From the NCBI GenBank assembly GCA_028820505.1, contig JAPPIT010000172.1, positions 1 through 62,779 on the forward strand: a DNA stretch of 62,779 nucleotides, given 5' to 3'. The DNA comes from Defluviicoccus sp. Lineage in GTDB: Bacteria; Pseudomonadota; Alphaproteobacteria; MPNO01. A program made the translations under genes and the position numbers. Below, piece after piece: positions 1 to 62,779 of the stretch; the stretch's first letter is position 1; each line of letters begins with the position of its first letter. The notes beneath the pieces were generated by a model. The model saw only the letters and a program-made list of their open reading frames with translations, did no database searches and was not told where the DNA came from.

Positions 1-56
1 CCATGACGGTGAGGGGTCGGGGTAAAGGCGCTTCTATCCGAAACGGACAGGCTCTG
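1..56. repeat. Fragment of interspersed repeat family A
   Basis: The first 56 bases match the right-hand part of the repeat unit at 3931-4047 (end of the palindrome arm, then the GGGGTAAAGGCGCTTCT and GGACAG blocks). The rest of the unit lies outside the window. Confidence 0.7.
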
Positions 57-107
57 AACGCGCCTCGCGCCGCCGAACCCGCCGGCCGGGGACCACGGCG
101 AGCCGGA

Positions 108-1358
108 TCAGCGGCGCGCGGCCAGATATTCCGCGATATGGCCGGCCACGTGGCGCGCGTCGTCGCCCACGCCGTACAGCAGGCCGGATTTGCGGCTCGC
201 CATCCAGTTGAGACCCATGAAATAGAGCCCGGGCACGGACGTCGCGCCGCGGTCCGTCACCGGGTATCCCATCCCGTCGCATACGGAAAAATCGATCCAG
301 GAAAAGTCGTAAGAGAATCCGGTGGCCCATACGATGGCGGTGACGTTCTCGTCCAGGAGGTCGATCGAGGGACGATGCGGCACCGACCAGCCGTCTTCCG
401 GCGGCTCGCCGTCGAGCTCGTCGGCGGTCGGCAGGGGTGCATCGATGCCGTTCCTCGCGACGAAGGCATCCACATTCTCCCGGAAGGTGCGGGAAAACCC
501 GTCGGCGTTCTCGATATTGGCCCGAAGGTCGTCGGCAAACCGCATCTTCTCGCCATCGGCCGCCGTCAGCCTGCCGAGCGGTTCGACGCCGTCGCGGCGG
601 AGGAGGTGCAGGCCGATCGTACGCCCGCCGCGGGCGCCGCTGAGCTGGACCTCCGCCCCGAAACGTTTGGCGGGGGACTCCAGCATGTCGGGGGTCCGGT
701 CGAAGAAACCGAGCTCCGCGAGCCACGCCACGGAATCCCGCCCGCGGTAGCGGCGAGGGACCCGCCCCGCCCCGCCGACGCTCAGCAGCACCCGCCGGCC
801 CGACAGCCGCAGATCGTCGGCGATTTGACCGCCGGTCTGTCCCGAGCCGACGACCAGAACCGCGCCGGGCGCGAGATCCCCGGGGTTGCGGTAGGTCTCG
901 GCGTCGAGCTGGCGGATGCGAGACGAAACGGATGCGGCAAGCGCCGGCCGGCGCGGCGTCTGCATCGTGCCGGTCGCCACGACGATTGCCGCGGCCTCCA
1001 AGGGACCGTCCGTGGTGTCGAGGCGCAACCGCCCGTTCCCGCCCTGGCCGAGGCCGGTCGCCGCGATGCCGGTCCGGATCGGACAACCGAAGCGTCCCGC
1101 CCATTCCGACAGATAGGCGACGAAATCGTCCCGCCCCATGAACCCGTCCGGGTCGGGACCCCGGTACTCCGCTCCGGGCAGGCGGACGGTCCAGTTCGGC
1201 GTGACCAGGGTGAAGCTGTCCCACCGGCGTTTCGCCCAGCTGTCCCCCGGCACCCCCTTTTCCAGGACCGCGTGGTCGATTCCCCGGTCCGAAAGGCAAT
1301 AGCTGGTGGAAAGCCCAGCCTGGCCGGCGCCGATAACGATGACGTCGGGTCCGCGCAT
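108..1358 (-). CDS. FAD/NAD(P)-dependent monooxygenase-like flavoprotein
   Basis: 416 residues. The N-terminus has a dinucleotide-binding motif, VIGAGQAGLSTSYCL (about residues 8-22), followed by the PGDSWAKRRWDSF stretch typical of CzcO/YUCCA-type flavoproteins, and a second nucleotide-binding motif near VVGSGQTGGQIADDL. A C-terminal ATGFSYDFSWI segment matches the ATG-type motif of this superfamily. The family oxidises small organic substrates or acts as a Baeyer-Villiger or N-oxygenase enzyme; the substrate cannot be read from the sequence. It sits 40 bases downstream of the DUF924 fusion gene on the same strand, so cotranscription is likely. Confidence 0.8.
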   Translation of the reverse strand: MRGPDVIVIGAGQAGLSTSYCLSDRGIDHAVLEKGVPGDSWAKRRWDSFTLVTPNWTVRLPGAEYRGPDPDGFMGRDDFVAYLSEWAGRFGCPIRTGIAATGLGQGGNGRLRLDTTDGPLEAAAIVVATGTMQTPRRPALAASVSSRIRQLDAETYRNPGDLAPGAVLVVGSGQTGGQIADDLRLSGRRVLLSVGGAGRVPRRYRGRDSVAWLAELGFFDRTPDMLESPAKRFGAEVQLSGARGGRTIGLHLLRRDGVEPLGRLTAADGEKMRFADDLRANIENADGFSRTFRENVDAFVARNGIDAPLPTADELDGEPPEDGWSVPHRPSIDLLDENVTAIVWATGFSYDFSWIDFSVCDGMGYPVTDRGATSVPGLYFMGLNWMASRKSGLLYGVGDDARHVAGHIAEYLAARR

Positions 1359-1398
1359 GGCCTCGTGTCCCCTCAGCGGCGAATTCGCCGGTTTGCGC

Positions 1399-2997
1399 TC
1401 AGCTGCCGATGCGCTTTGTCAAACTCAGATAATTTCGACCGTTTTCGTGCCGGTATTTCAGCTCGTCGACATAGGTGCGAACCAGGTGGAGGCCGAGACC
1501 GTCCACCACGGATTCCTCCTGAATCGTGTCCGGCCCCGGCTGGAACATGAACGATCCGGGTTCCAGCTCGCGGCCGTCATCGACCGTCCGGATTTCGAGA
1601 CACCGGTCTTCGTCGTTCATCCCGAGCCGGATTTCGATCCGGTGCGTGCCGGCATCGTCATAGCCGTGCTCCACGATGTAGACGAGTATCTCCTCGATGC
1701 AGAGCTGGACCTGGAACCGGTCCTGTTGCGGGAACCGGTGCCGGTCGGCGAATTCGTCCACCGCCGCCGCAACCAGTTCCAGCTCGCGGCTGTCGTTGCG
1801 GACGGTCAGGCCGAGGCTCAACTCGGAGGCCGGTTCGCGCCTGTCGTCGCCGTGTCGTCCGCTTCCGTCGGCAATTTCGCCCGCCGTCGACCCGGATCGC
1901 CGGCCGCCCCGGACGAGCGCGTTCAACGCCGCGACATCGATCGCCGGTTCCAGCGAGTGCTTCGCGCTTCTCGGCGGCCAGGTCAGGTCTCCGCCCTTCA
2001 GAATGAGACTCTTGACCGAGTTCGTCAGCTCGATCGCCAGCGGCATACGCCGCAGAATGTCGAACGTCCCGGCATGCTCCGGCAGCGTCAGGTGCCGGTA
2101 GAGGACGGACCAGGGCACGACGTCGTCGCCAACGAGATCGAAGACGTCCATCGGCGCCGCCGGGTCGTCCGGCGAAACGCCCGCGGCGCGAAGCAGGGCG
2201 GCCAGAGCGTCGCGGGTTATGCGGCTTTCGTCGAGCCCGTTCTCCGTCCTGTACAGGGCGCCCAAGAGAGCGAAGTAATCCGGGTCGGGCGGCTGGGTGA
2301 AGCTCCAGAGCGGGCGCATCGCGTCTGTGAGGTAGCGCGGTTCGCCGCCGCGGTGCGGGCGCTGCAAGGCAGCGTTCCGGTGGGGGAAGCGGTCGAACAG
2401 AAGCAACGCCTCCGAGTGCTCGATCGCTCCCTTGACGATCGACCAGCTCACGAATTGGTTGATTCTCCGCCGATGAGGCGGGACATCGGCGATCAGATCG
2501 ACGCTCCAGCGGGACATTTTCTCGATGGCGAGCTCCTGGAGTTTCAGATCTTCCGCATGGGCGAGCGGAACGTAGATCCAGAAGCGCTCGATGGCGTTGT
2601 ACTCCGCGAAGTCCCGACCGGACTCGCAGGCTTTCCGGGACAGCGGGGCGGTGAGGCGGTCGTTCGTATAGGCCAGCGCCGTGCCGCGATAAACGCTGCG
2701 GGGAAACTGGTCGAGGACGATCAGCTTCGCCAGAAAACCCTTCGGCGTGTCCCAGACCGGATCGCGGAAGAAGCGATCCAGCCCTTCGCGGTGCATCTGC
2801 TCGCACCAGTCGCGCTGGAACTGGAGCACATTGGGATTCTCGGCGCCTCTGGCGAACGGCCCCATCCGCCATCGCAGCATCCCCTGCTGCCAGTTCTCGC
2901 GGGACGCATCTTCCGCCGTTCGCAGGCGACCCAGCCAGAAATCCAGCACGGAATCGGGGGACCGCTTCGCAATCCCATCGTTCTCGCCGTTTTGCAT
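1399..2997 (-). CDS. DUF924 domain fused to an anti-sigma-type histidine kinase-like ATPase domain
   Basis: 532 residues. Residues about 15-230 match DUF924: FWLGRL near the start, LIVLDQFPRSVYRGTA at 92-107, VPLAHAED at 143-150 and FDRFPHRN at 201-208. Residues about 395-530 look like a serine-kinase anti-sigma (RsbW/HATPase_c_2) domain: IEEILVYIVEHGY at 434-446, VDDGRELEP at 472-480 and DGLGLHLVRTYVDEL at 499-513. The Asn expected in the N-box (EExxxN) is Tyr440, so ATP binding may be altered or lost. The 230-390 linker is unassigned. I know of no function for the combination; the C-terminal domain suggests protein-protein regulation. No frameshift is needed, as the frame is open throughout. 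Confidence 0.75.
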   Translation of the reverse strand: MQNGENDGIAKRSPDSVLDFWLGRLRTAEDASRENWQQGMLRWRMGPFARGAENPNVLQFQRDWCEQMHREGLDRFFRDPVWDTPKGFLAKLIVLDQFPRSVYRGTALAYTNDRLTAPLSRKACESGRDFAEYNAIERFWIYVPLAHAEDLKLQELAIEKMSRWSVDLIADVPPHRRRINQFVSWSIVKGAIEHSEALLLFDRFPHRNAALQRPHRGGEPRYLTDAMRPLWSFTQPPDPDYFALLGALYRTENGLDESRITRDALAALLRAAGVSPDDPAAPMDVFDLVGDDVVPWSVLYRHLTLPEHAGTFDILRRMPLAIELTNSVKSLILKGGDLTWPPRSAKHSLEPAIDVAALNALVRGGRRSGSTAGEIADGSGRHGDDRREPASELSLGLTVRNDSRELELVAAAVDEFADRHRFPQQDRFQVQLCIEEILVYIVEHGYDDAGTHRIEIRLGMNDEDRCLEIRTVDDGRELEPGSFMFQPGPDTIQEESVVDGLGLHLVRTYVDELKYRHENGRNYLSLTKRIGS

Positions 2998-3003
2998 GGA
3001 GGA

Positions 3004-3357
3004 TTACGGGCCCGTTGCGACCGGCCTGCGCATCTGGAAATCCATCCGAGGGCCGCCATCGACCGGTTCGGCGTACGCGCCGATGGTGGCTCCGTCGATC
3101 CATTGCCCCCGGATGCGGACGTCGACCGGGCTCTGATCCGCCGTATGCCCGCCGGACGATCTCGAGGTCGGCTTTCCGTAATGGGTCAGGGTCAGCGAGC
3201 CGTCGATGCCCGATCGGTCCGCCTCATACGTGCCGCGGTAATACCAGGCGGTCTCGCCCCCCTCGATGTTTCCGTCTTGCAGCCACATGAAGCCGCGGCC
3301 ACTGCCGGGCGCACCCTCGAACCAGATGAGCCAAAGCCCCTCGACCGTCCTTTCCAC
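3004..3357 (-). CDS. GrlR-like small protein, paralogue 1 (GTG start)
   Basis: 117 residues. It has the pattern seen in GrlR-type regulatory domains: a GLWLIWFEG strand, G-rich GSGRGFMWLQDG, GGETAWYYRGTY and a downstream LTLTHYGKP strand, which suggests a small beta-barrel. The GTG at 3357 is chosen because it aligns with the ATG of the neighbouring paralogue and is preceded by GAGAGGGGAC. An upstream ATG in the same frame would add 57 Arg-rich residues absent from the paralogue. The two copies lie head to tail 62 bases apart. Whether they bind lipid, nucleic acid or a protein partner is unknown. Confidence 0.65.
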   Translation of the reverse strand: MERTVEGLWLIWFEGAPGSGRGFMWLQDGNIEGGETAWYYRGTYEADRSGIDGSLTLTHYGKPTSRSSGGHTADQSPVDVRIRGQWIDGATIGAYAEPVDGGPRMDFQMRRPVATGP

Positions 3358-3419
3358 GCTTTCGTCCCCTCTCGATTGCGGTCGCGAACGAAACGACCCC
3401 TTGCGTCCGCTTGGACCGC

Positions 3420-3782
3420 TTAGAGGATCACCCGGCCCGTAGAGACCTGCCTGCGCATCTCGAATTCCATCCGGGGGCCGCCGTCGACCGGCTCGACGTG
3501 CGCGCCGATGGTGTTGTCGTCGATCCACCTCCCGGCGATCGCGAGATCGACCGGGCTCTGAGCGCGTGAATGCCCGCCCACCGATTTCGAGCTCGGCTTT
3601 CCGTAATGGGTCAGGGTCATCGAGCCGTCGATGCCCGATTCATCGGTGTCGTACGTGCCGCTGTAGTACCACGCGGACTCGCCTCCGAGGATTTTTCCCT
3701 CATGCAGCACGATGACGCCGCGGCCGTCTCCGGGCGCGCCGTCGTACCAGATGAGCCACAGCCCTTCGGTCCGCTTTTCCAT
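3420..3782 (-). CDS. GrlR-like small protein, paralogue 2
   Basis: 120 residues, starting MEKRTEGLWLIWYDGAPG. It aligns end to end with the gene just downstream (shared GLWLIW, GGE/AWYY, LTHYGKP, QSPVD and EPVDGGPRM blocks), so the pair arose by tandem duplication. The GrlR-family resemblance rests on the G-rich beta pattern only. No signal peptide or membrane segment is visible, so the product should be cytoplasmic. It is the first gene of a short minus-strand run that continues into the second copy and the DUF924 fusion gene. Confidence 0.65.
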   Translation of the reverse strand: MEKRTEGLWLIWYDGAPGDGRGVIVLHEGKILGGESAWYYSGTYDTDESGIDGSMTLTHYGKPSSKSVGGHSRAQSPVDLAIAGRWIDDNTIGAHVEPVDGGPRMEFEMRRQVSTGRVIL

Positions 3783-3930
3783 TCCGTCGTCTCCTGTCGG
3801 TCCGGGCTGCGCCGAACCGTGGCTTTCGACGAGCCGGACACCGGAATCTAAGACGCGACCGAGGGCTGTACGTCCCCAATATTGGGGAGTAACGGGAAGA
3901 AATTGCGCGAATACGGGCCGGTTCTGGAGC

Positions 3931-4047
3931 GGATCCGTTTCGGTTGGAACCGCTTCATCCGTTCTCTTCCGTCATAGTCGGCGAAGGCCGACCATGACGG
4001 TGAGGGGTCGGGGTAAAGGCGCTTCTGTCTGGAACGGACAGACTCTA
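3931..4047. repeat. Interspersed repeat family A, full unit with palindromic core
   Basis: Core arms 3969-3982 and 3987-4000 are inverted with one mismatch around a GAAG loop. Flanking blocks (GGTTGGAACCGCTTC on the left, GGGGTAAAGGCGCTTCT and GGAACGGACAG on the right) recur inverted at 12025-12143 and 37811-37984. It ends at the stop codon of the MFS gene and could act as its transcription terminator. Confidence 0.85.
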
Positions 4048-5241
4048 GCGCCGCCCGCGGGAAACGAACGCGCGGACGCAAATCAGGGCCGCGAGCCCCG
4101 CGATCGACGCCCCCGCCATCCCGATCGCCAGCGGCATCTGCGTTCCGTCGTCGAGCCCGCCCACGATGGCGCCGGCGAGCGCGCCGCAGCCGAGCTGGGT
4201 GACGCCGAGGAGCGACGAGGCCGCGCCGGCGACCCGGGGAAACGGCGACAACGCGCCGGCCGTCGCCGGCGGCAGGATCAGCGCGAACGAGAACATGTAG
4301 ACGAAGACCGGCACGACGAGGGCCCACGGGTCGGCGACGCCGCCGAAGGCGAGGCCGGCGAGGACGAGGCCGGATGCGAGCCCGCCGAGCGTCCCGCACG
4401 CCAGCAGGCGGTCGATGCCGAGCCGGATGACGAGGCGGCTGCCGACCGGATAGCCGATCAGGTTGCCCACCATCACGAGCGCGAAGAACCAGCCGAACGC
4501 CTGCGGCGTCTCGCCCAAATGCACGATGAAGGCGGCCGGAGACCCGGCGAGGAACGCGAACAGGGCGAAGAACGCCGCCGCGCCGCAGCCGACATAGGCC
4601 CAGAACAGGCGGTTTCCGGCGACCTCGGAGAACGCCGCGAACAGCTTCGCCGGCGCCAGCGCGTCCCGGTCGGGCGTCTCGTTGGTCTCCGGCAGCCAGC
4701 GCGCATGGATCAGGAGCGCCGCGGCGGAATAGGCCAGCATCACCGCGAAGACAGAGCGCCAGCCGACCGACTCCGTCAGCCACGCGCCGATCACCGGCGT
4801 CACGATCGGCATGATCCCCAGCACCAGGAAGACATGCGAGAGCACGCGCGAAGCGGCTTCGCGGTCCAGCCGGTCGCGCACGATGGCGCGCGAGACCACC
4901 TGGGTCGCCGCCGCCGCGAGGCCCTGCACCAGCCGCGCGGCCACCAGCATCTCGATGCCCGGCGAGATCGCGAGCGCGGCCGAGGCGCAGACATAGAGGC
5001 ACAGCGCGAACAGGAGCACCGGACGGCGGCCGAACCGGTCCGACAGGGGCCCGTAGATCAGCTGGCCCGCCGCCATGCCGAAGACGAACAGGCTGAGGCT
5101 GAGCTGGATCGAGGCGAGATCCGTGCCGAGGTCCGACGCCATCTCCTGCGCCGCCGGCAGGGCGATGTCTATCGACAGCGGATCGAGCCCGACGACCGTC
5201 CCGAGGAGAAGGGCGAAGAAAATCCTCTCCCGCGCGGTCAT
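4045..5241 (-). CDS. Bcr/CflA-type MFS drug exporter
   Basis: 398 residues with about 12 hydrophobic segments. The N-terminal half carries LSIDIALPAAQEMA and the loop 2-3 motif GPLSDRFGRRPVLL typical of the DHA1 family, followed by LVQGLAAAATQVVSRAIVRD, the Bcr/CflA hallmark. Such proteins export drugs or small metabolites from the cytoplasm by proton antiport; the substrate here is unknown. The ATG at 5241 overlaps the TGA of recQ (ATGA), so the two are translationally coupled. The stop codon lies inside a family A repeat. Confidence 0.88.
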   Translation of the reverse strand: MTARERIFFALLLGTVVGLDPLSIDIALPAAQEMASDLGTDLASIQLSLSLFVFGMAAGQLIYGPLSDRFGRRPVLLFALCLYVCASAALAISPGIEMLVAARLVQGLAAAATQVVSRAIVRDRLDREAASRVLSHVFLVLGIMPIVTPVIGAWLTESVGWRSVFAVMLAYSAAALLIHARWLPETNETPDRDALAPAKLFAAFSEVAGNRLFWAYVGCGAAAFFALFAFLAGSPAAFIVHLGETPQAFGWFFALVMVGNLIGYPVGSRLVIRLGIDRLLACGTLGGLASGLVLAGLAFGGVADPWALVVPVFVYMFSFALILPPATAGALSPFPRVAGAASSLLGVTQLGCGALAGAIVGGLDDGTQMPLAIGMAGASIAGLAALICVRAFVSRGRR

Positions 5242-7025
5242 GCGGCGACGCCGATCTCGGCCAGGAAGATGTCGGCGAACTCCCTGAGCTTCGCGTCGCC
5301 GACGCCGTGGATCCCGGCGAACGCAACGCGGTCCTGCGGCCGTTTCCGCGCCATCTCGGTCAGCGAGCGGTCGGAGAAAACCGTATAGGCCGGGAGGCCG
5401 CGCTCCCTCGCGAGCCGCAGGCGAAGCTCCTTGAGGCGTTCGAAGAGGGCGGCATCGCCATCCGTCAAAGGGCTCGAGTCGAGCTCGGGCCTCGACTTCG
5501 CCGCCTCTCGCCTCCCGGCCTCCGCGCGGCGCCGGAACCCGCCCTCGCCCCGCAGCAGCGCCCGGCCGCTCTCGGTGGTCTGCAGCCCGCCATAGCCCGC
5601 GATGTCGAGATGGAGGTGGCCGGCGGCGGTAAGCTGGCGGACGATGCTGCGCCAGACCGTCTTGGCGTGGTGGGCGCCGCCGCCGAAAGCCTCCCGCCTG
5701 TCGTGGCCGAATTTCAGGACCTTTTCGGTGAGCGTGCCGGCGAGCACGTCGATGATGTGCGCCGCGCCGAAGCGCTGGCCGGTCTGCACCACGGCGGACA
5801 GCACGAGCCTGGCGTCGCCGGTCGCCTCGACCAGCTCGACCGGGTCGAGGCAGGTATCGCAATTGCCGCAGGGCTCGATCCGCTCGCCGAAATAGGCGAG
5901 CAACGTCACGCGCCGGCAGCCCGGCGCCTCGCAATAGCCGACCAGCGCGTCGAGCCGCTTGTGCGCGCGCCGCCGGTGGTCGTCGCCGCTGTCCTCGCCG
6001 TCGATGAACATCCGGCGCATGCGGATGTCGTCCAGCCCGTAGAGCATGCAGGCATCTCCGGGCTCCCCGTCGCGCGCCGCGCGGCCGATCTCCTGGTAAT
6101 AGGCCTCGATCCCGGACGGGATGTCGGTGTGGAAGACGTAGCGGACGTCCGGCTTGTCGATCCCCATGCCGAAGGCGATGGTGGCGACGATGACCACCCC
6201 CGGCTCGGCGATGAAAATCCCCTGGTTGGCGGTCCGCTCCTCCGCGGTCATGCCCGCGTGGTAGGGCAGCGCGCGGATCCCTTCGCCCACCAGCATCGCC
6301 GCGGTTTCCTCGACCTTGCGGCGCGACAGGCAATAGACGATGCCGCTCTGGCCGCCGCGCGCCTTGACGAAGGAGAGAAGCTGGCGCCTCGGCGATTTTC
6401 GGGGCTCCACGGCGAGGCGGATATTGGGCCGGTCGAAGCCGGCGACGAACTGGGCGGCGTCCGGCGCCAGCAGCCTGGCCGCGATGTCCTCGCGCGTCAC
6501 CGCGTCCGCCGTCGCCGTCAGCGCCAGGATCGGCACGTCCGGGAACCGGGGGCGGAGGGCCGACAGCGCCGCGTATTCGGGCCGGAAGGCGGGGCCCCAC
6601 TGGGAAACGCAATGCGCCTCGTCCACCGCGATCAGCGAAAGCGGCAGCCGCGAGAGCGCCGCGAGCATCCGTTCGGTCATCAGCCGTTCCGGGGCGAGAT
6701 AGAGCAGCCGTATCTCGCCCGCCGCGACGCGGCGCCAGATCGCGACGTTTTCCTCCCGCCGGTTCAGCGAGTGGATGGCATCCGCCGCGACGCCGGCAAG
6801 CCGGAGCGCCGCCACCTGATCCTGCATGAGGGCGACCAGCGGCGAGACCACGACGGTCAGCCCGCCGCGGACCAGGGCCGGAACCTGGAAGCAGAGCGAT
6901 TTGCCGCCGCCGGTCGGCATCACGGCCAGCGCGTCGCGTCCGGCAAGCACGGCGTCGATCACCGGCTCCTGGCCGGGCCGGAAGGACTCGAAGCCGAAGA
7001 CGTCCTTGAGAACCCGATACTTCAC
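5238..7025 (-). CDS. recQ: ATP-dependent DNA helicase RecQ
   Basis: 595 residues, close to the usual 600. Walker A TGGGKS at residues 38-43 and the DEAH box at 135-138 form the helicase core, which unwinds DNA 3'-5' during recombination and repair. A zinc-binding region follows (YCEAPGCRR and CGNCDTC), then a winged-helix RQC region and a C-terminal HRDC domain (around ERLKELRLRLARERGLPAYTVFSD). The GTG at 7025 is chosen because the protein then starts at the conserved YRVLKDVFGFESFRPGQ; further upstream the frame is Arg-rich low-complexity sequence. It is coupled by ATGA to the downstream MFS gene. Confidence 0.95.
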   Translation of the reverse strand: MKYRVLKDVFGFESFRPGQEPVIDAVLAGRDALAVMPTGGGKSLCFQVPALVRGGLTVVVSPLVALMQDQVAALRLAGVAADAIHSLNRREENVAIWRRVAAGEIRLLYLAPERLMTERMLAALSRLPLSLIAVDEAHCVSQWGPAFRPEYAALSALRPRFPDVPILALTATADAVTREDIAARLLAPDAAQFVAGFDRPNIRLAVEPRKSPRRQLLSFVKARGGQSGIVYCLSRRKVEETAAMLVGEGIRALPYHAGMTAEERTANQGIFIAEPGVVIVATIAFGMGIDKPDVRYVFHTDIPSGIEAYYQEIGRAARDGEPGDACMLYGLDDIRMRRMFIDGEDSGDDHRRRAHKRLDALVGYCEAPGCRRVTLLAYFGERIEPCGNCDTCLDPVELVEATGDARLVLSAVVQTGQRFGAAHIIDVLAGTLTEKVLKFGHDRREAFGGGAHHAKTVWRSIVRQLTAAGHLHLDIAGYGGLQTTESGRALLRGEGGFRRRAEAGRREAAKSRPELDSSPLTDGDAALFERLKELRLRLARERGLPAYTVFSDRSLTEMARKRPQDRVAFAGIHGVGDAKLREFADIFLAEIGVAA

Positions 7026-7165
7026 CGCCCGACCCCGTGCCTTCGCGCCGCGACCTTGCCGCTTCGCGGACCCCCGGTCCAGCCCTCCGCGATTGTTTCC
7101 CTCGCAATCGTCGCGGGCGTGGTAGAGTCGACGGGCTGGCACGCGACCCGAGCGAGGACCGGACG

Positions 7166-7510
7166 ATGGCCGGCGACGGAGGGGTCGACACCGAGGCGAT
7201 GCGGACGCTGCTCGTCGAGGAGCGCGAGGCTCTCCTGCACGCCAGTGCTGCCACGGCGGAAGACCGCGCTCCGGTCGAGCTCGATCAGCAGGCGGTGGGC
7301 CGGCTTTCGCGGATGGACGCGATACAGGTGCGGGCGATGGCCGAGGCCTCCGAGACGAGGCGCCGCGCGCGCGTGGCGCGCATCGAGGCCGCCCTGAAAC
7401 GGATCGACGACGGAAGCTACGGCGAATGCCTCGAATGCGGCGAGCCGATCCCCCCGCGCCGCCTCGAAATCGACCCCGCCGTCGCCCTCTGCGTCTCCTG
7501 CGCCGGGTGA
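7166..7510 (+). CDS. DksA/TraR-type zinc finger protein
   Basis: 114 residues. A helical N-terminal part is followed by a C-terminal C4 zinc finger, YGECLECGEPIPPRRLEIDP and CVSCAG, the signature of the DksA/TraR/YbiI group. The two short acidic-tip residues needed by true DksA are not clearly present, so this is likely an accessory family member rather than the main stringent-response cofactor. The ATG at 7166 follows an AGGA-type ribosome site. It is divergent from recQ across 140 bases. Confidence 0.85.
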   Translation: MAGDGGVDTEAMRTLLVEEREALLHASAATAEDRAPVELDQQAVGRLSRMDAIQVRAMAEASETRRRARVARIEAALKRIDDGSYGECLECGEPIPPRRLEIDPAVALCVSCAG

Positions 7511-7597
7511 GGCCGGGCACAAGACGCCATCCCTTGCACGTTATTGGAGCGCGCCGGTTTCGTACCCGGTCCCTGTCCTCCGTCCGCGCGGGGCCGT

Positions 7598-7707
7598 CCC
7601 TCGATACGACGCTGGCCCTCGATACGACGCTGGCGCGCCTACTCCGGATGAGGGTGATTTTGCAGACTCCCTCACCCTGAGTAGCCGCGAGGCGGCGTAT
7701 CGAAGGG
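7598..7707. repeat. Inverted repeat family D with an 18-bp tandem duplication
   Basis: Arms 7616-7654 and 7669-7707 (39 bp each) are imperfect inverted copies, both ending in CCCTC-type and GAAGGG-type termini. The first 18 bases of the left arm are duplicated in tandem (7598-7615 and 7616-7633). The segment could fold into a long hairpin between the zinc finger gene and the mgs operon. Confidence 0.7.
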
Positions 7708-7770
7708 CGGGCGAGGTCCTCGACCGGTTCCATTTGGAGCGGACAGGCTCTAGGTTGCGGGTTGCCATGT

Positions 7771-7777
7771 GAGGAGG
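7771..7777 (+). promoter_or_regulatory. Ribosome binding site fixing the mgsA start
   Basis: GAGGAGG ends five bases before the ATG at 7783. An in-frame ATG at 7762 would place seven residues before the catalytic cysteine, which must follow the initiator Met, so 7783 is the start. Confidence 0.75.
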
Positions 7778-7782
7778 CGCCG

Positions 7783-8691
7783 ATGTGCGGCATCGTCGGA
7801 TTGTTTCTGAAGAACCCGGCGCTCCGGGACCGGCTCGGCGCCCGGTTCGCGACGATGCTGGCCGGCATGGCCGACCGCGGCCCCGACAGCGCCGGCCTCG
7901 CCGTCTTCCACGATCCCGTGCCGGAGTCCGGCTGCAAGCTCACTTTGTTCGCGCCGGATCCGGACCACGGCTGGGACGCGCTGGGGAGCGCGCTCGCCGC
8001 CGCGCTCGGCGCCGCGCCCCTGATCGACGTGCGGTCGAACCACGCCGTCCTGCGTATGGACGGTACCGCTCACCGGATCGTCGACTGGCTTGCCGCCAAC
8101 CGGCCCGATATCCGGGTCATGGGCTACGGCCGGTCGATCGAGGTGTTCAAGGACAAGGGCCTGCCGGAAGAGATCACCGCGCGCTTCGGCGTCGAGGAGA
8201 TGGGCGGGACGCACGCCATCGGCCACACCCGGATGGCGACCGAGAGCGCGGTGACGACGGAGCACTCGCACCCCTTCATCGCGGCGGACGACGTGTGCCT
8301 GGTGCATAACGGCTCGCTCAGCAACCACAACCGGCTCCGCCTCAGGCTCCGGCGGCGCGGGCTCCGCTTCGAGTCGGACAACGACACGGAGGTCGCGGCG
8401 CGCTACTTCGCCCACCGGCTGAACGAGGGGGCGTCGCTGGAGGAGGCGATGGAGGCCGGTCTCGACGATCTCGACGGGTTCTACACCTTCGCGGTCGGAA
8501 CGGCGGACGGGTTCGCGGTGCTGCGCGACGCCTTCGCCTGCAAGCCCGCCGTCCTCGCCGAGACCGACGACTGGGTCGCGATGGCGTCCGAGTTCCGCTC
8601 GCTCGCGGACCTCCCCGGGGTCGACGAGGCGACGATCTGGGAACCCGAGCCCTCGATCGTCTACACGTGGTCGCACGCGGGGGCTTCATGA
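7783..8691 (+). CDS. mgsA: N-methylglutamate synthase subunit A (glutamine amidotransferase class II)
   Basis: 302 residues starting MCGIVGLF, so Cys2 is the N-terminal nucleophile after Met removal. RGPDSAG, GHTRMATES and VHNGSLSNHN are class II amidotransferase motifs. In the N-methylglutamate synthase complex this subunit resembles the glutaminase domain of glutamate synthase; the complex transfers a methylamine-derived amino group to make N-methylglutamate. It opens a cassette in which mgsB, mgsC, gmaS and four dehydrogenase subunit genes follow on the same strand, which favours this role over GlxB or a glutamate synthase fragment. ATGA overlap with mgsB. Confidence 0.88.
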   Translation: MCGIVGLFLKNPALRDRLGARFATMLAGMADRGPDSAGLAVFHDPVPESGCKLTLFAPDPDHGWDALGSALAAALGAAPLIDVRSNHAVLRMDGTAHRIVDWLAANRPDIRVMGYGRSIEVFKDKGLPEEITARFGVEEMGGTHAIGHTRMATESAVTTEHSHPFIAADDVCLVHNGSLSNHNRLRLRLRRRGLRFESDNDTEVAARYFAHRLNEGASLEEAMEAGLDDLDGFYTFAVGTADGFAVLRDAFACKPAVLAETDDWVAMASEFRSLADLPGVDEATIWEPEPSIVYTWSHAGAS

Positions 8692-9374
8692 CCTCGGTCG
8701 ACCTCTCGGCGAGCTCGGTGCGGGAGCTCAACGCGCGGCTGCACGCGCTCCCCGCCGATACCAACGAGACCGCATGGCGCATCGCCGAACCCAGGGGCGC
8801 GCACGCGGTCGCCGCGGGGCTCACGGTTCCCGTGTCGGTCGAGATCGACGGTCACGTCGGCTATTACTGCGGCGGCATGAACCAGGCCGCCAGCGTGACG
8901 ATCAACGGCCATTGCGGCACCGGCGTGGCCGAGAACATGATGTCGGGAACGATTCGGGTGCGCGGCAACGCCTCGCAATGCGCCGGCGCGTCGGGCCATG
9001 GCGGGCTCCTCGTGATCGAGGGCGACGCGGGTCCGCGCTGCGGCATCTCGATGAAGGGGGTCGACATCGTGGTCGGCGGATCGGTCGGCCACATGAGCGC
9101 GTTCATGGCGCAGTCCGGCACGCTGGCGGTGTGCGGCGATGCCGGCGAGGATCTCGGCGATTCGATCTACGAGGCGACGCTCTATGTCGGCGGCGGGGTC
9201 GGGCGCCTCGGTGCCGACTGCGTCGAGAAGGAAATGACGACCCGGCACCGGGAAATGCTGTCCGCGCTGCTCGAGCGCGCCGGTGTCGAGGCCGATTTGT
9301 CTACTTTCCGCCGTTTCGGATCGGCGCGCCGGCTCTATCATTTCCATGTCGACAACGCAGATGCCTATCGATGA
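8688..9374 (+). CDS. mgsB: N-methylglutamate synthase subunit B (GXGXG domain protein)
   Basis: 228 residues. The centre has the repeated turn pattern of the glutamate synthase alpha-subunit GXGXG beta-helix (VGYYCGGMNQAASVTINGHCG, then repeats such as GDAGPRCGISMKGVDIVVGG and GDAGEDLGDSIYEATLYVGG). Family members act as a structural subunit between the amidotransferase and the FMN-binding subunit. The ATG at 8688 overlaps the mgsA stop, and its own stop overlaps the mgsC start, both as ATGA, consistent with fixed stoichiometry in a three-subunit complex. Confidence 0.87.
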   Translation: MTSVDLSASSVRELNARLHALPADTNETAWRIAEPRGAHAVAAGLTVPVSVEIDGHVGYYCGGMNQAASVTINGHCGTGVAENMMSGTIRVRGNASQCAGASGHGGLLVIEGDAGPRCGISMKGVDIVVGGSVGHMSAFMAQSGTLAVCGDAGEDLGDSIYEATLYVGGGVGRLGADCVEKEMTTRHREMLSALLERAGVEADLSTFRRFGSARRLYHFHVDNADAYR

Positions 9375-10687
9375 GCGTCGACCGCCGCACGCTGCGCCCG
9401 TCCGCCACCTTTCCCGACCACGTGCTGGCCGAGATCCACCGCGCGGCCGACCGGGGCGTCTACGAGATCCGCGGATTCGGCACCAAGCGGCATCTGCCGG
9501 GCTTCGACGATCTGCTGTTTCTCGGCGCCTCGATGTCGCGCTACCCGCTGGAAGGCTATCGCGAGCGCTGCGACACCGATGTCGTGCTGGGCGACCGCTT
9601 CGCCTCCAGGCCGGTCGAGCTCGCGATTCCGATCACCGTCGCGGGGATGAGCTTCGGCGCGCTCGGCGCCAACGCCAAGGAGGCGATCGGGCGCGCCTGC
9701 ACCGCGATGGGAACCAGCTCGACCACCGGCGACGGCGGGATGACCGAGGAGGAACGCCGGTCCTCCAAGACCCTGGTCTACCAGGTGCTTCCCTCGCGCT
9801 ACGGCATGAACCCCGACGATCTGCGCCGGGCGGACGCGATCGAAATCGTCGTCGGCCAGGGCGCCAAGCCCGGCGGCGGCGGCATGCTGCTCGGCCAGAA
9901 GATCACCGAGCGGGTGGCCGGCATGCGCGACCTGCCGGTCGGCATCGACCAGCGCAGCGCCTGCCGCCATCCCGACTGGACGGGGCCCGACGACCTCGCG
10001 ATCAAGATCCGCGAGCTGCGCGAGATCACCGACTGGGAAAAGCCGGTCTACATCAAGATCGGCGCGTCCAGGCCGCAATACGACGTGCCGCTCGCGGTCA
10101 AGGCGGGGGCCGATGTCGTCGTCCTCGACGGCATGCAGGGCGGCACCGCCGCGACCCAGGACGTGTTCATCGAGCATGTCGGCATTCCGACGCTCCCCGC
10201 CGTCCGCCGGGCGGTCGAGGCGCTGCAGGAGCTCGACATGCACCGCAAGGTGCAGCTTGTCGTGTCGGGCGGCATAAGGACCGGCGCCGACGTCGCCAAG
10301 GCGCTGGCGCTCGGGGCGGACGCGGTGTCGATCGGCTCGGCGGCGATGGTCGCGCTCGGCTGCAACCGCCCGGTCCATGTCGAGGATTACCATGCCATCG
10401 GCACCGAGCCCGGCGCCTGCCACCACTGCCACACCGGCCGCTGCCCGGTCGGCGTGACCACCCAGGACGCCGACCTCGAGGCCCGCCTCGACCCCGAGCA
10501 GGGCGCACGCCGGCTGAGGAACTATCTCACCGTGATGGTGCTGGAGCTGCAGACCATCGCGCGGGCCAACGGCAAGAGCCACGTGCTCAACCTCGAGCCC
10601 GAGGATCTCGTCGCGCTGACCGTCGAGGCCGCGGCGATGGCGGGCGTGCCGCTCGCCGGGACCGACTGGATACCGGGCCGCGAATAG
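9371..10687 (+). CDS. mgsC: N-methylglutamate synthase subunit C (FMN-binding glutamate synthase-like)
   Basis: 438 residues. It matches the FMN-binding synthase domain of GltB: the PITVAGMSFGALGANAKEA stretch, GQGAKPGGGGML, GGTAATQDVF, VSGGIRTGADVAKALALGADAVSIG, and a Cys-rich CHHCHTGRCPVG segment that in GltB binds an iron-sulfur cluster. The FMN site of the complex should be here. It is coupled to mgsB by ATGA and followed 30 bases later by gmaS. Confidence 0.9.
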   Translation: MSVDRRTLRPSATFPDHVLAEIHRAADRGVYEIRGFGTKRHLPGFDDLLFLGASMSRYPLEGYRERCDTDVVLGDRFASRPVELAIPITVAGMSFGALGANAKEAIGRACTAMGTSSTTGDGGMTEEERRSSKTLVYQVLPSRYGMNPDDLRRADAIEIVVGQGAKPGGGGMLLGQKITERVAGMRDLPVGIDQRSACRHPDWTGPDDLAIKIRELREITDWEKPVYIKIGASRPQYDVPLAVKAGADVVVLDGMQGGTAATQDVFIEHVGIPTLPAVRRAVEALQELDMHRKVQLVVSGGIRTGADVAKALALGADAVSIGSAAMVALGCNRPVHVEDYHAIGTEPGACHHCHTGRCPVGVTTQDADLEARLDPEQGARRLRNYLTVMVLELQTIARANGKSHVLNLEPEDLVALTVEAAAMAGVPLAGTDWIPGRE

Positions 10688-10717
10688 CGGAACCGCGCCG
10701 GAAAGAGGGGAAATGAC

Positions 10718-12022
10718 ATGACCGTCGATCTCGCCAGGGTGGCCGAGGACAAGGGGATTCGCTACTTCCTGATCAGCTTCGTCGACCTGTTCGGCGTGCT
10801 CAGATCGAAGCTGGTGCCGGCCCGCGCGATCGCCGAGATGCAGGCCGACGGCGCCGGCTTCGCCGGCTTCGCCGCCTGGCTCGACATGACGCCGGCCGAT
10901 CCCGACATGTTCGCGATCCCCGACCCCGACAGCCTGATCCAGCTTCCCTGGAACCGCGAGGTCGGCTGGCTCGCCTCCGATCTCTGGATGAACGGCGCGC
11001 CGGTCGAGGCCTCGCCCCGAATCGTGCTGAAGCGCCAGATCGAGCGCGCCGAAGCCGCCGGCTACCGCATGAAGACCGGGGTCGAGTGCGAGTATTTCCT
11101 GCTGGCGCCGGACGAGGTCGCGGTGTCGGATTCGCGCGACATCCAGGAGAAGCCCTGCTACGACCAGGCCGCGCTGATGCGCCGCTTCGACGTGATCGGC
11201 GAGATCTGCGACGCGATGATCGAGCTCGGCTGGAACCCGTACCAGAACGACCACGAGGACGCGAACGGCCAGTTCGAGATGAACTGGGAATACGACGACT
11301 GCCTGATCACCGCCGACCGCCACGCGTTCTTCAAGTTCATGGTCAAGACGGTCGCCGAGCGCCACGGCTACCGCGCAACCTTCATGCCGAAGCCGTTCCC
11401 CAACCTGACGGGCAACGGCTGCCACACCCACGTCTCGCTGTGGGACGGCGGCGGGACCAACCTGTTCCACGACGGGAACGGCGAGTTGGGGCTGTCGGCG
11501 CTCGCCTACCGCTTCCTCGGCGGCATCGTCCACTCGGCGGACGCGATGTGCGCGCTGTTCAACCCGACGGTCAACAGCTACAAGCGGATCGACGCCACGG
11601 TGACGCTCTCGGGCGCCACCTGGTCGCCCAACGCGATCAGCTATTCCGGCAACAACCGCACCCACATGATCCGCATCCCCGACGCGGGACGGTTCGAGCT
11701 GCGGCTGATGGACGGGGCGGCCAACCCCTATCTGGCGCAGGCGGGGGTGCTCGCCGCCGGCCTCGACGGCATCGAGAACGAACGCGACCCGGGCAAGCGC
11801 CTCGACATCAACATGTATACCGAGGGCGACCGGCTGCGCCGCATCCGCCGCCTGCCGCTCAACCTGCTCGACGCGCTCCGCCTGTTCGACAGGAACAAGG
11901 TGGCCCGCGCGGCGTTCGGCGACGAATTCGTGGACAGCTACGTCAAGCTCAAGCTGGACGAATGGCGGAGCTACGCCACCACGCTCTCGCAATGGGAGTT
12001 CGACCACACGCTCGACGCCTAG
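10718..12022 (+). CDS. gmaS: Gamma-glutamylmethylamide synthetase (glutamine synthetase type III-like)
   Basis: 434 residues of the glutamine synthetase fold: GVECEYFLL (metal-binding Glu residues), NDHEDANGQFEMNW, the ATP/ammonium region NGCHTHVSLWD and RIPDAGRFELRLMDGAANPYL. The short length and sequence class are those of the type III-like/GmaS group rather than housekeeping GlnA. GmaS ligates methylamine to glutamate using ATP. Position between mgsABC and the mgd genes is the main reason for the specific call. A clear AGAGGGG ribosome site precedes the ATG. Cytoplasmic. Confidence 0.88.
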   Translation: MTVDLARVAEDKGIRYFLISFVDLFGVLRSKLVPARAIAEMQADGAGFAGFAAWLDMTPADPDMFAIPDPDSLIQLPWNREVGWLASDLWMNGAPVEASPRIVLKRQIERAEAAGYRMKTGVECEYFLLAPDEVAVSDSRDIQEKPCYDQAALMRRFDVIGEICDAMIELGWNPYQNDHEDANGQFEMNWEYDDCLITADRHAFFKFMVKTVAERHGYRATFMPKPFPNLTGNGCHTHVSLWDGGGTNLFHDGNGELGLSALAYRFLGGIVHSADAMCALFNPTVNSYKRIDATVTLSGATWSPNAISYSGNNRTHMIRIPDAGRFELRLMDGAANPYLAQAGVLAAGLDGIENERDPGKRLDINMYTEGDRLRRIRRLPLNLLDALRLFDRNKVARAAFGDEFVDSYVKLKLDEWRSYATTLSQWEFDHTLDA

Positions 12023-12024
12023 GC

Positions 12025-12143
12025 CGTGCCCGTTTCAGATAGAAGCGCCTTTACCCCTGTCTCCTCACCGTCATGGTCGGCGAAGGCCGACCATGACGGA
12101 AGAGAACGGAAGAAGCGGCTTCAACTAATACAGACGCGCTCTA
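12025..12143. repeat. Interspersed repeat family A, full unit inside the methylamine operon
   Basis: The palindromic core 12068-12099 has perfect 14-bp arms around a GAAG loop. The flanks (CGTTTCAGATAGAAGCGCCTTTACCCC and GAAGAGAACGGAAGAAGCGG blocks) match the unit at 37811-37984 in the same orientation. It lies between gmaS and mgdA, so it may attenuate transcription or stabilise the upstream half of the mRNA. Confidence 0.85.
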
Positions 12144-12174
12144 GGCCCCGCCGGCGCGGGGAGCGGGCAGGGCG

Positions 12175-13416
12175 ATGCCGCTCGGGCTGATCCGGCACGG
12201 GTTCCGGGGCGGGCGCCGGCCGCGCCGCGCGCTGCCGCCCGCGGTCGGGCTCCGGCCGCGCTACGACGTGGCGATCATCGGCGCCGGCGGGCACGGCCTC
12301 GCCGCCGCCTACTACCTCGCGAAGGACCACGGCATCGCCGACGTCGCGGTGCTCGACAAGGGCTGGCTCGGCGGCGGCAACACCGCTCGCAATACCACGA
12401 TAATCCGCTCCAACTACCTGACGCCCGAGGGAGTGCGGTTCTACGACGAATCGATCCGCCTGTTCCGCGGTCTCTCCGGCGAGCTCGACTTCAACATCCT
12501 CTATTCCGAGCGCGGGCACCTGACCCTCGCCCATACCGACGCCGCGCTGCGGACGATGCGCTGGCGGGCGGAGGTCAACAAGCATCTCGGCGTCGAGTCG
12601 GAGATGGTCGGCCTGGACGGGCTGGCGCGGCTTTGCCCGCATCTCAACCTCGGCCGGGACGTGCGGTTTCCCATCCTCGGCGCGCTCCATCACAAGCCGG
12701 GCGCCATCGCGCGCCACGACGCCGTCGCCTGGGGCTACGCGATCGCCGCGGCGCGGCGCGGCGTCGAGATCCACCAGAACACCGAAGTGACCGGCATCCT
12801 GACCGAGAAGGGCCGCGTCACCGGGGTCGAGACCAGCCGGGGGCGGATCGCCTGCGGCAAGGTGCTGCAAGCCGTCGCGGGGTCGAGTTCGCTGCTGGCC
12901 ACCATGGCGGGGTTCCGCCTGCCGATCCATACGGTGCCGCTCCAGGCCTGCGTCACCGAACCGCTCAAGCCCTTCCTCGACCCGATCGTGGTTTCCGGGA
13001 GCCTGCACGTCTACGTGTCCCAATCCGCTCGCGGCGAGCTGGTGATGGGCGGCCCGACCGATCCTTACGCGCTTTACGCGCAGCGCCCGACGCTCGAATG
13101 GAAGGAGGGGCTCGCCGCGCCGATGCTGGCGCTCTTCCCCTTCCTCGCCGAGGTCAGGGTGCTCCGCCAGTGGGCGGGGCTCGCCGACATGACGCCCGAT
13201 TTCAGCCCGATCATGGGGCTGACGCCGGTCGAGAACTACTACATCGACGCGGGCTGGGGGACCTGGGGCTTCAAGGCGACGCCGGTCTGCGGCAAGCGCA
13301 TGGCGGAGACGGTGGCGATCGGCAAGCCGCCGGCGCCGATCGAGCCCTTCGCCCTCGACCGCTTCGCCGCCTTCCGCCAACTCGGCGAGCGCGGCGCCGC
13401 CTCGGTCGGGCATTGA
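12175..13416 (+). CDS. mgdA: N-methylglutamate dehydrogenase subunit A (sarcosine oxidase beta-like)
   Basis: 413 residues. An N-terminal extension of about 30 residues precedes the FAD motif VAIIGAGGHGLAAAYYLA, followed by LGGGNTARNTTIIRSNYL, the segment that in heterotetrameric sarcosine oxidase holds the covalent-flavin and active-site region. The C-terminus has GWGTWGFKATPVCGKRMAE. In the methylamine pathway this subunit oxidises N-methylglutamate to glutamate plus a C1 unit. The family also contains SoxB; the mgs/gmaS neighbours decide the call. It follows the repeat by 31 bases and precedes mgdB by nine. Confidence 0.87.
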   Translation: MPLGLIRHGFRGGRRPRRALPPAVGLRPRYDVAIIGAGGHGLAAAYYLAKDHGIADVAVLDKGWLGGGNTARNTTIIRSNYLTPEGVRFYDESIRLFRGLSGELDFNILYSERGHLTLAHTDAALRTMRWRAEVNKHLGVESEMVGLDGLARLCPHLNLGRDVRFPILGALHHKPGAIARHDAVAWGYAIAAARRGVEIHQNTEVTGILTEKGRVTGVETSRGRIACGKVLQAVAGSSSLLATMAGFRLPIHTVPLQACVTEPLKPFLDPIVVSGSLHVYVSQSARGELVMGGPTDPYALYAQRPTLEWKEGLAAPMLALFPFLAEVRVLRQWAGLADMTPDFSPIMGLTPVENYYIDAGWGTWGFKATPVCGKRMAETVAIGKPPAPIEPFALDRFAAFRQLGERGAASVGH

Positions 13417-13425
13417 GGCGGCGCG

Positions 13426-13698
13426 ATGAAGATCCTGCACTGCCCGCTCAACGGCCCACGCAACATCTCCGAGTTCGTCTGCGGCGGCGAGGTCGTCGAG
13501 ATGCCCGACCCCGGAGCCGCGACGGACGCCGACTGGTCGGACTACGTGTTCGGCCACGAGAACGCGCGCGGCACGGTGCGCGAATGGTGGTTCCACGTGC
13601 CGACCGCCTACTGGTTCATCGCCGAGCGCGATACCGGCACGGATGAAATACTGAGAACATATCCCGCGTCCGAAATCTTCGGGCGGGTGCCGCCATGA
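13426..13698 (+). CDS. mgdB: N-methylglutamate dehydrogenase subunit B (sarcosine oxidase delta-like)
   Basis: 90 residues, the usual SoxD size. It begins MKILHCPLNGPRNISEFVCGG and carries EWWFHVPTAYWFIAERDTGTDEIL. Sarcosine oxidase delta binds zinc through a CPxC pair plus a downstream His and Cys. Here only the first Cys of the pair remains (CPLN), and the GC of the later HxxGC is TA, so a classical zinc site is not evident. This may be normal for the N-methylglutamate dehydrogenase branch. The stop overlaps the mgdC start (ATGA). Confidence 0.85.
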   Translation: MKILHCPLNGPRNISEFVCGGEVVEMPDPGAATDADWSDYVFGHENARGTVREWWFHVPTAYWFIAERDTGTDEILRTYPASEIFGRVPP

Positions 13699-16607
13699 CC
13701 GGCGAATACCGCCTGCCGCCCTCGTCTGGGGAGCGCGTCGACCGCTCGCGCAGCGTCCGCTTTACCTTCGAGGGACGGGAGTTCGAGGGCTTCGCTGGCG
13801 ATACCGTCGCGAGCGCGCTGGCGGCCAACGGCGTCTCGACCCTGTCGCGTTCCTTCAAGTACCGCCGCCCGCGCGGCATCTTTTCGCTGGCGGACAGGGA
13901 CACCAATGCGCTGGTGCAGCTCCCCGGCGAGCCCAACGTGCCGGCGGCCGTCCGCGAAATCGAGGACGGGATGGAGGTTCTCGGGCAGAACTACGCCGGC
14001 AGCCTGGAGCGCGACCGGGGCGCCTGGATCGGCCTGTTCTCCCGGTTTCTTCCCGTCGGGTTCTATTACAAGGCGTTCTACCGCCCGTCCGGCGCGTGGC
14101 AGCGCTGGGAGCCGGTGTTCCGGGCCCGCGCGGGTCTCGGCGCGGTCGATCCCGCCGCCCGGCCCGCTCGGTTCGACAAGAAATACGGCTACCACGACGC
14201 GGTCGTCGTCGGCGCGGGGCCGGCCGGGCTCGCCGCCGCCGCCGCTGCCGCCGCCGCCGGGGCGGACGTGCTGCTGGTCGACGATCAGCCCGCTCCCGGC
14301 GGAACGCTCACCCATGCCCGGTTCGGCGTCGACCGCGCGCCGCAGGAGGAACGGCTTCGCGCCCTCGTCGCGGCGGTCGAGGAGGCGCCGAACGTCGAGA
14401 TCGCGACCGGCGCCGTCTGCGAGGGATGGTTCGCCGACGACTGGCTCGCGGTCGTCCAGGGCCGGCGCCTGCACAAGGTACGCGCGAAGAGAACGATCGT
14501 GGCGACCGGCGCGATGGAGCAGCCCGTCGTGTTCCGCAACAACGACCTGCCCGGGATCGTGTTGCCCTCGGCGGCGCAACGCCTGATCCGGCATTACGGA
14601 GTCCGGCCCGGCAACCGGGCGGTCGTCGTCACCGCGGGCCGGGACGGATATGCCGCGGCGCTCGATCTGCTCGACGCCGGCGTCGATGTCGCCGCGATCG
14701 TCGATCTGCGACAGCACCCCGATCCTTCGCCCGAAGCCTCGGCGGTCGCCGAGCGACGGGTCAGGATCATCGCCGGGCACACGCCCTCGGAAGCCCGCGG
14801 GCACGGACGCACCGGCCGCGTGCGCGCACTCAAGGTCTCGCCGATCGCCGGCACCGGGCGTTTCGGCACGGGCGGCGAGACGATCGCCTGCGACCTGGTG
14901 TGCATGAGCGCTGGCACCATGCCCGCGGCCCAGATCGCCTGCCACGCCGGCGCCCGGCTGGTCTACGACCGGACGACGTCCGGCCTCCGCGTCGACCGCG
15001 TGCCCCACGGCATTCTCGTCGCGGGCGCGGCCAACGGCCGTCACGGGCTCGAACCCACGATCGCCGACGGCCGCCGCGCGGGCCGGGCGGCCGCGGCGGC
15101 GCTCGGCCTGGAGGCGGAAGACGCGCCGGCGGCCCCCGCCGGTCCCGGCCGGGTCCGCAACCATGCCTGGCCGATCTTTCCCCACCGCAGGGGCAAGGAG
15201 TTCGTCGACTTCGACGAGGATCTGACGGTCCGCGACCTCACCGATGCCGTCGACGAGGGGTATGACGATATCGAGCTCGTGAAGCGCTATTCCACCGTCG
15301 GCATGGGTCCGTCGCAGGGCCGCCATTCGGCGACCAACGCGCTCCGTATCGCCTCCGGCGCCGGAGGCGGCGACCGCGCCGAAATCGGCACGACGACCGT
15401 CCGCCCGCCGGTCAGCGGCGAGAAGCTCGGCGTCCTGGCGGGGCGCAGCTTCGAGCCCGTCCGGCTCACGCCGATGCACCGCCGCCACGTCGAGGCCGGC
15501 GCGCGGACGCTGGTCGCGGGCGACTGGCTGCGCCCTGCCTTCTACGGTCCCGAGACCGAACGCGATCGGCTGATCGAGGAAGAGGCGGCGCATGTCCGGG
15601 CTGCGGTGGGGCTGATCGACGTCTCGACCCTCGGCGGGATCGAGATCCGAGGCCCGGACGCGGCGGCGTTCCTGGAGCGGATGTACACCTTCGCCTATCG
15701 CCGCCAGCCGGTCGGTCGGCTGCGCTACGTGCTGATGTGCGACGCGGCCGGGACGATCGTCGACGACGGCGTCGCCTGCCGCCTCGGTGAGGAGCATTTC
15801 TACGTCACCGCCACCACCGGCGGGGCGGATCGCGTCCACCGCGAGATGCTGTGGCACAACGCCCAGTGGCGGCTCGACGTCGATATCGCCAACGTCACCG
15901 CCGCCTGGTGCGGGGCGAACGTCGCGGGTCCCCTTTCGCGGGAGACGCTGGGCAGGATCGCGCCGGAAATCGATCTGTCCACCGAGGCCTTCCCGTATCT
16001 CGGCGTTCGCGAGGGTCGGGTCGCGGATATTCCCGCCCGCCTGCTCCGGGTCGGCTTCGTCGGCGAGCTGGGATACGAGATCCACGTCCCCGCCGGGTTC
16101 GGCGAGGCGCTGTGGGACCGGCTGATGGAGGCGGGCGCGGCGGACGGGATCCGGCCCTTCGGGGTCGAGGCCCAGCGCCTGCTGCGGCTGGAGAAGGGCC
16201 ACATCATCGTCGGGCAGGATACCGACGGGCTGACCACCCCGATGGAGGCCGGCATGGAATGGGCGGTGAGGCGCGGCAAGCCGTTCTTCGTCGGGGGAAG
16301 GGCGCTCGACGTCCACGACAAGACCCCCCTCGCCCGGAAGCTCGCGGGCTTCGTGCTGAGCGATGCCGACGCCGCGCCGCCCGAAGAATGTTGCCTGGTC
16401 ATCCGCGACGGGGAGATCGCCGGGCGCGTGACCTCGGCGATGCGGTCGCCCCATCTCGGCCGGGTCGTCGGCCTCGCCTTCCTGCTGCCCGGCGATGCCG
16501 AGCCGGGCGACCGCTTCGAGATCAGGAGGTCCGACGGCGGGGCGGTTTCGGCCGAGGTCGCCCCGCTGCCCTTCTACGATCCCGACAACGCGCGCCAGGA
16601 GGCCTGA
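13695..16607 (+). CDS. mgdC: N-methylglutamate dehydrogenase subunit C (sarcosine oxidase alpha-like)
   Basis: 970 residues, a full-length SoxA-like chain. An N-terminal 2Fe-2S-ferredoxin-like fold segment (VRFTFEGREFEGFAGDTVASAL, RPRGIFS) precedes a pyridine-nucleotide binding domain (VVVGAGPAGLAAAAAAAAAG, about residues 171-190) and a C-terminal aminomethyltransferase (GcvT-like) domain from about residue 590, including IEIRGPDAAAFLERMYT and GYEIHVPAG. The last domain normally passes the released C1 group to tetrahydrofolate. It overlaps mgdB by ATGA and mgdD by TGATG. Confidence 0.9.
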   Translation: MTGEYRLPPSSGERVDRSRSVRFTFEGREFEGFAGDTVASALAANGVSTLSRSFKYRRPRGIFSLADRDTNALVQLPGEPNVPAAVREIEDGMEVLGQNYAGSLERDRGAWIGLFSRFLPVGFYYKAFYRPSGAWQRWEPVFRARAGLGAVDPAARPARFDKKYGYHDAVVVGAGPAGLAAAAAAAAAGADVLLVDDQPAPGGTLTHARFGVDRAPQEERLRALVAAVEEAPNVEIATGAVCEGWFADDWLAVVQGRRLHKVRAKRTIVATGAMEQPVVFRNNDLPGIVLPSAAQRLIRHYGVRPGNRAVVVTAGRDGYAAALDLLDAGVDVAAIVDLRQHPDPSPEASAVAERRVRIIAGHTPSEARGHGRTGRVRALKVSPIAGTGRFGTGGETIACDLVCMSAGTMPAAQIACHAGARLVYDRTTSGLRVDRVPHGILVAGAANGRHGLEPTIADGRRAGRAAAAALGLEAEDAPAAPAGPGRVRNHAWPIFPHRRGKEFVDFDEDLTVRDLTDAVDEGYDDIELVKRYSTVGMGPSQGRHSATNALRIASGAGGGDRAEIGTTTVRPPVSGEKLGVLAGRSFEPVRLTPMHRRHVEAGARTLVAGDWLRPAFYGPETERDRLIEEEAAHVRAAVGLIDVSTLGGIEIRGPDAAAFLERMYTFAYRRQPVGRLRYVLMCDAAGTIVDDGVACRLGEEHFYVTATTGGADRVHREMLWHNAQWRLDVDIANVTAAWCGANVAGPLSRETLGRIAPEIDLSTEAFPYLGVREGRVADIPARLLRVGFVGELGYEIHVPAGFGEALWDRLMEAGAADGIRPFGVEAQRLLRLEKGHIIVGQDTDGLTTPMEAGMEWAVRRGKPFFVGGRALDVHDKTPLARKLAGFVLSDADAAPPEECCLVIRDGEIAGRVTSAMRSPHLGRVVGLAFLLPGDAEPGDRFEIRRSDGGAVSAEVAPLPFYDPDNARQEA

Positions 16608-17323
16608 TGGCGGAGCCCGCCTCATACGCCCGGCGCAGCTTCGTATACCGCGAGCTCGCGGCCTGCGGCGCCCGGTTCGGCGGGGTCGCCGGCGCCGCCG
16701 TCGCGCTCGACTTTGGGGAGCCCGGGACCGAGCGGCAATCCCTCGCGAGGCTCGGCCTGTGCGATCTCTCGCCGCTGCCCCGCGTCGGCTTCAAGGGCCC
16801 CGCCGCGCTCGACTGGCTGCGCGCTAGGCGGGTCCTCGGGCTCGACCGGGACAATCGGGCCGATATGCAAAGAGGGGGCGCGCTCGCCGCCCGGCTGGCG
16901 CCCACCGAAGCGCTGATCCTAGGCAACCTGACGGGCCGGGGCAATCTCTGCGGCCGGCTCGAAACGGCGCTCGACGCCGACCCCGAACCCGGCTGCTACA
17001 AGGTGTTGCGCCGCGACGGAAGCTTTCATTTCCTGCTCGGCGGAATGCACGCGGCGGAAACCATGGCGACGCTCTGCGGGGTCGATCTCCGCGCGCGCGC
17101 CTTCCCCGCGGGCAGCATCGCCCAGACCTCGGTCGCGCGCATGTCCATGATCGTCATCGCCGTTTCGCTCGGCGAGATCCCCGCCTTCCACCTGCTCGGC
17201 GACAGCGCATCGGCCGCCTATGCCTGGGGCGTGCTGGTCGACGCGATGACCGGGTTCGACGGCAAGCCGGTCGGCCTCGACGCGGTACGCGATGCGCTCG
17301 GCAACGGAGCCGGTCCGGGTTAG
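16607..17323 (+). CDS. mgdD: N-methylglutamate dehydrogenase subunit D (sarcosine oxidase gamma-like)
   Basis: 238 residues. The start MAEPASYARRSFVYRELAACGARFGGV, the RLGLCDLSPLPRVGFKGP segment and the C-terminal QTSVARMSMIVIAVSL match the SoxG/MgdD family, a GcvT-like fold subunit that packs against the alpha chain. The ATG at 16607 overlaps the mgdC stop (TGATG). A far longer upstream open frame exists but lies inside mgdC. It is the last gene of the operon; a 30-bp perfect inverted repeat follows. Confidence 0.85.
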   Translation: MAEPASYARRSFVYRELAACGARFGGVAGAAVALDFGEPGTERQSLARLGLCDLSPLPRVGFKGPAALDWLRARRVLGLDRDNRADMQRGGALAARLAPTEALILGNLTGRGNLCGRLETALDADPEPGCYKVLRRDGSFHFLLGGMHAAETMATLCGVDLRARAFPAGSIAQTSVARMSMIVIAVSLGEIPAFHLLGDSASAAYAWGVLVDAMTGFDGKPVGLDAVRDALGNGAGPG

Positions 17324-17357
17324 CGGGACGCGCTCGCGCTCAGTCCCGCGCCCTAAC

Positions 17358-17443
17358 GTCACCCCGGACTTGTTCCGGGGTCCAGGGAAGCCCGGCGAGG
17401 GCGGCGCCTGTGGCCCTGGACCCCGGAACAAGTCCGGGGTGAC
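17358..17443. repeat. Inverted repeat family B, perfect 30-bp arms; possible bidirectional terminator
   Basis: Arms 17358-17387 and 17414-17443 are exact reverse complements; each arm is itself palindromic (ACCCCGGACTTGTTCCGGGGT). It sits between the convergent ends of mgdD and the LLM oxidoreductase gene, where a strong hairpin could end both transcripts. Confidence 0.85.
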
Positions 17444-17491
17444 AGCTTCAGTTTTCCGGACGGTGGAGGCTTTCGCGCGATGCGCTCGGCG

Positions 17492-18550
17492 CTAACCCCG
17501 GGCGAAGCGCGGGATGACCCTTTCGCCGAAGAGGCGGACCGAGCGTTCGGCGAGCTCGTAGGGCATGTCGTTGAAATTGACCTGCATCGAGACGTGGTCG
17601 CAGCCGCCCATCGCCCGATCGAACGCGTGCAGCTGCTCGACGATGTCGTCCGGCGTGCCGACGAAGGCGGCCATGTGGTCGACCTGCGATTCGAAGGTCT
17701 CCGCGGCCATCCGCGCCCGCATCCTGTCGTAGTTGGCGTAGGTCGTGGGGGGCGGCCCCTCCGCGTAGCCGGCCGTCGCGTCGACGATGGATTCGAAATG
17801 ACGCTCGATCAGCGGTTTGGCGATGGAGACGGCTTCCTCGCGGTCCTCGCTGCAATACATGAACACCGCGAGCATGACGGTGGGCTTCCCGGGATGTCCC
17901 GCCCGGTCCCACGCCTCGCGGTAGACACCGACCAGCTCCGACGGGGTCGAGCCCACGCCCGGGATCGCCATTACCGCGTGGCCGAGCTCGCCCGCGCGTT
18001 CGAACGAGGCCGGCGTACCGACCGCCGCGATGTAGATCGGCGGGCGCGGCTTCTGGGTAGGGCGCGGCAGCGAGGTGACGTTCTCGAAGCCGTGGAACCG
18101 CCCCCTCGCGGTGACGTTCTCCTCCTCCAGCAGGCGGCGGACCTGATCCAGCCCTTCCTCGAAACGGGCGACGCTCTCCTCCATGTCGATGCCGAAACGC
18201 TCGTACTCGTGATGGAGGAAGGCGCGCGCGAAGCCGACATCGAGCCGTCCGCCCGAGATGGCGTCCAGCATGCCGATCTCGCCGGCGAGCTTGAGCGGGT
18301 TGTTGAACACCGGCAGCACCGCGCCGGTCACCATCCGGGCGGTCCGGCTGCGCTGCGAGGCCGCGGTCAGGAAGACGATCGGGTTCGGGCTGTAGCCGCC
18401 CCAGTGGTGGAAATAGTGCTCGACGATCCGGACATGGCTGTAGCCGTAACGGTCGCAGAGCCCGACCAGGTCGAGCGATTCGGCGAAATACCGCTCCGCC
18501 GGCTTCTCGCTCGGTCGGACATCGGGAAAGAACTGCATGCCGAACTTCAC
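17492..18550 (-). CDS. LLM-class flavin-dependent oxidoreductase
   Basis: 352 residues of the bacterial luciferase-like TIM-barrel family: MKFGMQFFPDV, RIVEHYFHHWGGYSPNPIVFL, GAVLPVFNNPLKLAGEIGMLD and SGGRLDVGFARAFLHHEYERFGI. These enzymes use reduced FMN or F420 to oxidise diverse substrates; none can be named here. GTG at 18550 is taken as the start because AGGAGG lies six bases upstream; an ATG four codons in is the alternative. Convergent with mgdD, divergent from the glutathione transferase gene. Confidence 0.85.
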   Translation of the reverse strand: MKFGMQFFPDVRPSEKPAERYFAESLDLVGLCDRYGYSHVRIVEHYFHHWGGYSPNPIVFLTAASQRSRTARMVTGAVLPVFNNPLKLAGEIGMLDAISGGRLDVGFARAFLHHEYERFGIDMEESVARFEEGLDQVRRLLEEENVTARGRFHGFENVTSLPRPTQKPRPPIYIAAVGTPASFERAGELGHAVMAIPGVGSTPSELVGVYREAWDRAGHPGKPTVMLAVFMYCSEDREEAVSIAKPLIERHFESIVDATAGYAEGPPPTTYANYDRMRARMAAETFESQVDHMAAFVGTPDDIVEQLHAFDRAMGGCDHVSMQVNFNDMPYELAERSVRLFGERVIPRFARG

Positions 18551-18690
18551 GCACCGCCTCCTGGCCGTCCCCGGGTTCGCCGCATGTTAGCCCATGCGGG
18601 GGCGCGATATAGCGGGGCGGCCGGATTGACGCGGCCGGTGCGCTTCGGGCATGTCTCGACGCGAACGCGGAAACTCGCTGGGGGTCCCGG

Positions 18691-19296
18691 ATGAAGGTCT
18701 ACTACGCGCCCGATACCCGTGCGGTTCGCACGGTGTGGCTGTTGAACGAGCTCGGGCTCGATTACGAGCTCGAACGTTTCAAGCTCGGCGAGAAGGCGAT
18801 GCGCTCGCCGGATTACCTGGCGGTCAATCCCAACGGCCGGGTGCCGACGCTCGACGACGGCGAGGTGCGGATCTCCGAGAGCACCGCGATCGCGCAGTAT
18901 CTCGTAGCGCGTTACGGCGACGGCTCGCTCGCCCGCGGCCCGGAATCGCCCGAGTTTCCTGCCTATCTCCAGTGGCTGCACTATGCAGAAGGCATGATCA
19001 TGCCGCCGATCAACGCCTATGTAGTGGAGACGATCCTGCTGCCGCCCGACCGGCGCAGCGAGACCCACGCCGACCGCGCGCTGCGCCTGCTGAACCGTAC
19101 CCTGGCGCCGGTCGAAGCCCGGCTGGAGGGGCGGGACTATCTCCTGGAATCGTTCAGCGCCGCCGACACGATCACCGGCCATGCCTGCATCATGTCGGAA
19201 AAGTTCGGCGTCGACTTCGCCGACAAGCCCAACCTCAAGGCCTATAACGAACGCCTCCTCGCCCGCCCGGCCCTCCAGGCGGCGTGGGACGCGTGA
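18691..19296 (+). CDS. Glutathione S-transferase family protein
   Basis: 201 residues. The N-terminal thioredoxin-fold half has YYAPDTRAVRTVWLLNELGL, NPNGRVPTLDDG and the conserved SESTAIAQYL glutathione-binding stretch; the C-terminal half is helical with FSAADTITGHA. The family conjugates glutathione to electrophiles or acts as a glutathione-dependent isomerase. Its neighbour is a luciferase-like oxidoreductase transcribed away from it across 140 bases; no operon link is visible. A long inverted repeat follows its stop. Confidence 0.87.
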   Translation: MKVYYAPDTRAVRTVWLLNELGLDYELERFKLGEKAMRSPDYLAVNPNGRVPTLDDGEVRISESTAIAQYLVARYGDGSLARGPESPEFPAYLQWLHYAEGMIMPPINAYVVETILLPPDRRSETHADRALRLLNRTLAPVEARLEGRDYLLESFSAADTITGHACIMSEKFGVDFADKPNLKAYNERLLARPALQAAWDA

Positions 19297-19346
19297 GCCG
19301 GGGACGAACTCGGATTATCCGGACGCGTTCCCCCGTTTTCTCCCAC

Positions 19347-19454
19347 CGTCATGGTCGGCGAAGGCTGACCATCCACGTTTTGTTTTTCATGTTTTCTCGG
19401 GGTTGCGACCGCCGAAAAAAACTCGTGGATGGTCGGCCTTCGCCGACCATGACG
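19347..19454. repeat. Family A inverted repeat, core-only variant
   Basis: Arms 19347-19377 and 19424-19454 (31 bp) pair with one mismatch. Each arm contains a GTCATGGTCGGC / GCCGACCAT palindrome. The outer flanking blocks of the full family A unit are absent. It lies between the glutathione transferase and MFS genes. Confidence 0.8.
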
Positions 19455-19528
19455 AGAGAGAAGAGGCGCGCCCGCCCTTCTATCGCGCCGCTCGCCTGCA
19501 TGCTCTACGGTGATGCTGGGGGGCGTCC

Positions 19529-20785
19529 ATGACCGAGGCGGACCGAAATCCGGACGGGACGGAGCCGGCGGGGCAGATCTACGTGCTCGCCGCCTCGGTG
19601 CTGACGCTGCTCATCGGGTCGGGCGCGATGTTCCTGGTGGTGGTCGCGCTCAAGCCGATCGCCGCCGAGTTCTCGTGGCCGCGCGCGGTTCCCTCGCTCG
19701 CATTCTCGCTCCAGTTCCTCGGGGCCGGCTTCGGCGGGTTCTTCATGGGCCGGGTGCTCGACCGCTACGGCATGGGGCCGCCCGCGCTGGTGGCCTCGCT
19801 CACCATCCCCTGCGGCGCGATCCTCCTGAGCCAGTTCGACGCGGCCTGGCAGCTCTACGCGATCTACGGGCTGCTGATCGGGTTTCTCGGGACCGGCGCG
19901 CTCGCCGCCCCGGCGATGGCGAACATCGCGCGCTGGTACGTCCGCCGCCGGGGAATGGCGGTCGGCATTGTGGCCGGGGGGCAGGCGCTGGCGGGCATCA
20001 TGTGGCCTCCGATCTTCGTCCTGGTGATGGAGGCGCACGGCTGGCGCACGATGGCGCTCGCCTTCGGCGCCGTGGCGGCGGTCTTCCTGCCCGCGCTCGC
20101 GCTGGTGCTGCGGCGGCGCCCCGGGGTCCCCGCGGGCCCGCCCGGCACGACCGCGTCCGTGCCCGCGGCAAGGCCCGCCGCCGGCAGCCGACTGCCGATG
20201 TCCGTCGGCGGCCTGCAGGCCGCGCTCTGCGCCGCGATCGTCGGATGCTGCGTCGCGATGGGGCTGCCGCTCGGCCATCTCGTCTCCTATGTCACCGACC
20301 TCGGCCACCCTGCGACCAACGCGGCGGAAGTGCTGTCGGTGATGCTGATGTCGGCCTTCGTCAGCCGCGCGGTCTTCGTCGGCCTGCTGGCCGACAATAT
20401 CGGCGGGCTCCGCGCGCTGTTCCTCTTTTCCGGCACCCAGGCCGCCATGCTCGCGGCGTTCACCGCGGTTCACGGGCTGGCGGAGCTCTACGTCGTCGCG
20501 ATCCTGTTCGGGCTCGGCTACGGCGGCATCTTCCCGGTCTACGCGGTGGCGATCCGGGAGTTGATGCCGATCGCCGAGGCGGGCCGGCGGACCGGGCTGG
20601 TGTTCCTGTTCGGCGCGCTCGCGATGGGGTTCGGGAGCTGGATCGGCGGCATCCTGTTCGACGCGACCGGGAACTATGTCAGCGCCTTCCTGCTCGGGGT
20701 CGCCTTCAACGTCGCCAACCTCGCGGTCCTCGCCGTCACGATCTTCAGGCTCGGCCCGCGGAGTCCGCGCCCGGCGGCGGCGTAA
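19529..20785 (+). CDS. MFS transporter, monocarboxylate/OFA-like
   Basis: 418 residues with about 12 transmembrane segments. Features are FLVVVALKPIAAEFSWPRAVPSLAFSL early on, the loop motif MGRVLDRYGMGPPALV, RRRGMAVGIVAGGQALAGIMWPPIF and a second-half VYAVAIRELMPIAEAGRRTG. This resembles the oxalate/formate and monocarboxylate branch that carries small organic acids across the inner membrane; the substrate is not readable. Its 3' end faces the minus-strand membrane protein gene 14 bases away. Confidence 0.82.
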   Translation: MTEADRNPDGTEPAGQIYVLAASVLTLLIGSGAMFLVVVALKPIAAEFSWPRAVPSLAFSLQFLGAGFGGFFMGRVLDRYGMGPPALVASLTIPCGAILLSQFDAAWQLYAIYGLLIGFLGTGALAAPAMANIARWYVRRRGMAVGIVAGGQALAGIMWPPIFVLVMEAHGWRTMALAFGAVAAVFLPALALVLRRRPGVPAGPPGTTASVPAARPAAGSRLPMSVGGLQAALCAAIVGCCVAMGLPLGHLVSYVTDLGHPATNAAEVLSVMLMSAFVSRAVFVGLLADNIGGLRALFLFSGTQAAMLAAFTAVHGLAELYVVAILFGLGYGGIFPVYAVAIRELMPIAEAGRRTGLVFLFGALAMGFGSWIGGILFDATGNYVSAFLLGVAFNVANLAVLAVTIFRLGPRSPRPAAA

Positions 20786-20799
20786 CCGGCAAGCCGCGG

Positions 20800-21528
20800 T
20801 CAATAGCCCAGGACGCTGTAGTCCCCGTCGACGATCAGGCGAATGGAGGCCCAGAGCCCCAGCAGCGCGAACAGCACCCAGGGAGAATTCAGCGCCCAGA
20901 TATAGACCAGCGTGTCGCGCGGGCCGATCCGGGCCTGCCGGTTCGCCACGAAGAAGCTGACCCAGTAAACCGACGTCGCGTACGTCAATTGCCAGAACAT
21001 CATCGCGCCGACGATGCCGGCGACGACGGCGGGCAGCAGATCGAACGTGAAGGCGGCGTAGAGGATCATCGTCGGGATCGGGGTCACGAAGCCGTTGGCG
21101 ATGTCCACGTTGAAACCGTAAGTGCGGCGGTCCGCGTAGGACCCGTCGATCTGGGAATAGGTCGCCCAGACCTCGGCCCATACCGTCGACGAAAATATCC
21201 GCCGCAGCGGAACCCTCGCGGTGAGGAATTCGACGGCCGCCGGCCGGCCCGTCTCGAGTTGGCGGGCACGCCAGTAATCGGCGCGCAGCTCGATACGGTC
21301 GCGCCTCAGGAACAGGCACATCTCCCAGTAGCAGATCGCCAGATTGATCGAAAAGAACAGGATCAGGAGGGCGTGAACGACGTCGAAATCCCCGCGGGCC
21401 CAGTAGCGCGCGCCGATCCCCGCCAATGCCATGACCGCGATGACCAGGACCGTGAACAGCCCTGCCGGAATTGCCGCTTCGGGATGCGCCTGATCGGCGC
21501 GGCGCTGGAGCATTTGTCCTGACCTCAT
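20800..21528 (-). CDS. Unknown multi-pass membrane protein in the sterol locus (possible EXPERA/EBP-like fold)
   Basis: 242 residues with about five hydrophobic segments. I do not recognise it firmly. Charged/aromatic residues cluster in WATYSQIDGSYADRR and FNVDIANGFVTPIPTM, and the last third reads QLTYATSVYWVSFF, then WALNSPWVLFALLG. That order (Tyr-rich helix, then W..N..W before the last helix) recalls the emopamil-binding/EXPERA family, which includes sterol delta8-delta7 isomerase; this is a weak, fold-level guess. Its ATG overlaps the first possible ATG of the methyltransferase gene on the other strand, so the two share a promoter region. M6 at 21513 is an alternative start. Confidence 0.6.
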   Translation of the reverse strand: MRSGQMLQRRADQAHPEAAIPAGLFTVLVIAVMALAGIGARYWARGDFDVVHALLILFFSINLAICYWEMCLFLRRDRIELRADYWRARQLETGRPAAVEFLTARVPLRRIFSSTVWAEVWATYSQIDGSYADRRTYGFNVDIANGFVTPIPTMILYAAFTFDLLPAVVAGIVGAMMFWQLTYATSVYWVSFFVANRQARIGPRDTLVYIWALNSPWVLFALLGLWASIRLIVDGDYSVLGY

Positions 21529-21607
21529 GGAAAATGAATCGTTGCACCGCGCGGTTTCTTATTCTGGAGTTTCCGGCCTAGGGCAACCCTCGCGACTCTG
21601 GCCGAAT

Positions 21608-22645
21608 ATGCCGATGACCCGAACCGCCGCCAGACGATCGAGTTCCCGCTCCCTCGCGGACCTCGCCCCGGACGAGGTGAAGTCCACCGTCGATGGATAC
21701 ACCGCGATCTACGACGCCGGCCTGGACGGCAGGAAGGAGCATTATCGGTCGTTCGTGAACCGGTACTACGACCTGGTGACGGACTTTTACGAGTTCGGCT
21801 GGGGCCAGTCCTTTCACTTCGCCCCCCGGCGCAAGGGCGAAAGCTTCAAGGCGTCGCTGCTCAGGCACCAGCATTATCTCGCCGAACGACTGTCCCTGAA
21901 GCCCGGCATGCAGGTGCTCGACGTGGGGTGCGGGGTGGGCGGGCCGATGGGCAATCTTGCGCGGCATTCCGGGGCGAGCTTCGTCGGCATCAACAACAAC
22001 GCCTACCAGATCGAGCGGGCGAAACTGCATACCCGGGACGTGCAGTCCTTGTGCCGTTTCATCCACGGCGACTACATGCGGATTCCCGAGGGCGACGAGC
22101 GCTACGACGCGGCCTTCGCCATCGAGTCCATGCCCCACGCGCCCGACAAGGCCGGAGCGTTCAGCGAAGTCTTGCGCGTCCTGCGTCCGGAGGCCTGCTT
22201 CGCGGGCTATGAGTGGTGCCTCACGGACGGGTTCGATCCCGGGAACGCGGAGCACCTGCGGATCAAGAACGACATCATGGTCGGGGATGCCCTGCCGGAA
22301 ATCGCCTCGATGTCCGAGATTTGCGCCGCGTTGCGCACGGCCGGGTTCGAGCTCCTGGACTCCCGGGACCGCGCACCCGAATCCGATCCGCAAACGCCCT
22401 GGTACCGGGCATTGCAGGGCCGCGACCTGACTCTGTCGAGTATTCCGCGCACGCCTTTCGGCCGGGCCCTGACCAATCTGACGTTGCGGGCCGGGGAGCG
22501 GCTGCGGCTGTTTCCCGAGGGCAGCCGCGCGGTCAGCACCCTGCTGAACGCCGCGGCGGACGCGCTGGTCGAAGGCGGCAGGTCCGGCATATTCACGCCG
22601 ATGTTTTTCTTCCTCGCCCGCAAGCCTGCGCGCCCAGGGAACTGA
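21608..22645 (+). CDS. Sterol C-24 methyltransferase (Erg6/SMT type)
   Basis: 345 residues. It carries the SMT signature set in order: YEFGWGQSFHF at 61-71, then KGESFKASLLRHQHYLA, the AdoMet site LDVGCGVGGP at 104-113, GINNNAYQIERAK, AIESMPHAPDK around 171-181, YEW at 201-203 and IPEGDE-type acidic turns. Erg6-like enzymes methylate the sterol side chain at C-24, and the block order matches yeast Erg6 closely. The C-terminus differs from the yeast enzyme. The ATG at 21608 is preferred over 21527, which overlaps the divergent gene's start codon; 21614 is also possible. Its last 53 bases overlap the end of the cyclase gene on the other strand. Confidence 0.88.
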   Translation: MPMTRTAARRSSSRSLADLAPDEVKSTVDGYTAIYDAGLDGRKEHYRSFVNRYYDLVTDFYEFGWGQSFHFAPRRKGESFKASLLRHQHYLAERLSLKPGMQVLDVGCGVGGPMGNLARHSGASFVGINNNAYQIERAKLHTRDVQSLCRFIHGDYMRIPEGDERYDAAFAIESMPHAPDKAGAFSEVLRVLRPEACFAGYEWCLTDGFDPGNAEHLRIKNDIMVGDALPEIASMSEICAALRTAGFELLDSRDRAPESDPQTPWYRALQGRDLTLSSIPRTPFGRALTNLTLRAGERLRLFPEGSRAVSTLLNAAADALVEGGRSGIFTPMFFFLARKPARPGN

Positions 22646-25600
22646 ACGAGGTCGCCCCGGCGCTAAAGGGAGCGGCGAGACCCAGCCTGTCCCGGCGCCG
22701 CCGCTCGTAGAGGCCGAGCGCGTGCAGCGGGAAATACCGGCGGTAGAGCACGTAATCGAGCAGCGCCGTCCGGAAGAACACGCCCGCCATGTCCTGTTTG
22801 GGCCAGCCCCCGTCGGCTTCCTGCGTGCCCAGCAGGAATTGCGCGCCGCGCGAGATCGCCGTCCAGTCCGGATCGCCCGCCTCGAGGAGCGCCATCAGCG
22901 CCCACGCGGTCTGGATGACCTGGCTCTCCCGGTGGGGCACGTAGCGGCCGGTCAGGCAACCGCTGTGGTGCTCGCCCCACCCCCCGTCGTCCCGCTGCCG
23001 GTCGAGCAGCCAGCGGCAGGCCGAACGCAGCGCCGGGTCGCCGGGACGGGCGCCGGCGGCGAGCAGGCCCCTGATGCCGAACAGGGTGCCGTAGATGAAC
23101 TGAACGCCCCACACGCCGCGCCACGACCCGTCGCTCGCCTGGGTCCGGCGCAGCCAGGCATCGGCCCGGGAGATGGCGCCGGCCGCCGCCCCGTCCGTTG
23201 TTTCGGGGAAGCCCGCCCTGCAGGCGGCGAGCGCGGCGAGACAGGACGCGGTGCACTCGACGAACGAATGCTCGGTCATCGAGTCGCCGAACATCTCCGC
23301 CGGGTTCAGCCATTCCAGGCCGAATACCGAACGCCGCGCCTCGTAGCTGCCGAAACCCCCGTCGCGGTTCTGGCCGCGCAGCATGAAGGCGACCGCGTCG
23401 CGCAGCGCGGCCGGGTTCACGGCACCGCGCCGCGCGGCGAGGATTCCCAGCACCGCTTCCGCGGTGCAGTCGCTCACCGGCCAGCCGTGCCACCCCCCGG
23501 CGAAGCACCAGCCACCCTTCGGGTCGGACCGGTAGGCCTCGCGAAATCCTTCGAAGCTGGCGCCGATCCGGTTCGCGAACAGAAAGTCGGCGCCGCGCCG
23601 GAGCGCTTCTTCGACCCCGTCGAGCCCGGGCACCGTCGCCAGCGCCTGCAGCGCGAACCCGGTATCCCAGGAGGCGCTTCTCGCCCCGGCGACGCGCGCC
23701 CCCTGCTCCTCGTCCTCCCAGATCCAGCCGTCCAGCTTCTCGAGCGCCCGGCGGAAATCGGCGTCGTCCGGGTCGTGCAGCCACAAGGCAAGGATGTTGA
23801 GGAGGCCGCTCACCGGGGAGATGCTGGTGTGGCCGGTGGTCTGCAGCTCCCACTTGATGCGCCGGACGATCGCGTCGGTGCACCGGGCGCGCAGGCGCTT
23901 GCCGTGGACCCGTTCGAACAGCCGCGCCAGCCCGAATCCCGCCTTGAGCCACACGCTCGGCCGCGCGTAGAGATCGGCGTCCCGCAAGCGGTTGCGGGCG
24001 GCCGAAAAATCGGCGCGCGAATAGCCCTCGGGGAACAGCTCCTCCCGCAGCGCGGCGATCGTGGGCGTGACCGGCGCCTGAAACCGGCGCGGGTAAATCC
24101 CCGCCATCGCCATGTAGATCAGCCGGGTGTGGCAGTACCAGTTCGAGGGATGCAGCGGAAACCGGCGCGGCAGGCTCCAGAGCTCCGGCAGGATGACGTG
24201 CACCCCGCGCCAATCGTAGAGGTTGAGCAGCGCCAGCCAGAACTTTCCCCAGCTCGGAATGCCGAGAATTCCCTCCGCCTGTACGAAGCGCCGGGCCGGC
24301 TCGATCAGGGGATCGTCCCGCTCGACGCCGAGCAGCCTCGCCGCGACGTAAACCAGGGCGGTGACGAAGAGGTGAGGCGGGGAGTGCTCGTGCAGGCCCC
24401 ACGTGCCCCCTTCGAGGCGGGTCCGTTCGAAGGACCGCAGCACGCGCCGGCGCCGCCCGGGCTCGAGCGGCCGCCCGATGACGTGGTGCAGCAGCACGTA
24501 TTGCGCGGTGAGCATGGGGCACCAGACCATCTCGCCTTCCCAGGCGCCGTCCCCCCGCTGGAGGCCCAGCAGGCGCGCCGCCGCGCGGCTCAACGCGGGA
24601 CCGGCGTCGGGCGCTTCCGCCCCGTTCGGGCGGACGGCCCGCGGATCGCCCGCCCCCGACGGCATGGAGGTAAGAAACGCCCGAGACAGGGCGTCATGGG
24701 CCCGCTCGTCCCGCCCCCGGCCCGCACTCTTCTCGTTGTGCAGCTGGATAACCCCGCGCAGGAGCCACCAGAGGCGGACGGCGAGCGCGTGAAAGATGCC
24801 GCGGGCCCGGCGCGAAGCGAATTGGCGGTGGATTCCCGGAATCCCCTCGGCAAGCGCTCTCGACACCGTCGAGAAAAACGCGAAACCCAGCTGAACCGCG
24901 GACCGGTCTTCGCAGGCGAGGATGCGCGTGGTCCGGTCGCGGTACCAGGCATTCGCCCGCCAGCCCCGGTAGATCGCCTGTCTCAGCGCTACCGCCTCCG
25001 CCCGGTGATCGGCAAAGACCTCGTATAGCCCCATGGCGAGGAACTCCGGGCTGCTGGTCGCGCGGAAACGCCTGGCGACGAATTCGCGAAATTCTCCGCC
25101 CTCGGCCAGCGCGAGCGCGTCGCCGAAACCGAGCGTCATCCCCACCGCCGTCATCGGGTGGTAGTGCCCGGCCGCGTCGCCGATCAGCACGCGGCGCGAG
25201 CTCCCGTACGAGACGCGCGGCCTCAGCCGATTGGTCGCGGCGTCGAAATTCCCCGCGCGGAGCGCCTCGACGAATGCCGGCCCGAGAGGCTCCGGCAACA
25301 GGCCGGCATAGGCTTCCGACAGGAAGCCGACCCGGTCCCGGGGCGACCACCGGTCGAGCGGGACATCGACGATGATCCGCACGCAGCCGTCGGCCAGACC
25401 GTAAACGAGGATCGGACCCGGCCCGCCGAGCAGCACGTGGCCGAAACCCTCGAACGGCAGGCCGGCATCGTGCAGCGTGATCCCCAGCATGCGCGAGCAG
25501 AGCATGGGGTCGGTGGAGAGGCCGAGCGATTGGCGCACGACGGAAGCCCGGCCGTCGGCGCCGATGATCCGCGCCGCGTCCAGGGATAGATCGGCGCCGT

Positions 25601-26027
25601 TCAGGGCATAGGTGAGCCGCTCGTCCTCGACCCCGTTGACCCGCGCGTTGGGGATGAAATCGACATCCGCCTCGTTCTCGATGGCGTCGCGCAGCCCGGA
25701 GACGAGCACCGCATGATCGCACGCCAGACCCCGGGAACCGTCCCGATAGGGAAGCACGATCGGCTCCGAACCGTCCTCCGGGAACACGACGAATCCCTTG
25801 CCTTCGCTGCTGCGGGGCAAGTTGTCGACCGCGATCCCGACATCGCGCAGTATCCGCACGGCGGGCGGATGCAGCCATTCGCCCGCCAGCCGTCCGGAAG
25901 CCCTGGGATTGGCTTCGAGGAGGGCGACCCGGGCGCCCTTCCGCGCATGGGCGAGCGCGCACAGGCTGCCGACCGGGCCCGCGCCCACGACCGCCACGTC
26001 GTAGCGCCGCGACACGGCGCCGTTCAT
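22593..26027 (-). CDS. Squalene epoxidase-like / oxidosqualene cyclase fusion protein
   Basis: 1144 residues in one uninterrupted frame. Residues 1-450 form a FAD monooxygenase: GAGPVG at 15-20, GEWLHPPAVRIL at 49-60 (matching GELLQPGG of squalene epoxidase) and GDAAGHYHPMTAVGMT at 283-298. Residues about 480-1144 are an oxidosqualene cyclase: QW-type repeats near 485-500, 886-895, 961-974, 1009-1020 and 1067-1079, and catalytic DCTAE at 853-857. DCTAE marks oxidosqualene cyclases; squalene-hopene cyclases have DxDD. Val851, two before the catalytic Asp, is lanosterol-type, where cycloartenol synthases have Ile. The chain would epoxidise squalene and cyclise the product. The start overlaps the cyp51 stop (ATGA). 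An internal Met455 (24665) has no ribosome site. Confidence 0.88.
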   Translation of the reverse strand: MNGAVSRRYDVAVVGAGPVGSLCALAHARKGARVALLEANPRASGRLAGEWLHPPAVRILRDVGIAVDNLPRSSEGKGFVVFPEDGSEPIVLPYRDGSRGLACDHAVLVSGLRDAIENEADVDFIPNARVNGVEDERLTYALNGADLSLDAARIIGADGRASVVRQSLGLSTDPMLCSRMLGITLHDAGLPFEGFGHVLLGGPGPILVYGLADGCVRIIVDVPLDRWSPRDRVGFLSEAYAGLLPEPLGPAFVEALRAGNFDAATNRLRPRVSYGSSRRVLIGDAAGHYHPMTAVGMTLGFGDALALAEGGEFREFVARRFRATSSPEFLAMGLYEVFADHRAEAVALRQAIYRGWRANAWYRDRTTRILACEDRSAVQLGFAFFSTVSRALAEGIPGIHRQFASRRARGIFHALAVRLWWLLRGVIQLHNEKSAGRGRDERAHDALSRAFLTSMPSGAGDPRAVRPNGAEAPDAGPALSRAAARLLGLQRGDGAWEGEMVWCPMLTAQYVLLHHVIGRPLEPGRRRRVLRSFERTRLEGGTWGLHEHSPPHLFVTALVYVAARLLGVERDDPLIEPARRFVQAEGILGIPSWGKFWLALLNLYDWRGVHVILPELWSLPRRFPLHPSNWYCHTRLIYMAMAGIYPRRFQAPVTPTIAALREELFPEGYSRADFSAARNRLRDADLYARPSVWLKAGFGLARLFERVHGKRLRARCTDAIVRRIKWELQTTGHTSISPVSGLLNILALWLHDPDDADFRRALEKLDGWIWEDEEQGARVAGARSASWDTGFALQALATVPGLDGVEEALRRGADFLFANRIGASFEGFREAYRSDPKGGWCFAGGWHGWPVSDCTAEAVLGILAARRGAVNPAALRDAVAFMLRGQNRDGGFGSYEARRSVFGLEWLNPAEMFGDSMTEHSFVECTASCLAALAACRAGFPETTDGAAAGAISRADAWLRRTQASDGSWRGVWGVQFIYGTLFGIRGLLAAGARPGDPALRSACRWLLDRQRDDGGWGEHHSGCLTGRYVPHRESQVIQTAWALMALLEAGDPDWTAISRGAQFLLGTQEADGGWPKQDMAGVFFRTALLDYVLYRRYFPLHALGLYERRRRDRLGLAAPFSAGATSFSSLGAQACGRGRKTSA

Positions 26028-27433
26028 CGGAAGACGCCCGGCCGGGAGCGGCGGCGGTAGCGGACCCGGCACGGCGTCTCGGGACCGGTCACCCAGCTGC
26101 CGTAATTCGGGCGCGGAAACTCCGCGTCGAAAAAGAAATCGAAGCGGTCGAGCAGCACGGTCCAGATCGCCTTCAGCTGCTGGTAGGCGAAATGCTTGCC
26201 CATGCAGGCGTGCTTGCCGCCGCCGAAGCCGATCAGGGCGTAGCGGTGCTGCCTGTCCTCGGACGCGGGCGGCGCGAAGCGGTCCGGAGAGAACCGGTCC
26301 GGGTCGGCGAACAGGTGGGGCAAGCGGTGAGAGACCGCCGGCGACACCATGGCCAGGGTGCCGGCGGGCACGAGACGGCCGCCGTAGCGCAGGGGCTTGA
26401 GCACCTTGCGGATCAGCAATATCAGCGGCGGGTGCAGCCGCTCGCATTCGCGCACCGCGCGGTCCAGCGCCGCCTGTTGCTGGAGGCTGTCGAGGCTCAT
26501 CGCGCCCGCCTTGCCGTAGACGTACTCAGCCTCGTCCCTCACGCGCGCCAGGTAGGCGGGCGCCCGCAGGAGCTCCAGGCCGGTCCAGGTCGCGAGCACC
26601 GCGCTGGTATGCTGGCCGGCGAACAGGACCGTCAGAAGGATCCCGGCGATCTCGTCGTCGCTCAACGCGCGGCCGTCCTTGTAACGGGCCTGCATGAGCA
26701 TCTGCATGAAATCGTCGGGCGCGGCCCCGGAACGCCGGCGCGCCGCCATGATCCCGCCGAACAGCTCGGCCACCTTCCGCCTTGCCTTGTCGCGGCTTCG
26801 ATGGGCGGCGGTCGGAAACCGGGGGAGGAAGAACCCCAGCGTGTTGATGCCGTTCTGCAGCTCGTGGTACGCCTCGGCGAAGCCCGTATCCACCCGGTCC
26901 CGGACTTCCTGTCCGATCAGGCACCGGCTGGCGATCTTGACGGTGAGCTCGTTCATCGCGTGCGGCAGATCGATTTCGCCGTCCGCGCCGAGGGCGTCGG
27001 CGAAGCGCTTCGTCTCGTCGAACATGATGAGGGCGAACCTGCGCATCGCGGCTTCGCGGAGCGCCGGAAACAGGAACCCCAATTGCTCGGCCATGATCTC
27101 GGGCGACGTGTCGTAAGCCACGCCGCGTCCGAAGATGGGTACCGTGAACCGGTAGACCGGCTTGGCGCTCAACCGGTCCTCCGGCGCCCTGAAATAGAAG
27201 TCGTGCGCTTCGGGTCCGGTGAAGAGAACGAATTTGCGCGGGCCCAGCCGGAAGCGGAAAAGCTCCCCATGCTCTTGCCAGCCGCGGCTCAGCATCGCGA
27301 CCGGATCCCTCTGGAATTCCGGCAGATTGCCCAGCAGCGGCCACCCGCCCGCGAGCGCCGGAGCGGTCTTTTCCGGCCGCGGCGGGAGTCCCGCCGAAGG
27401 AAGGGTTGCCGCCCCCTGAGCCCGGTTCTCCAT
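26024..27433 (-). CDS. cyp51: Sterol 14-alpha-demethylase, cytochrome P450 CYP51
   Basis: 469 residues. P450 landmarks are AGQHTS in the I helix (272-277), ECER (ExxR) at 329-332 and the haem loop FGGGKHACMG with Cys410. CYP51-type traits are VAYDTSPEIMAEQLGF in the substrate region, ERLHPPLILLIRKVLKP, and the tail YGSWVTGPETPCRVRYRRR. CYP51 removes the C-14 methyl of lanosterol-type sterols in three oxidations. No N-terminal membrane anchor is evident. The ATG at 27433 follows GAGGGCGGGG, eight bases after the reductase stop; a longer upstream frame is antisense-like filler within the reductase gene. Stop overlaps the fusion gene start. Confidence 0.9.
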   Translation of the reverse strand: MENRAQGAATLPSAGLPPRPEKTAPALAGGWPLLGNLPEFQRDPVAMLSRGWQEHGELFRFRLGPRKFVLFTGPEAHDFYFRAPEDRLSAKPVYRFTVPIFGRGVAYDTSPEIMAEQLGFLFPALREAAMRRFALIMFDETKRFADALGADGEIDLPHAMNELTVKIASRCLIGQEVRDRVDTGFAEAYHELQNGINTLGFFLPRFPTAAHRSRDKARRKVAELFGGIMAARRRSGAAPDDFMQMLMQARYKDGRALSDDEIAGILLTVLFAGQHTSAVLATWTGLELLRAPAYLARVRDEAEYVYGKAGAMSLDSLQQQAALDRAVRECERLHPPLILLIRKVLKPLRYGGRLVPAGTLAMVSPAVSHRLPHLFADPDRFSPDRFAPPASEDRQHRYALIGFGGGKHACMGKHFAYQQLKAIWTVLLDRFDFFFDAEFPRPNYGSWVTGPETPCRVRYRRRSRPGVFR

Positions 27434-27441
27434 CCCCGCCC

Positions 27442-28542
27442 TCAATGGATGAACGGCAGCATCGAAAAACGCGCCTGCCGCGTGTAGCGGTCCCATAACG
27501 CGCCGTACTTGGCGCGGCAGCGGCGCTCGTCGCGTCTCGAACGGTGCCACAGCAGCCCCGCCAGCCACGCCGGCAACAGGAAGGGGAACCAGGACGTTAG
27601 CCCGGTGGCGAGGGCGAAGGCGAGATAGACGCAGATCTCCCCGGTATAGTTGAGATGCCGTCCGATGCCCCAGAAACCGGAGACCAGCAGGCGCCCGTCG
27701 AGGGTCCGCGCCGGCTTGCCCCAGATCGTGACGTCGGGATCGCGCTTGAAGCGGTGCTTCTGCTGGTTGGCGCCGCGGAAGAGCCAGAAGCCGAAAACGA
27801 ACAGCAGGACGATCGCGGCGGCGGCGGCGGGCGACAGCGGCTCCGGCGCGTGGACCAGCCACCAGCCGGGGAGGCAGTAGAAGAACGGCACCAGCACATA
27901 GTCCCCCCAGACCAAATTCCACCCGAAGCGCTCGCTGACGATGTCCCAGGTGTGGATCATCCCCTGCTCGAACTGGAAATAGTTGAGCACGTAGAGGAAG
28001 GTGAAGATCTGGTAGAGCGCCATCCCCAGCGTCAGTTCGCCGTAGGTTTCATACTGCACGGCGGCGAAGGACGCGTTGAACAGCGCGAGCCCGATGAGGG
28101 AGGGGCAATAGCTGAAGAGCTTCAGATCCAGCCCGAGCCAGGTCGGGCCGGCTTCCACGCCCATGAAGAAATCGCGCCACGATGCTCGCGATGCGTTGCG
28201 CGCCCGCATGCCCCTGAAGAACAGCCAGCCGGCAAGAGCGAAGGCGAACCCGTTCGCCACGACGAACAGGGCGAGGAAATGCGTGTGCAGCACGGAAAGG
28301 GAGAACCGGCCGGAGAGCTGGGCGAGACCCGCCGCGACCGCGACGATCAGGAAGAGGGCGAGGCCGTTCAGCTTGTAGACGCGCCGGTTTCCCTCGGCAT
28401 CCGGTCCCGTGATCCGTCGACCCGGCAGCAGCGCCGAAGCCACGAAGAGCGCCGCGACAAACCCGAGCAGCATCGCCGCCGCCTCGAGCAGGGTGCCGCC
28501 CGACAGCGCCAGAACCAGCGCGTGCGGCTCAGGCGCGGACAT
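27442..28542 (-). CDS. Sterol reductase, ERG24/ERG4/DHCR7 family (probably C-14 reductase)
   Basis: 366 residues, about eight to nine hydrophobic segments. The family signature is clear: SWRDFFMGVEAGPTWLGLDLKLF around 121-143, the HTWDIVSERFGWNLVWGDYVLVPFFY region near 197-222, GANQQKHRFKRDP at 257-269, LLVSGFWGIGRHLNYTGE at 285-302 and RRDERRCRAKYGALWDRY near 336-353. These enzymes use NADPH to reduce sterol ring or side-chain double bonds. Adjacent CYP51 leaves a delta14 bond, so C-14 reduction is the likeliest job; delta7 or delta24(28) reduction is not excluded. Inner membrane. Confidence 0.87.
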   Translation of the reverse strand: MSAPEPHALVLALSGGTLLEAAAMLLGFVAALFVASALLPGRRITGPDAEGNRRVYKLNGLALFLIVAVAAGLAQLSGRFSLSVLHTHFLALFVVANGFAFALAGWLFFRGMRARNASRASWRDFFMGVEAGPTWLGLDLKLFSYCPSLIGLALFNASFAAVQYETYGELTLGMALYQIFTFLYVLNYFQFEQGMIHTWDIVSERFGWNLVWGDYVLVPFFYCLPGWWLVHAPEPLSPAAAAAIVLLFVFGFWLFRGANQQKHRFKRDPDVTIWGKPARTLDGRLLVSGFWGIGRHLNYTGEICVYLAFALATGLTSWFPFLLPAWLAGLLWHRSRRDERRCRAKYGALWDRYTRQARFSMLPFIH

Positions 28543-29626
28543 CAGCATCCTCCTTCGCGCCGGCCAGATACTCCCGCCACTTGCGCACGGTCACCTTCTG
28601 GAAGGCCTGCACCACCGGATTGAACTCGACCGGGCGGGCGTCCCAGTGCCTCTCGTAACCCTCTTGCTCGGCCTCCAGCGCAAACCGGTCCTGGGAGAGC
28701 AGGGGCGCGATGAGGAGACGGTTCGAGACCTTCATCACCGCCGTCATCGCGAAACGCGGAATGTGCACCGGCAGGAAGGGAATCTTCAGCGACTTGAAAT
28801 AGAACAGGAAGAACACCCGGGTGGTGCGCTCGTCGACCGGCAGCACGAAAAGCCAGTGCTTTATCGCGTCGTCGGTGTTCGACCGCTGGTAGGGGTACTG
28901 ATAGCAAAGCTCCATGCGGTTGGTGTCGAGCCGCTTGTGATCGACGAACCGTCCAGAGATACGCCCCCGCCCGACCCGCGTATCGTAGGCGAGATGCACG
29001 TCGTCGCCGACGGTCTCGCACCTTGTCAGAGTGGCGCCGTCGAAGGGCCGGTAGCGGCGGTGCAGGTGGGCGTGGGTGAAGTCGCTCACATTGTCGATCA
29101 CCATCGAATGGTGGGCCGACCAGGTGAAGCACAGCGGCACGCAGGCCCACCGCCCGGGCCCTTCGAGCTCGGGGATGTCCGGGATATGGCGCTTCTCCGC
29201 CTCCTCCGGATCGCCGGGGAAGAGCCAGATCAGGCCGTAGCGGACCTTCACCGGGTAGGTCTTGAGCGCGAGCCGCGGGAAGCTTCGTCCCTCGCGGTCG
29301 TACGGGACCCCGGCCGGGCGCCCCTTTCCGCCGTACTCCCATCCATGGTAGGCGCAGACGAGACGGCAACCCTTCACGTCGCCGATCGAGAGCTTGAGCT
29401 GGCGATGCGCGCAACGGTTCTCGATCGCCTGGAAGGATCCGTCCGCTCCCCGGAAGAGCGCTATGGAGTGCTTCCAGAAAACGACCTCGATCACGGCGCC
29501 CGGCTTGACCCTGCGCACCTCCTCGACCGCGTACCAGTAATTCGGGTCCATGCCCGCGGCGCGCGCCTGCTGGCGCAGGTTGGCGGCGTCCTCGAAGCCG
29601 GGCGGCGAGAGGGGTGCGGGCCTCAT
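28529..29626 (-). CDS. sdmA: Rieske oxygenase, sterol C-4 demethylase SdmA type
   Basis: 365 residues. The Rieske 2Fe-2S ligands are C72-x-H74 and C91-x2-H94 (CAHRQLKLSIGDVKG, then CAYHGWEY). The mononuclear iron region is DNVSDFTHAHLH, with D182, H185 and H189 as likely ligands. In Methylococcus, SdmA oxidises the C-4 methyl group of sterols in place of the eukaryotic ERG25 oxygenase. Neighbouring cyp51, reductase, cyclase and SdmB-like genes support this role. ATG at 29626 overlaps the sdmB stop (ATGA). An upstream ATG at 29698 is possible but lies inside sdmB. A hydrophobic C-terminal stretch (FLFYFKSLKIPFLPVHIPRF) may be membrane-associated. Confidence 0.85.
   Translation of the reverse strand: MRPAPLSPPGFEDAANLRQQARAAGMDPNYWYAVEEVRRVKPGAVIEVVFWKHSIALFRGADGSFQAIENRCAHRQLKLSIGDVKGCRLVCAYHGWEYGGKGRPAGVPYDREGRSFPRLALKTYPVKVRYGLIWLFPGDPEEAEKRHIPDIPELEGPGRWACVPLCFTWSAHHSMVIDNVSDFTHAHLHRRYRPFDGATLTRCETVGDDVHLAYDTRVGRGRISGRFVDHKRLDTNRMELCYQYPYQRSNTDDAIKHWLFVLPVDERTTRVFFLFYFKSLKIPFLPVHIPRFAMTAVMKVSNRLLIAPLLSQDRFALEAEQEGYERHWDARPVEFNPVVQAFQKVTVRKWREYLAGAKEDADVRA
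28549..28556 (-). promoter_or_regulatory. Ribosome binding site deciding the sterol reductase start
   Basis: GAAGGAGG on the minus strand lies six bases from the ATG at 28542 but directly against the ATG at 28548, so initiation at 28542 (MSAPEP) is favoured. The site is inside the last codons of sdmA. Confidence 0.75.
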
Positions 29627-30783
29627 GTCGGGCTCCCGCCGGTCGTCACCCGCATTCCCGGATCCGGCACGGGATTTCCCGCCTGCGTCGCGGCGCATTT
29701 TCCCGCGGCGTCCGCGCGCGGCCGGTTCGCGGCCGGATTCGCGATCGCGTTGCGGCGGTAGTGAAATTCATAGGCCTCGTGAACCGCGTCGCGGATGCCG
29801 GTCGGGCGATAGCCGAGCTCGCGCTGCGCCTTGCCGGTGTCGGCGTGGCGGCGCTTTTGCAGCAGGCGGATGGCGCCCGGGGTGAAGCGCTGCGGGAAGC
29901 CCGGGTGAAACCGGCTCAGATAGAAGCTCGCCACTTCCGAAAAGACCAGCATCAGGCGGGCCGGTATCCGCCGCCGCGGCCGCGGGACGCCCGAGACCTC
30001 CTCGAAGAGATCGAGGATCTCGGAGATGGTCTTGTACTCGCTGCTGAAGATGTACTTTTCGCCCGAACGCCCCTTTTCCATGCACAGCAGATGCCCTTCG
30101 ACGATGTCGCGCGCGGCGACGAACTCGAAACCGCCGTCGACATAGGCGCGGAGCTTGCCGTTGGTGTAGTCGCACAACGTCCTGCCCAGTCGCGAGGGGA
30201 AGAAATCGGCGCCGCCCACCACCGCGCAGCACGTTGCCACCACGACATCCTGTCCTGCGGCGGCGGCGTGCCAGCACTCCTGCTCGACGAGCGACTTGCT
30301 GCGCTCGTAGGGCATGATGCGCTCCATGGGGTAGAACTGCATCGTCTCGTCGCTGGGAGCGGACGGATCGTCGAGGTCGTAACCGACCGCGCTGAACGAG
30401 CCCGTCACCACGACCCGGCCGGCGTCGGCCTCGCGCGCCGCCCGCAGCACGTTGCGGGTACCGAGAACGTTGCACTCGAACACGTTCCTGCGGTGCGCGC
30501 GATTGCCCTCGATGGTCGAGATCCGGGCCGCGACGTGATAGACGCCCCGACAGCCCGCGATCGCCCGTCTGGTGGCGTCCAGGTCCCGTATGTCGGCGAA
30601 CGTCCGCTCGACGTCGAGGCCTTCCAACCCCTCGTTATTGTCCTCGTGCCGCAACAGCACCCGCACCCGCACCCCGTCGTCGAGCAGCCGGCGCACCAGA
30701 TTGGCGCCGACATGCCCGGCCGAGCCGGTGACGAAAACGGGCGCCGGCGGCGAGCCCGCAGGTATGTTCGATCCCGAGGTCAT
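29623..30783 (-). CDS. sdmB: NAD(P)-dependent sterol C-4 dehydrogenase/decarboxylase SdmB type
   Basis: 386 residues of the extended short-chain dehydrogenase family, 3-beta-hydroxysteroid dehydrogenase branch. The nucleotide loop is VFVTGSAGHVGANL near residues 15-28, followed by the GVYHVAA segment and the catalytic pair in YERSK. The C-terminus ends in a Pro/Arg-rich tail. With a Rieske partner it would oxidise the 3-OH and lose the C-4 carboxyl, as SdmB does in Methylococcus. The ATG at 30783 brings the protein to its conserved start; the longer frame adds 48 Arg-rich residues. First long gene of the operon. Confidence 0.83.
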   Translation of the reverse strand: MTSGSNIPAGSPPAPVFVTGSAGHVGANLVRRLLDDGVRVRVLLRHEDNNEGLEGLDVERTFADIRDLDATRRAIAGCRGVYHVAARISTIEGNRAHRRNVFECNVLGTRNVLRAAREADAGRVVVTGSFSAVGYDLDDPSAPSDETMQFYPMERIMPYERSKSLVEQECWHAAAAGQDVVVATCCAVVGGADFFPSRLGRTLCDYTNGKLRAYVDGGFEFVAARDIVEGHLLCMEKGRSGEKYIFSSEYKTISEILDLFEEVSGVPRPRRRIPARLMLVFSEVASFYLSRFHPGFPQRFTPGAIRLLQKRRHADTGKAQRELGYRPTGIRDAVHEAYEFHYRRNAIANPAANRPRADAAGKCAATQAGNPVPDPGMRVTTGGSPT

Positions 30784-30947
30784 CCAGGCCGATTTCCGTC
30801 GAGGGGAACGCGCGTCGATATTATATCCGCCCGATTTCCGCAAGGATTCGCCCGCAATGTCGCGGGCTCGCCGGCCGGCATCGCACCGGCCGGTGCGGCG
30901 AAGCGATTTCGCGCGGGGTTTCCGCAAGGCTCATTCTTCACGTCCAT
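30780..30947 (-). CDS. Possible 55-residue leader peptide gene before sdmB
   Basis: An ATG at 30947 with GGAGACGGAGG just upstream opens a 55-codon frame whose TGA overlaps the sdmB ATG (ATGA), the same coupling used between the other operon genes. The predicted peptide is Pro/Arg/Gly-rich with two Pro-Cys-Gly-Asn segments, and no family is recognised. The DNA encoding those segments is repeated (CCTTGCGGAAAYC). It may be a translated leader, a spurious frame, or the true start of regulation. Ribosome site and coupling are seen; function is not. Confidence 0.3.
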   Translation of the reverse strand: MDVKNEPCGNPARNRFAAPAGAMPAGEPATLRANPCGNRADIISTRVPLDGNRPG

Positions 30948-31138
30948 GCCTCCGTCTCCAGCAGGAGCGCGATGTCGGCCCGTCAGACACCGGACAGACG
31001 CAGGCTATGCCGGAATTGGATATAACGTCGAAGATTAGTTATTCATAAAATCCATAAGATTTTCTGATAAACGGGGGCGCAACGGTACGGTGTTCCGCGC
31101 TCTCCGCAGGCCGGCATGTGGCCCTCCACCGAACCCGG
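30784..31138. other. Intergenic region upstream of the sterol operon
   Basis: 355 bases between sdmB and the oxygenase beta gene, both on the minus strand. It holds the 55-codon candidate leader and an unusually AT-rich patch at 31018-31075 in a very GC-rich surrounding, best explained as a promoter zone. No tRNA or other gene was seen. Confidence 0.6.
31020..31048 (-). promoter_or_regulatory. Candidate sigma70-like promoter of the sterol operon
   Basis: On the minus strand TTATGA (31048-31043) and TTATAT (31025-31020) are separated by 17 bases inside the AT-rich patch. The matches to consensus are moderate. Transcription would begin near 31012, leaving a leader of about 230 bases before sdmB. 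Confidence 0.35.
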
Positions 31139-31612
31139 CTAGAACGGCACGGACAGGGTCTCGAATACGCCGTCGCAGTTGACCAGGTCGACGCGCTTCC
31201 AGGCGATCTCGAAACCGCCGCCGTCGCGGATGCGCAGCAAATGGCGGCAACGTCCGCCGTAGACCGTCTGCTTGTCGAGGCGGAATTCGAACATCGTCAG
31301 GTTGGACCGCACCAGCACCTCGCCTTCCCCGCCGTGGTCCTCGTCGATTTCGATGTTCGACAAAGCGTGCATGGTGCGGCTCGCCGGCTTCTGCGAGTGG
31401 ATCCGGGGATGATCCAGACGCTCCAGGCGGGTCTTCATGACCCGGCGGTCGTCGAAGAAGATCGACACGCCGTCATAGGGGTCCTTCCGGTCGGGCGCGG
31501 CCGGCACCCAGTACCAGCCGTCCTCGGCGAACAGGTTCATCCATTCCTCGAACCGGCGCTCGTCGAGCAGCCGCGCTTCCAGATAGAGGAATCGTTCGAT
31601 CTCGGCCCGCAT
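31139..31612 (-). CDS. Aromatic ring-hydroxylating dioxygenase beta subunit
   Basis: 157 residues of the SnoaL-like/NTF2 fold: IERFLYLEARLLDERRFEEWMNLFAEDGWYWVPA, DRRVMKTRLERL and RTMHALSNIEI. Beta subunits are mainly structural in alpha3beta3 ring-hydroxylating oxygenases. It follows the alpha gene by 15 bases, so both come from one transcript. No ferredoxin or reductase gene lies next to them; electron partners must be encoded elsewhere. Confidence 0.9.
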   Translation of the reverse strand: MRAEIERFLYLEARLLDERRFEEWMNLFAEDGWYWVPAAPDRKDPYDGVSIFFDDRRVMKTRLERLDHPRIHSQKPASRTMHALSNIEIDEDHGGEGEVLVRSNLTMFEFRLDKQTVYGGRCRHLLRIRDGGGFEIAWKRVDLVNCDGVFETLSVPF

Positions 31613-31627
31613 CGTATCGGACGGCCG

Positions 31628-32929
31628 TCAGGCCTCGCCGCACATATAGTCGAGCCAGGCCGCGTGCTGGTGCCGGGCGTTCGCCTCCGACGTGCCGCGC
31701 CCCTCGAAGGAACCCCGGTTATCGGTGTCCTCCTCGTCCATGCCGCGGGCGAACACCACCCACTCGTTGCCCGGGCTCGCGAGCCCCCTCTGGCAGCGCT
31801 CCCAGACCTCCATGTCGTCCGACATGACCATGCCGGACGGCGAGTGGCTGTTGTTGTTGCTCCTGAGCGCCGCCCGCCACATCTCCTCCGGCGCGCCCTT
31901 GAGCTTGAGCGGGATGATGACGTTCTCCGTGCAGTCGACGGAGACCGGGTTCATCGCCCGGATGTGCTGGGTCAGGTACTGGATCGACCATTGCGGGTAG
32001 AAGATGCTGTTTTGGTGCTTCACCGCCATGGCTTCGGCGGCGCGCTCGCCGTAGCTCGCCTCCATCGCTTCCCGGTAACGCTCGTGGACCGGGCCGCTCT
32101 GGCCCCTGTCCATCGGGAACCTCTCCATCCAGGTATGCCCGTAGCGATGCCCGCCGATCGCAAGCTCCTCCCACTGCTCGTTGAGCGCCTCGTTCTCCTT
32201 CAGCAGCCTGACCCGGCCCGCCTCGTCGTCCTCCGCCCCGTGACGCCGGAACTGGGTGCCGTCGCGCGCGGTCGTGGAGGCGTGGGTGAACATCGGATGG
32301 TAGAGGTCGTTCTGGTTCTCCATCTGGATCTTCCAGTTGGCGCCGAAGCGATAGCGGAACGTCCCGGCGCAGGCCTCCACCTCGCCGTCCGGCGCGCGGT
32401 CGACCATGGCGTCGATGTGCGACTTCATGGGGCCCAGAAACTCGTCGAGATCCGGTCCGTCGGCGCTCAGACAGGCGAACACGAAACCGCGGTAAATCGC
32501 CATGCGCGGCACCTTGGCGAGATCGAACTCCCCGCCCTTGAGGAAGCCGCTCGCGTAGCGTTTGGGATAGGGCGCGCCCGCGTGCCTGCCGTCGGTTTCG
32601 TACACCCAGCCGTGATAGGGGCACTCGAAGCGCCGCGCGTTGCCCCTCGGTTCGGTGCAGACCTGGGCGCCGCGATGGGCGCAGCGGTTGAACATCAGGT
32701 GGACCTCGCCGTCGGTGTGCCGGCTCATGATCACCGGGTGGCGGCAGAGCGTCGTCGTGACGAAATCGCCGGGGTCCGGCACCTGGCTGTCATGGCCCAC
32801 GATCAGCCAGGCGCGGCCGAAGATGCGCTCCATCTCGAGCTCGAAGACCTCGGGGCTCGTATAGAAGTCCCGGTGCACCCGGTCGGATCCGACCAGCCCG
32901 CGCAGGGCCCGATCGTCCAATGCTGCCAT
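31628..32929 (-). CDS. Aromatic ring-hydroxylating dioxygenase alpha subunit
   Basis: 433 residues. Rieske ligands lie in CAHRGAQVCTEPRGN and CPYHGWVY (CxH and CxxH), and the mononuclear iron region is QNDLYHPMFTHASTT, with the D-x2-H-x4-H pattern. This is the catalytic subunit that adds O2 to an aromatic acid or related ring. Unlike SdmA it has a beta partner, so it belongs to the multi-subunit class and is probably for aromatic catabolism, in keeping with the downstream-coordinate gentisate, pobA and ligAB-type genes. The palindrome at 33033-33061 lies about 100 bases upstream of its start. Confidence 0.9.
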   Translation of the reverse strand: MAALDDRALRGLVGSDRVHRDFYTSPEVFELEMERIFGRAWLIVGHDSQVPDPGDFVTTTLCRHPVIMSRHTDGEVHLMFNRCAHRGAQVCTEPRGNARRFECPYHGWVYETDGRHAGAPYPKRYASGFLKGGEFDLAKVPRMAIYRGFVFACLSADGPDLDEFLGPMKSHIDAMVDRAPDGEVEACAGTFRYRFGANWKIQMENQNDLYHPMFTHASTTARDGTQFRRHGAEDDEAGRVRLLKENEALNEQWEELAIGGHRYGHTWMERFPMDRGQSGPVHERYREAMEASYGERAAEAMAVKHQNSIFYPQWSIQYLTQHIRAMNPVSVDCTENVIIPLKLKGAPEEMWRAALRSNNNSHSPSGMVMSDDMEVWERCQRGLASPGNEWVVFARGMDEEDTDNRGSFEGRGTSEANARHQHAAWLDYMCGEA

Positions 32930-33032
32930 CGCCGGTCTCCCGCATGGGCTTTTCCGGTCATCCGACTATATCCAGCAAGCGCCGGCCATTGCCAGCCGCG
33001 GGGTGGCGCCGCCACGCTGGATTTTTCGGTTG

Positions 33033-33061
33033 ATATGTGTACCGGTACGCGGTACACATAT
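33033..33061. promoter_or_regulatory. Perfect palindromic operator candidate
   Basis: ATATGTGTACC and GGTACACATAT are exact 11-bp reverse complements around a 7-base spacer (33044-33050). The placement about 100 bases before the ring-hydroxylating oxygenase operon, and its AT-rich ends, suit a dimeric repressor or activator of TetR, GntR or similar type. The regulator gene is not in the window. Confidence 0.6.
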
Positions 33062-33101
33062 TCATGATCCGGCGAGGCGCGCGGCCTGCCGTTCCCCTGT
33101 T

Positions 33102-33211
33102 GTCACCCCAGCCTTGAGCTGGGGTCCAGGCTTGTCCCGGACACCGATCCGGGGGCCACAGGCGGTGCTCCCACCCGGCCTCCCTGGACCCCGGCTCAAG
33201 GCCGGGGTGAC
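33102..33211. repeat. Inverted repeat family B, second copy
   Basis: Arms 33102-33130 and 33183-33211 (29 bp) pair with two mismatches; each arm stays self-palindromic (ACCCCAGC...GCTGGGGT and ACCCCGGC...GCCGGGGT), so both arm-internal and arm-arm hairpins are possible. Same layout as 17358-17443. Confidence 0.8.
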
Positions 33212-33286
33212 AGGCTTGGGGTCGGCCGCGGTGTAGATCCCTCTTCGACCCTTGGTGAGAAATGCGGTCTGGCAGGAGGCGGCAAC

Positions 33287-33583
33287 ATGGCGATGAGCGA
33301 TCCCCCGCACCCCGGGCGCAGCATCCGGGAGAACTGCCTGGAGCCGCTCGGTCTGAACGTAACCGAAGCGGCAACGGTACTGGGTGTGGCCCGTCACACT
33401 CTCTCGCGGGTGCTCAACGGGCACGCAGCCATCTCCCCGGAGATGGCTATCCGGCTGGAGAAGGCAGGCTGGTCCAACGCGGAGTTCTGGCTGCGCCGGC
33501 AGGCCACCTACGATCTCGCGCAAGCCCGCAAGGAAGAAGATCGAATCGACGTCGAGCGATACAAGCCGCAGCCGGCGGCCTGA
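33287..33583 (+). CDS. higA: HigA-type antitoxin, apparently without its toxin
   Basis: 98 residues with the HigA start [28 protein letters not shown] and a Xre helix-turn-helix ([21 protein letters not shown]), then [30 protein letters not shown]. HigA binds DNA and neutralises HigB. A higB frame normally sits directly upstream; here that space holds a family B hairpin and no toxin-like frame, so the gene is solitary. It may now act only as a repressor. GGCAGGAGGCGGCAAC before the ATG gives a good ribosome site. Confidence 0.85.
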
Positions 33584-33730
33584 AGCGATGCGGATCGAAC
33601 GCGGCATTGGGTCGATCCGGGTCCGCTCGACACCCGCCTTGCTCGCCACGGTTCGACCTCTCCGTCGTCCGGAAATGCGTCGGCGCGCGCTGGCACCCCG
33701 ATGCCCCAGCCCCTAAGCTTGCCCGCATAG

Positions 33731-34759
33731 ATGCCGCGGAAAGGCGCGGTATCCGCCCCGACGGAGGTGTCGCCGGTCGTGACGCGCCCCATGCAGCGCA
33801 GCGAAGACCCCGAGGCCGCGTTCCACGCGCGGATCGGCGCGGAGAATCTCGGCGCGCTCTGGGTCGGGCGGCGGGGCGTGGACCTCGCTCGTCCGGGTAC
33901 GCCCGCGCGGCCCGCCGTCTGGCGCTACGGGGACGTGCGGCCCCGGCTGATGGAGGCGGGCGGCCTGATCGGCGCCGAGGACGCCTTCCGCCGCGTGCTG
34001 GTTCTCCAGAACCCCGGTTTCGGCGGCGCCATGCGGGCGACGCAGACGCTCTATGCCGGCATCCAGATCGTCCTTCCCGGCGAGATCGCGCCCTGCCACC
34101 GGCACAGCCAGACCGCGATCCGCTTCGTGATCGAGGGGAACGGCGCGCTCACCACCGTCGACGGCGCCGCGACGGCGATGGCGCCCGGCGACATGGTCGT
34201 CACCCCGCAATGGAGCTGGCACGACCACCGCAACGAGGGCGGCGAGCCGGCGATCTGGCTCGACATCCTGGACACGCCGCTGATCGACGCCCTCGATACC
34301 GTGTTCCGGGAAACGCACCCCGAGACCCTGCAGCCGCTCACCCGGACGGGAGCGGAAAGCGGGCCCGCAGCGAACCGCCGGGCCGGGCCGGCGCGCGCCG
34401 CGCTGGATCGCCTGGCGCGCGAGACGCCGCCCGATCCGTGCCTCGGCTGGCGGTTCCGCTACGACGATCCGGGCCCGACGATGGCGGCGTTCCTGCAGCG
34501 CCTGCCGGTCGGCTTCGACGGAGCGCCGCGCCGCGCGACCGACGGCGCGGTCTACTGCGTCGTCGAGGGGGAGGGCGCGACCGAGACCGGGGACGGCGCT
34601 TTCGAATGGCGCGTGAAGGACGTGTTCGTCGTGCCCGGCTGGTGCCGCCACCGCCACGTGTCGGGCGGCGGCGCCGTGCTGTTCGGCGTCAGCGATCTCG
34701 CGGTGCAGGAACGGCTCGGGCTGTGGCGCGAGCGACGATCGGGCGGAGGAGAGTCATGA
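33731..34759 (+). CDS. Gentisate 1,2-dioxygenase-like bicupin
   Basis: 342 residues with two cupin domains. The first has PCHRHSQTAIRFVIEGNGALTTVDG and GDMVVTPQWSWHDHRNEG, which supply the iron-binding His residues; the second (about 235-335) has VYCVVEGEGATETG and VPGWCRHRHVSGG. Gentisate dioxygenase cleaves gentisate or related hydroxybenzoates to a ring-opened pyruvate derivative, cytosolic and iron(II)-dependent. The stop overlaps the next gene by ATGA, so it heads a three-gene aromatic operon. Substrate could also be a salicylate or hydroxynaphthoate. Confidence 0.85.
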   Translation: MPRKGAVSAPTEVSPVVTRPMQRSEDPEAAFHARIGAENLGALWVGRRGVDLARPGTPARPAVWRYGDVRPRLMEAGGLIGAEDAFRRVLVLQNPGFGGAMRATQTLYAGIQIVLPGEIAPCHRHSQTAIRFVIEGNGALTTVDGAATAMAPGDMVVTPQWSWHDHRNEGGEPAIWLDILDTPLIDALDTVFRETHPETLQPLTRTGAESGPAANRRAGPARAALDRLARETPPDPCLGWRFRYDDPGPTMAAFLQRLPVGFDGAPRRATDGAVYCVVEGEGATETGDGAFEWRVKDVFVVPGWCRHRHVSGGGAVLFGVSDLAVQERLGLWRERRSGGGES

Positions 34760-35241
34760 ACGGGGCGGAAAGGCGGGCGTTCGTCCGCGAGCATCGGACG
34801 GCGGTATTCGGCTATGCGCGCAAGGCGGACGGGCCGTCGATGTCGGTCTGCTACTACGTGATGGACGGCGACGACATCCTGGTATCGACGATGATCCGCC
34901 GCGCCAAGGCGAAGGCGGTGAAGCGCGATCCCAGGGTCTCGCTCTGCATCCTCGACGAGAACTGGCCGCCGACCTACCTGCTGGTCTACGGCAACGCCGC
35001 GATCGAGGAAGAGGGGGGAGACGACCTCCTGATCAGGATCTGCGAGCTGATGGCCGAGCAGCCGATGCCCGAGCCCGAACGCGAGGACCTCCGCAAGATG
35101 GCGGAGGAGGAGGGCCGGGTGGTCGTCCGCATCGAGCCCTACGCGACCTTCGAGACCCCGCCGCGCCACGTCTACAACCCGGAGGACGTCCAGACCCTGA
35201 CCCACGGCTACGGCGCCACCCTGCCCTGGGACGCCGAGTAG
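34756..35241 (+). CDS. Pyridoxamine-phosphate-oxidase-fold flavoprotein
   Basis: 161 residues of the split-barrel FMN-binding class: FVREHRTAVFGYARKADGPSMSVCYYVMDG, ILVSTMIRRAKAKAVKRDPRVSLCIL and a late YATFETPPRHVYN. Family members bind FMN or F420 and reduce small substrates. Sandwiched between a ring-cleavage dioxygenase and a two-component-type flavin hydroxylase, it might supply reduced flavin, but known reductase partners are usually of a different fold, so this is inference. ATGA overlap upstream, 11-base gap downstream. Confidence 0.75.
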   Translation: MNGAERRAFVREHRTAVFGYARKADGPSMSVCYYVMDGDDILVSTMIRRAKAKAVKRDPRVSLCILDENWPPTYLLVYGNAAIEEEGGDDLLIRICELMAEQPMPEPEREDLRKMAEEEGRVVVRIEPYATFETPPRHVYNPEDVQTLTHGYGATLPWDAE

Positions 35242-35252
35242 GGACGGCGGCC

Positions 35253-36434
35253 ATGGTGCCGGCGGAGGAGCTCGTGGCCCGTGCGCGGGCGATGGTGCCG
35301 ACGCTGCGCGAGCGCCAGGAACGCACCGAGGCCGACCGGCGGGTCTCCGACGAGATTTTCGGCCGGATGATCGACGCCGATCTCTACCGCCTGCTGCTGC
35401 CCAGGCGGTTCGGCGGCTTCGAGCACGGGCTCGACACCTATGTCGACGTCGCTTCCGAGATCGCCCGCGGCTGCGGCTCGACCGGATGGGTCTATTCGGT
35501 GACCGCCAAGTACCACCTCTTCCTCGGCATGTTCGGGAAGGAGGCCCAGGACGAGGTCTGGGGTCCCGATCCGAACGCCGTCCTCGTCGTCTCCATCGCC
35601 CCCAACGGCACCGCGGTGCCGGTCGACGGCGGCTACCGCCTGTCCGGCCACTGGATGTACTGCTCCGGCATCGACAACAGCGCGTGGACCGTCGTCGCCA
35701 CCACCGTTCCCGACCCCGACGGCGGCGAGGGCATGAAGGGCTATGCGCTGGCGCCCACGTCGGATTTCGGGATCGAGGACAACTGGTCGGTCGTCGGCCT
35801 CGCCGGCACCGGGTCGAAGACGGCCTGGAGCGACGGGCTGTTCGTGCCCGCGCACCGCTTCCTGCCGCTCGCCGACACGATGAGCGGCGACCCGCCCGGC
35901 GCGGCGGTCAATCCGGGCCCGATGTTCCGGATTCCCCTGTTCTCGATGATCTCGATCAGCCTGTGCGCGCCGATCCTCGGCATGGCGCAGGGCGCCTACG
36001 AGGAATTCGTCGAACAGACCCGCGCGCGCGTGACCCGCGGCGCGGCGCTGTCCCGGCCGGTGGCGATGGCGTCGCTTCCCAACATCCACATGAAGGTCGG
36101 CGAGGCCGCCGCCTCGATCGACGCCGCCAGGCTGCTCGTCGACCGCGACTGCAAGGCGCTGATGCGGACGGTGTCCGCCGGCGAGGAACTCACCGTCGAG
36201 GCGCGCGCGCGCAACAAGCGCAACCTCGCCTTCGCCGCCCGGCTGTCCACCCGGGCGGCCGACCTGATGTTCGAGGCCGGCGGCGGCGGCGGGCTCTTCA
36301 CCTCGTCCCGGATGCAGCGCTACTGGCGCGACATCCACGCTGCCGCCATGCATATCAGTATGAACTTCGACGCGGTATCCGCGCTCTACGGACGGATCGC
36401 GCTCGGCCTGCCGCCCGGCCCGGCGCAGTTCTGA
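35253..36434 (+). CDS. Group D flavin-dependent monooxygenase (acyl-CoA dehydrogenase fold)
   Basis: 393 residues of the acyl-CoA dehydrogenase fold in its hydroxylase branch (HpaB/HsaA/C2 type): the N-terminal helical LLLPRRFGGFEHGLDTYVDVASEIARGCGSTGW block, GGYRLSGHWMYCSGIDNSAW around 125-145 and the C-terminal FEAGGGGGLFTSSRMQRYWRDIHAAAMH. Such enzymes hydroxylate phenols using FMNH2 or FADH2 from a separate reductase. With the gentisate dioxygenase-like gene it suggests ortho- or para-hydroxylation followed by ring cleavage. No acyl-CoA ligand motif is evident. Confidence 0.82.
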   Translation: MVPAEELVARARAMVPTLRERQERTEADRRVSDEIFGRMIDADLYRLLLPRRFGGFEHGLDTYVDVASEIARGCGSTGWVYSVTAKYHLFLGMFGKEAQDEVWGPDPNAVLVVSIAPNGTAVPVDGGYRLSGHWMYCSGIDNSAWTVVATTVPDPDGGEGMKGYALAPTSDFGIEDNWSVVGLAGTGSKTAWSDGLFVPAHRFLPLADTMSGDPPGAAVNPGPMFRIPLFSMISISLCAPILGMAQGAYEEFVEQTRARVTRGAALSRPVAMASLPNIHMKVGEAAASIDAARLLVDRDCKALMRTVSAGEELTVEARARNKRNLAFAARLSTRAADLMFEAGGGGGLFTSSRMQRYWRDIHAAAMHISMNFDAVSALYGRIALGLPPGPAQF

Positions 36435-36503
36435 GGCGCTCCCGTCGCCGGCGGAAACCCGGTTCGGTCGAATGCCGTGTCGTCATCATGCGCGGAGTCG
36501 ACA

Positions 36504-36532
36504 AATGCCGAGACCGCGCGCGACTCGGCATT
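36504..36532. terminator. Hairpin between convergent genes
   Basis: AATGCCGAG (36504-36512) and CTCGGCATT (36524-36532) are exact inverted 9-mers with an 11-base loop, midway between the converging hydroxylase and pobA genes. No T-tract follows, so terminator function is tentative. Confidence 0.45.
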
Positions 36533-36561
36533 CCCGACGGTGCCGAAATGTCGAATCCGGC

Positions 36562-37734
36562 CTACTCGTACGGCAACCCGACATATTGCTCGGCCAATGT
36601 CGCCATGGCGTTTTCCGAGCGGGCGACATAGTCCAGCTCGTCCTCGCGGGTTCGCTGGTCGAACGGGTTGTCGTCGGGGAACAGATGCAGCAGCCGCGTC
36701 AGGTACCACGACAGCCGGGCCGCGCCCCAGACCCGGCGGAGGGCGGTGTCGGAATAGTCGTCGAGATACGTGTCGTCATGCCGCTTGTAATGCCGGATCA
36801 GTCCGCGCGACAGGTAATAGACATCCGAGAAGGCGAGGTTGAGGCCCTTGGCGCCGGTCGGCGGCACGATGTGGGCGGCGTCGCCCGCCAGGAAGAGCCT
36901 GCCGTAGCGCATCGGCTCGGCGACGAAGCTCCTGAGCGGGGCGATGGACTTTTCGATCGTGGGGCCGGTCTCGATGGCGTCGGCCAGATCTCCGGGAAAG
37001 CGCGCCTTGAGCTCCTGCCAGAACAGATCGTCGGGCCATTCCTCGACGTCGTGGTCGAGAGGGCACTGGATATAGTAGCGGCTCAGCCGCTCGCTGCGCT
37101 GAGACGCCAGAGCGAAACCGCGCTCGCTGTTGGCGTAGACGATGTCCGGGAGGGGGCGGGTCTCCGACATGACGCCGAGCCAGCCGAAGGGATAGCTCTT
37201 GCCGTAGGTCTTCAGGACCGATCGCGGGATGCAGCGCCGGCTGACCCCGTGAAACCCGTCGCAGCCGATCACATAGTCGCAGTCGATCTGTTCCGTGTCG
37301 CGGTCCTTGTCGAACGTGACGAAGGGGGCGTCCGTCGTGAGGTCGTGAAGCGCGACATTGGCGGCCTCGTCGATCACGATCCCGTCCGCCGCGTCGCGGG
37401 CCGCATAGAGATCCTCGGTGATCGCGGTCTGGCCGTAGGCCAGCATCTGCTTGCCGGTATATCTGGCGGTATCGATCAGGATTTTCCGCGCGCCCTTCCA
37501 GACGATATAGGCGCCGTCATGGGGATGGCCCTCCTCGTCCATTCGCTTGCCCAGCCCGACATCCCGCAGCAGCGCGACGGAACCGGCCTCCAGGACGCCG
37601 GCGCGAATGCGCCGGAGTACGTGCGCGCGCGAATGTTTTTCGAGGACGATGCTGTCAATGCCCTCGAGATGGAGAATATGCGACAACATCAGCCCCGCCG
37701 GGCCGCCGCCGATGATGGCTATTTGCGTCCGCAT
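36562..37734 (-). CDS. pobA: 4-hydroxybenzoate 3-monooxygenase
   Basis: 390 residues, the standard PobA length. FAD motif GGGPAGLMLSHILHLEGID, VLEKHSRAHVLRRIRAGVLE (substrate/FAD loop), YVIGCDGFHGVSRRCIP, and GRLFLAGDAAHIVPPTGAKGLNLAFSDV, with YGQTAITEDL typical of PobA. It hydroxylates 4-hydroxybenzoate to protocatechuate using NADPH. A LigAB-type extradiol dioxygenase gene pair at 59.5-60.6 kb could open the product. No divergently transcribed pobR is next to it; a family A repeat lies upstream. Confidence 0.94.
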   Translation of the reverse strand: MRTQIAIIGGGPAGLMLSHILHLEGIDSIVLEKHSRAHVLRRIRAGVLEAGSVALLRDVGLGKRMDEEGHPHDGAYIVWKGARKILIDTARYTGKQMLAYGQTAITEDLYAARDAADGIVIDEAANVALHDLTTDAPFVTFDKDRDTEQIDCDYVIGCDGFHGVSRRCIPRSVLKTYGKSYPFGWLGVMSETRPLPDIVYANSERGFALASQRSERLSRYYIQCPLDHDVEEWPDDLFWQELKARFPGDLADAIETGPTIEKSIAPLRSFVAEPMRYGRLFLAGDAAHIVPPTGAKGLNLAFSDVYYLSRGLIRHYKRHDDTYLDDYSDTALRRVWGAARLSWYLTRLLHLFPDDNPFDQRTREDELDYVARSENAMATLAEQYVGLPYE

Positions 37735-37810
37735 CCCCGATTCCGGAAACGTCCGTCGCGGGCGTCAGCTTACGGGCTGCGTTCCGGCATGTCGTCAAGA
37801 ACCTGGAGCC

Positions 37811-37984
37811 TGTCCGTTTCAGATAGAAACGCCTTTACCCCGGCTTCTCACCGTCATGGTCGGCGGAGGCCGACCATCCACGAGTTTTTAAGGCGCTGGA
37901 AACAAAGACAAAACGTGGATGGTCGGCCTTCGCCGACCATGACGGAAGAGAACGGAAGAAGCGGTTCCAACGAAAACAGATCCG
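37811..37984. repeat. Interspersed repeat family A, long unit with 32-bp inverted arms
   Basis: Arms 37851-37882 and 37914-37945 pair with one mismatch around a 31-base AT-rich loop. The same outer blocks as the unit at 12025-12143 flank it (GTTTCAGATAGAAACGCCTTTACCCC on the left, GAAGAGAACGGAAGAAGCGG on the right). It lies between pobA and the thiamine-diphosphate enzyme gene. Confidence 0.85.
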
Positions 37985-37986
37985 CC

Positions 37987-39597
37987 CTAATCGAACACCG
38001 TATCGTCGTAGTGGGTCGGGTCGACGAAGGCCTCGATCACGCGCGGTCCGTCCGCCGCGAGCGCCTCGGCAAGCGCCTCGGCGAGCGCCTCGGGGGTGCG
38101 GACGCCCACGGCCGGCACTCCGAAATAATGTTCCGGCGTCGATCCTTCCTCCGGTCCCGAGGCGGTCCCGAGCGCGGTCCCGACATAGGCGTATTGGCGG
38201 CGCATCTGCTTGACCTTGATCAGCCCCAGCCAGCCGTCGTTGAGGACCACGACCGGGAAGGCGAGCCCCATCCGCCTCGCCGTCGTCAGCTCGCCGCAGG
38301 TCATCTGGAAACACCCGTCGCCGATCAGGCAGACGACGGGACTGTCCGGCGCCGCGATTTTGGCCGCGATGGCGGCGGGCAGGCCGAACCCCATCGACGA
38401 CCACCCGTTGGTAATCAGGAAGCTCCGCCTCCCGTGCGCGGTCCACTGGCTCGCGATCTGGTGGGTGTGGGCGCCCACGTCGAAGGCGAGGATCCCGTCG
38501 GAGGGCAGCACCTGGCGGACGACGTCGATCGCCCGGTGCGGCGCGAACCCCGGCGCGTCGGGCCGGAGCGAGGCCTGGAAGGCGTCCCGGTGGGCGGCGA
38601 TCTCGGCATCCGTCCATTCGTTCGAGGCCGGCTCCGCCCGCGCGAGCCCGTCCAGGATCGCGTCGAGGTCGCCCACCGTCCGATGGGCGATTTCCACCTT
38701 GCCGTCGGTGTCCGCGGCCTCGATGTCGAGATGGACCAGCGGCGCGGTCCCGATCCATGCCTCGTACTCGACCTCGATCGTGTCGTAGCCGAGCCCCACG
38801 ATCAGGTCGGCCCCGGCGAGAAAGCGCCGCTGCACCTGCCGCCGGGAGCGCTCGATGCAGCCGACGGAAAGCGGGTGATCCTCGTCGATCAGACCCTTGG
38901 CCATCGTCGTGGACGCGAACGGGAGCTCGTGGCGCTCGACGACGGCGCGCAGCAGGTCCGGTTCGCGCAGACGCATCGCGGTGGCGCCGATGACCGCCAC
39001 GGGACGCTTCGCCCCGGCGATCCGCGCGGCGGCGGCCTCCACCGAGCCCGCGGAGGGCGCGCCGGGCGCCGGAACGGCATCGAGCGCGGGGATTTCTTCT
39101 TCCGCCGGGGCGAGCGCGACATCCTCCGGGAGGTCGAGATGCACCGGGCCCTGCGGCTCGGTCAGCGCGATCCGGACCGCCGCCGCCACGGTCTCGCCGA
39201 TCCGCCCCGGGCGCAGCGCGAGGCTCGCCTTGGTTATCGGCCGGAACAGGGCGTGGTGGTCGATCCACATCTGGATGCGACGGCCCAGCTGATCGCGGTT
39301 GAGGTTGCAGGTGATCGCGATCATCGGCGAGCGGTCGAGGAAGGCATCGCCCACGCCGGTCGCGAGGTTCGTCGCGCCCGGCCCGAGCGTCGCGATGCCG
39401 AGCCCCGGCCGGCCGGTCTGGCGCCCCATCACGTCGGCGGCGAACCCGGCCGAGCCTTCGTGCGCGGTGAGCACGAATTCGATGCCGCCGCGGCGCATCG
39501 CCTCGATCAGCGGCAGCACGTTGCCGCTCGGGATGCCGAAGCCGTGGTTGATGCCGGCGGCCTTCAGGGTGGCCACGATCAGGTCGGCGTTGTTCAT
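37987..39597 (-). CDS. Thiamine-diphosphate-dependent enzyme, acetolactate synthase-like
   Basis: 536 residues with the three-domain ThDP layout: N-terminal Pyr domain (HGFGIPSGNVLPLIEAM, TAHEGSAGFAADVMG with the catalytic Glu, GPGATNLATGVGDAFLDRSPMIAIT), a central domain, and a PP domain with GWSSMGFGLPAAIAAK, then GDGCFQMTCGELTTARR...NDGWLGLIKVKQ as the ThDP/Mg motif. Acetolactate synthase, glyoxylate carboligase and aromatic decarboxylases share it, so the reaction is unassigned. ATG at 39597 gives the conserved MNNADLIV start. It is divergent from the MetE-like gene. Confidence 0.82.
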   Translation of the reverse strand: MNNADLIVATLKAAGINHGFGIPSGNVLPLIEAMRRGGIEFVLTAHEGSAGFAADVMGRQTGRPGLGIATLGPGATNLATGVGDAFLDRSPMIAITCNLNRDQLGRRIQMWIDHHALFRPITKASLALRPGRIGETVAAAVRIALTEPQGPVHLDLPEDVALAPAEEEIPALDAVPAPGAPSAGSVEAAAARIAGAKRPVAVIGATAMRLREPDLLRAVVERHELPFASTTMAKGLIDEDHPLSVGCIERSRRQVQRRFLAGADLIVGLGYDTIEVEYEAWIGTAPLVHLDIEAADTDGKVEIAHRTVGDLDAILDGLARAEPASNEWTDAEIAAHRDAFQASLRPDAPGFAPHRAIDVVRQVLPSDGILAFDVGAHTHQIASQWTAHGRRSFLITNGWSSMGFGLPAAIAAKIAAPDSPVVCLIGDGCFQMTCGELTTARRMGLAFPVVVLNDGWLGLIKVKQMRRQYAYVGTALGTASGPEEGSTPEHYFGVPAVGVRTPEALAEALAEALAADGPRVIEAFVDPTHYDDTVFD

Positions 39598-39667
39598 GCC
39601 CCGGACCTTGGCCGAGCCGGCGATGTCTGGCAAGGTCCGGGCCCCTGCGGCAACACGGGCGCACGCA

Positions 39668-40693
39668 ATGACGGAAACACGGATCGAGACGACGCTGGTG
39701 GGCTCTTACCCTTGGCCGGAATGGCTGCACGCGCACCCCACCGCCGAGGCCATCGACGATGCGACGCGCATGGTCATCCATCTCCAGGAGAAAGCCGGGA
39801 TCGACGCAGTCTGCGAGGGGGAGTTCGTCCGCTTCGACCCGAACCATCCGCAGACCAACGGCATGATCGAGTATTTCGTGCATCCGATGGCGGGGGTGCG
39901 CGCGCAGATGACTTTCGAGGAGATCGTCGCGTTCGAGTCGCAGGCGACGATGGGGTTCAGGACGCGCCCCGCGGCAGTCGTCGAGGGCCCGATCGGGAGT
40001 GGCACGCTCGACCTCGCCACGCCCTGCCGCCGGGCGAAGGAACTGGCGACGAAGCCGCTCAAGTTCGCGCTGACCGGCCCCCACATGCTCGCCAAAACGC
40101 TGATCGACCGCCATTACGGCGACCAAGTGGCGCTCGCCGAGGCGATCGCCCATGTGCTGGCCGAACAGGTCGCGAGGCTCGATGCGGACATCGTCCAGAT
40201 CGACGAGGCCAACCTTCCCGGCGCGCCGGAGGAATGGGAATGGGCGGCGCGGGTGGTGAACATCGTCCTCGACGCGGTGCCAACAGTGCCGGCCCTCCAT
40301 CTCTGCTTCGGCAATTACGGCGGCCAGGTGTCGCAGAAGAACGCCCATTGGGAGCCGCTCATCGCCTATCTCAACGCGCTCCACGCCGACCACGTGGTGT
40401 GCGAGAACGCCCACCGTCCGGTCGAGGAGCTGATCCATTTCCGCGCGCTCCGTCCGGAGATCGGGATGGGGCTCGGCGTGATCGACGTCAAGGCGACCGA
40501 GATCGAGACGGCCGAGACCGTGGCGCGGCGGATCGAGCACGCGGCGAACGTCATCGGCCCGGGCAGGATCCGCTATGTCCATCCCGATTGCGGGCTGTGG
40601 AACCTGCGCCGCAACATGGCGGACGGCAAGATCGCCGCGATCGTCGCCGGGCGCGACCTCTATGAGGGGCGCGCGACGGTATCGGCCGCCTGA
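39668..40693 (+). CDS. MetE-like protein (cobalamin-independent methionine synthase C-terminal fold)
   Basis: 341 residues starting MTETRIETTLVGSYPWPEWL, the barrel start of UROD/MetE family proteins. FALTGPHMLAKTLIDRHYGD, DIVQIDEANLPG and CENAHRPVEELIHF correspond to the MetE C-terminal domain; HPDCGLWNLRRNMADGK matches the late Cys-containing zinc motif. At this length it lacks the N-terminal half of MetE, so it is a stand-alone methyltransferase or C-S lyase-type relative. It begins 70 bases from the divergent ThDP gene and is 14 bases before the next gene, likely an operon. Confidence 0.8.
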   Translation: MTETRIETTLVGSYPWPEWLHAHPTAEAIDDATRMVIHLQEKAGIDAVCEGEFVRFDPNHPQTNGMIEYFVHPMAGVRAQMTFEEIVAFESQATMGFRTRPAAVVEGPIGSGTLDLATPCRRAKELATKPLKFALTGPHMLAKTLIDRHYGDQVALAEAIAHVLAEQVARLDADIVQIDEANLPGAPEEWEWAARVVNIVLDAVPTVPALHLCFGNYGGQVSQKNAHWEPLIAYLNALHADHVVCENAHRPVEELIHFRALRPEIGMGLGVIDVKATEIETAETVARRIEHAANVIGPGRIRYVHPDCGLWNLRRNMADGKIAAIVAGRDLYEGRATVSAA

Positions 40694-40707
40694 AAGGGAG
40701 AAATAGG

Positions 40708-41829
40708 ATGGCGAGCATAAGCGGATTGCGGGAAGTGGCCTATATCGACTGCGCCGGCGGCGGCCAGGTGCGGATCGACGGCACGACGGCCTATGTCGGC
40801 CACATGGCGGCCCCCTACGGGACCTCGATTTTCGACGTCTCCGATCCCGCCAGCCCGCGCCGTCTCGCCGAAATCGGCATGCCGCCCGGCAGTCACTCGC
40901 ACAAGGTGCGGGCGCAGGACGGGCTGATGCTGGTCAACCACGAACGGATGGGCGGTCCGCAGACCGAGGGGTTCGAGGGCGGACTCGGCATTTACGATGT
41001 CGGGGACCCGGCAAATCCGCGCCATATCGTCAACTGGGAGACCTGGGGAAAAGGCGTCCACCGCTTCGATTTCGACGGGCGGTATGCCTACATCTCGCCG
41101 ACGGTCGAGGGCTATGTCGGCAACATCATGATGATCCTCGACCTGAAGGATCCGGAGAATCCCGAAGAGGTCGGGCGCTGGTGGATCCCGGGCCAGTGGG
41201 AGGCCGGCGGCGAGGATTATGTCTGGGACGGCGGGCCGGCGCCGCGCTGCCACCACCCGCTGCGCATGGGGGACCGACTCTACACCAGCTACTGGCACCA
41301 CGGGGTGTTCATCCTCGGGATCGAGGACATGGCGAAGCCGCGCACGATCTCGGAATACGGCATCAGCCCGGCCTACCCCCACCCGCAGCACACGGCGCTC
41401 CCGATCCCGTTCCCGGTGCAGGGCAAGCGCCTGATGGTCGTCGCCGACGAGGACGTCGCCAAGCTCCGCCCGAGCGCGCCCGCGATCGCCTGGGTGTTCG
41501 ACATCACCGACGAGGAACGGCCGATCCCGATATCGACGTTCCAGGTCGACGGCGTCGATCCCGACGGCGCGCCGCAGGCGCCGATGACCGGTTGCCACCA
41601 GCCCTCGGAGGTCGTGACCGGCACCGAGATCCCGTTCGCCTGGTTCGCCCAGGGGCTGCGGATCGTCGACATCGCCGACCCGCGAAAGCCGGTCGAGGTC
41701 GCCCATTTCCTGCCCGACCCGCCCGACGGCGCGGACCGGGTCTGCGCCAACGACGTGACCGTCGACGGGCGCGGCCTGATCTATCTGATCGACCGGGTCA
41801 GGGGCGTGCACATCCTCGAACGCGTCTGA
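40708..41829 (+). CDS. LVIVD-repeat beta-propeller protein
   Basis: 373 residues of repeated blade motifs such as YVGHMAAPYGTSIFDVSDPASPRRL, LGIYDVGDPANPRHI, MMILDLKDPENPEEVGRWW and LRIVDIADPRKPVEVAHF, the LVIVD pattern of six- or seven-blade propellers. Homologues are sometimes mislabelled as sigma-70 subunits, but no sigma region is present. No signal peptide is evident. Several conserved His residues (CHHPLRMG, SYWHHG, CHQPSE) suggest a metal or enzymatic site. It follows the MetE-like gene, with AAAGGGAGAAATAGG as a good ribosome site. Confidence 0.8.
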   Translation: MASISGLREVAYIDCAGGGQVRIDGTTAYVGHMAAPYGTSIFDVSDPASPRRLAEIGMPPGSHSHKVRAQDGLMLVNHERMGGPQTEGFEGGLGIYDVGDPANPRHIVNWETWGKGVHRFDFDGRYAYISPTVEGYVGNIMMILDLKDPENPEEVGRWWIPGQWEAGGEDYVWDGGPAPRCHHPLRMGDRLYTSYWHHGVFILGIEDMAKPRTISEYGISPAYPHPQHTALPIPFPVQGKRLMVVADEDVAKLRPSAPAIAWVFDITDEERPIPISTFQVDGVDPDGAPQAPMTGCHQPSEVVTGTEIPFAWFAQGLRIVDIADPRKPVEVAHFLPDPPDGADRVCANDVTVDGRGLIYLIDRVRGVHILERV

Positions 41830-41970
41830 ATTCGGGGAACGACGGAAAGCCGCTATCCGCGACGTGGACTCTGTGATCCCGGACGCGTTCGGGCTATTGT
41901 TTTCCGTTTGCGGGGTGCTAATTCATACCGGCGCTCCGGGCGATTGCGCAAAGGTTCGGTGATACACGCG

Positions 41971-43602
41971 ATGGATGTCGGCACATTCCGGTTCGCCGCC
42001 GGGCCGCGAGGTTTCGTGCTCGCGGCGGCGGGCGCGGCGATGCTCTGCGCCGCGCTCGGCGGTCCCGCGTCCGCGCAGGACAGGCCGCCGCCGCTCTCGC
42101 CGCGCGCCCAGGCCGCCGACGCCAACGGGAACGGGGTGATCGACCGCGACGAGGCCGGTGGGCCGCTCGCCGCCAACTTCGACGAGATGGATTGCAACAA
42201 GAGCAATTCGCTCGACGGGAACGAGATCCGCGCTTTCTTCACCGGCGCCGGCTGTGCGTCGATCGCGACCGCGCCCGGCGGTTCGGCCCCGGCGCAGGCC
42301 AGGCCCGCCCCGCCGCCGCTTTCGGGCCGCGCCAAGGCGGCGGACGCCAACGGGAACGGGGTGATCGACCGCGACGAGGCGGGCGGGCCGCTGGCCGCCA
42401 ATTTCGACGAGATGGATTGCGACAAGAGCAATTCCCTCGATGCCAACGAGATCCGCGCCTTCTTCACCGGCGCCGGCTGCAAGTCGATCGCCGCGGCCGC
42501 GAAGCCCGCTGCTCCCGCCGCTTCCCCGCCGGCCGGACAGCGCAGCCCGCCCCGCCGCGGCGGGCGCCCGCCCGCGACGGTGACGCTCGACGACGTGATC
42601 GCGGAGCCGCTCGCCAAGACGACCCCCGTCATCGGGCGCCTTGTCGCGCGCCAGTCGGGCGTCGTGGCGAGCCAGGTGCGCGGCGCTGTGGTCGAGATGC
42701 GGGTGGATGTCGGCGACCGGGTCGAGCGGGGGCAGATCGTCGCCGTGCTGGCCTCCGGCCGGGTCCAGGCCGCGCGCGACCGAGCGGCCGCGTCGGTGGC
42801 GCGGTTCCGCGGCCTCGTCGCCGCGGCCGAGGCGGAGTACAGGAAAAAGCAGGGCGAGCTCAAGCGCCTCGGCCGCCTGCGCAAGTCGGCGGCGTTCTCG
42901 CGCGCGCGCTACGAGGACCTGGAGCGCGACGTGCAGGCGCGGCGCGGCGCGGTGGCGGACCGAAGGGGCCAGCTCCGGGAGGCGCAGGCGCAGCAGCGCC
43001 AGTCCGAGCTCGACCTCGCCGACACCAGGATCAAGGCGCCGTTCCCCGGCGTGGTGACGGAAAAGCACATCGACATCGGCACCTACCTCAATGTCGGCGC
43101 GCGGGTGGTCAGCATCCTCAACGACACCGATCTCGAGGCCGAGGCCGAGGTGCCCGCCGACCGGATCGACGCGCTCGCCCCGGGCGCGCTCGTCACCCTG
43201 ACCCTGGACGACGGCTCGCGCCACCGGGCCACGGTCCGCGCCATCGTCCCCACCGAGAACGTCCGCACCCGCACCCGCCCGGTGCGCTTCACCCCCAGCT
43301 TCGGCAAGACCCGGATGCGGCTGGCCGCCGACCAGAGCGTCACCGTGCTGATCCCCATCGGCGGCGGCCGGCAGGTCGCCACCGTCCACAAGGATGCGGT
43401 GGTGCGCGGCGGCGCCGATGCCTTCGTCTTCGTGGTCAAGGACAATCTCGCCCGACGGGTCAAGGTCCGGCTCGGCGACGGGCTGGGCGCGCGCTTCGTC
43501 GTGCTCGACGGCGTGAAGCCGGGACAGAAGGTGGTCATCCGCGGCAACGAGACGCTCGGCCGCGGCGGGCCGGTGCGCATCCGGGGCGGCGCGGGGAGCT
43601 GA
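41971..43602 (+). CDS. RND efflux periplasmic adaptor with duplicated EF-hand modules
   Basis: 543 residues. A signal peptide (cleavage near ASA-QD, residues 35-37) precedes two EF-hand modules at residues 48-95 and 123-170. Each has two 12-residue calcium loops, DANGNGVIDRDE and DCNKSNSLDGNE (or DCDKSNSLDANE). A Pro/Ala linker leads to a membrane-fusion-protein body: VDVGDRVERGQIVAVL (lipoyl half), a coiled-coil hairpin around 270-340, ADTRIKAPFPGVVTEKHIDIGTYL and the barrel region. Such adaptors link an inner-membrane RND pump to an outer-membrane channel. The EF-hands suggest calcium sensing. ATG at 41971 is chosen for the signal peptide. The permease follows 21 bases later. Confidence 0.85.
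   Translation: MDVGTFRFAAGPRGFVLAAAGAAMLCAALGGPASAQDRPPPLSPRAQAADANGNGVIDRDEAGGPLAANFDEMDCNKSNSLDGNEIRAFFTGAGCASIATAPGGSAPAQARPAPPPLSGRAKAADANGNGVIDRDEAGGPLAANFDEMDCDKSNSLDANEIRAFFTGAGCKSIAAAAKPAAPAASPPAGQRSPPRRGGRPPATVTLDDVIAEPLAKTTPVIGRLVARQSGVVASQVRGAVVEMRVDVGDRVERGQIVAVLASGRVQAARDRAAASVARFRGLVAAAEAEYRKKQGELKRLGRLRKSAAFSRARYEDLERDVQARRGAVADRRGQLREAQAQQRQSELDLADTRIKAPFPGVVTEKHIDIGTYLNVGARVVSILNDTDLEAEAEVPADRIDALAPGALVTLTLDDGSRHRATVRAIVPTENVRTRTRPVRFTPSFGKTRMRLAADQSVTVLIPIGGGRQVATVHKDAVVRGGADAFVFVVKDNLARRVKVRLGDGLGARFVVLDGVKPGQKVVIRGNETLGRGGPVRIRGGAGS
42112..42480 (+). repeat. 144-bp direct repeat encoding the EF-hand modules (225-bp period)
   Basis: Copies 42112-42255 and 42337-42480 are nearly identical at both DNA and protein level; the encoded 48 residues differ at only a few sites. 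This is a recent tandem duplication inside the adaptor gene. Confidence 0.9.
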
Positions 43603-43623
43603 TCGGATGAAGGGCGGTCCGGC

Positions 43624-46600
43624 ATGAACCTCATCCGCCTGTCCATCGAGCGCCCGATGGCGGTCGTCGCCATGGTGCTGATGATCATCCTGTTCGGCTA
43701 TGTCGCGCTGCAGCGGATCCCGATCCAGATGGCGCCCGACGTCCGCCAGCCGGTGCTTATCGTCACCACCAGCTGGCGCGGCGCCGCGCCCGCCGAAGTC
43801 GAACGCGAAATCGTCATTCCGCAGGAGGACGAGCTGAAGCGGCTCGAGGGCGTCCAGCGGGTGCTCTCCGAGGCAAGCCACGGCAGAGGCAAGATCACCC
43901 TCGAATTCGCGCCCGGCGTCAATTTCGACCGCATGCTGCTGCTGGTCTCCAACCGGCTCGACCGGGTGACCAACTATCCCGAGGAGGCGGAGGAACCGAC
44001 GCTCGGCACGTCGGGAACCGAGGACAACGCCATCGCCTGGTTCCTGTTCAGCCGGGTCGAGGGCAACGACACCGCGATGCTCGAATACGGCGACTTCCTG
44101 CGCGACGTGGTTCAGGAGCGCCTGGAACGCGTGCCCGGCGTCGGCGGGGTGAACATCTTCGGCGAGACCGAGCGCGAGATGCAGATCGTCATCGATCCGG
44201 AGCGGCTGGCCAGATACCGGCTCACCGTCGGTCAGGTCGTCGCCCGGCTGCGCGCCGCCAACGCCTCGATCACCGGCGGCGACATCGACGAGGGCAAGCG
44301 CCGCTACACGGTGCGCACCGAGGGCGATTTCGCGGAGACGAGCGAGGTCGAGGCGGTCGTCCTCCGGTCGAACGCGCAGGGCGCCGGGCTCGGCCGGGTG
44401 ACGGTGGGCGACATCGCGACCGTCACGCTCGCCTACAAGGAGGCGCGCGCGCGGATGTCGTCGAACGGCGTCCCGGCGCTCGCCCTCAACGTGACCCGCG
44501 AGCAGGGCGCCAACGTGATCGAGACCATGAAGCTGGTCCAGGAGACGATGGTCCGGCTTCGCGACGGCCCCATCAGGGAGAAGGGGCTGAAGGTGCGGCA
44601 GGTCTACGACGAGACCGACTACATCAACTCCTCGATCGCGCTGGTGATGCAGAACATCTATTTCGGCGGCGTTCTGGCGATCGTCATCCTTCTCGTGTTT
44701 CTGAGGTCGTGGCGTCCGACGGTCGTCATCGGGTTCGCCATTCCGGTCTCCGTGGTCGGCTCCTTCGTCGCCATGGCGCTGCTCGGGCGGTCGCTCAACG
44801 TGATCAGCCTCGCCGGCATCGCCTTTGCCGTCGGCATGGTCGTCGATGCCGCGATCGTCGTTCTGGAGAACATCTACCGCCTGCGCCAGAGCGGCATGGG
44901 CCGCGCCGAGGCCGCCTATCGCGGCACCGCCCAGATCTGGCCGGCGGTGCTGGTGTCGGCGCTCACCACGGTGATGGTGTTCATTCCGATCCTGATCATG
45001 GATCTGGAGGTCGGCCAGCTGTTCCGCGACATCGCCGTGGCGATATCGGTCTCGGTGCTGCTGTCTCTGCTGGTCTCGGTGACGCTGATCCCGGCGCTCT
45101 CCAACCGGATGCTGACGGGACGGATCCCGACGCTGAAGTCCCGGGTCCGCCTCCCCGTCATCGACGGCTTCGGGCGCGGCTTCGCCCTCTTCTGGCGCCA
45201 CTTCGCGCGCCTCGTCGTGCGTTCGAAGCTTCTGGCGATCGTCGTGGTCTGCGCGATCACCACGGCGGCGGGCGCGTTCGCCGTCGCCTACCTGCCCAAG
45301 CTCGACTATCTGCCGGTCGGCAACCGGAACTTCATCATCGGCTTCGTGCTGCCGCCGGCGGGCTACAATCTCGATACGACCGAAACGATCGCGCGCGGCG
45401 TGGAGAAAAAGACGCGCAAGCACTGGTCCGACGGCGCGCTTGCCGAGTCCGGAGACGCCCACCCGCCCGGAACCGACGAAGCGCAGAAGGTGATCGACCG
45501 GTTCTTCTTCGTCGCGTTGCGCGGACGCGCCTTCATCGCCGCCCGCCATGTCGACGACCAGAAGGCGGCGGAGCTGATCCCGATCATGCAGGCGCCCGCC
45601 CGCGAGGAACCGGGGACCCTCGGTTTCGTGTTTCAGCCGTCGCTGTTCGGCCGCTCGATCGGCACCGGCCGTTCGATCGGCATCGACATTTCCGGCCCCG
45701 ACCTGGAGACGATATTCGCGACCGGGCGGCAGGTGTTTTTCCGCACCATGGGGGCGCTGTCGCCGCGCGACGGCCACCGGGTCCGGCCGAGGCCGGCGCT
45801 CACGCTGGGAGAGCCCGAGGTCCGGGTGGTGCCGGACCGGGTCAAGCTCGCCGATAACGGGCTTTCGGCGCGCGACCTCGGCCAGGCGGTCGATGCCTTC
45901 AACGACGGGGTGCGCATCGCCGAGATCAACGTCGACGGCAAACGCATCGACCTCACGCTCAAGGGGCCGGCCCGGAACGAGGAATCGACCCAGTCGATCG
46001 GGGTGCTGCCGGTGGTCACGACGGACGGGCGCATCCTGCCGGTGCGCAGCCTGTCGGATGTCGCCGTCACCAACGGTCCGACCCAGATCCGGCGCATCGA
46101 CCGGGTGCGGACCGTGACGATGTCGGTGTCTCCGGCGCGCGAAATGCCGCTTCAGGCCGCGATGGACAAGATCCGCGACGAGGTGATCGAGCCGCTCCGG
46201 AAAAGCGGTCTGCCGGATGGGGTGCGCATACGGATGTCGGGCTCCGCCGACAAGCTGACGACGACCTGGAACGAGATCGTGCTCGATCTCGCGCTTGCCG
46301 TCGTCATCGTCTACCTGGTGATGGCGGTTCTGTTCGAGAGCTTCGTCTACCCGCTGATCGTGCTCCTGTCGGTGCCGATCGCCGCGGCCGGCGGGCTCGC
46401 CGGGCTGTCGCTCCTCAATACCTACGTCACCCAGCCGCTCGACATGCTGACCATGCTGGGATTCGTCATATTGGTCGGCATTGTCGTCAACAACGCGATT
46501 CTGCTGGTCCATCAGACGCTCTATCACATCCGCCATGACGGCATGGAGGTCGGCAAGGCGATCGAGGTGGCGACCGAATACCGCATCCGGCCCATCTTCA

Positions 46601-46833
46601 TGTCGACCCTGACGTCGATCTTCGGAATGCTGCCGCTGGTGGTGTTCCCCGGCGCCGGTTCCGAACTTTATCGCGGGCTCGGATCGGTGGTGCTCGGCGG
46701 GCTGTCGCTTTCCGCCGTCCTCACCATGGCGGTGGTGCCGCCGATGATGTCGATCACCGTCGGCGTTCTCGAAAAGCGGGCCAGGAAAAAAGCGGAACGC
46801 GCCGCGGAAGGCGCCATCGCGCCCGCCGAGTAA
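43624..46833 (+). CDS. RND efflux permease, hydrophobe/amphiphile type
   Basis: 1069 residues. The first transmembrane segment follows MNLIRLSIERPMAVVAMVLMII; the two-fold layout has pairs of large periplasmic loops and 12 predicted transmembrane helices, with IAFAVGMVVDAAIVVLENIYRLRQSG (motif around TM4, with the Asp pair used for proton relay) and GFVILVGIVVNNAILLVHQTLY in the second half. It pumps amphipathic compounds out by proton exchange; no substrate can be inferred. It forms an operon with the EF-hand adaptor, and no outer-membrane channel gene is nearby. Confidence 0.93.
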   Translation: MNLIRLSIERPMAVVAMVLMIILFGYVALQRIPIQMAPDVRQPVLIVTTSWRGAAPAEVEREIVIPQEDELKRLEGVQRVLSEASHGRGKITLEFAPGVNFDRMLLLVSNRLDRVTNYPEEAEEPTLGTSGTEDNAIAWFLFSRVEGNDTAMLEYGDFLRDVVQERLERVPGVGGVNIFGETEREMQIVIDPERLARYRLTVGQVVARLRAANASITGGDIDEGKRRYTVRTEGDFAETSEVEAVVLRSNAQGAGLGRVTVGDIATVTLAYKEARARMSSNGVPALALNVTREQGANVIETMKLVQETMVRLRDGPIREKGLKVRQVYDETDYINSSIALVMQNIYFGGVLAIVILLVFLRSWRPTVVIGFAIPVSVVGSFVAMALLGRSLNVISLAGIAFAVGMVVDAAIVVLENIYRLRQSGMGRAEAAYRGTAQIWPAVLVSALTTVMVFIPILIMDLEVGQLFRDIAVAISVSVLLSLLVSVTLIPALSNRMLTGRIPTLKSRVRLPVIDGFGRGFALFWRHFARLVVRSKLLAIVVVCAITTAAGAFAVAYLPKLDYLPVGNRNFIIGFVLPPAGYNLDTTETIARGVEKKTRKHWSDGALAESGDAHPPGTDEAQKVIDRFFFVALRGRAFIAARHVDDQKAAELIPIMQAPAREEPGTLGFVFQPSLFGRSIGTGRSIGIDISGPDLETIFATGRQVFFRTMGALSPRDGHRVRPRPALTLGEPEVRVVPDRVKLADNGLSARDLGQAVDAFNDGVRIAEINVDGKRIDLTLKGPARNEESTQSIGVLPVVTTDGRILPVRSLSDVAVTNGPTQIRRIDRVRTVTMSVSPAREMPLQAAMDKIRDEVIEPLRKSGLPDGVRIRMSGSADKLTTTWNEIVLDLALAVVIVYLVMAVLFESFVYPLIVLLSVPIAAAGGLAGLSLLNTYVTQPLDMLTMLGFVILVGIVVNNAILLVHQTLYHIRHDGMEVGKAIEVATEYRIRPIFMSTLTSIFGMLPLVVFPGAGSELYRGLGSVVLGGLSLSAVLTMAVVPPMMSITVGVLEKRARKKAERAAEGAIAPAE

Positions 46834-46913
46834 GCCGCTTGGCGGGGGCGTCGGGCGGCCGCTATAGTGATCCGCCGCTTCGTGAAACATGCCTATTGCG
46901 GAGGCCGCAGCGC

Positions 46914-48134
46914 ATGACCAGCCAGACCCCACGCGCCCTCGACGAGATCACGGTCAGGACGGACACCAGGGACGTTCTCGCCCACGCCGCGCGCGAGGCG
47001 AAGAAGCATCGCTTCGACGAGATGATGATCGTCGATGTCGACGCCCACATCACCGAGACCGCGTTCTGGGGCGAAATCGTCGAGCGCATCGACAGCGATG
47101 TCTATCGTCATATGGCGGCATCGTTCCGCGACCGGGTCGGCTCGCCGCCGGGTCTTCTCAACGCGACCCCCGGACTGCTCTATCAGGACGTGTTCGGCCG
47201 CATCCCGCATCAGCAGAGCCAGGCCGAGGCGATCGAGGATTCCGACGTCCATCGCCAGGTGACGCTCACCCGCCGGGCGATGGATTCGATGAGCATCGAC
47301 TACATGGTGGTCTTCCCCACCCCGATGCTCCTGCTCGGAACCCATCCCCAGCCCGAGGTCGAGGTCGAGCTGGCCTGGGCGTTCAACCGCTGGCTGACGG
47401 AGGAGGTGCTGCCCGAGGAGCCGCGGATGAAGGGGCTGTTGTACCTGCCCTTCAACACGCCGGAAGCCTGCCCGCGCTTCGTCGAGGAGTTCGGCGACAA
47501 GCCGGGATCGATGGGCTTCACCGTGACCTCGACCCGCTACCGGGCGGTTCACCACAACTCCTACATGCCGCTCTACGCCGCGCTCGAGGAGCGCAACCTG
47601 CCGCTCGCCTTCCATGCCGGGTTCAACTGGGAGGACGGCTCGATGGCGCAGCTCAACCGGTTCCTCTCGATGCACGCGCTGAGCTTCGTCCACTGCAACC
47701 TGATCCACATGACCAACTGGGTGGTCAACGGCCTGCCGGTGCGTTTCCCCAACCTCAAGGTGCTCTGGATCGAGAGCGGAATCGCCTGGCTGCCCTATCT
47801 CATGCAGCGGCTGGATTCCGAATACATGATGCGTTCGTCCGAGGCGCCGCTGCTGACCCGCAAGCCGAGCGAGTACATCAAGGACATGTACTTCTCGAGC
47901 CAGCCGCTCGAATCCCATCATCCCAAGCTGATGGAAGCGACCTTCGAGGCGATCGACGCGGAGACCCAGCTCCTCTGGTGCTCCGACTGGCCGCACTGGG
48001 ACTTCGATTCTCCGTCGGTGATCTGGGATCTGCCTTTCCTCAACCAGCGGCAGAAGCGCAGGATCATGGGCGAGAACGCCGCCGAGCTGTTCGGCCTCGA
48101 CAACCCCTATCTGGCGCGCGAGGCCGCCGAGTAA
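46914..48134 (+). CDS. Amidohydrolase family protein (ACMSD-like)
   Basis: 406 residues of the amidohydrolase_2 fold. DVDAHITE near residue 41 supplies the first metal-binding motif (DxH), FHAGFNWEDG the second, LIHMTNWVVNGLPVRFPNLKVLWIESGIAWLPYLMQRLDSEY the third region and CSDWPHWDFDSP the final Asp/His area. Relatives decarboxylate or hydrolyse aromatic acids such as 2-amino-3-carboxymuconate semialdehyde or resorcylate; the substrate is unknown. ATG at 46914 follows GGAGG. It is downstream of the RND pair by 80 bases. Confidence 0.82.
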   Translation: MTSQTPRALDEITVRTDTRDVLAHAAREAKKHRFDEMMIVDVDAHITETAFWGEIVERIDSDVYRHMAASFRDRVGSPPGLLNATPGLLYQDVFGRIPHQQSQAEAIEDSDVHRQVTLTRRAMDSMSIDYMVVFPTPMLLLGTHPQPEVEVELAWAFNRWLTEEVLPEEPRMKGLLYLPFNTPEACPRFVEEFGDKPGSMGFTVTSTRYRAVHHNSYMPLYAALEERNLPLAFHAGFNWEDGSMAQLNRFLSMHALSFVHCNLIHMTNWVVNGLPVRFPNLKVLWIESGIAWLPYLMQRLDSEYMMRSSEAPLLTRKPSEYIKDMYFSSQPLESHHPKLMEATFEAIDAETQLLWCSDWPHWDFDSPSVIWDLPFLNQRQKRRIMGENAAELFGLDNPYLAREAAE

Positions 48135-48212
48135 GCGAGGGCGCTTATCCGGATAACTTGACGGGCGGTCGGCTGGCGCAGATCGACGAGGGGAACGCCG
48201 CCCTGCCCCCCA

Positions 48213-48327
48213 CCGTCATGCCCGGACTTGTTCCGGGCATCCACGCCCCTCCGCCGCCTCGCCCGCGCCCCGCTTGCACCGCGATGCCGCAAGACGTGGA
48301 TGCCCGGAACAAGTCCGGGCATGACGG
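48213..48327. repeat. Inverted repeat family C, perfect 33-bp arms; possible terminator
   Basis: Arms 48213-48245 and 48295-48327 are exact reverse complements and each is self-palindromic (GCCCGGACTTGTTCCGGGC). It lies between the converging amidohydrolase and alpha/beta hydrolase genes. The arms share their core with family B and their CCGTCAT...ATCCACG ends with family A. Confidence 0.85.
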
Positions 48328-48353
48328 AAGAAACGTCGCGGGCGGCCCGCTCG

Positions 48354-49142
48354 TCAGCCCCGGCCCGTCCGCCCCAGAAAGTCCGCGACCGCGGCGAGGA
48401 ACGCGTCTGGCCGTTCGGCGTGGACCCAGTGTCCGGCGCCCGGGATCCGCAGATATTCCGCGTTCGGGAAGTATCGTTCGACGACCGGCATGTGATCGGG
48501 GCGGACGTAGTCCGATGCGCCGCCGCCGATCAGCAGCGTCGGTCCTCGGAACGCGGCCGAGGGCAGCAGGTCCGGGAAATCCCATAGCGTATCCCGGGCC
48601 GCGGCGATCGCCGCCAGGTTCAGCCGCCAGGCATAGCGCCCGTCCCTCAGCACCAGGTTCTGCAGAAGGAACCCGCGCAGTGCCGCGTCCGGCACCGCAT
48701 CGGCGAGCCGCTCGTCGGCATCGGTCCGCCGGTCGACGCCGTCGAGGTCGAGCCCCGCCAGCGCGTCCGCCAGCGCCGAGAACCCGTGGCGGTAGCGGAC
48801 CGGCGCGATGTCCACCACGACGAGGCGGCCGATCCGCTCCGGCGCCAGCAGCGCCGCCGTCATCGCCGCCTTGCCGCCCATGCTGTGTCCGATCGCCGCC
48901 GGCCGCGCCAGGCCGTGCATCCCGACATAGCGCAACAAATCCTCCGCCATCGCGGGATAGGTCATCTCGTCCGTCCAGGGCGAGGCGCCGTGGTTGCGCA
49001 TGTCGAGCGCGTGCACGGTGTGCCGCTCGGCGAGGCGGCGGGCGACCGAGGTCCAGTTCCGCGCCGACCCGAACAGGCCGTGGGCGACGACGAGCGACGG
49101 ACCCTGTCCGGAGCGGATCGCGTTGAGGTCGACCGCCGGCAT
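48354..49142 (-). CDS. Alpha/beta hydrolase (YbfF-like esterase)
   Basis: 262 residues. VVAHGLFGSARNWTSVARRLAERHTVHALDMRNHGAS at the N-terminus, the nucleophile elbow GHSMGG (about residues 85-90), a later Asp/His pair in the SDYVRPDHMP region and GAGHWVHAERPD supplying the catalytic His. It matches YbfF-type esterases that hydrolyse short acyl or acyl-CoA esters. Its start overlaps the PlsC-like stop (TGATG), so it belongs to the phospholipid/cell-envelope operon running to ftsX and ftsE. Confidence 0.85.
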   Translation of the reverse strand: MPAVDLNAIRSGQGPSLVVAHGLFGSARNWTSVARRLAERHTVHALDMRNHGASPWTDEMTYPAMAEDLLRYVGMHGLARPAAIGHSMGGKAAMTAALLAPERIGRLVVVDIAPVRYRHGFSALADALAGLDLDGVDRRTDADERLADAVPDAALRGFLLQNLVLRDGRYAWRLNLAAIAAARDTLWDFPDLLPSAAFRGPTLLIGGGASDYVRPDHMPVVERYFPNAEYLRIPGAGHWVHAERPDAFLAAVADFLGRTGRG

Positions 49143-49882
49143 CAGCGCGCGCCCGTCCGGCCGCCGATGCCCCCCGCTTCTTCGGTCAGGCGGGCGGTCT
49201 CCGACTCGATCCGGTCGCGCAACCGGTCCATGAACGGTTTTCGGTGGAGGCCCGGCGCGATCGCGGGCAGCATCGAGACGACGATCCGGCCGGGGCGCTT
49301 GGCGAATTCACGCCGCGCCCAGTAGAGCCCCGAATTGACGGCAACCGGCACGACCGGGACGTCGAGCGCGGCGTAGAGCGCGGCGATTCCCGGGCGGTAG
49401 GGCGGATGCTCCCCCGGTGCCGTGCGCGTCCCCTCCGGGAAGACGACGACATCCTGTCCGGCCGCGAGCCTTTCCCTCGCCTTCCGCACCATCCGCATCA
49501 GCGTTCCGGCGCCGGCCCGGCGGTCGATGGGGATCATCCCGAGGCGAACCAGATACCAGCCGACGATCGGCACCCAGACCAGCTGCTCCTTGACGACGAT
49601 GGCCGGATCGCGGAACAGCCGCATCAGGACCAGCGCCTCCCAGGCCGACTGGTGCTTGATGGCGTAGATCGCGGGTCCGTCCGCGCGATGCGCCTCGCCG
49701 CGCACTTCGTATGTCAGGCCGACCACGCTCGACAGCAGCCAGAACGTGCCGTCGATCCACAGCCTCGCGACGCCCAGCACGACGGGACGGGGCAGCAGCA
49801 GCGCCGGCAGGGTCGCGAGGCCCAGCCCCACGGTCCAGGCGTAGAACGCCGCCTGGAACGCAAGCGACCGCAGCCAGGTCAT
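49142..49882 (-). CDS. plsC: 1-acyl-sn-glycerol-3-phosphate acyltransferase
   Basis: 246 residues. An N-terminal membrane segment is followed by the acyltransferase motifs: KHQSAWE (block I, with His as catalytic base and Glu in place of the usual Asp), a second block near PIDRRAG, FPEGTRTAPGE (block III) and VPVVPVAVNSG (block IV). It transfers an acyl chain to lysophosphatidic acid at the inner membrane, making phosphatidic acid. ATG at 49882 overlaps the stop of the DUF218 gene (ATGA), and its own stop overlaps the hydrolase start. Confidence 0.92.
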   Translation of the reverse strand: MTWLRSLAFQAAFYAWTVGLGLATLPALLLPRPVVLGVARLWIDGTFWLLSSVVGLTYEVRGEAHRADGPAIYAIKHQSAWEALVLMRLFRDPAIVVKEQLVWVPIVGWYLVRLGMIPIDRRAGAGTLMRMVRKARERLAAGQDVVVFPEGTRTAPGEHPPYRPGIAALYAALDVPVVPVAVNSGLYWARREFAKRPGRIVVSMLPAIAPGLHRKPFMDRLRDRIESETARLTEEAGGIGGRTGAR

Positions 49883-50517
49883 TTGCGCGCCGCGCCGGGA
49901 GAGGAAAGCCCGACGAAGGCGGCGAGATATTTGTGAAACTCGCTCACCACCAGCAGGCCCGAATTGCGCCCGCACCACCAGCAATCCCTCTCGAACGCCT
50001 CCGGAAACACCGGATGGGCGACGATTCTGATGTCGGGAAGGACGCGGTGGAATTCGAGCAGGCTTCGCGGCATGTGGTAGTTCGCGGTCACCAGGCGCAG
50101 GGATCGGTTGTCGGTCGCGCGTATCCACTGCGCGGTCTCCCGCGCATTTCCGGCCGTGTTGTCCGCGGCGTAGCCGACGGTTATGCAGCATTCGACATCG
50201 TCCGGTTTCTGGCGCGCGAGTTGCAGCAGGGCCGCCACGTCTATCCCGCGATAGACGCCCGAGACGAACAACCTCTTCCCGCGCCCTTCGGCAAGAAGCT
50301 TCAGCCCCTCGGACAGGCGGCCCGCGCCGCCCGTGAGCACCACGATGGCGTCGGTTCTCTCGCTGGAATCCGGCGGCTCGGATGGAATTCGGTCGGCATA
50401 CCAGAACAGCCCGGCGAGCCAGGCGCATAGGAACAGCACGACGAGCCCGAGAACCCGAGCCAGGCCGCGTGCGGCACGTCGCTTCCTGCCACCCACCCGG
50501 ATCCGCGGGAAGAGCAT
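49879..50517 (-). CDS. YdcF/SanA family (DUF218) membrane-anchored protein
   Basis: 212 residues. A single N-terminal transmembrane helix (LARVLGLVVLFLCAWLAGLFWYA, about residues 19-41) precedes the DUF218 core: DAIVVLTGGAGRLSEGLKLL, RLFVSGVYRGID, CITVGYAADNTAGNARETAQW and LRLVTANYHMPRSLLEF. The family is linked to envelope integrity and possibly to a cyclic-lipid or glycan step; the exact reaction is unknown. It sits between ftsX (10 bases away) and plsC in a conserved alphaproteobacterial gene order. Confidence 0.87.
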   Translation of the reverse strand: MLFPRIRVGGRKRRAARGLARVLGLVVLFLCAWLAGLFWYADRIPSEPPDSSERTDAIVVLTGGAGRLSEGLKLLAEGRGKRLFVSGVYRGIDVAALLQLARQKPDDVECCITVGYAADNTAGNARETAQWIRATDNRSLRLVTANYHMPRSLLEFHRVLPDIRIVAHPVFPEAFERDCWWCGRNSGLLVVSEFHKYLAAFVGLSSPGAARK

Positions 50518-50527
50518 GACCCCGGCT

Positions 50528-51418
50528 TCAGATCACCCGTGAAAGCGCGCGCATGGCCGTCACGCGCGCGGTTGCCATGGCGATGACCGTGGCGACCGGC
50601 GGCAGGCAGGCGAGAACGATCCATTGGATCGGCGACAGAGTCATCTCCGGCACCATAAACGCATTCCCGCCGGGCGCATAGCGGCCCAGGAGGATCAGGG
50701 CCCCCGCCGCGAGCGCGCAACCGACGATACCGCCCTTGATCGAGAAGTTGGCGGAATGGGCGACGAACTGTCGCGCGATGTAACCGTCCCCGGCGCCGAT
50801 CGCCTGCAGGATTCCGATCTCTTCCCGGTGCGAGGAGAGCCCCGCCCGGGTGGCGAAGATCGCGGTCATCGTCGCGATCAGCCCGAATATCGCGGCGACC
50901 ACGACGCCGAAGACCTGAAGCGCCAGGGCGAACCGCAGGACGTATGCCAGACGGATCCCGTGATCGTCGATCCGCGTGCCCGGGACGGCTGCGTCCAGCG
51001 CGACCTCCAGCGCGACGATGTCCATCCCGGCATCGGGCCGGAGCCGGACATCGATCAGCGCCGGTAGGGGCAGGGCTTCCATCTCCGCCCCGGCGCCGAG
51101 CCAGGGTTCGAGCAGGGAACGCACGACAACCGGATCCACCGGTTCGGCATCGGCGATCGCCGGTGTCGCGCGGAGCAACGCGACGATTTCGGCGACCGCT
51201 TCTCCGCCGGTCCCGGACGGCGCCGGAACCTGGACCGATATCTTGCCCGCAAGCGCTGTCCGCCAGCCCTGTTCCGCGTTCCGGATCGCCATCGTCGCCG
51301 CCAGCGCGAGGGTCACGACGAAGAGCGCCGCCGCGACGATCCACGGGCCGTAGCGGCTCCCCGCGTCCCGTCTCAGGGGCAATACCCCCGCGGCGGAGTA
51401 GGCGCTTCCGGCCGTCAT
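50528..51418 (-). CDS. ftsX: Cell division ABC transporter permease FtsX
   Basis: 296 residues. An N-terminal transmembrane helix (PWIVAAALFVVTLALAATMAI) is followed by a periplasmic domain of about 130 residues and three C-terminal helices with the FtsX-domain cytosolic turn REEIGILQAIGAGDGYIARQF. With FtsE it transmits a signal that controls peptidoglycan hydrolases at the division site. The periplasmic part is short and divergent, as in other alphaproteobacteria. Start overlaps ftsE (ATGA). Confidence 0.9.
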   Translation of the reverse strand: MTAGSAYSAAGVLPLRRDAGSRYGPWIVAAALFVVTLALAATMAIRNAEQGWRTALAGKISVQVPAPSGTGGEAVAEIVALLRATPAIADAEPVDPVVVRSLLEPWLGAGAEMEALPLPALIDVRLRPDAGMDIVALEVALDAAVPGTRIDDHGIRLAYVLRFALALQVFGVVVAAIFGLIATMTAIFATRAGLSSHREEIGILQAIGAGDGYIARQFVAHSANFSIKGGIVGCALAAGALILLGRYAPGGNAFMVPEMTLSPIQWIVLACLPPVATVIAMATARVTAMRALSRVI

Positions 51419-52143
51419 GCTTCCGCGTGCTCGCCGATCATGCCCTCGACGGGATCGGCGCGGACCAGCTCGCCACCGTCGAGGACATGCGTCGGGTGGC
51501 CGAACCGGCTTACTAGGGACTCGTCATGGGTGGCGAAGACGACGGCGGTTCCGACCTTGTTGAGCTCCTCCATCAGATGTATCAGCCGCATGGCGGCGTT
51601 CTCGTCGACGTTCCCCGTGGGCTCGTCGGCGAGCAGGAGATCGGGGCGGGCGATGACCGCGCGCGCCACGGCAACCCTTTGCTTCTGCCCCTCCGAGAGG
51701 GCCTCCGGCAGCTCGTCGAGTTCACGCCCGAGACCGACCCAACGTAGCAGTTCGGTCACGTTTTCGCGGATCTCGCCGGCGTTCGCCTTCGCGATGCGGA
51801 GCGGCAGCGCAACGTTTTCCGCCGCCGTCAGATGGGAAATCAGGCCGAATTCCTGCGACACGACTCCGATCCGCCGCCGAAGCGCGGGCCGGTGCTTGCG
51901 GCCGAGCCGGGAAACGTCCCGGTCGAACAATCGCACCGTGCCCCGGGTCGGACGGAGCGCCAGATGGAGAAGTCGCAAGAGCGAAGTCTTGCCGGCTCCG
52001 CTCGGGCCGGTCAGGAAGTGGAACGAACCGGTCTCCAGCGACAGGGACACGTCGCGCAGGACTTCCGGACCGGAACCGTATTGCAGGCTGACATCCTCAA
52101 GCCGGACGACCCCCGTCTCCGCAGTCAAAAAGGCCTCCGCCAT
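51415..52143 (-). CDS. ftsE: Cell division ATP-binding protein FtsE
   Basis: 242 residues. Walker A is GPSGAGKTS, the Q-loop follows in VSQEFGLISHLTAAENVALPL, the signature is LSEGQKQRVAVARA, Walker B is LLLADEPTGNVDE and the H-loop is VVFATHDE. Its start VVRLEDVSLQYGSGPEVLRDVSLSLETGSFHFLTG is typical of FtsE. ATG at 52143 is chosen as the shortest frame still covering the domain; an upstream frame to 52311 runs into the divergent gene. It energises FtsX. Confidence 0.92.
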   Translation of the reverse strand: MAEAFLTAETGVVRLEDVSLQYGSGPEVLRDVSLSLETGSFHFLTGPSGAGKTSLLRLLHLALRPTRGTVRLFDRDVSRLGRKHRPALRRRIGVVSQEFGLISHLTAAENVALPLRIAKANAGEIRENVTELLRWVGLGRELDELPEALSEGQKQRVAVARAVIARPDLLLADEPTGNVDENAAMRLIHLMEELNKVGTAVVFATHDESLVSRFGHPTHVLDGGELVRADPVEGMIGEHAEA

Positions 52144-52197
52144 CGTGACGGTGGAAATTCGCACGACCGGGCGCCGCACGCAAACTCTCCCCTCGTC

Positions 52198-52227
52198 TTG
52201 CCTGCCAACCCGGCGCGGCCCTATAAA
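52198..52227 (+). promoter_or_regulatory. Candidate promoter of the DUF3426-hpt operon
   Basis: TTGCCT (52198-52203) and TATAAA (52222-52227) are separated by 18 bases, about 30 bases before the ATG at 52256 and within the intergenic space shared with divergent ftsE. Confidence 0.4.
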
Positions 52228-52255
52228 TCGCGATGCGCCAGCAGGCCGAATTGGC

Positions 52256-53005
52256 ATGATCCTTGCCTGCCCCGACTGCTCTGCCCGGTTCCTGGTCCCT
52301 GACAGCGCCATCGGTGCGCTTGGCCGAACGGTGCGTTGCGGCCGCTGCGGTCACGTCTGGCATGTGCCCCCGCCAGCGGAACCCGTTCCCCCCGCCGCCG
52401 GTTCGGCGGACATCGGGCCGTCGGCGGCTGCCGAACCGGAGGACGCGCCGACGGGTGAGGCGGACGACGACGGTCCCGCCCCTGCGCCGGACGGTCCGGG
52501 CGAGGCCCGGAGCGGCGGGTCCGCCCGGCCGGCCCAGCTGCCCGTTCTGCGGCGCGAGCCCAACCGGTGGCCGGCGCGCCTCGCCTGGATCGCGGTCGCG
52601 GCGGTCGCGATCGTTCTCGCCGCCGCCGCGGCGTGGCAATACCGGGTCGAAATCGCTGCTCAGTGGCCCGACGTCGAGCCGCTGTACGAAGCGTTCGACG
52701 CGAACCCGTTGCCTCTCGGGTTCGGCCTGCGATTGACGATCGAGGAAACGGTCAACACGGTAAGGGACGGCAAGCGGGTCCTTTCGATTAAGGGGCGTAT
52801 CGAGAACGTGACGGCGCGCGCCCGCAAGGTGCCGGGTCTCCGCGGCATCCTGTTCGACGAGAACCAGCGCGTCCTGCGGCGCTGGACCGTTCCGGTTCCG
52901 GCGACCGAGCTCGCGCCCCATGGCGGGGCCGAGTTCAAGACCGATCTGACGGACCCGTCGGAGAACGCGGTTCGCATTTCCATCGTTTTTCACGAACCGG
53001 GGTAA
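52256..53005 (+). CDS. Zinc-ribbon, DUF3426 membrane protein (MJ0042-type)
   Basis: 249 residues. An N-terminal zinc ribbon (CPDCSARFLVPDSAIGALGRTVRCGRCGHVW, two CxxC pairs) leads into a Pro/Ala-rich linker, a single transmembrane helix (RLAWIAVAAVAIVLAAAAAWQYRV, about residues 108-131) and a C-terminal DUF3426 domain with VLSIKGRIENVTARARKVPGL. The family is common beside ftsEX and hpt in alphaproteobacteria but its function is not known. It starts a plus-strand operon whose next gene begins two bases after its stop. Confidence 0.87.
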   Translation: MILACPDCSARFLVPDSAIGALGRTVRCGRCGHVWHVPPPAEPVPPAAGSADIGPSAAAEPEDAPTGEADDDGPAPAPDGPGEARSGGSARPAQLPVLRREPNRWPARLAWIAVAAVAIVLAAAAAWQYRVEIAAQWPDVEPLYEAFDANPLPLGFGLRLTIEETVNTVRDGKRVLSIKGRIENVTARARKVPGLRGILFDENQRVLRRWTVPVPATELAPHGGAEFKTDLTDPSENAVRISIVFHEPG

Positions 53006-53006
53006 A

Positions 53007-53543
53007 ATGTCGGACACTAGGCCTGCCATCGAAACACTGATCTCCGAAGAAGACATCGCGGGACGCGTCGCCGGCCTGGCCGACGAGATCGCCGAATCCG
53101 CCGACAAGAACTTTCTGATCGTCGTCATCCTCAAGGGCAGCTTCGTCTTCGCGGCCGACCTGATCCGCGCGCTGGAGCGCGTCGGCGTCGAGCCCCAGGT
53201 CGATTTCATGACCCTGTCGAGCTACGGCACCGGGACCGAGAGCTCGGGGTCCGTCGCGCTGGTCCGCGACATTTCGGAGGACGTCGCCGGTCGGGACGTG
53301 CTGGTCGTCGACGACATCCTCGAGTCCGGCAGGACGCTCGCCTATGCCTGCGACCTCATGCGGGCGAGGGGGGCGTCGAAGGTCAGGACGTGCCTTCTGC
53401 TCGACAAGACTGGCAAGCGCAGCGTTCCGATCGAGGCCGACTATTGCGGATTCGAGATCGGCGATCGCTTCGTCGTCGGCTACGGCCTGGACTACGCGCA
53501 CCACTATCGCGGGCTTCCCTACATCGCCGTCGTCCAGCGTTGA
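53007..53543 (+). CDS. hpt: Hypoxanthine phosphoribosyltransferase
   Basis: 178 residues. The PRPP-binding loop is VLVVDDILESGRTLAYACD (about residues 97-115), preceded by VVILKGSFVFAADLIRAL and the DFMTLSSYGTGTESSG segment, and followed by the base-binding region EADYCGFEIGDRFVVGYGLDY. It converts hypoxanthine or guanine plus PRPP to IMP or GMP in the cytosol. It is co-oriented with the DUF3426 gene with almost no gap. Its end faces the TIGR02302 gene 28 bases away. Confidence 0.95.
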   Translation: MSDTRPAIETLISEEDIAGRVAGLADEIAESADKNFLIVVILKGSFVFAADLIRALERVGVEPQVDFMTLSSYGTGTESSGSVALVRDISEDVAGRDVLVVDDILESGRTLAYACDLMRARGASKVRTCLLLDKTGKRSVPIEADYCGFEIGDRFVVGYGLDYAHHYRGLPYIAVVQR

Positions 53544-53571
53544 GGCGGCGAAAGGCTGCGGCGCTTCCGGG

Positions 53572-56079
53572 TCAGAAGCGTCGCAGGAGCCGGTCGATGT
53601 AGTCGAGCTCGGGCTGCGGCCGGTGGCGCTGGCCGGCGCGATGGCGCAGCTCCTCGAGGATCCTCTGGGCCCGCTCGACGGCGCTCTCGTCCGGTATGTC
53701 GACGTCCCTTGTGTCGATCCCCAGCTCGTTCGGCATGAAGCGGCCGAGCGGATCGCGACGCAGCTGCAGCGGCCGGAACTCCCGGTTCAAGCCGATACCG
53801 GGTCCCCGGTCCATCTGCTGCATCATCTGTTGGACGATGCCGCGCCCGGCGCGTTGCAGCGCGTCGATGGCGCGGCCCTGCGGTCCCACCGAATCGCCGG
53901 GCGCGTTGCGATCGAGCGCGTTCGCCGAATCGCCCATGTTTCTTTCCGCTTCGTCGAACGCGCGTCCCGGCGCGCCCGGCGCGCCCTGGCCGGGCTGCAT
54001 GCCCATCCGGCGGAGGGCTTCCCGCAGCTGGCGAAGCGCCTCGCGGATATCGCGCTGCGTCGCCGCCCCCTGCTGCGAGGTCTGGGAGTCCGGACGGCCG
54101 CTCCTCGGCTGCGATTGACGGAAGCTGCGGTTCATCAACGTCCGCTGGCGTTCGATCAGCTCACGGAGTTGATTCAAGGCCTCGTTGCCGGCCCGTGCCT
54201 GCGGGCTCATCTGCGGCGGCCGGCCCGCGCGGAGGTTCTCCAGCAGGTTCTGCAACGCCGCCAGCATCTGCCGTGCCGCATCCCGCGCGCCCGAGCGCAT
54301 GAGGTCGCGTATCTGGTCCAGGACACGCTGCAGATCGGTGCTTTCGAGCAGACGCTGGGTCGGGTCGAACGGCAGCGCCTGCTGCCGGTCCGGCTGGTTC
54401 TGCAGTTGCTGCGCGAGCTCGCTCAGGAACCGGTCCAGCGCCCGCTGCAATTCGTCCATCAGCCGCTCGAGCTCTTCGTCCGGAGCGTTGCGGGCGAGCG
54501 CTTCCATAAGGTTCTGCTGCGCGCGCCTCAACTCGCGCTCCGCGATCGAGACCTCCCCGTCCTCGATCCCCAGCGCCGTGTCCCACAGAAGGTCCCTGAC
54601 GCTGTCGAGCGCGCCGTCCCCCGGCTCGTGCGCGAGCCGGCGATGCGCGGCGGTGAGCGCGAGGAACGTGACGATGCTGTCCTGGTAGGCGGCGGGATGG
54701 AGTGCGATCGCCTGCAGCGCCTGCGCGATCGACTGCCGCCGTTCCGGCTCGATGGTCAGGCGCTTGCGCTGCTCGATCACCTGTCTGGCCACCGGGTGGC
54801 GGAACACGCGCTCGGGCAGCGTCAGCCGGGCGTCGTCGCTGGCCGCGGTCTGGCCCGCGCCGTCGCGGGCGGCAAGGCGGATCGCCACCGGCAGGCCCGC
54901 CCAGCGATGCGGCGTCAGGTCGTGATAGCTGGCCGCCTCCGCGGCTTTCGCACCGGGACGCGGAAGGGCGAGGTCGATGGTTTCGACTTCCTTGCCCATC
55001 ACCGTTCCGCGCTCGTAGGTCCGGCGGATCTCGGCCCGGACGCGGTCGAGCCCGTAATCGTCCTCCGACTTGTAGACCAGCATCAGCGCCTTGCGCTCGG
55101 TCGCCTCGGGAGGCTTGGCGAACGCGATCGTGGGCGGCCGGTCCGGAATGGCCTCGATCCGCCAGTCCGCGAGAACGTCCCCGTCGATCTCCACGGCGAG
55201 ACGACCCGACGCCTCGACCGGCGCTTCGACCGAGGCGTTCCCCGCATCGACGCGTTCGAACGGCATCCGCGAAACGCCGAGCACCAGCTCCGCCTTGCCC
55301 GGTGCGTTGGCCAGCCGCGCGGTGAGCAGGCTGCCCGCCGGCACCCGGATCGGCGGCGCGACGGCTGGCAGGGGGCTGTCTTCGCTCCCCGCCGATTCCG
55401 TTCCGGCGGACGGAAGCCTGGGGAAGATCGGCGCTTCGCCGGTATAGGCCGGCGGCGTGATCCAGACCTCAAGGGCCGGTTGCGGGACCGCGGCGCCGCC
55501 CGAAAAGGTGGGGGTCAGCGCTTCGCGCAGCCGTTTGCCCGCGTCCGGCCAGGCGACCGATACGGCGACGACCGCAAGCAGGGCCGCGGCGAACCGGAAC
55601 GCCATCGGATCGCGCGCCGCGACCTCGGGGCTGGGAATTCCGGCCCTGATATCCCGGGTCGAAGCCGCTACGCGCCGCCGGTGTTCCCGCCAGAGCGCTT
55701 CGGAATCGGCATCGCCGAGACCCTCGGCGAGGTCGTCTTGGAGCGTCTGGAGCGGGCGATGCGGCAGCGCGTTGACGCGTTCCAGCCGGCGGCGCCCGGC
55801 GTCGGCGCCCGGTACGGAAATCCGGCGAAGGCCGAACCACAGCAGAACTGCCGCCCCCACGAGGAACGCCGCGAGCGCCACGGCGTGCAGCCAGCCCGGC
55901 AGCAGCGGGAGGACACCGAAGAGCGCAAGAGCGAGGAACAGGACCGCGACCGAAAGCGCCGGCCAGAGGCCGCGCCAAACCTGTTCCCAGACCATGGACG
56001 CGCGGGCGAGCAGAAGCTTGCCGCCGTATCGCGGCGGCTGTCTCTCCTCGCTTCGGTCTTGTCCCGAAAGACGGGCCAT
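53572..56079 (-). CDS. TIGR02302 family membrane protein (DUF4175)
   Basis: 835 residues. Two hydrophobic helices lie in the first 85 residues and one more near 165-180; the rest is a long periplasmic-type region with low-complexity and coiled-coil segments rich in Gln, Arg and Glu (for example DALQRAGRGIVQQMMQQMDRGPG and ELEYIDRLLRRF-type end). The TIGR02302 family is specific to alphaproteobacteria and its role is unknown; it usually lies next to lysA, as here. No catalytic motif is visible. Its 5' end is 39 bases from the lysA stop. Confidence 0.85.
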   Translation of the reverse strand: MARLSGQDRSEERQPPRYGGKLLLARASMVWEQVWRGLWPALSVAVLFLALALFGVLPLLPGWLHAVALAAFLVGAAVLLWFGLRRISVPGADAGRRRLERVNALPHRPLQTLQDDLAEGLGDADSEALWREHRRRVAASTRDIRAGIPSPEVAARDPMAFRFAAALLAVVAVSVAWPDAGKRLREALTPTFSGGAAVPQPALEVWITPPAYTGEAPIFPRLPSAGTESAGSEDSPLPAVAPPIRVPAGSLLTARLANAPGKAELVLGVSRMPFERVDAGNASVEAPVEASGRLAVEIDGDVLADWRIEAIPDRPPTIAFAKPPEATERKALMLVYKSEDDYGLDRVRAEIRRTYERGTVMGKEVETIDLALPRPGAKAAEAASYHDLTPHRWAGLPVAIRLAARDGAGQTAASDDARLTLPERVFRHPVARQVIEQRKRLTIEPERRQSIAQALQAIALHPAAYQDSIVTFLALTAAHRRLAHEPGDGALDSVRDLLWDTALGIEDGEVSIAERELRRAQQNLMEALARNAPDEELERLMDELQRALDRFLSELAQQLQNQPDRQQALPFDPTQRLLESTDLQRVLDQIRDLMRSGARDAARQMLAALQNLLENLRAGRPPQMSPQARAGNEALNQLRELIERQRTLMNRSFRQSQPRSGRPDSQTSQQGAATQRDIREALRQLREALRRMGMQPGQGAPGAPGRAFDEAERNMGDSANALDRNAPGDSVGPQGRAIDALQRAGRGIVQQMMQQMDRGPGIGLNREFRPLQLRRDPLGRFMPNELGIDTRDVDIPDESAVERAQRILEELRHRAGQRHRPQPELDYIDRLLRRF

Positions 56080-56118
56080 CGAACCTCGCCCCGGTCCGCG
56101 CTCTCCGCCCCGGCCTCC

Positions 56119-57381
56119 CTATTCGAGCCAGCCCGGCAGGCGGTCCAGCGCCTGGAGTATAGCAGGTTCCTGAAACGGGCGGATCACCGCGTGCGCATCG
56201 CCGTGAACCATAACCTCTCCGATCAGCCCGCGGCCATTATACTGGGACGCCATCACCGCGCCGTACGCGCCCGCGCCCTCGATCGCGACGAGATCGCCCT
56301 CCGCCAACATCGGCAGCTCAACCCCGCGCGCGAGATAGTCGCCGGTTTCGCAGACCGGTCCGACCACGTCGACCCGGCGGGTCTCCTCCCCCCCGGCGCG
56401 CGCGGCAACCGGGACGACCCCGTGCTCGGCCCTGTAGAGCGTCGGGCGCAGCAGGTCGTTCATCGCGGCATCGACGATCACGAACCGCTTTTCCGGCGTT
56501 TCCTTCGAATAGAGGACCCTGGTCAGCAGGAGCCCCGCGTTGCCCACCAGGCGCCGTCCGGGCTCGACCACGATTCCGCAACCCAGCGCGCCCACGGTGT
56601 CGCGGACGATATCGGCGAAATCCCCGAGGCCCGGAGGCGTTTCGTCGATATAGGCGATGCCGAGCCCGCCGCCGAGGTCGAGACGCTCGACGGCAAATCC
56701 CGCGCGCCTGAGCCCGCGCACGCAAGCCGCGAGCGCCGCGAAGGCGCTTCGGAACGGAGACAGATCCAGGATCTGCGAGCCGATATGGATCGCGAGCCCG
56801 ACCATGCGGATGCCGGGCGTCCGGCAGCCTTGTTCATAGACCCGCGCCGCATCCTCGATCGGAATGCCGAACTTGTGCTCGTAACGGCCCGTCTCGATCT
56901 TGTCCGCGGTGTCCGCGGCAATGTCCGGATTGACGCGGAGCGCCGTGGGCGCGGTCGCGCCGAGACCGTGCGCGACCTCGCCGAGAGCCGCGAGTTCGGC
57001 CTCCGACTCCACGTTCAACTGGCCGATTCCTGCTGTCAGCGCCTGCGCCATCTCGTCGCGGGTCTTGCCGACGCCGGAGAACACGATGTCCGACGGGCGG
57101 ACGCCCGCCGCCACGGCGCGGGCGAGTTCCCCGCCCGAGACGACATCCGCGCCGGCGCCCAGGCGGGCGAGGGTCCGGATGACCGCGAGGTTGGCGTTGG
57201 CCTTGACCCCGTAGCAGATCTTCGCGTCGAGACCGGCCAGCGCGCCGGCGAACTCGCGGTAGGCGTCCTCCATCGCGGTCTGGGAATAGACATAGACGGG
57301 CGTGCCGCAGGTCTCCGCTATCGTTTCCAGCGCGACCCCTTCGGCATGAAGCCGCCCGTCCCGATAGGCGAAAACGCTCAT
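56119..57381 (-). CDS. lysA: Diaminopimelate decarboxylase
   Basis: 420 residues. The PLP-binding Lys is in ICYGVKANANLAVIRTL, HIGSQILDLSPF and LDLGGGLGIAYIDE form the phosphate region, EPGRRLVGNAG gives the Arg, and VGPVCETGDYLARG carries the Cys/Glu pair from the partner subunit; the C-terminal MASQYNGRG Tyr contacts PLP. It decarboxylates meso-diaminopimelate to lysine. ATG at 57381 overlaps the lptM stop (ATGA). A longer frame upstream lies inside lptM and argH and is not used. Confidence 0.95.
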   Translation of the reverse strand: MSVFAYRDGRLHAEGVALETIAETCGTPVYVYSQTAMEDAYREFAGALAGLDAKICYGVKANANLAVIRTLARLGAGADVVSGGELARAVAAGVRPSDIVFSGVGKTRDEMAQALTAGIGQLNVESEAELAALGEVAHGLGATAPTALRVNPDIAADTADKIETGRYEHKFGIPIEDAARVYEQGCRTPGIRMVGLAIHIGSQILDLSPFRSAFAALAACVRGLRRAGFAVERLDLGGGLGIAYIDETPPGLGDFADIVRDTVGALGCGIVVEPGRRLVGNAGLLLTRVLYSKETPEKRFVIVDAAMNDLLRPTLYRAEHGVVPVAARAGGEETRRVDVVGPVCETGDYLARGVELPMLAEGDLVAIEGAGAYGAVMASQYNGRGLIGEVMVHGDAHAVIRPFQEPAILQALDRLPGWLE

Positions 57382-57527
57382 GAGGGCGGCGGGCCGGAGG
57401 GATATTTCCGCGGATACGAGTCCTTCTGCCCTTCCGGCAACTCGGGATCGCCTTTCACGCCGCAAGCGGCCGCGAGGCAGGCCGCCAGCGCGCCGGCCAG
57501 AAACCGGAGGGTGCGCCGCCGGCTCAC
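57378..57527 (-). CDS. lptM: Small lipoprotein LptM (YifL-like)
   Basis: 49 residues with a GTG start that overlaps the argH stop (GTGA). A short Arg-rich N-terminus, a hydrophobic stretch and a lipobox-like end, [14 protein letters not shown], fit a lipoprotein with the acylated Cys followed by Gly. In other proteobacteria LptM helps LptD assemble in the outer membrane. The gene is always found between argH and lysA in this group, which is exactly the position here. A PPPS tail closes it. Confidence 0.85.
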
Positions 57528-58942
57528 AGGAACCGCTCCCGCGCGCTCCGCACGCCATCGAGCACGCGCTCCGGCGCGGTGCCGCCCGGGCTGTTGCGCG
57601 CGGCGACCGCGCGGTCGATGTCGAGCACGTCGTAAACCTCCTCGGTCAGCCCCGGCTCCACGGACTTGAGCGCCTCCAGCGGAAGGTCCGCGAGGTCGCA
57701 CCCCGCCTCCTCCGCGCATTTCACCAACGCGCCGGTGACCCGGTGCGCCTCGCGGAACGGCATGTCGCGTTCGCGCACGAGCCAGTCGGCGAGGTCGGTC
57801 GCGGTCACGAACCCCTTCTCCGCCGCTTCGCGCATCGCGCCGGTGTCGAACGCGGCATCCCGCATCATTCCGGTCATCGCCGAGACCGCGAGGCCGAGCG
57901 TGTCGACCGCATCGAACAGCGGCTCCTTGTCTTCCTGCATGTCCTTCGAATAGGCGAGCGGCAACCCTTTCATGACGATCGCGAGCGTCGTCAGCGCGCC
58001 CACGATACGGCCCGTCTTGGCTCGGACAAGCTCCGCGGCGTCGGGATTCCGCTTCTGGGGCATGATCGACGAGCCCGTGGTGAAGGCATCTCCGAGGCGT
58101 ACGAAACCGAACTGCGCGGAGCACCAGAGCACCAGCTCCTCGCCGAGCCGCGAGAGGTGGGACGCCGCGATCGCCGCCGCCGCCAGGAACTCGAGCACGA
58201 AGTCGCGGTCCGAGACGGCGTCGAGCGCGTTCGCCGCCGGCCGGTCGAAACCGAGCGCGGCCGCCGTCCTGTCGCGGTCGATCGGGTAGGGCGTTCCGGC
58301 GAGCGCGGCGGCGCCGAGCGGGCATTCGTTGAGCCGCCTGCGCGCATCCGCCAGCCGGCCGCGGTCGCGCCCGAGCATCTCGACATAGGCGAGCAGATGG
58401 TGACCGAGCGTGATCGGCTGCGCCGCCTGGAGATGGGTGAGGCCCGGCATCGCGCTCGCGGCGTGCTCTTCCGCCCGGTCGACAAGGACCGCCTGCAGCC
58501 CCCGAAGCGCCGCGTCCGCCTCGTCGATCGTGTCGCGCAGCCAGAGCCTGAGATCCGTCGCCACCTGGTCGTTGCGCGACCGCGCGGTGTGGAGCCGTCC
58601 GGCCGCCGGGCCGATCAGCTCCGTCAGCCGCGCTTCCACGTTCATGTGTATGTCCTCGCGCCGGCGCGAAAACGCGAACGTGCCGGACTCGATTTCCGCC
58701 AGAATCCTGTCGAGGCCCGAGAGGATCGCCTCGCCGTCGGCCTCGCCCACGATCCCGCACGCGACAAGCATCTCGCAATGCGCCTTCGAGGCCCCTATAT
58801 CATGGGCGTAGAGCCGCCTGTCGAAATCGATCGAGGCGTTGATCCGCTCCATGACCTCGCCGGGTTCGGCGGAGAAGCGCCCCCCCCAGAGCGCGGAGGA
58901 GCCCCCGGGGCCGGTCTTCCGATGAGATCCCGTATCGTTCAT
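57524..58942 (-). CDS. argH: Argininosuccinate lyase
   Basis: 472 residues. [28 protein letters not shown] near the start, [17 protein letters not shown] and the fumarase-superfamily signature [16 protein letters not shown] are all intact. It splits argininosuccinate to arginine and fumarate. ATG at 58942 (MNDTGSH) gives a normal N-terminus; an ATG nine codons upstream is less likely. The first 21 bases overlap the divergent thioredoxin-like gene. The stop overlaps lptM. Confidence 0.95.
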
Positions 58943-59527
58943 GGACTCTCGAAACACGCCGGGCTGCACGCGGTCCGCGCCGCCCTCGCCTGTGTCGCCC
59001 TATTCGTTGCCGCGGCCGGCTGGTCTCTGCTCCCCGGCGATGCCGCGGCCGCTCCGCCGCCCCGCACCGGCTGGATGGAGAATTTCGCCGTCGCCGAGAT
59101 GGGCCCGCCGGCGCCCACCGCGGCGTTCACCGGCCGGGACGGCAAGAGCTATACGCTGGAAAGGTTTCGCGGCAAAGTCGTTTTGGTCAATTTCTGGGCC
59201 ACATGGTGCGGCCCCTGCGTCCGCGAGATGCCGTCGCTGAAGCGCCTCAACGCGCGCCTCGGCGGCGAAAATTTCACCGTGCTCGCGCTTTCCCAGGACC
59301 GCGACGGCTGGACCCGCATGGCGCCGTTCCTGGAGAAGCACGATCTCGACGGGCTGCCGGCGTTTCACGACCTGAAGGCCCGCGCCGCGCGCGCCGCCGG
59401 GGTGCGCGCGCTTCCGACTTCGGTGCTCTACGGCGCGGACGGGCGCGAGCTCGGCCGCCTCACCGGCCACGCGGAATGGGACTCCGACGAAGCCCTGGCC
59501 CTTGTCCGGCATTACATCGACGGCTAG
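58922..59527 (+). CDS. Periplasmic TlpA-like thiol:disulfide oxidoreductase
   Basis: 201 residues. A signal peptide (hydrophobic [18 protein letters not shown], about residues 20-37) is followed by a thioredoxin-like domain with the active site [27 protein letters not shown] and a cis-Pro loop [12 protein letters not shown]. It is exported and probably reduces disulfides in the periplasm, for example during cytochrome c maturation. Its start overlaps divergent argH by 21 bases and its stop overlaps the LigB-type stop on the other strand at a shared CTAG (59524-59527). Confidence 0.88.
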
Positions 59528-60351
59528 ACGCGCCACTCCGCCAGACAGCAACCGATCAGCGCCTCCGGCATCGGGATGTAGTCGACCATGTCGAACCCCT
59601 TGCTGCCCGCGGCGGCATGGGAGATCACCCAGGCGCGCAGCTCCGCCCCGCCGTTGCCGGTGTTCTCCAGCATCGCGTCGAGCTCGGTCGCGAGCCGGTC
59701 GTCGGGCGCGTTGCGGAACAGCTCGATGCAGGCGTGGTCGAAGGGCTCGTCGATCCACCCCATGGTGGTTTCGCCGATCGAATGGCTGAGCCCGCCGGTG
59801 CCGAGCACGGCGACCCGGATGTCGCCGGGGTAGCTCTCGATCGCCTGGCGCACCATCCGGCCCCAGGCGAGGCAGCGCCGGGGCGAGGGGAAGGGCTTCT
59901 CCACCAGGTTGATGAAGATCGGCACGATCGGCAGCGCCGGATCGAGGCCGAACTGCCAGATCGGCACGCACATCCCATGGTCGAGCTTGAGCCGCATCGA
60001 ATAGGCCGGATCGAAGTCGGCCGCGAAGGCCTCCTCCAGAATATGGCGGCCGAGCCCCTCGTGCCCCGGCAGCGTCTCGTGCGGGTAGACCGGCTTCATG
60101 AAGGGCTCCGGCGGCCCCTCGTGCTCGGCGCCGATCCCGACGCAGAAGGCGGGCATCACGTCGAGGAAGAAATTGACCCAGTGATCGGTCGAATGGATCA
60201 CCAGCACGTCCGGTTCGGCGGCCTTCAGGCGATTGCCGAGGTCGGCGAACCGGGTGACCACCCAGTCCCGGGTCTCGTCCTTCAGCGTGTCCCAGTTGCG
60301 CGCGATGTTGGGTCCGTGCGAAGCGGCGAAGCTGCCGACGAATTCAGCCAT
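59524..60351 (-). CDS. Extradiol ring-cleavage dioxygenase, LigB-type catalytic subunit
   Basis: 275 residues of the class III extradiol family. His12 in ASHGPNI and His57 in STDHWVNF are the iron(II) ligands, matching protocatechuate 4,5-dioxygenase beta; KLDHGMCVPIWQFG and the FDHACIELF region follow. The enzyme cleaves a catechol such as protocatechuate or gallate. PobA elsewhere in the window could supply protocatechuate. Overlaps its LigA-type gene by eight bases. Confidence 0.88.
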   Translation of the reverse strand: MAEFVGSFAASHGPNIARNWDTLKDETRDWVVTRFADLGNRLKAAEPDVLVIHSTDHWVNFFLDVMPAFCVGIGAEHEGPPEPFMKPVYPHETLPGHEGLGRHILEEAFAADFDPAYSMRLKLDHGMCVPIWQFGLDPALPIVPIFINLVEKPFPSPRRCLAWGRMVRQAIESYPGDIRVAVLGTGGLSHSIGETTMGWIDEPFDHACIELFRNAPDDRLATELDAMLENTGNGGAELRAWVISHAAAGSKGFDMVDYIPMPEALIGCCLAEWRV

Positions 60352-60628
60352 TGGCCGCGGCCTCCCGCTCTTGCTTCCCCGCGTCCAGCGCGCTCAACGC
60401 CTCGATCGATCCCGCGTCGTCATAGCCGCAGATCAGCAGGTAGAACCGCAGCAGATACGGGTTGGCGTGCGGCTGGATCTTCGCCAGATCGTCGTCGATC
60501 AGGGCCTGGCGCATCTCGGGCGGGAACGGGTAGGCGTCGAGTACGGCTTCGCGGTCGTCGCGCCAGCGCTCCTTGCCGCCCGGACCCTGAAGGTCGAACA
60601 TCAGCTTGTTGAGCCAGTAATCGGTCAT
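60344..60628 (-). CDS. Extradiol dioxygenase, LigA-type small subunit
   Basis: 94 residues. YWLNKLMFDLQGPGGKERWRDDREAVLDAYPFPPEMRQALIDDD and ANPYLLRFYLLICGYD match the alpha subunit of protocatechuate 4,5-dioxygenase, which caps the active site of the LigB-type chain. The order is small subunit then catalytic subunit in one transcript, as in known ligAB pairs. The ATG at 60628 is the only one giving a full domain. Confidence 0.88.
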   Translation of the reverse strand: MTDYWLNKLMFDLQGPGGKERWRDDREAVLDAYPFPPEMRQALIDDDLAKIQPHANPYLLRFYLLICGYDDAGSIEALSALDAGKQEREAAANG

Positions 60629-60706
60629 CGCGGCCTCCGCGTCGCGCTCGTCGTCGCTCGGGCGGATTGTAGACCGCTCGCGCCGCCATGCCGACCGGAA
60701 AACGAC

Positions 60707-61621
60707 TCAACGGGTCGGCGTCGGGGTGTCGCCCGAGTAATCGTAGAAGCCGCGCCCCGACTTGCGGCCGAGCCAGCCCGCCTCGACATACTTCACCAGA
60801 AGCGGGCAGGGCCGGTACTTGGTGTCGGCGAGCCCCTCGTAAAGCACCTGCATGACCGACAGGCAGGTATCGAGGCCGATGAAATCGGCGAGCTGCAACG
60901 GACCCATCGGGTGGTTGGCGCCGAGCCGCATGGCGTTGTCGATCGCCTCCACCGAGCCGACCCCCTCGTGCAGCGTGTAGACCGCCTCGTTCAGCATCGG
61001 CAGCAGGATGCGGTTGACGATGAAGGCGGGGAAATCCTCCGAGTTCACCGGCGTCTTGCCGAGCGCGAAGGTCAGCGCCTCGATCGCGTCGAAGGTTTCC
61101 TTCGCGGTGGCGATGCCGGGGATCAGCTCGACCAGCTGCATCGCCGGCACCGGGTTCATGAAGTGCATCCCCATGAACCGCGCCGGCCGGTCGGTCGCCG
61201 CGCCGAGCCGGGTGATCGAGATCGACGAGGTGTTGGAGGCGATGATCGCATCGTCCCTGATCTCGGTGACGATGCGCTTGTAGATCTCCCGCTTGACCTC
61301 CTCGCTTTCGGTCGCCGCCTCGATGATCAGGTCGCAGTCCGACAGGATGCGGTATTCGGTCCCCGTCGCGATGCGCGCCAGCGCCTCCGCCTTCTGCGCC
61401 TCGGTCATGCGGTTGCGCCGGACCTGGCGGTCGTAATTGGCCGAGATCGCATCCAGCGCCTTGCCGATCTGGTCGTGCGAAATATCCCCCAGCACGACAT
61501 CCAGGCCGTGCGCGGCGCAGACATTGGCGATGCCGGTCCCCATCTGGCCGGCGCCGATGACGCCCACCTTGCGGATTGCGACCGAGTCGATCGATACCGG
61601 GTTCGCCACCGTTGCGTTCAT
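60707..61621 (-). CDS. 3-hydroxybutyryl-CoA dehydrogenase
   Basis: 304 residues. The NAD motif is VGVIGAGQMGTGIANVCAAHGLDVVLGD, followed by ASNTSSISITRLG, GMHFMNPVPAMQLVELIPG (with the catalytic His-Glu pair around HFMNP and E) and the C-terminal domain FPAFIVNRILLPMLNEA. It oxidises 3-hydroxyacyl-CoA with NAD during short-chain fatty acid or polyester metabolism. Its start overlaps the etfA stop (ATGA), so it is coupled to the electron transfer flavoprotein genes. Confidence 0.93.
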   Translation of the reverse strand: MNATVANPVSIDSVAIRKVGVIGAGQMGTGIANVCAAHGLDVVLGDISHDQIGKALDAISANYDRQVRRNRMTEAQKAEALARIATGTEYRILSDCDLIIEAATESEEVKREIYKRIVTEIRDDAIIASNTSSISITRLGAATDRPARFMGMHFMNPVPAMQLVELIPGIATAKETFDAIEALTFALGKTPVNSEDFPAFIVNRILLPMLNEAVYTLHEGVGSVEAIDNAMRLGANHPMGPLQLADFIGLDTCLSVMQVLYEGLADTKYRPCPLLVKYVEAGWLGRKSGRGFYDYSGDTPTPTR

Positions 61622-62568
61622 CGCGGCTTGATCCCGGCCTTGTCCAGCGCTTCCGCCAGCGCCGGCAGCGCCTTGAACAGGTCGTCGACCAGCCCGTAAT
61701 CGGCGATCTGGACCATCGGCGCCTCCTCGTCCTTGTTGATGGCCACGATGACCTTGCTGTCCTTCATCCCCGCCAGGTGCTGGATCGCGCCGGAAATGCC
61801 GACCGCGATGTAGAGCTCAGGCGCGACCACCTTGCCGGTCTGCCCGACCTGGAAGTCGTTCGGCCGGTAGCCCGCGTCCACCGCCGCGCGCGAGGCGCCG
61901 ACCGCGGCGCCGAGCCGGTCGGCGATCCCCTCCACGAGGTGGAAATTCTCCGAAGACTGCATGCCGCGTCCGCCGGAGACGACGACCCGGGCGCTGGTGA
62001 GCTCCGGTCGCTCCGACTTCGACAGCTCCTGACGGACGAAACGCGACAGCGTCTGGCCGTCGCCCGCCGCGACCGGCTCGATCGGGGCGTTCCCGTCCTG
62101 GGCGGCGGCGGGGAAGGCGGTGCCGCGTACCGTGATCACCTTGACCGCATCGCGCGACCGGACGGTCGCCATGGCGTTGCCCGCATAGATCGGCCGCACG
62201 AACGTGTCCGGCGCGACCACTTCGGTAATGTCGGAGATCTGCGCGACGTCGAGCAGCGCCGCGACCCGCGGCGCGAGGTTCTTTCCCGTCGTGTTGGCGG
62301 GAAACAGGATTTCGGAATAGTCGGAGGCGAGCTCCACCACCAGAGGCGCCACGGCCTCGGCGAGCAGGTGGTCGTAGGCCGTGTCGCCGGCGTGACGCAC
62401 CCGGGCGACGCCGGCGATCTTCGCCGCCGCCCCGGCGACCGCTTCCGTTCCGCCGCCGGCCACCAGGACGTCGATGTCGCCGCCGAACGCGGCCGCCGCG
62501 GTAACGGCGTTCAGCGTCGCCGGATCGAGCGCCGCGCCGTCGTGATCGGCGATGACGAGCGAGGCCAT
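61618..62568 (-). CDS. etfA: Electron transfer flavoprotein alpha subunit
   Basis: 316 residues. The N-terminal half has [29 protein letters not shown] and the C-terminal FAD domain has [63 protein letters not shown] and [21 protein letters not shown]. With EtfB it passes electrons from acyl-CoA and other dehydrogenases to the quinone pool. It overlaps etfB by TGATG. Confidence 0.96.
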
Positions 62569-62779
62569 CAGATCACCCCCGCCTCGTTCTTGAGCTTGTC
62601 GACCAGCTCCTCGACGCTCTCCACCTTGCGCCCGCCGGCCCGGGCCGGCGGATCCTCGACCTTGAGCGTCTCCAGCCGGGGCGCCACGTCGACGCCGAGC
62701 TCGTCGACGGCGATCTGGTCGATCGGCTTCTTCTTGGCCTTCATGATGTTGGGGAGCGAGGCGTAGCGCGGCTCGTTGA
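62568..62779 (-). CDS. etfB: Electron transfer flavoprotein beta subunit (3' part; runs off the window)
   Basis: Only the last 69 codons are present. [17 protein letters not shown] is the conserved EtfB C-terminal signature, followed by [20 protein letters not shown] and a Lys-rich end. The N-terminal part with the AMP site is outside the window. The stop overlaps the etfA start. Confidence 0.92.

Follow-up and report, generated by a model that had tools for sequence, protein, structure and literature searches.

The periplasmic adaptors (membrane fusion proteins) of RND efflux pumps, exemplified by AcrA, MexA and MexJ of the HlyD family (TIGR01730), are encoded in operons with an RND permease and have no EF-hand domain. 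Extra metal-binding domains, N- or C-terminal, have been described on the RND metal-efflux adaptors CusB, which employs methionines for Cu(I)/Ag(I), and SilB, which contains a CusF-like barrel. A review of adaptors covers the CusB N-terminus, which binds metal, as well as SilB's CusF-like domain and includes no EF-hand case (PMC4446572), and EF-hands are not mentioned in the available part of the text of a 2021 Chem Rev review (PMC8277102). Our literature search for EF-hands in conjunction with RND adaptors, membrane fusion proteins or HlyD yielded no EF-hand adaptor; this domain combination may already be present in automated annotation. Among bacterial envelope proteins with EF-hands, EfhP of Pseudomonas and other small periplasmic EF-hand proteins are stand-alone, and lanmodulin (LanM) contains periplasmic EF-hand pairs with a 24-residue loop spacing. 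The mitochondrial aspartate/glutamate and ATP-Mg/Pi carriers are transporters with an EF-hand domain at the N-terminus (PMC4250520), a works-like analogy only, given that these are unrelated eukaryotic transporters with the EF-hand domain on the carrier itself.

Here, we report the analysis of a locus from Defluviicoccus sp., contained in a stretch of 62,779 nucleotides (contig JAPPIT010000172.1; hereinafter, the window). It encodes an adaptor that shares with AcrA, MexA and MexJ the body fold, the family score and the operon with an RND permease but differs from these in its mature N-terminus, which is a metal-binding-type region of two modules (one in some relatives). As in CusB and SilB, the adaptor bears an extra domain of metal-binding type, at the same protein end as in CusB, but with predicted hard-cation EF-hands and a multidrug-type permease; in contrast to EfhP and its like, the modules are fused to a part of the pump. 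The features of the locus are the following.

41971..43602, + strand: RND periplasmic adaptor (membrane fusion protein), 543 aa, with N-terminal EF-hand modules (profiles, AF2 fold match)
41971..42075, + strand: probable Sec signal peptide, residues 1-35 (sequence reading; helix 15-27 in the model)
42085..42266, + strand: EF-hand-pair module copy 1, repeat unit (direct repeat)
42118..42153, + strand: EF loop 1, DANGNGVIDRDE, residues 50-61 (sequence)
42190..42225, + strand: EF loop 2, DCNKSNSLDGNE, residues 74-85 (sequence)
42310..42491, + strand: EF-hand-pair module copy 2, repeat unit, 89% identical (direct repeat)
42343..42378, + strand: EF loop 3, DANGNGVIDRDE, residues 125-136 (sequence)
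42415..42450, + strand: EF loop 4, DCDKSNSLDANE, residues 149-160 (sequence)
42481..42579, + strand: Pro/Ala/Arg-rich basic linker from module 2 to the body, predicted disordered (pLDDT <50 at residues 177-197; net charge about +6)
42571..43599, + strand: adaptor body with barrel-sandwich/lipoyl, alpha-hairpin, beta-barrel and membrane-proximal parts (HlyD_3/HlyD_D23, RND_mfp, fold match)
43624..46833, + strand: cognate RND permease, 1069 aa, hydrophobe/amphiphile type (ACR_tran, 683 bits; adjoins the adaptor in the relatives examined)

The two genes form an operon, with the permease starting 21 bp downstream of the adaptor. The preliminary description of this DNA had called the first product an RND adaptor with calcium-binding modules placed after the signal peptide and before the adaptor body, and both the identity and the placement are borne out: Pfam HlyD_3 and HlyD_D23 match the body, and the NCBIfam family RND_mfp (TIGR01730) scores 168.2 bits at residues 205-537, against a curated cut-off of 94.9. 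The signal peptide is predicted to be cleaved at ASA|QD, and the adaptor signal peptide region contains no lipobox. Among the genes inspected, none adjoining the operon encodes an outer-membrane factor, which may be encoded elsewhere. The minus strand holds a 1669-aa open frame (41923-46932) that covers the entire operon in antisense and is most likely a shadow frame arising from GC-rich sequence.

The direct repeat comprises 182 nt, of which 162 are identical (89%), at a spacing of 225; its best 144-nt stretch starts at 42111 and matches at 132 positions. The period of 225 bp proposed originally thus stands, and the repeat extends slightly beyond the proposed 144-bp unit, which forms its core. 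Each module contains two 12-residue EF loops, 24 residues apart from start to start, with ligands at positions 1, 3, 5, 9 and 12 and paired helices, as in canonical EF-hand pairs. The two calcium loops ascribed to each copy are indeed well formed, four in all, and Pfam EF-hand_1, EF-hand_5, EF-hand_6 and EF-hand_7 all score above their cut-offs; these are predicted Ca2+ sites. A six-frame search of the same genome with PF13202 at E 0.001 missed the window adaptor, a limit of such a short model.

An AlphaFold2 (AF2) model of the full adaptor, built on an alignment with 21 relatives, is confident for the modules (pLDDT about 90) and for the body, with disordered stretches at residues 100-112 and 177-197; because the pTM is only 0.46, the placement of the modules against the body is unreliable. 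The body (residues 200-541) matches TMexCD1, AcrA, MacA and MexA with Z 19-21, the best match being the TMexCD1 adaptor (Z 21.4, 319 residues, rmsd 8.7), and contains the alpha-hairpin, lipoyl, beta-barrel and membrane-proximal domains of the adaptor fold. Folded alone, the module region reached a mean pLDDT of 70, lower than in the full model. It matches calmodulin, calcineurin B and polcalcin halves with Z 5-6, and the two-module model is matched best by 4n5x (Z 6.2), the Ca sensor at the N-terminus of the mitochondrial ATP-Mg/Pi carrier, a transporter controlled through this EF-hand domain. In the model, matches at Z 5-6 show an EF-hand fold and nothing beyond it.

This architecture is not unique to the window genome. 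Searching relatives, a set with a single genome for each species, and 385 genomes from the class Alphaproteobacteria, we found 22 distinct EF-module adaptors including that of the window, all from Alphaproteobacteria; 15 have two modules (one cut by a contig end) and seven have one. The carriers, which belong to a mostly uncultured group, include metagenome-assembled genomes (MAGs) titled Defluviicoccus sp., Rhodospirillaceae, Alphaproteobacteria and Proteobacteria. Two modules are encoded in each of the five genomes of the genus, and in the class sample, 7 of the 57 genomes with a close adaptor body have a module. The phylum-wide hits to the module (398 genomes) included no adaptor outside Alphaproteobacteria; apart from the window, they were short stand-alone EF-hand proteins in open frames of at most 351 aa. 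The plasmid search gave no module match and, among the matches listed, only EF-less adaptor bodies of at most 31% identity. An adaptor with four calcium sites had been considered unusual, which holds against RND adaptors at large but not within this clade, where the arrangement is conserved. EF-less orthologues of the same order (family f2, L015-L025) have Lys/Arg/Gly-rich N- and C-terminal adaptor tails, for example GKRRGGRRGRRG, and a MAG contig labelled Anaerolineae (Chloroflexota) encodes an adaptor-permease pair of the alphaproteobacterial type, through mis-binning or transfer (L048).

Across 34 distinct modules, the loop 1 ligands D1, N3, N5 and E12 are present in every one, and loop 2 retains D1 in 33, and D/N3 and E12 in all 34; since the search pattern favoured positions 1, 12 and part of 3-5, this conservation is not a fully independent test. 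Also essentially fixed are a G-P step following loop 1, an N-F pair ahead of loop 2 and an F-x-G behind loop 2. A pair of cysteines, one at position 2 of loop 2 and the other 20 residues on, is complete in 16 modules and wholly absent from the other 18. In the window, conservation pairs Cys75 with Cys95 (42253-42255) and Cys150 with Cys170 (42478-42480); the all-or-none pattern probably reflects a disulfide that staples each module in the window lineage. In the group with cysteines, the linkers behind the acidic modules are long and basic (38-50 residues, net charge +4 to +10). The cysteine-less adaptors have mostly short Gly/Pro linkers that are mostly near neutral, with 11-23 residues between the last loop and the first body strand (38-40 in two members), so the module is held close to the membrane-proximal domain in the short-linker forms.

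In a tree built from 65 adaptor bodies, a single clade with support 100/99 holds all 42 genuine EF-less sequences, which indicates that module presence changed once, long ago, as a gain or a loss, the root giving no direction. Two sequences labelled EF-less that fall outside this clade are not losses: one lies on a contig that starts inside the body (L012), and the other is frameshifted (L006). In the latter, from genome G002 of the same genus, the reading frame changes within the linker, between modules and body, through either an assembly error or a real disruption. The number of modules, by contrast with their presence, switched between one and two several times. The two modules of one protein are often each other's nearest relatives (L035, L039 and L040), and L033 and L006 retain a position-specific second module, supported at 100/99 in the protein tree; together, these patterns point both to repeated duplication or gene conversion and to longer-lived paralogues. 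In a strongly diverged adaptor of family f33 (L080), the second module has a loop spacing of 26 instead of 24 and looser loops, which suggests an independent or decaying copy.

The repeat in the window had been attributed to a recent tandem duplication, and this dating does not hold. With only 54 codons per module, the two window copies differ at dN 0.04 and dS 0.47, compared with dS of 0.26-0.75 when a window module is set against the one in the same position in a congener, and of 0.40-0.45 for the adaptor body. Divergence of the copies at the between-species level, together with two modules in every genome of the genus, implies that the duplication is at least as old as the species; the high DNA identity of the copies reflects constraint. 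It is L035, with a dS of 0.09 between its copies, that looks like a case of recent or freshly homogenised modules.

The permease follows the adaptor directly in all EF-adaptor loci long enough to show it. It scores as a drug/amphiphile type and not as a metal type: the multidrug-type model NF033617 gives 590 bits, whereas the metal-type model TIGR00914 gives 321.8 bits against a cut-off of 701.45, and a heavy-metal (HME) system of the CzcA/CusA type was rejected on this ground. In TM4 and TM10 (44725-44980 and 46351-46770), the window permease has VVDAAIVV where the MdtB type has VVDDAIVV, and VNNAILL in place of K-N-AI; the two replaced residues correspond to D408 and K940 of the AcrB proton relay. 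All EF-bearing and EF-less relatives checked have this same signature, so that these permeases form a distinct pump subgroup with a possibly altered coupling path. No signature in TM4 or TM10 that separates EF-bearing from EF-less pumps was found among these relatives, so that no adaptation of the pump to the module is visible.

AcrA- and MexA-like adaptors have both of their ends at the membrane-proximal domain, near the permease and the inner membrane. We propose, at about an even chance of being right, that the locus encodes a two-gene RND efflux system in which the N-terminal EF modules constitute a Ca-dependent collar, with a structural or a regulatory role, at the pump's membrane-proximal end. 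The position of the collar near the permease follows from the general adaptor architecture, by homology with AcrA and MexA, and from the short linkers. After export, the modules would become the mature N-terminus, and an adaptor hexamer would then present a collar of 12 EF-hands (with one module) or 24 (with two) near the inner membrane. Periplasmic Ca2+ would fill the loops and fold or stiffen the modules, each of them probably stapled by a disulfide in the window lineage, and the filled modules could support or modulate adaptor assembly and docking on the permease. Counting against this proposal, no adaptation to the module is visible in the permease, and periplasmic Ca2+ tracks the medium, so that the modules may always be occupied and serve a structural purpose only; the ease with which module number changes likewise fits a modest or buffering role better than a finely tuned gate. 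Membrane docking of the adaptor through its EF modules, raised in the preliminary description, is possible; the adaptor contains no extra membrane segment or lipobox that would favour it.

Among the competing interpretations, true Ca-gated efflux, also raised in the preliminary description, in which the modules would sense Ca2+ within the physiological range and switch pump activity or assembly through a conformational change, draws on the EF-hand pairs placed on short linkers at the pump-proximal end and on the existence of transporters regulated by EF-hand domains at their N-terminus, such as the aspartate/glutamate carriers (PMC4250520) and the fold match 4n5x. We consider it unlikely, because periplasmic calcium is not usually a controlled signal and the permease motifs inspected contain no co-varying change. 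The further-reaching version, whereby Ca-gated tripartite pumps throughout the clade would sense external Ca with a collar of 12 to 24 EF-hands, its dosage tuned by duplication and homogenisation, seems to us distinctly unlikely. Nor do we much favour, at a barely higher probability, the opposite notion that the modules serve as passive spacers, or are what is left of a small periplasmic EF-hand protein fused to the adaptor, and contribute nothing to efflux: copy number does change, linkers vary widely, and orthologues that lack EF-hands function with a permease of the same type, but the ligand residues have remained intact over deep divergence, and the dN between the window copies is low relative to dS.

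Two readings concern the metal. In CusB, the N-terminus, the same protein end as here, binds metal that it receives from CusF, and it activates CusA (PMC4446572), and the EF modules might by analogy capture a metal and pass it to the pump for export; this is improbable in view of the permease (590 bits for NF033617 versus only 322 for TIGR00914) and of the EF-less orthologues served by the same permease type. That the modules bind lanthanides, in the manner of lanmodulin, is suggested by a match to NF053806 (LanM; E 2e-8), by LanM being the only PDB sequence match to the module region and by the shared 24-residue distance between loop starts. The NF053806 score, however, is 34.3 bits against a cut-off of 135, and ordinary small EF-hand proteins encoded in the genus (L001 and L062) have the 24-residue spacing as well. 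Proline is missing from loop position 2, where the 34 modules have A/T/K/S or C/K/L/T/R/A (the six most common residues), although some true LanM loops also lack this proline (PMC9260416). Acidic ligands are fewer than in LanM, positions 3 and 5 of loop 1 being Asn and not Asp, the modules are fused to an adaptor, and this genome encodes no XoxF-type PQQ alcohol dehydrogenase that scores above the cut-off. Membership in the lanmodulin family was rejected on the score, the missing proline and the missing enzyme, and we regard a lanthanide module as very improbable.

In the literature searched, extra metal-binding domains on RND adaptors are described only for soft heavy metals. A Ca-binding module long kept on a non-metal pump would tie envelope calcium to efflux in a compact and testable system, for which the natural one- and two-module variants, together with the EF-less orthologues that have the same permease type, provide ready-made controls.
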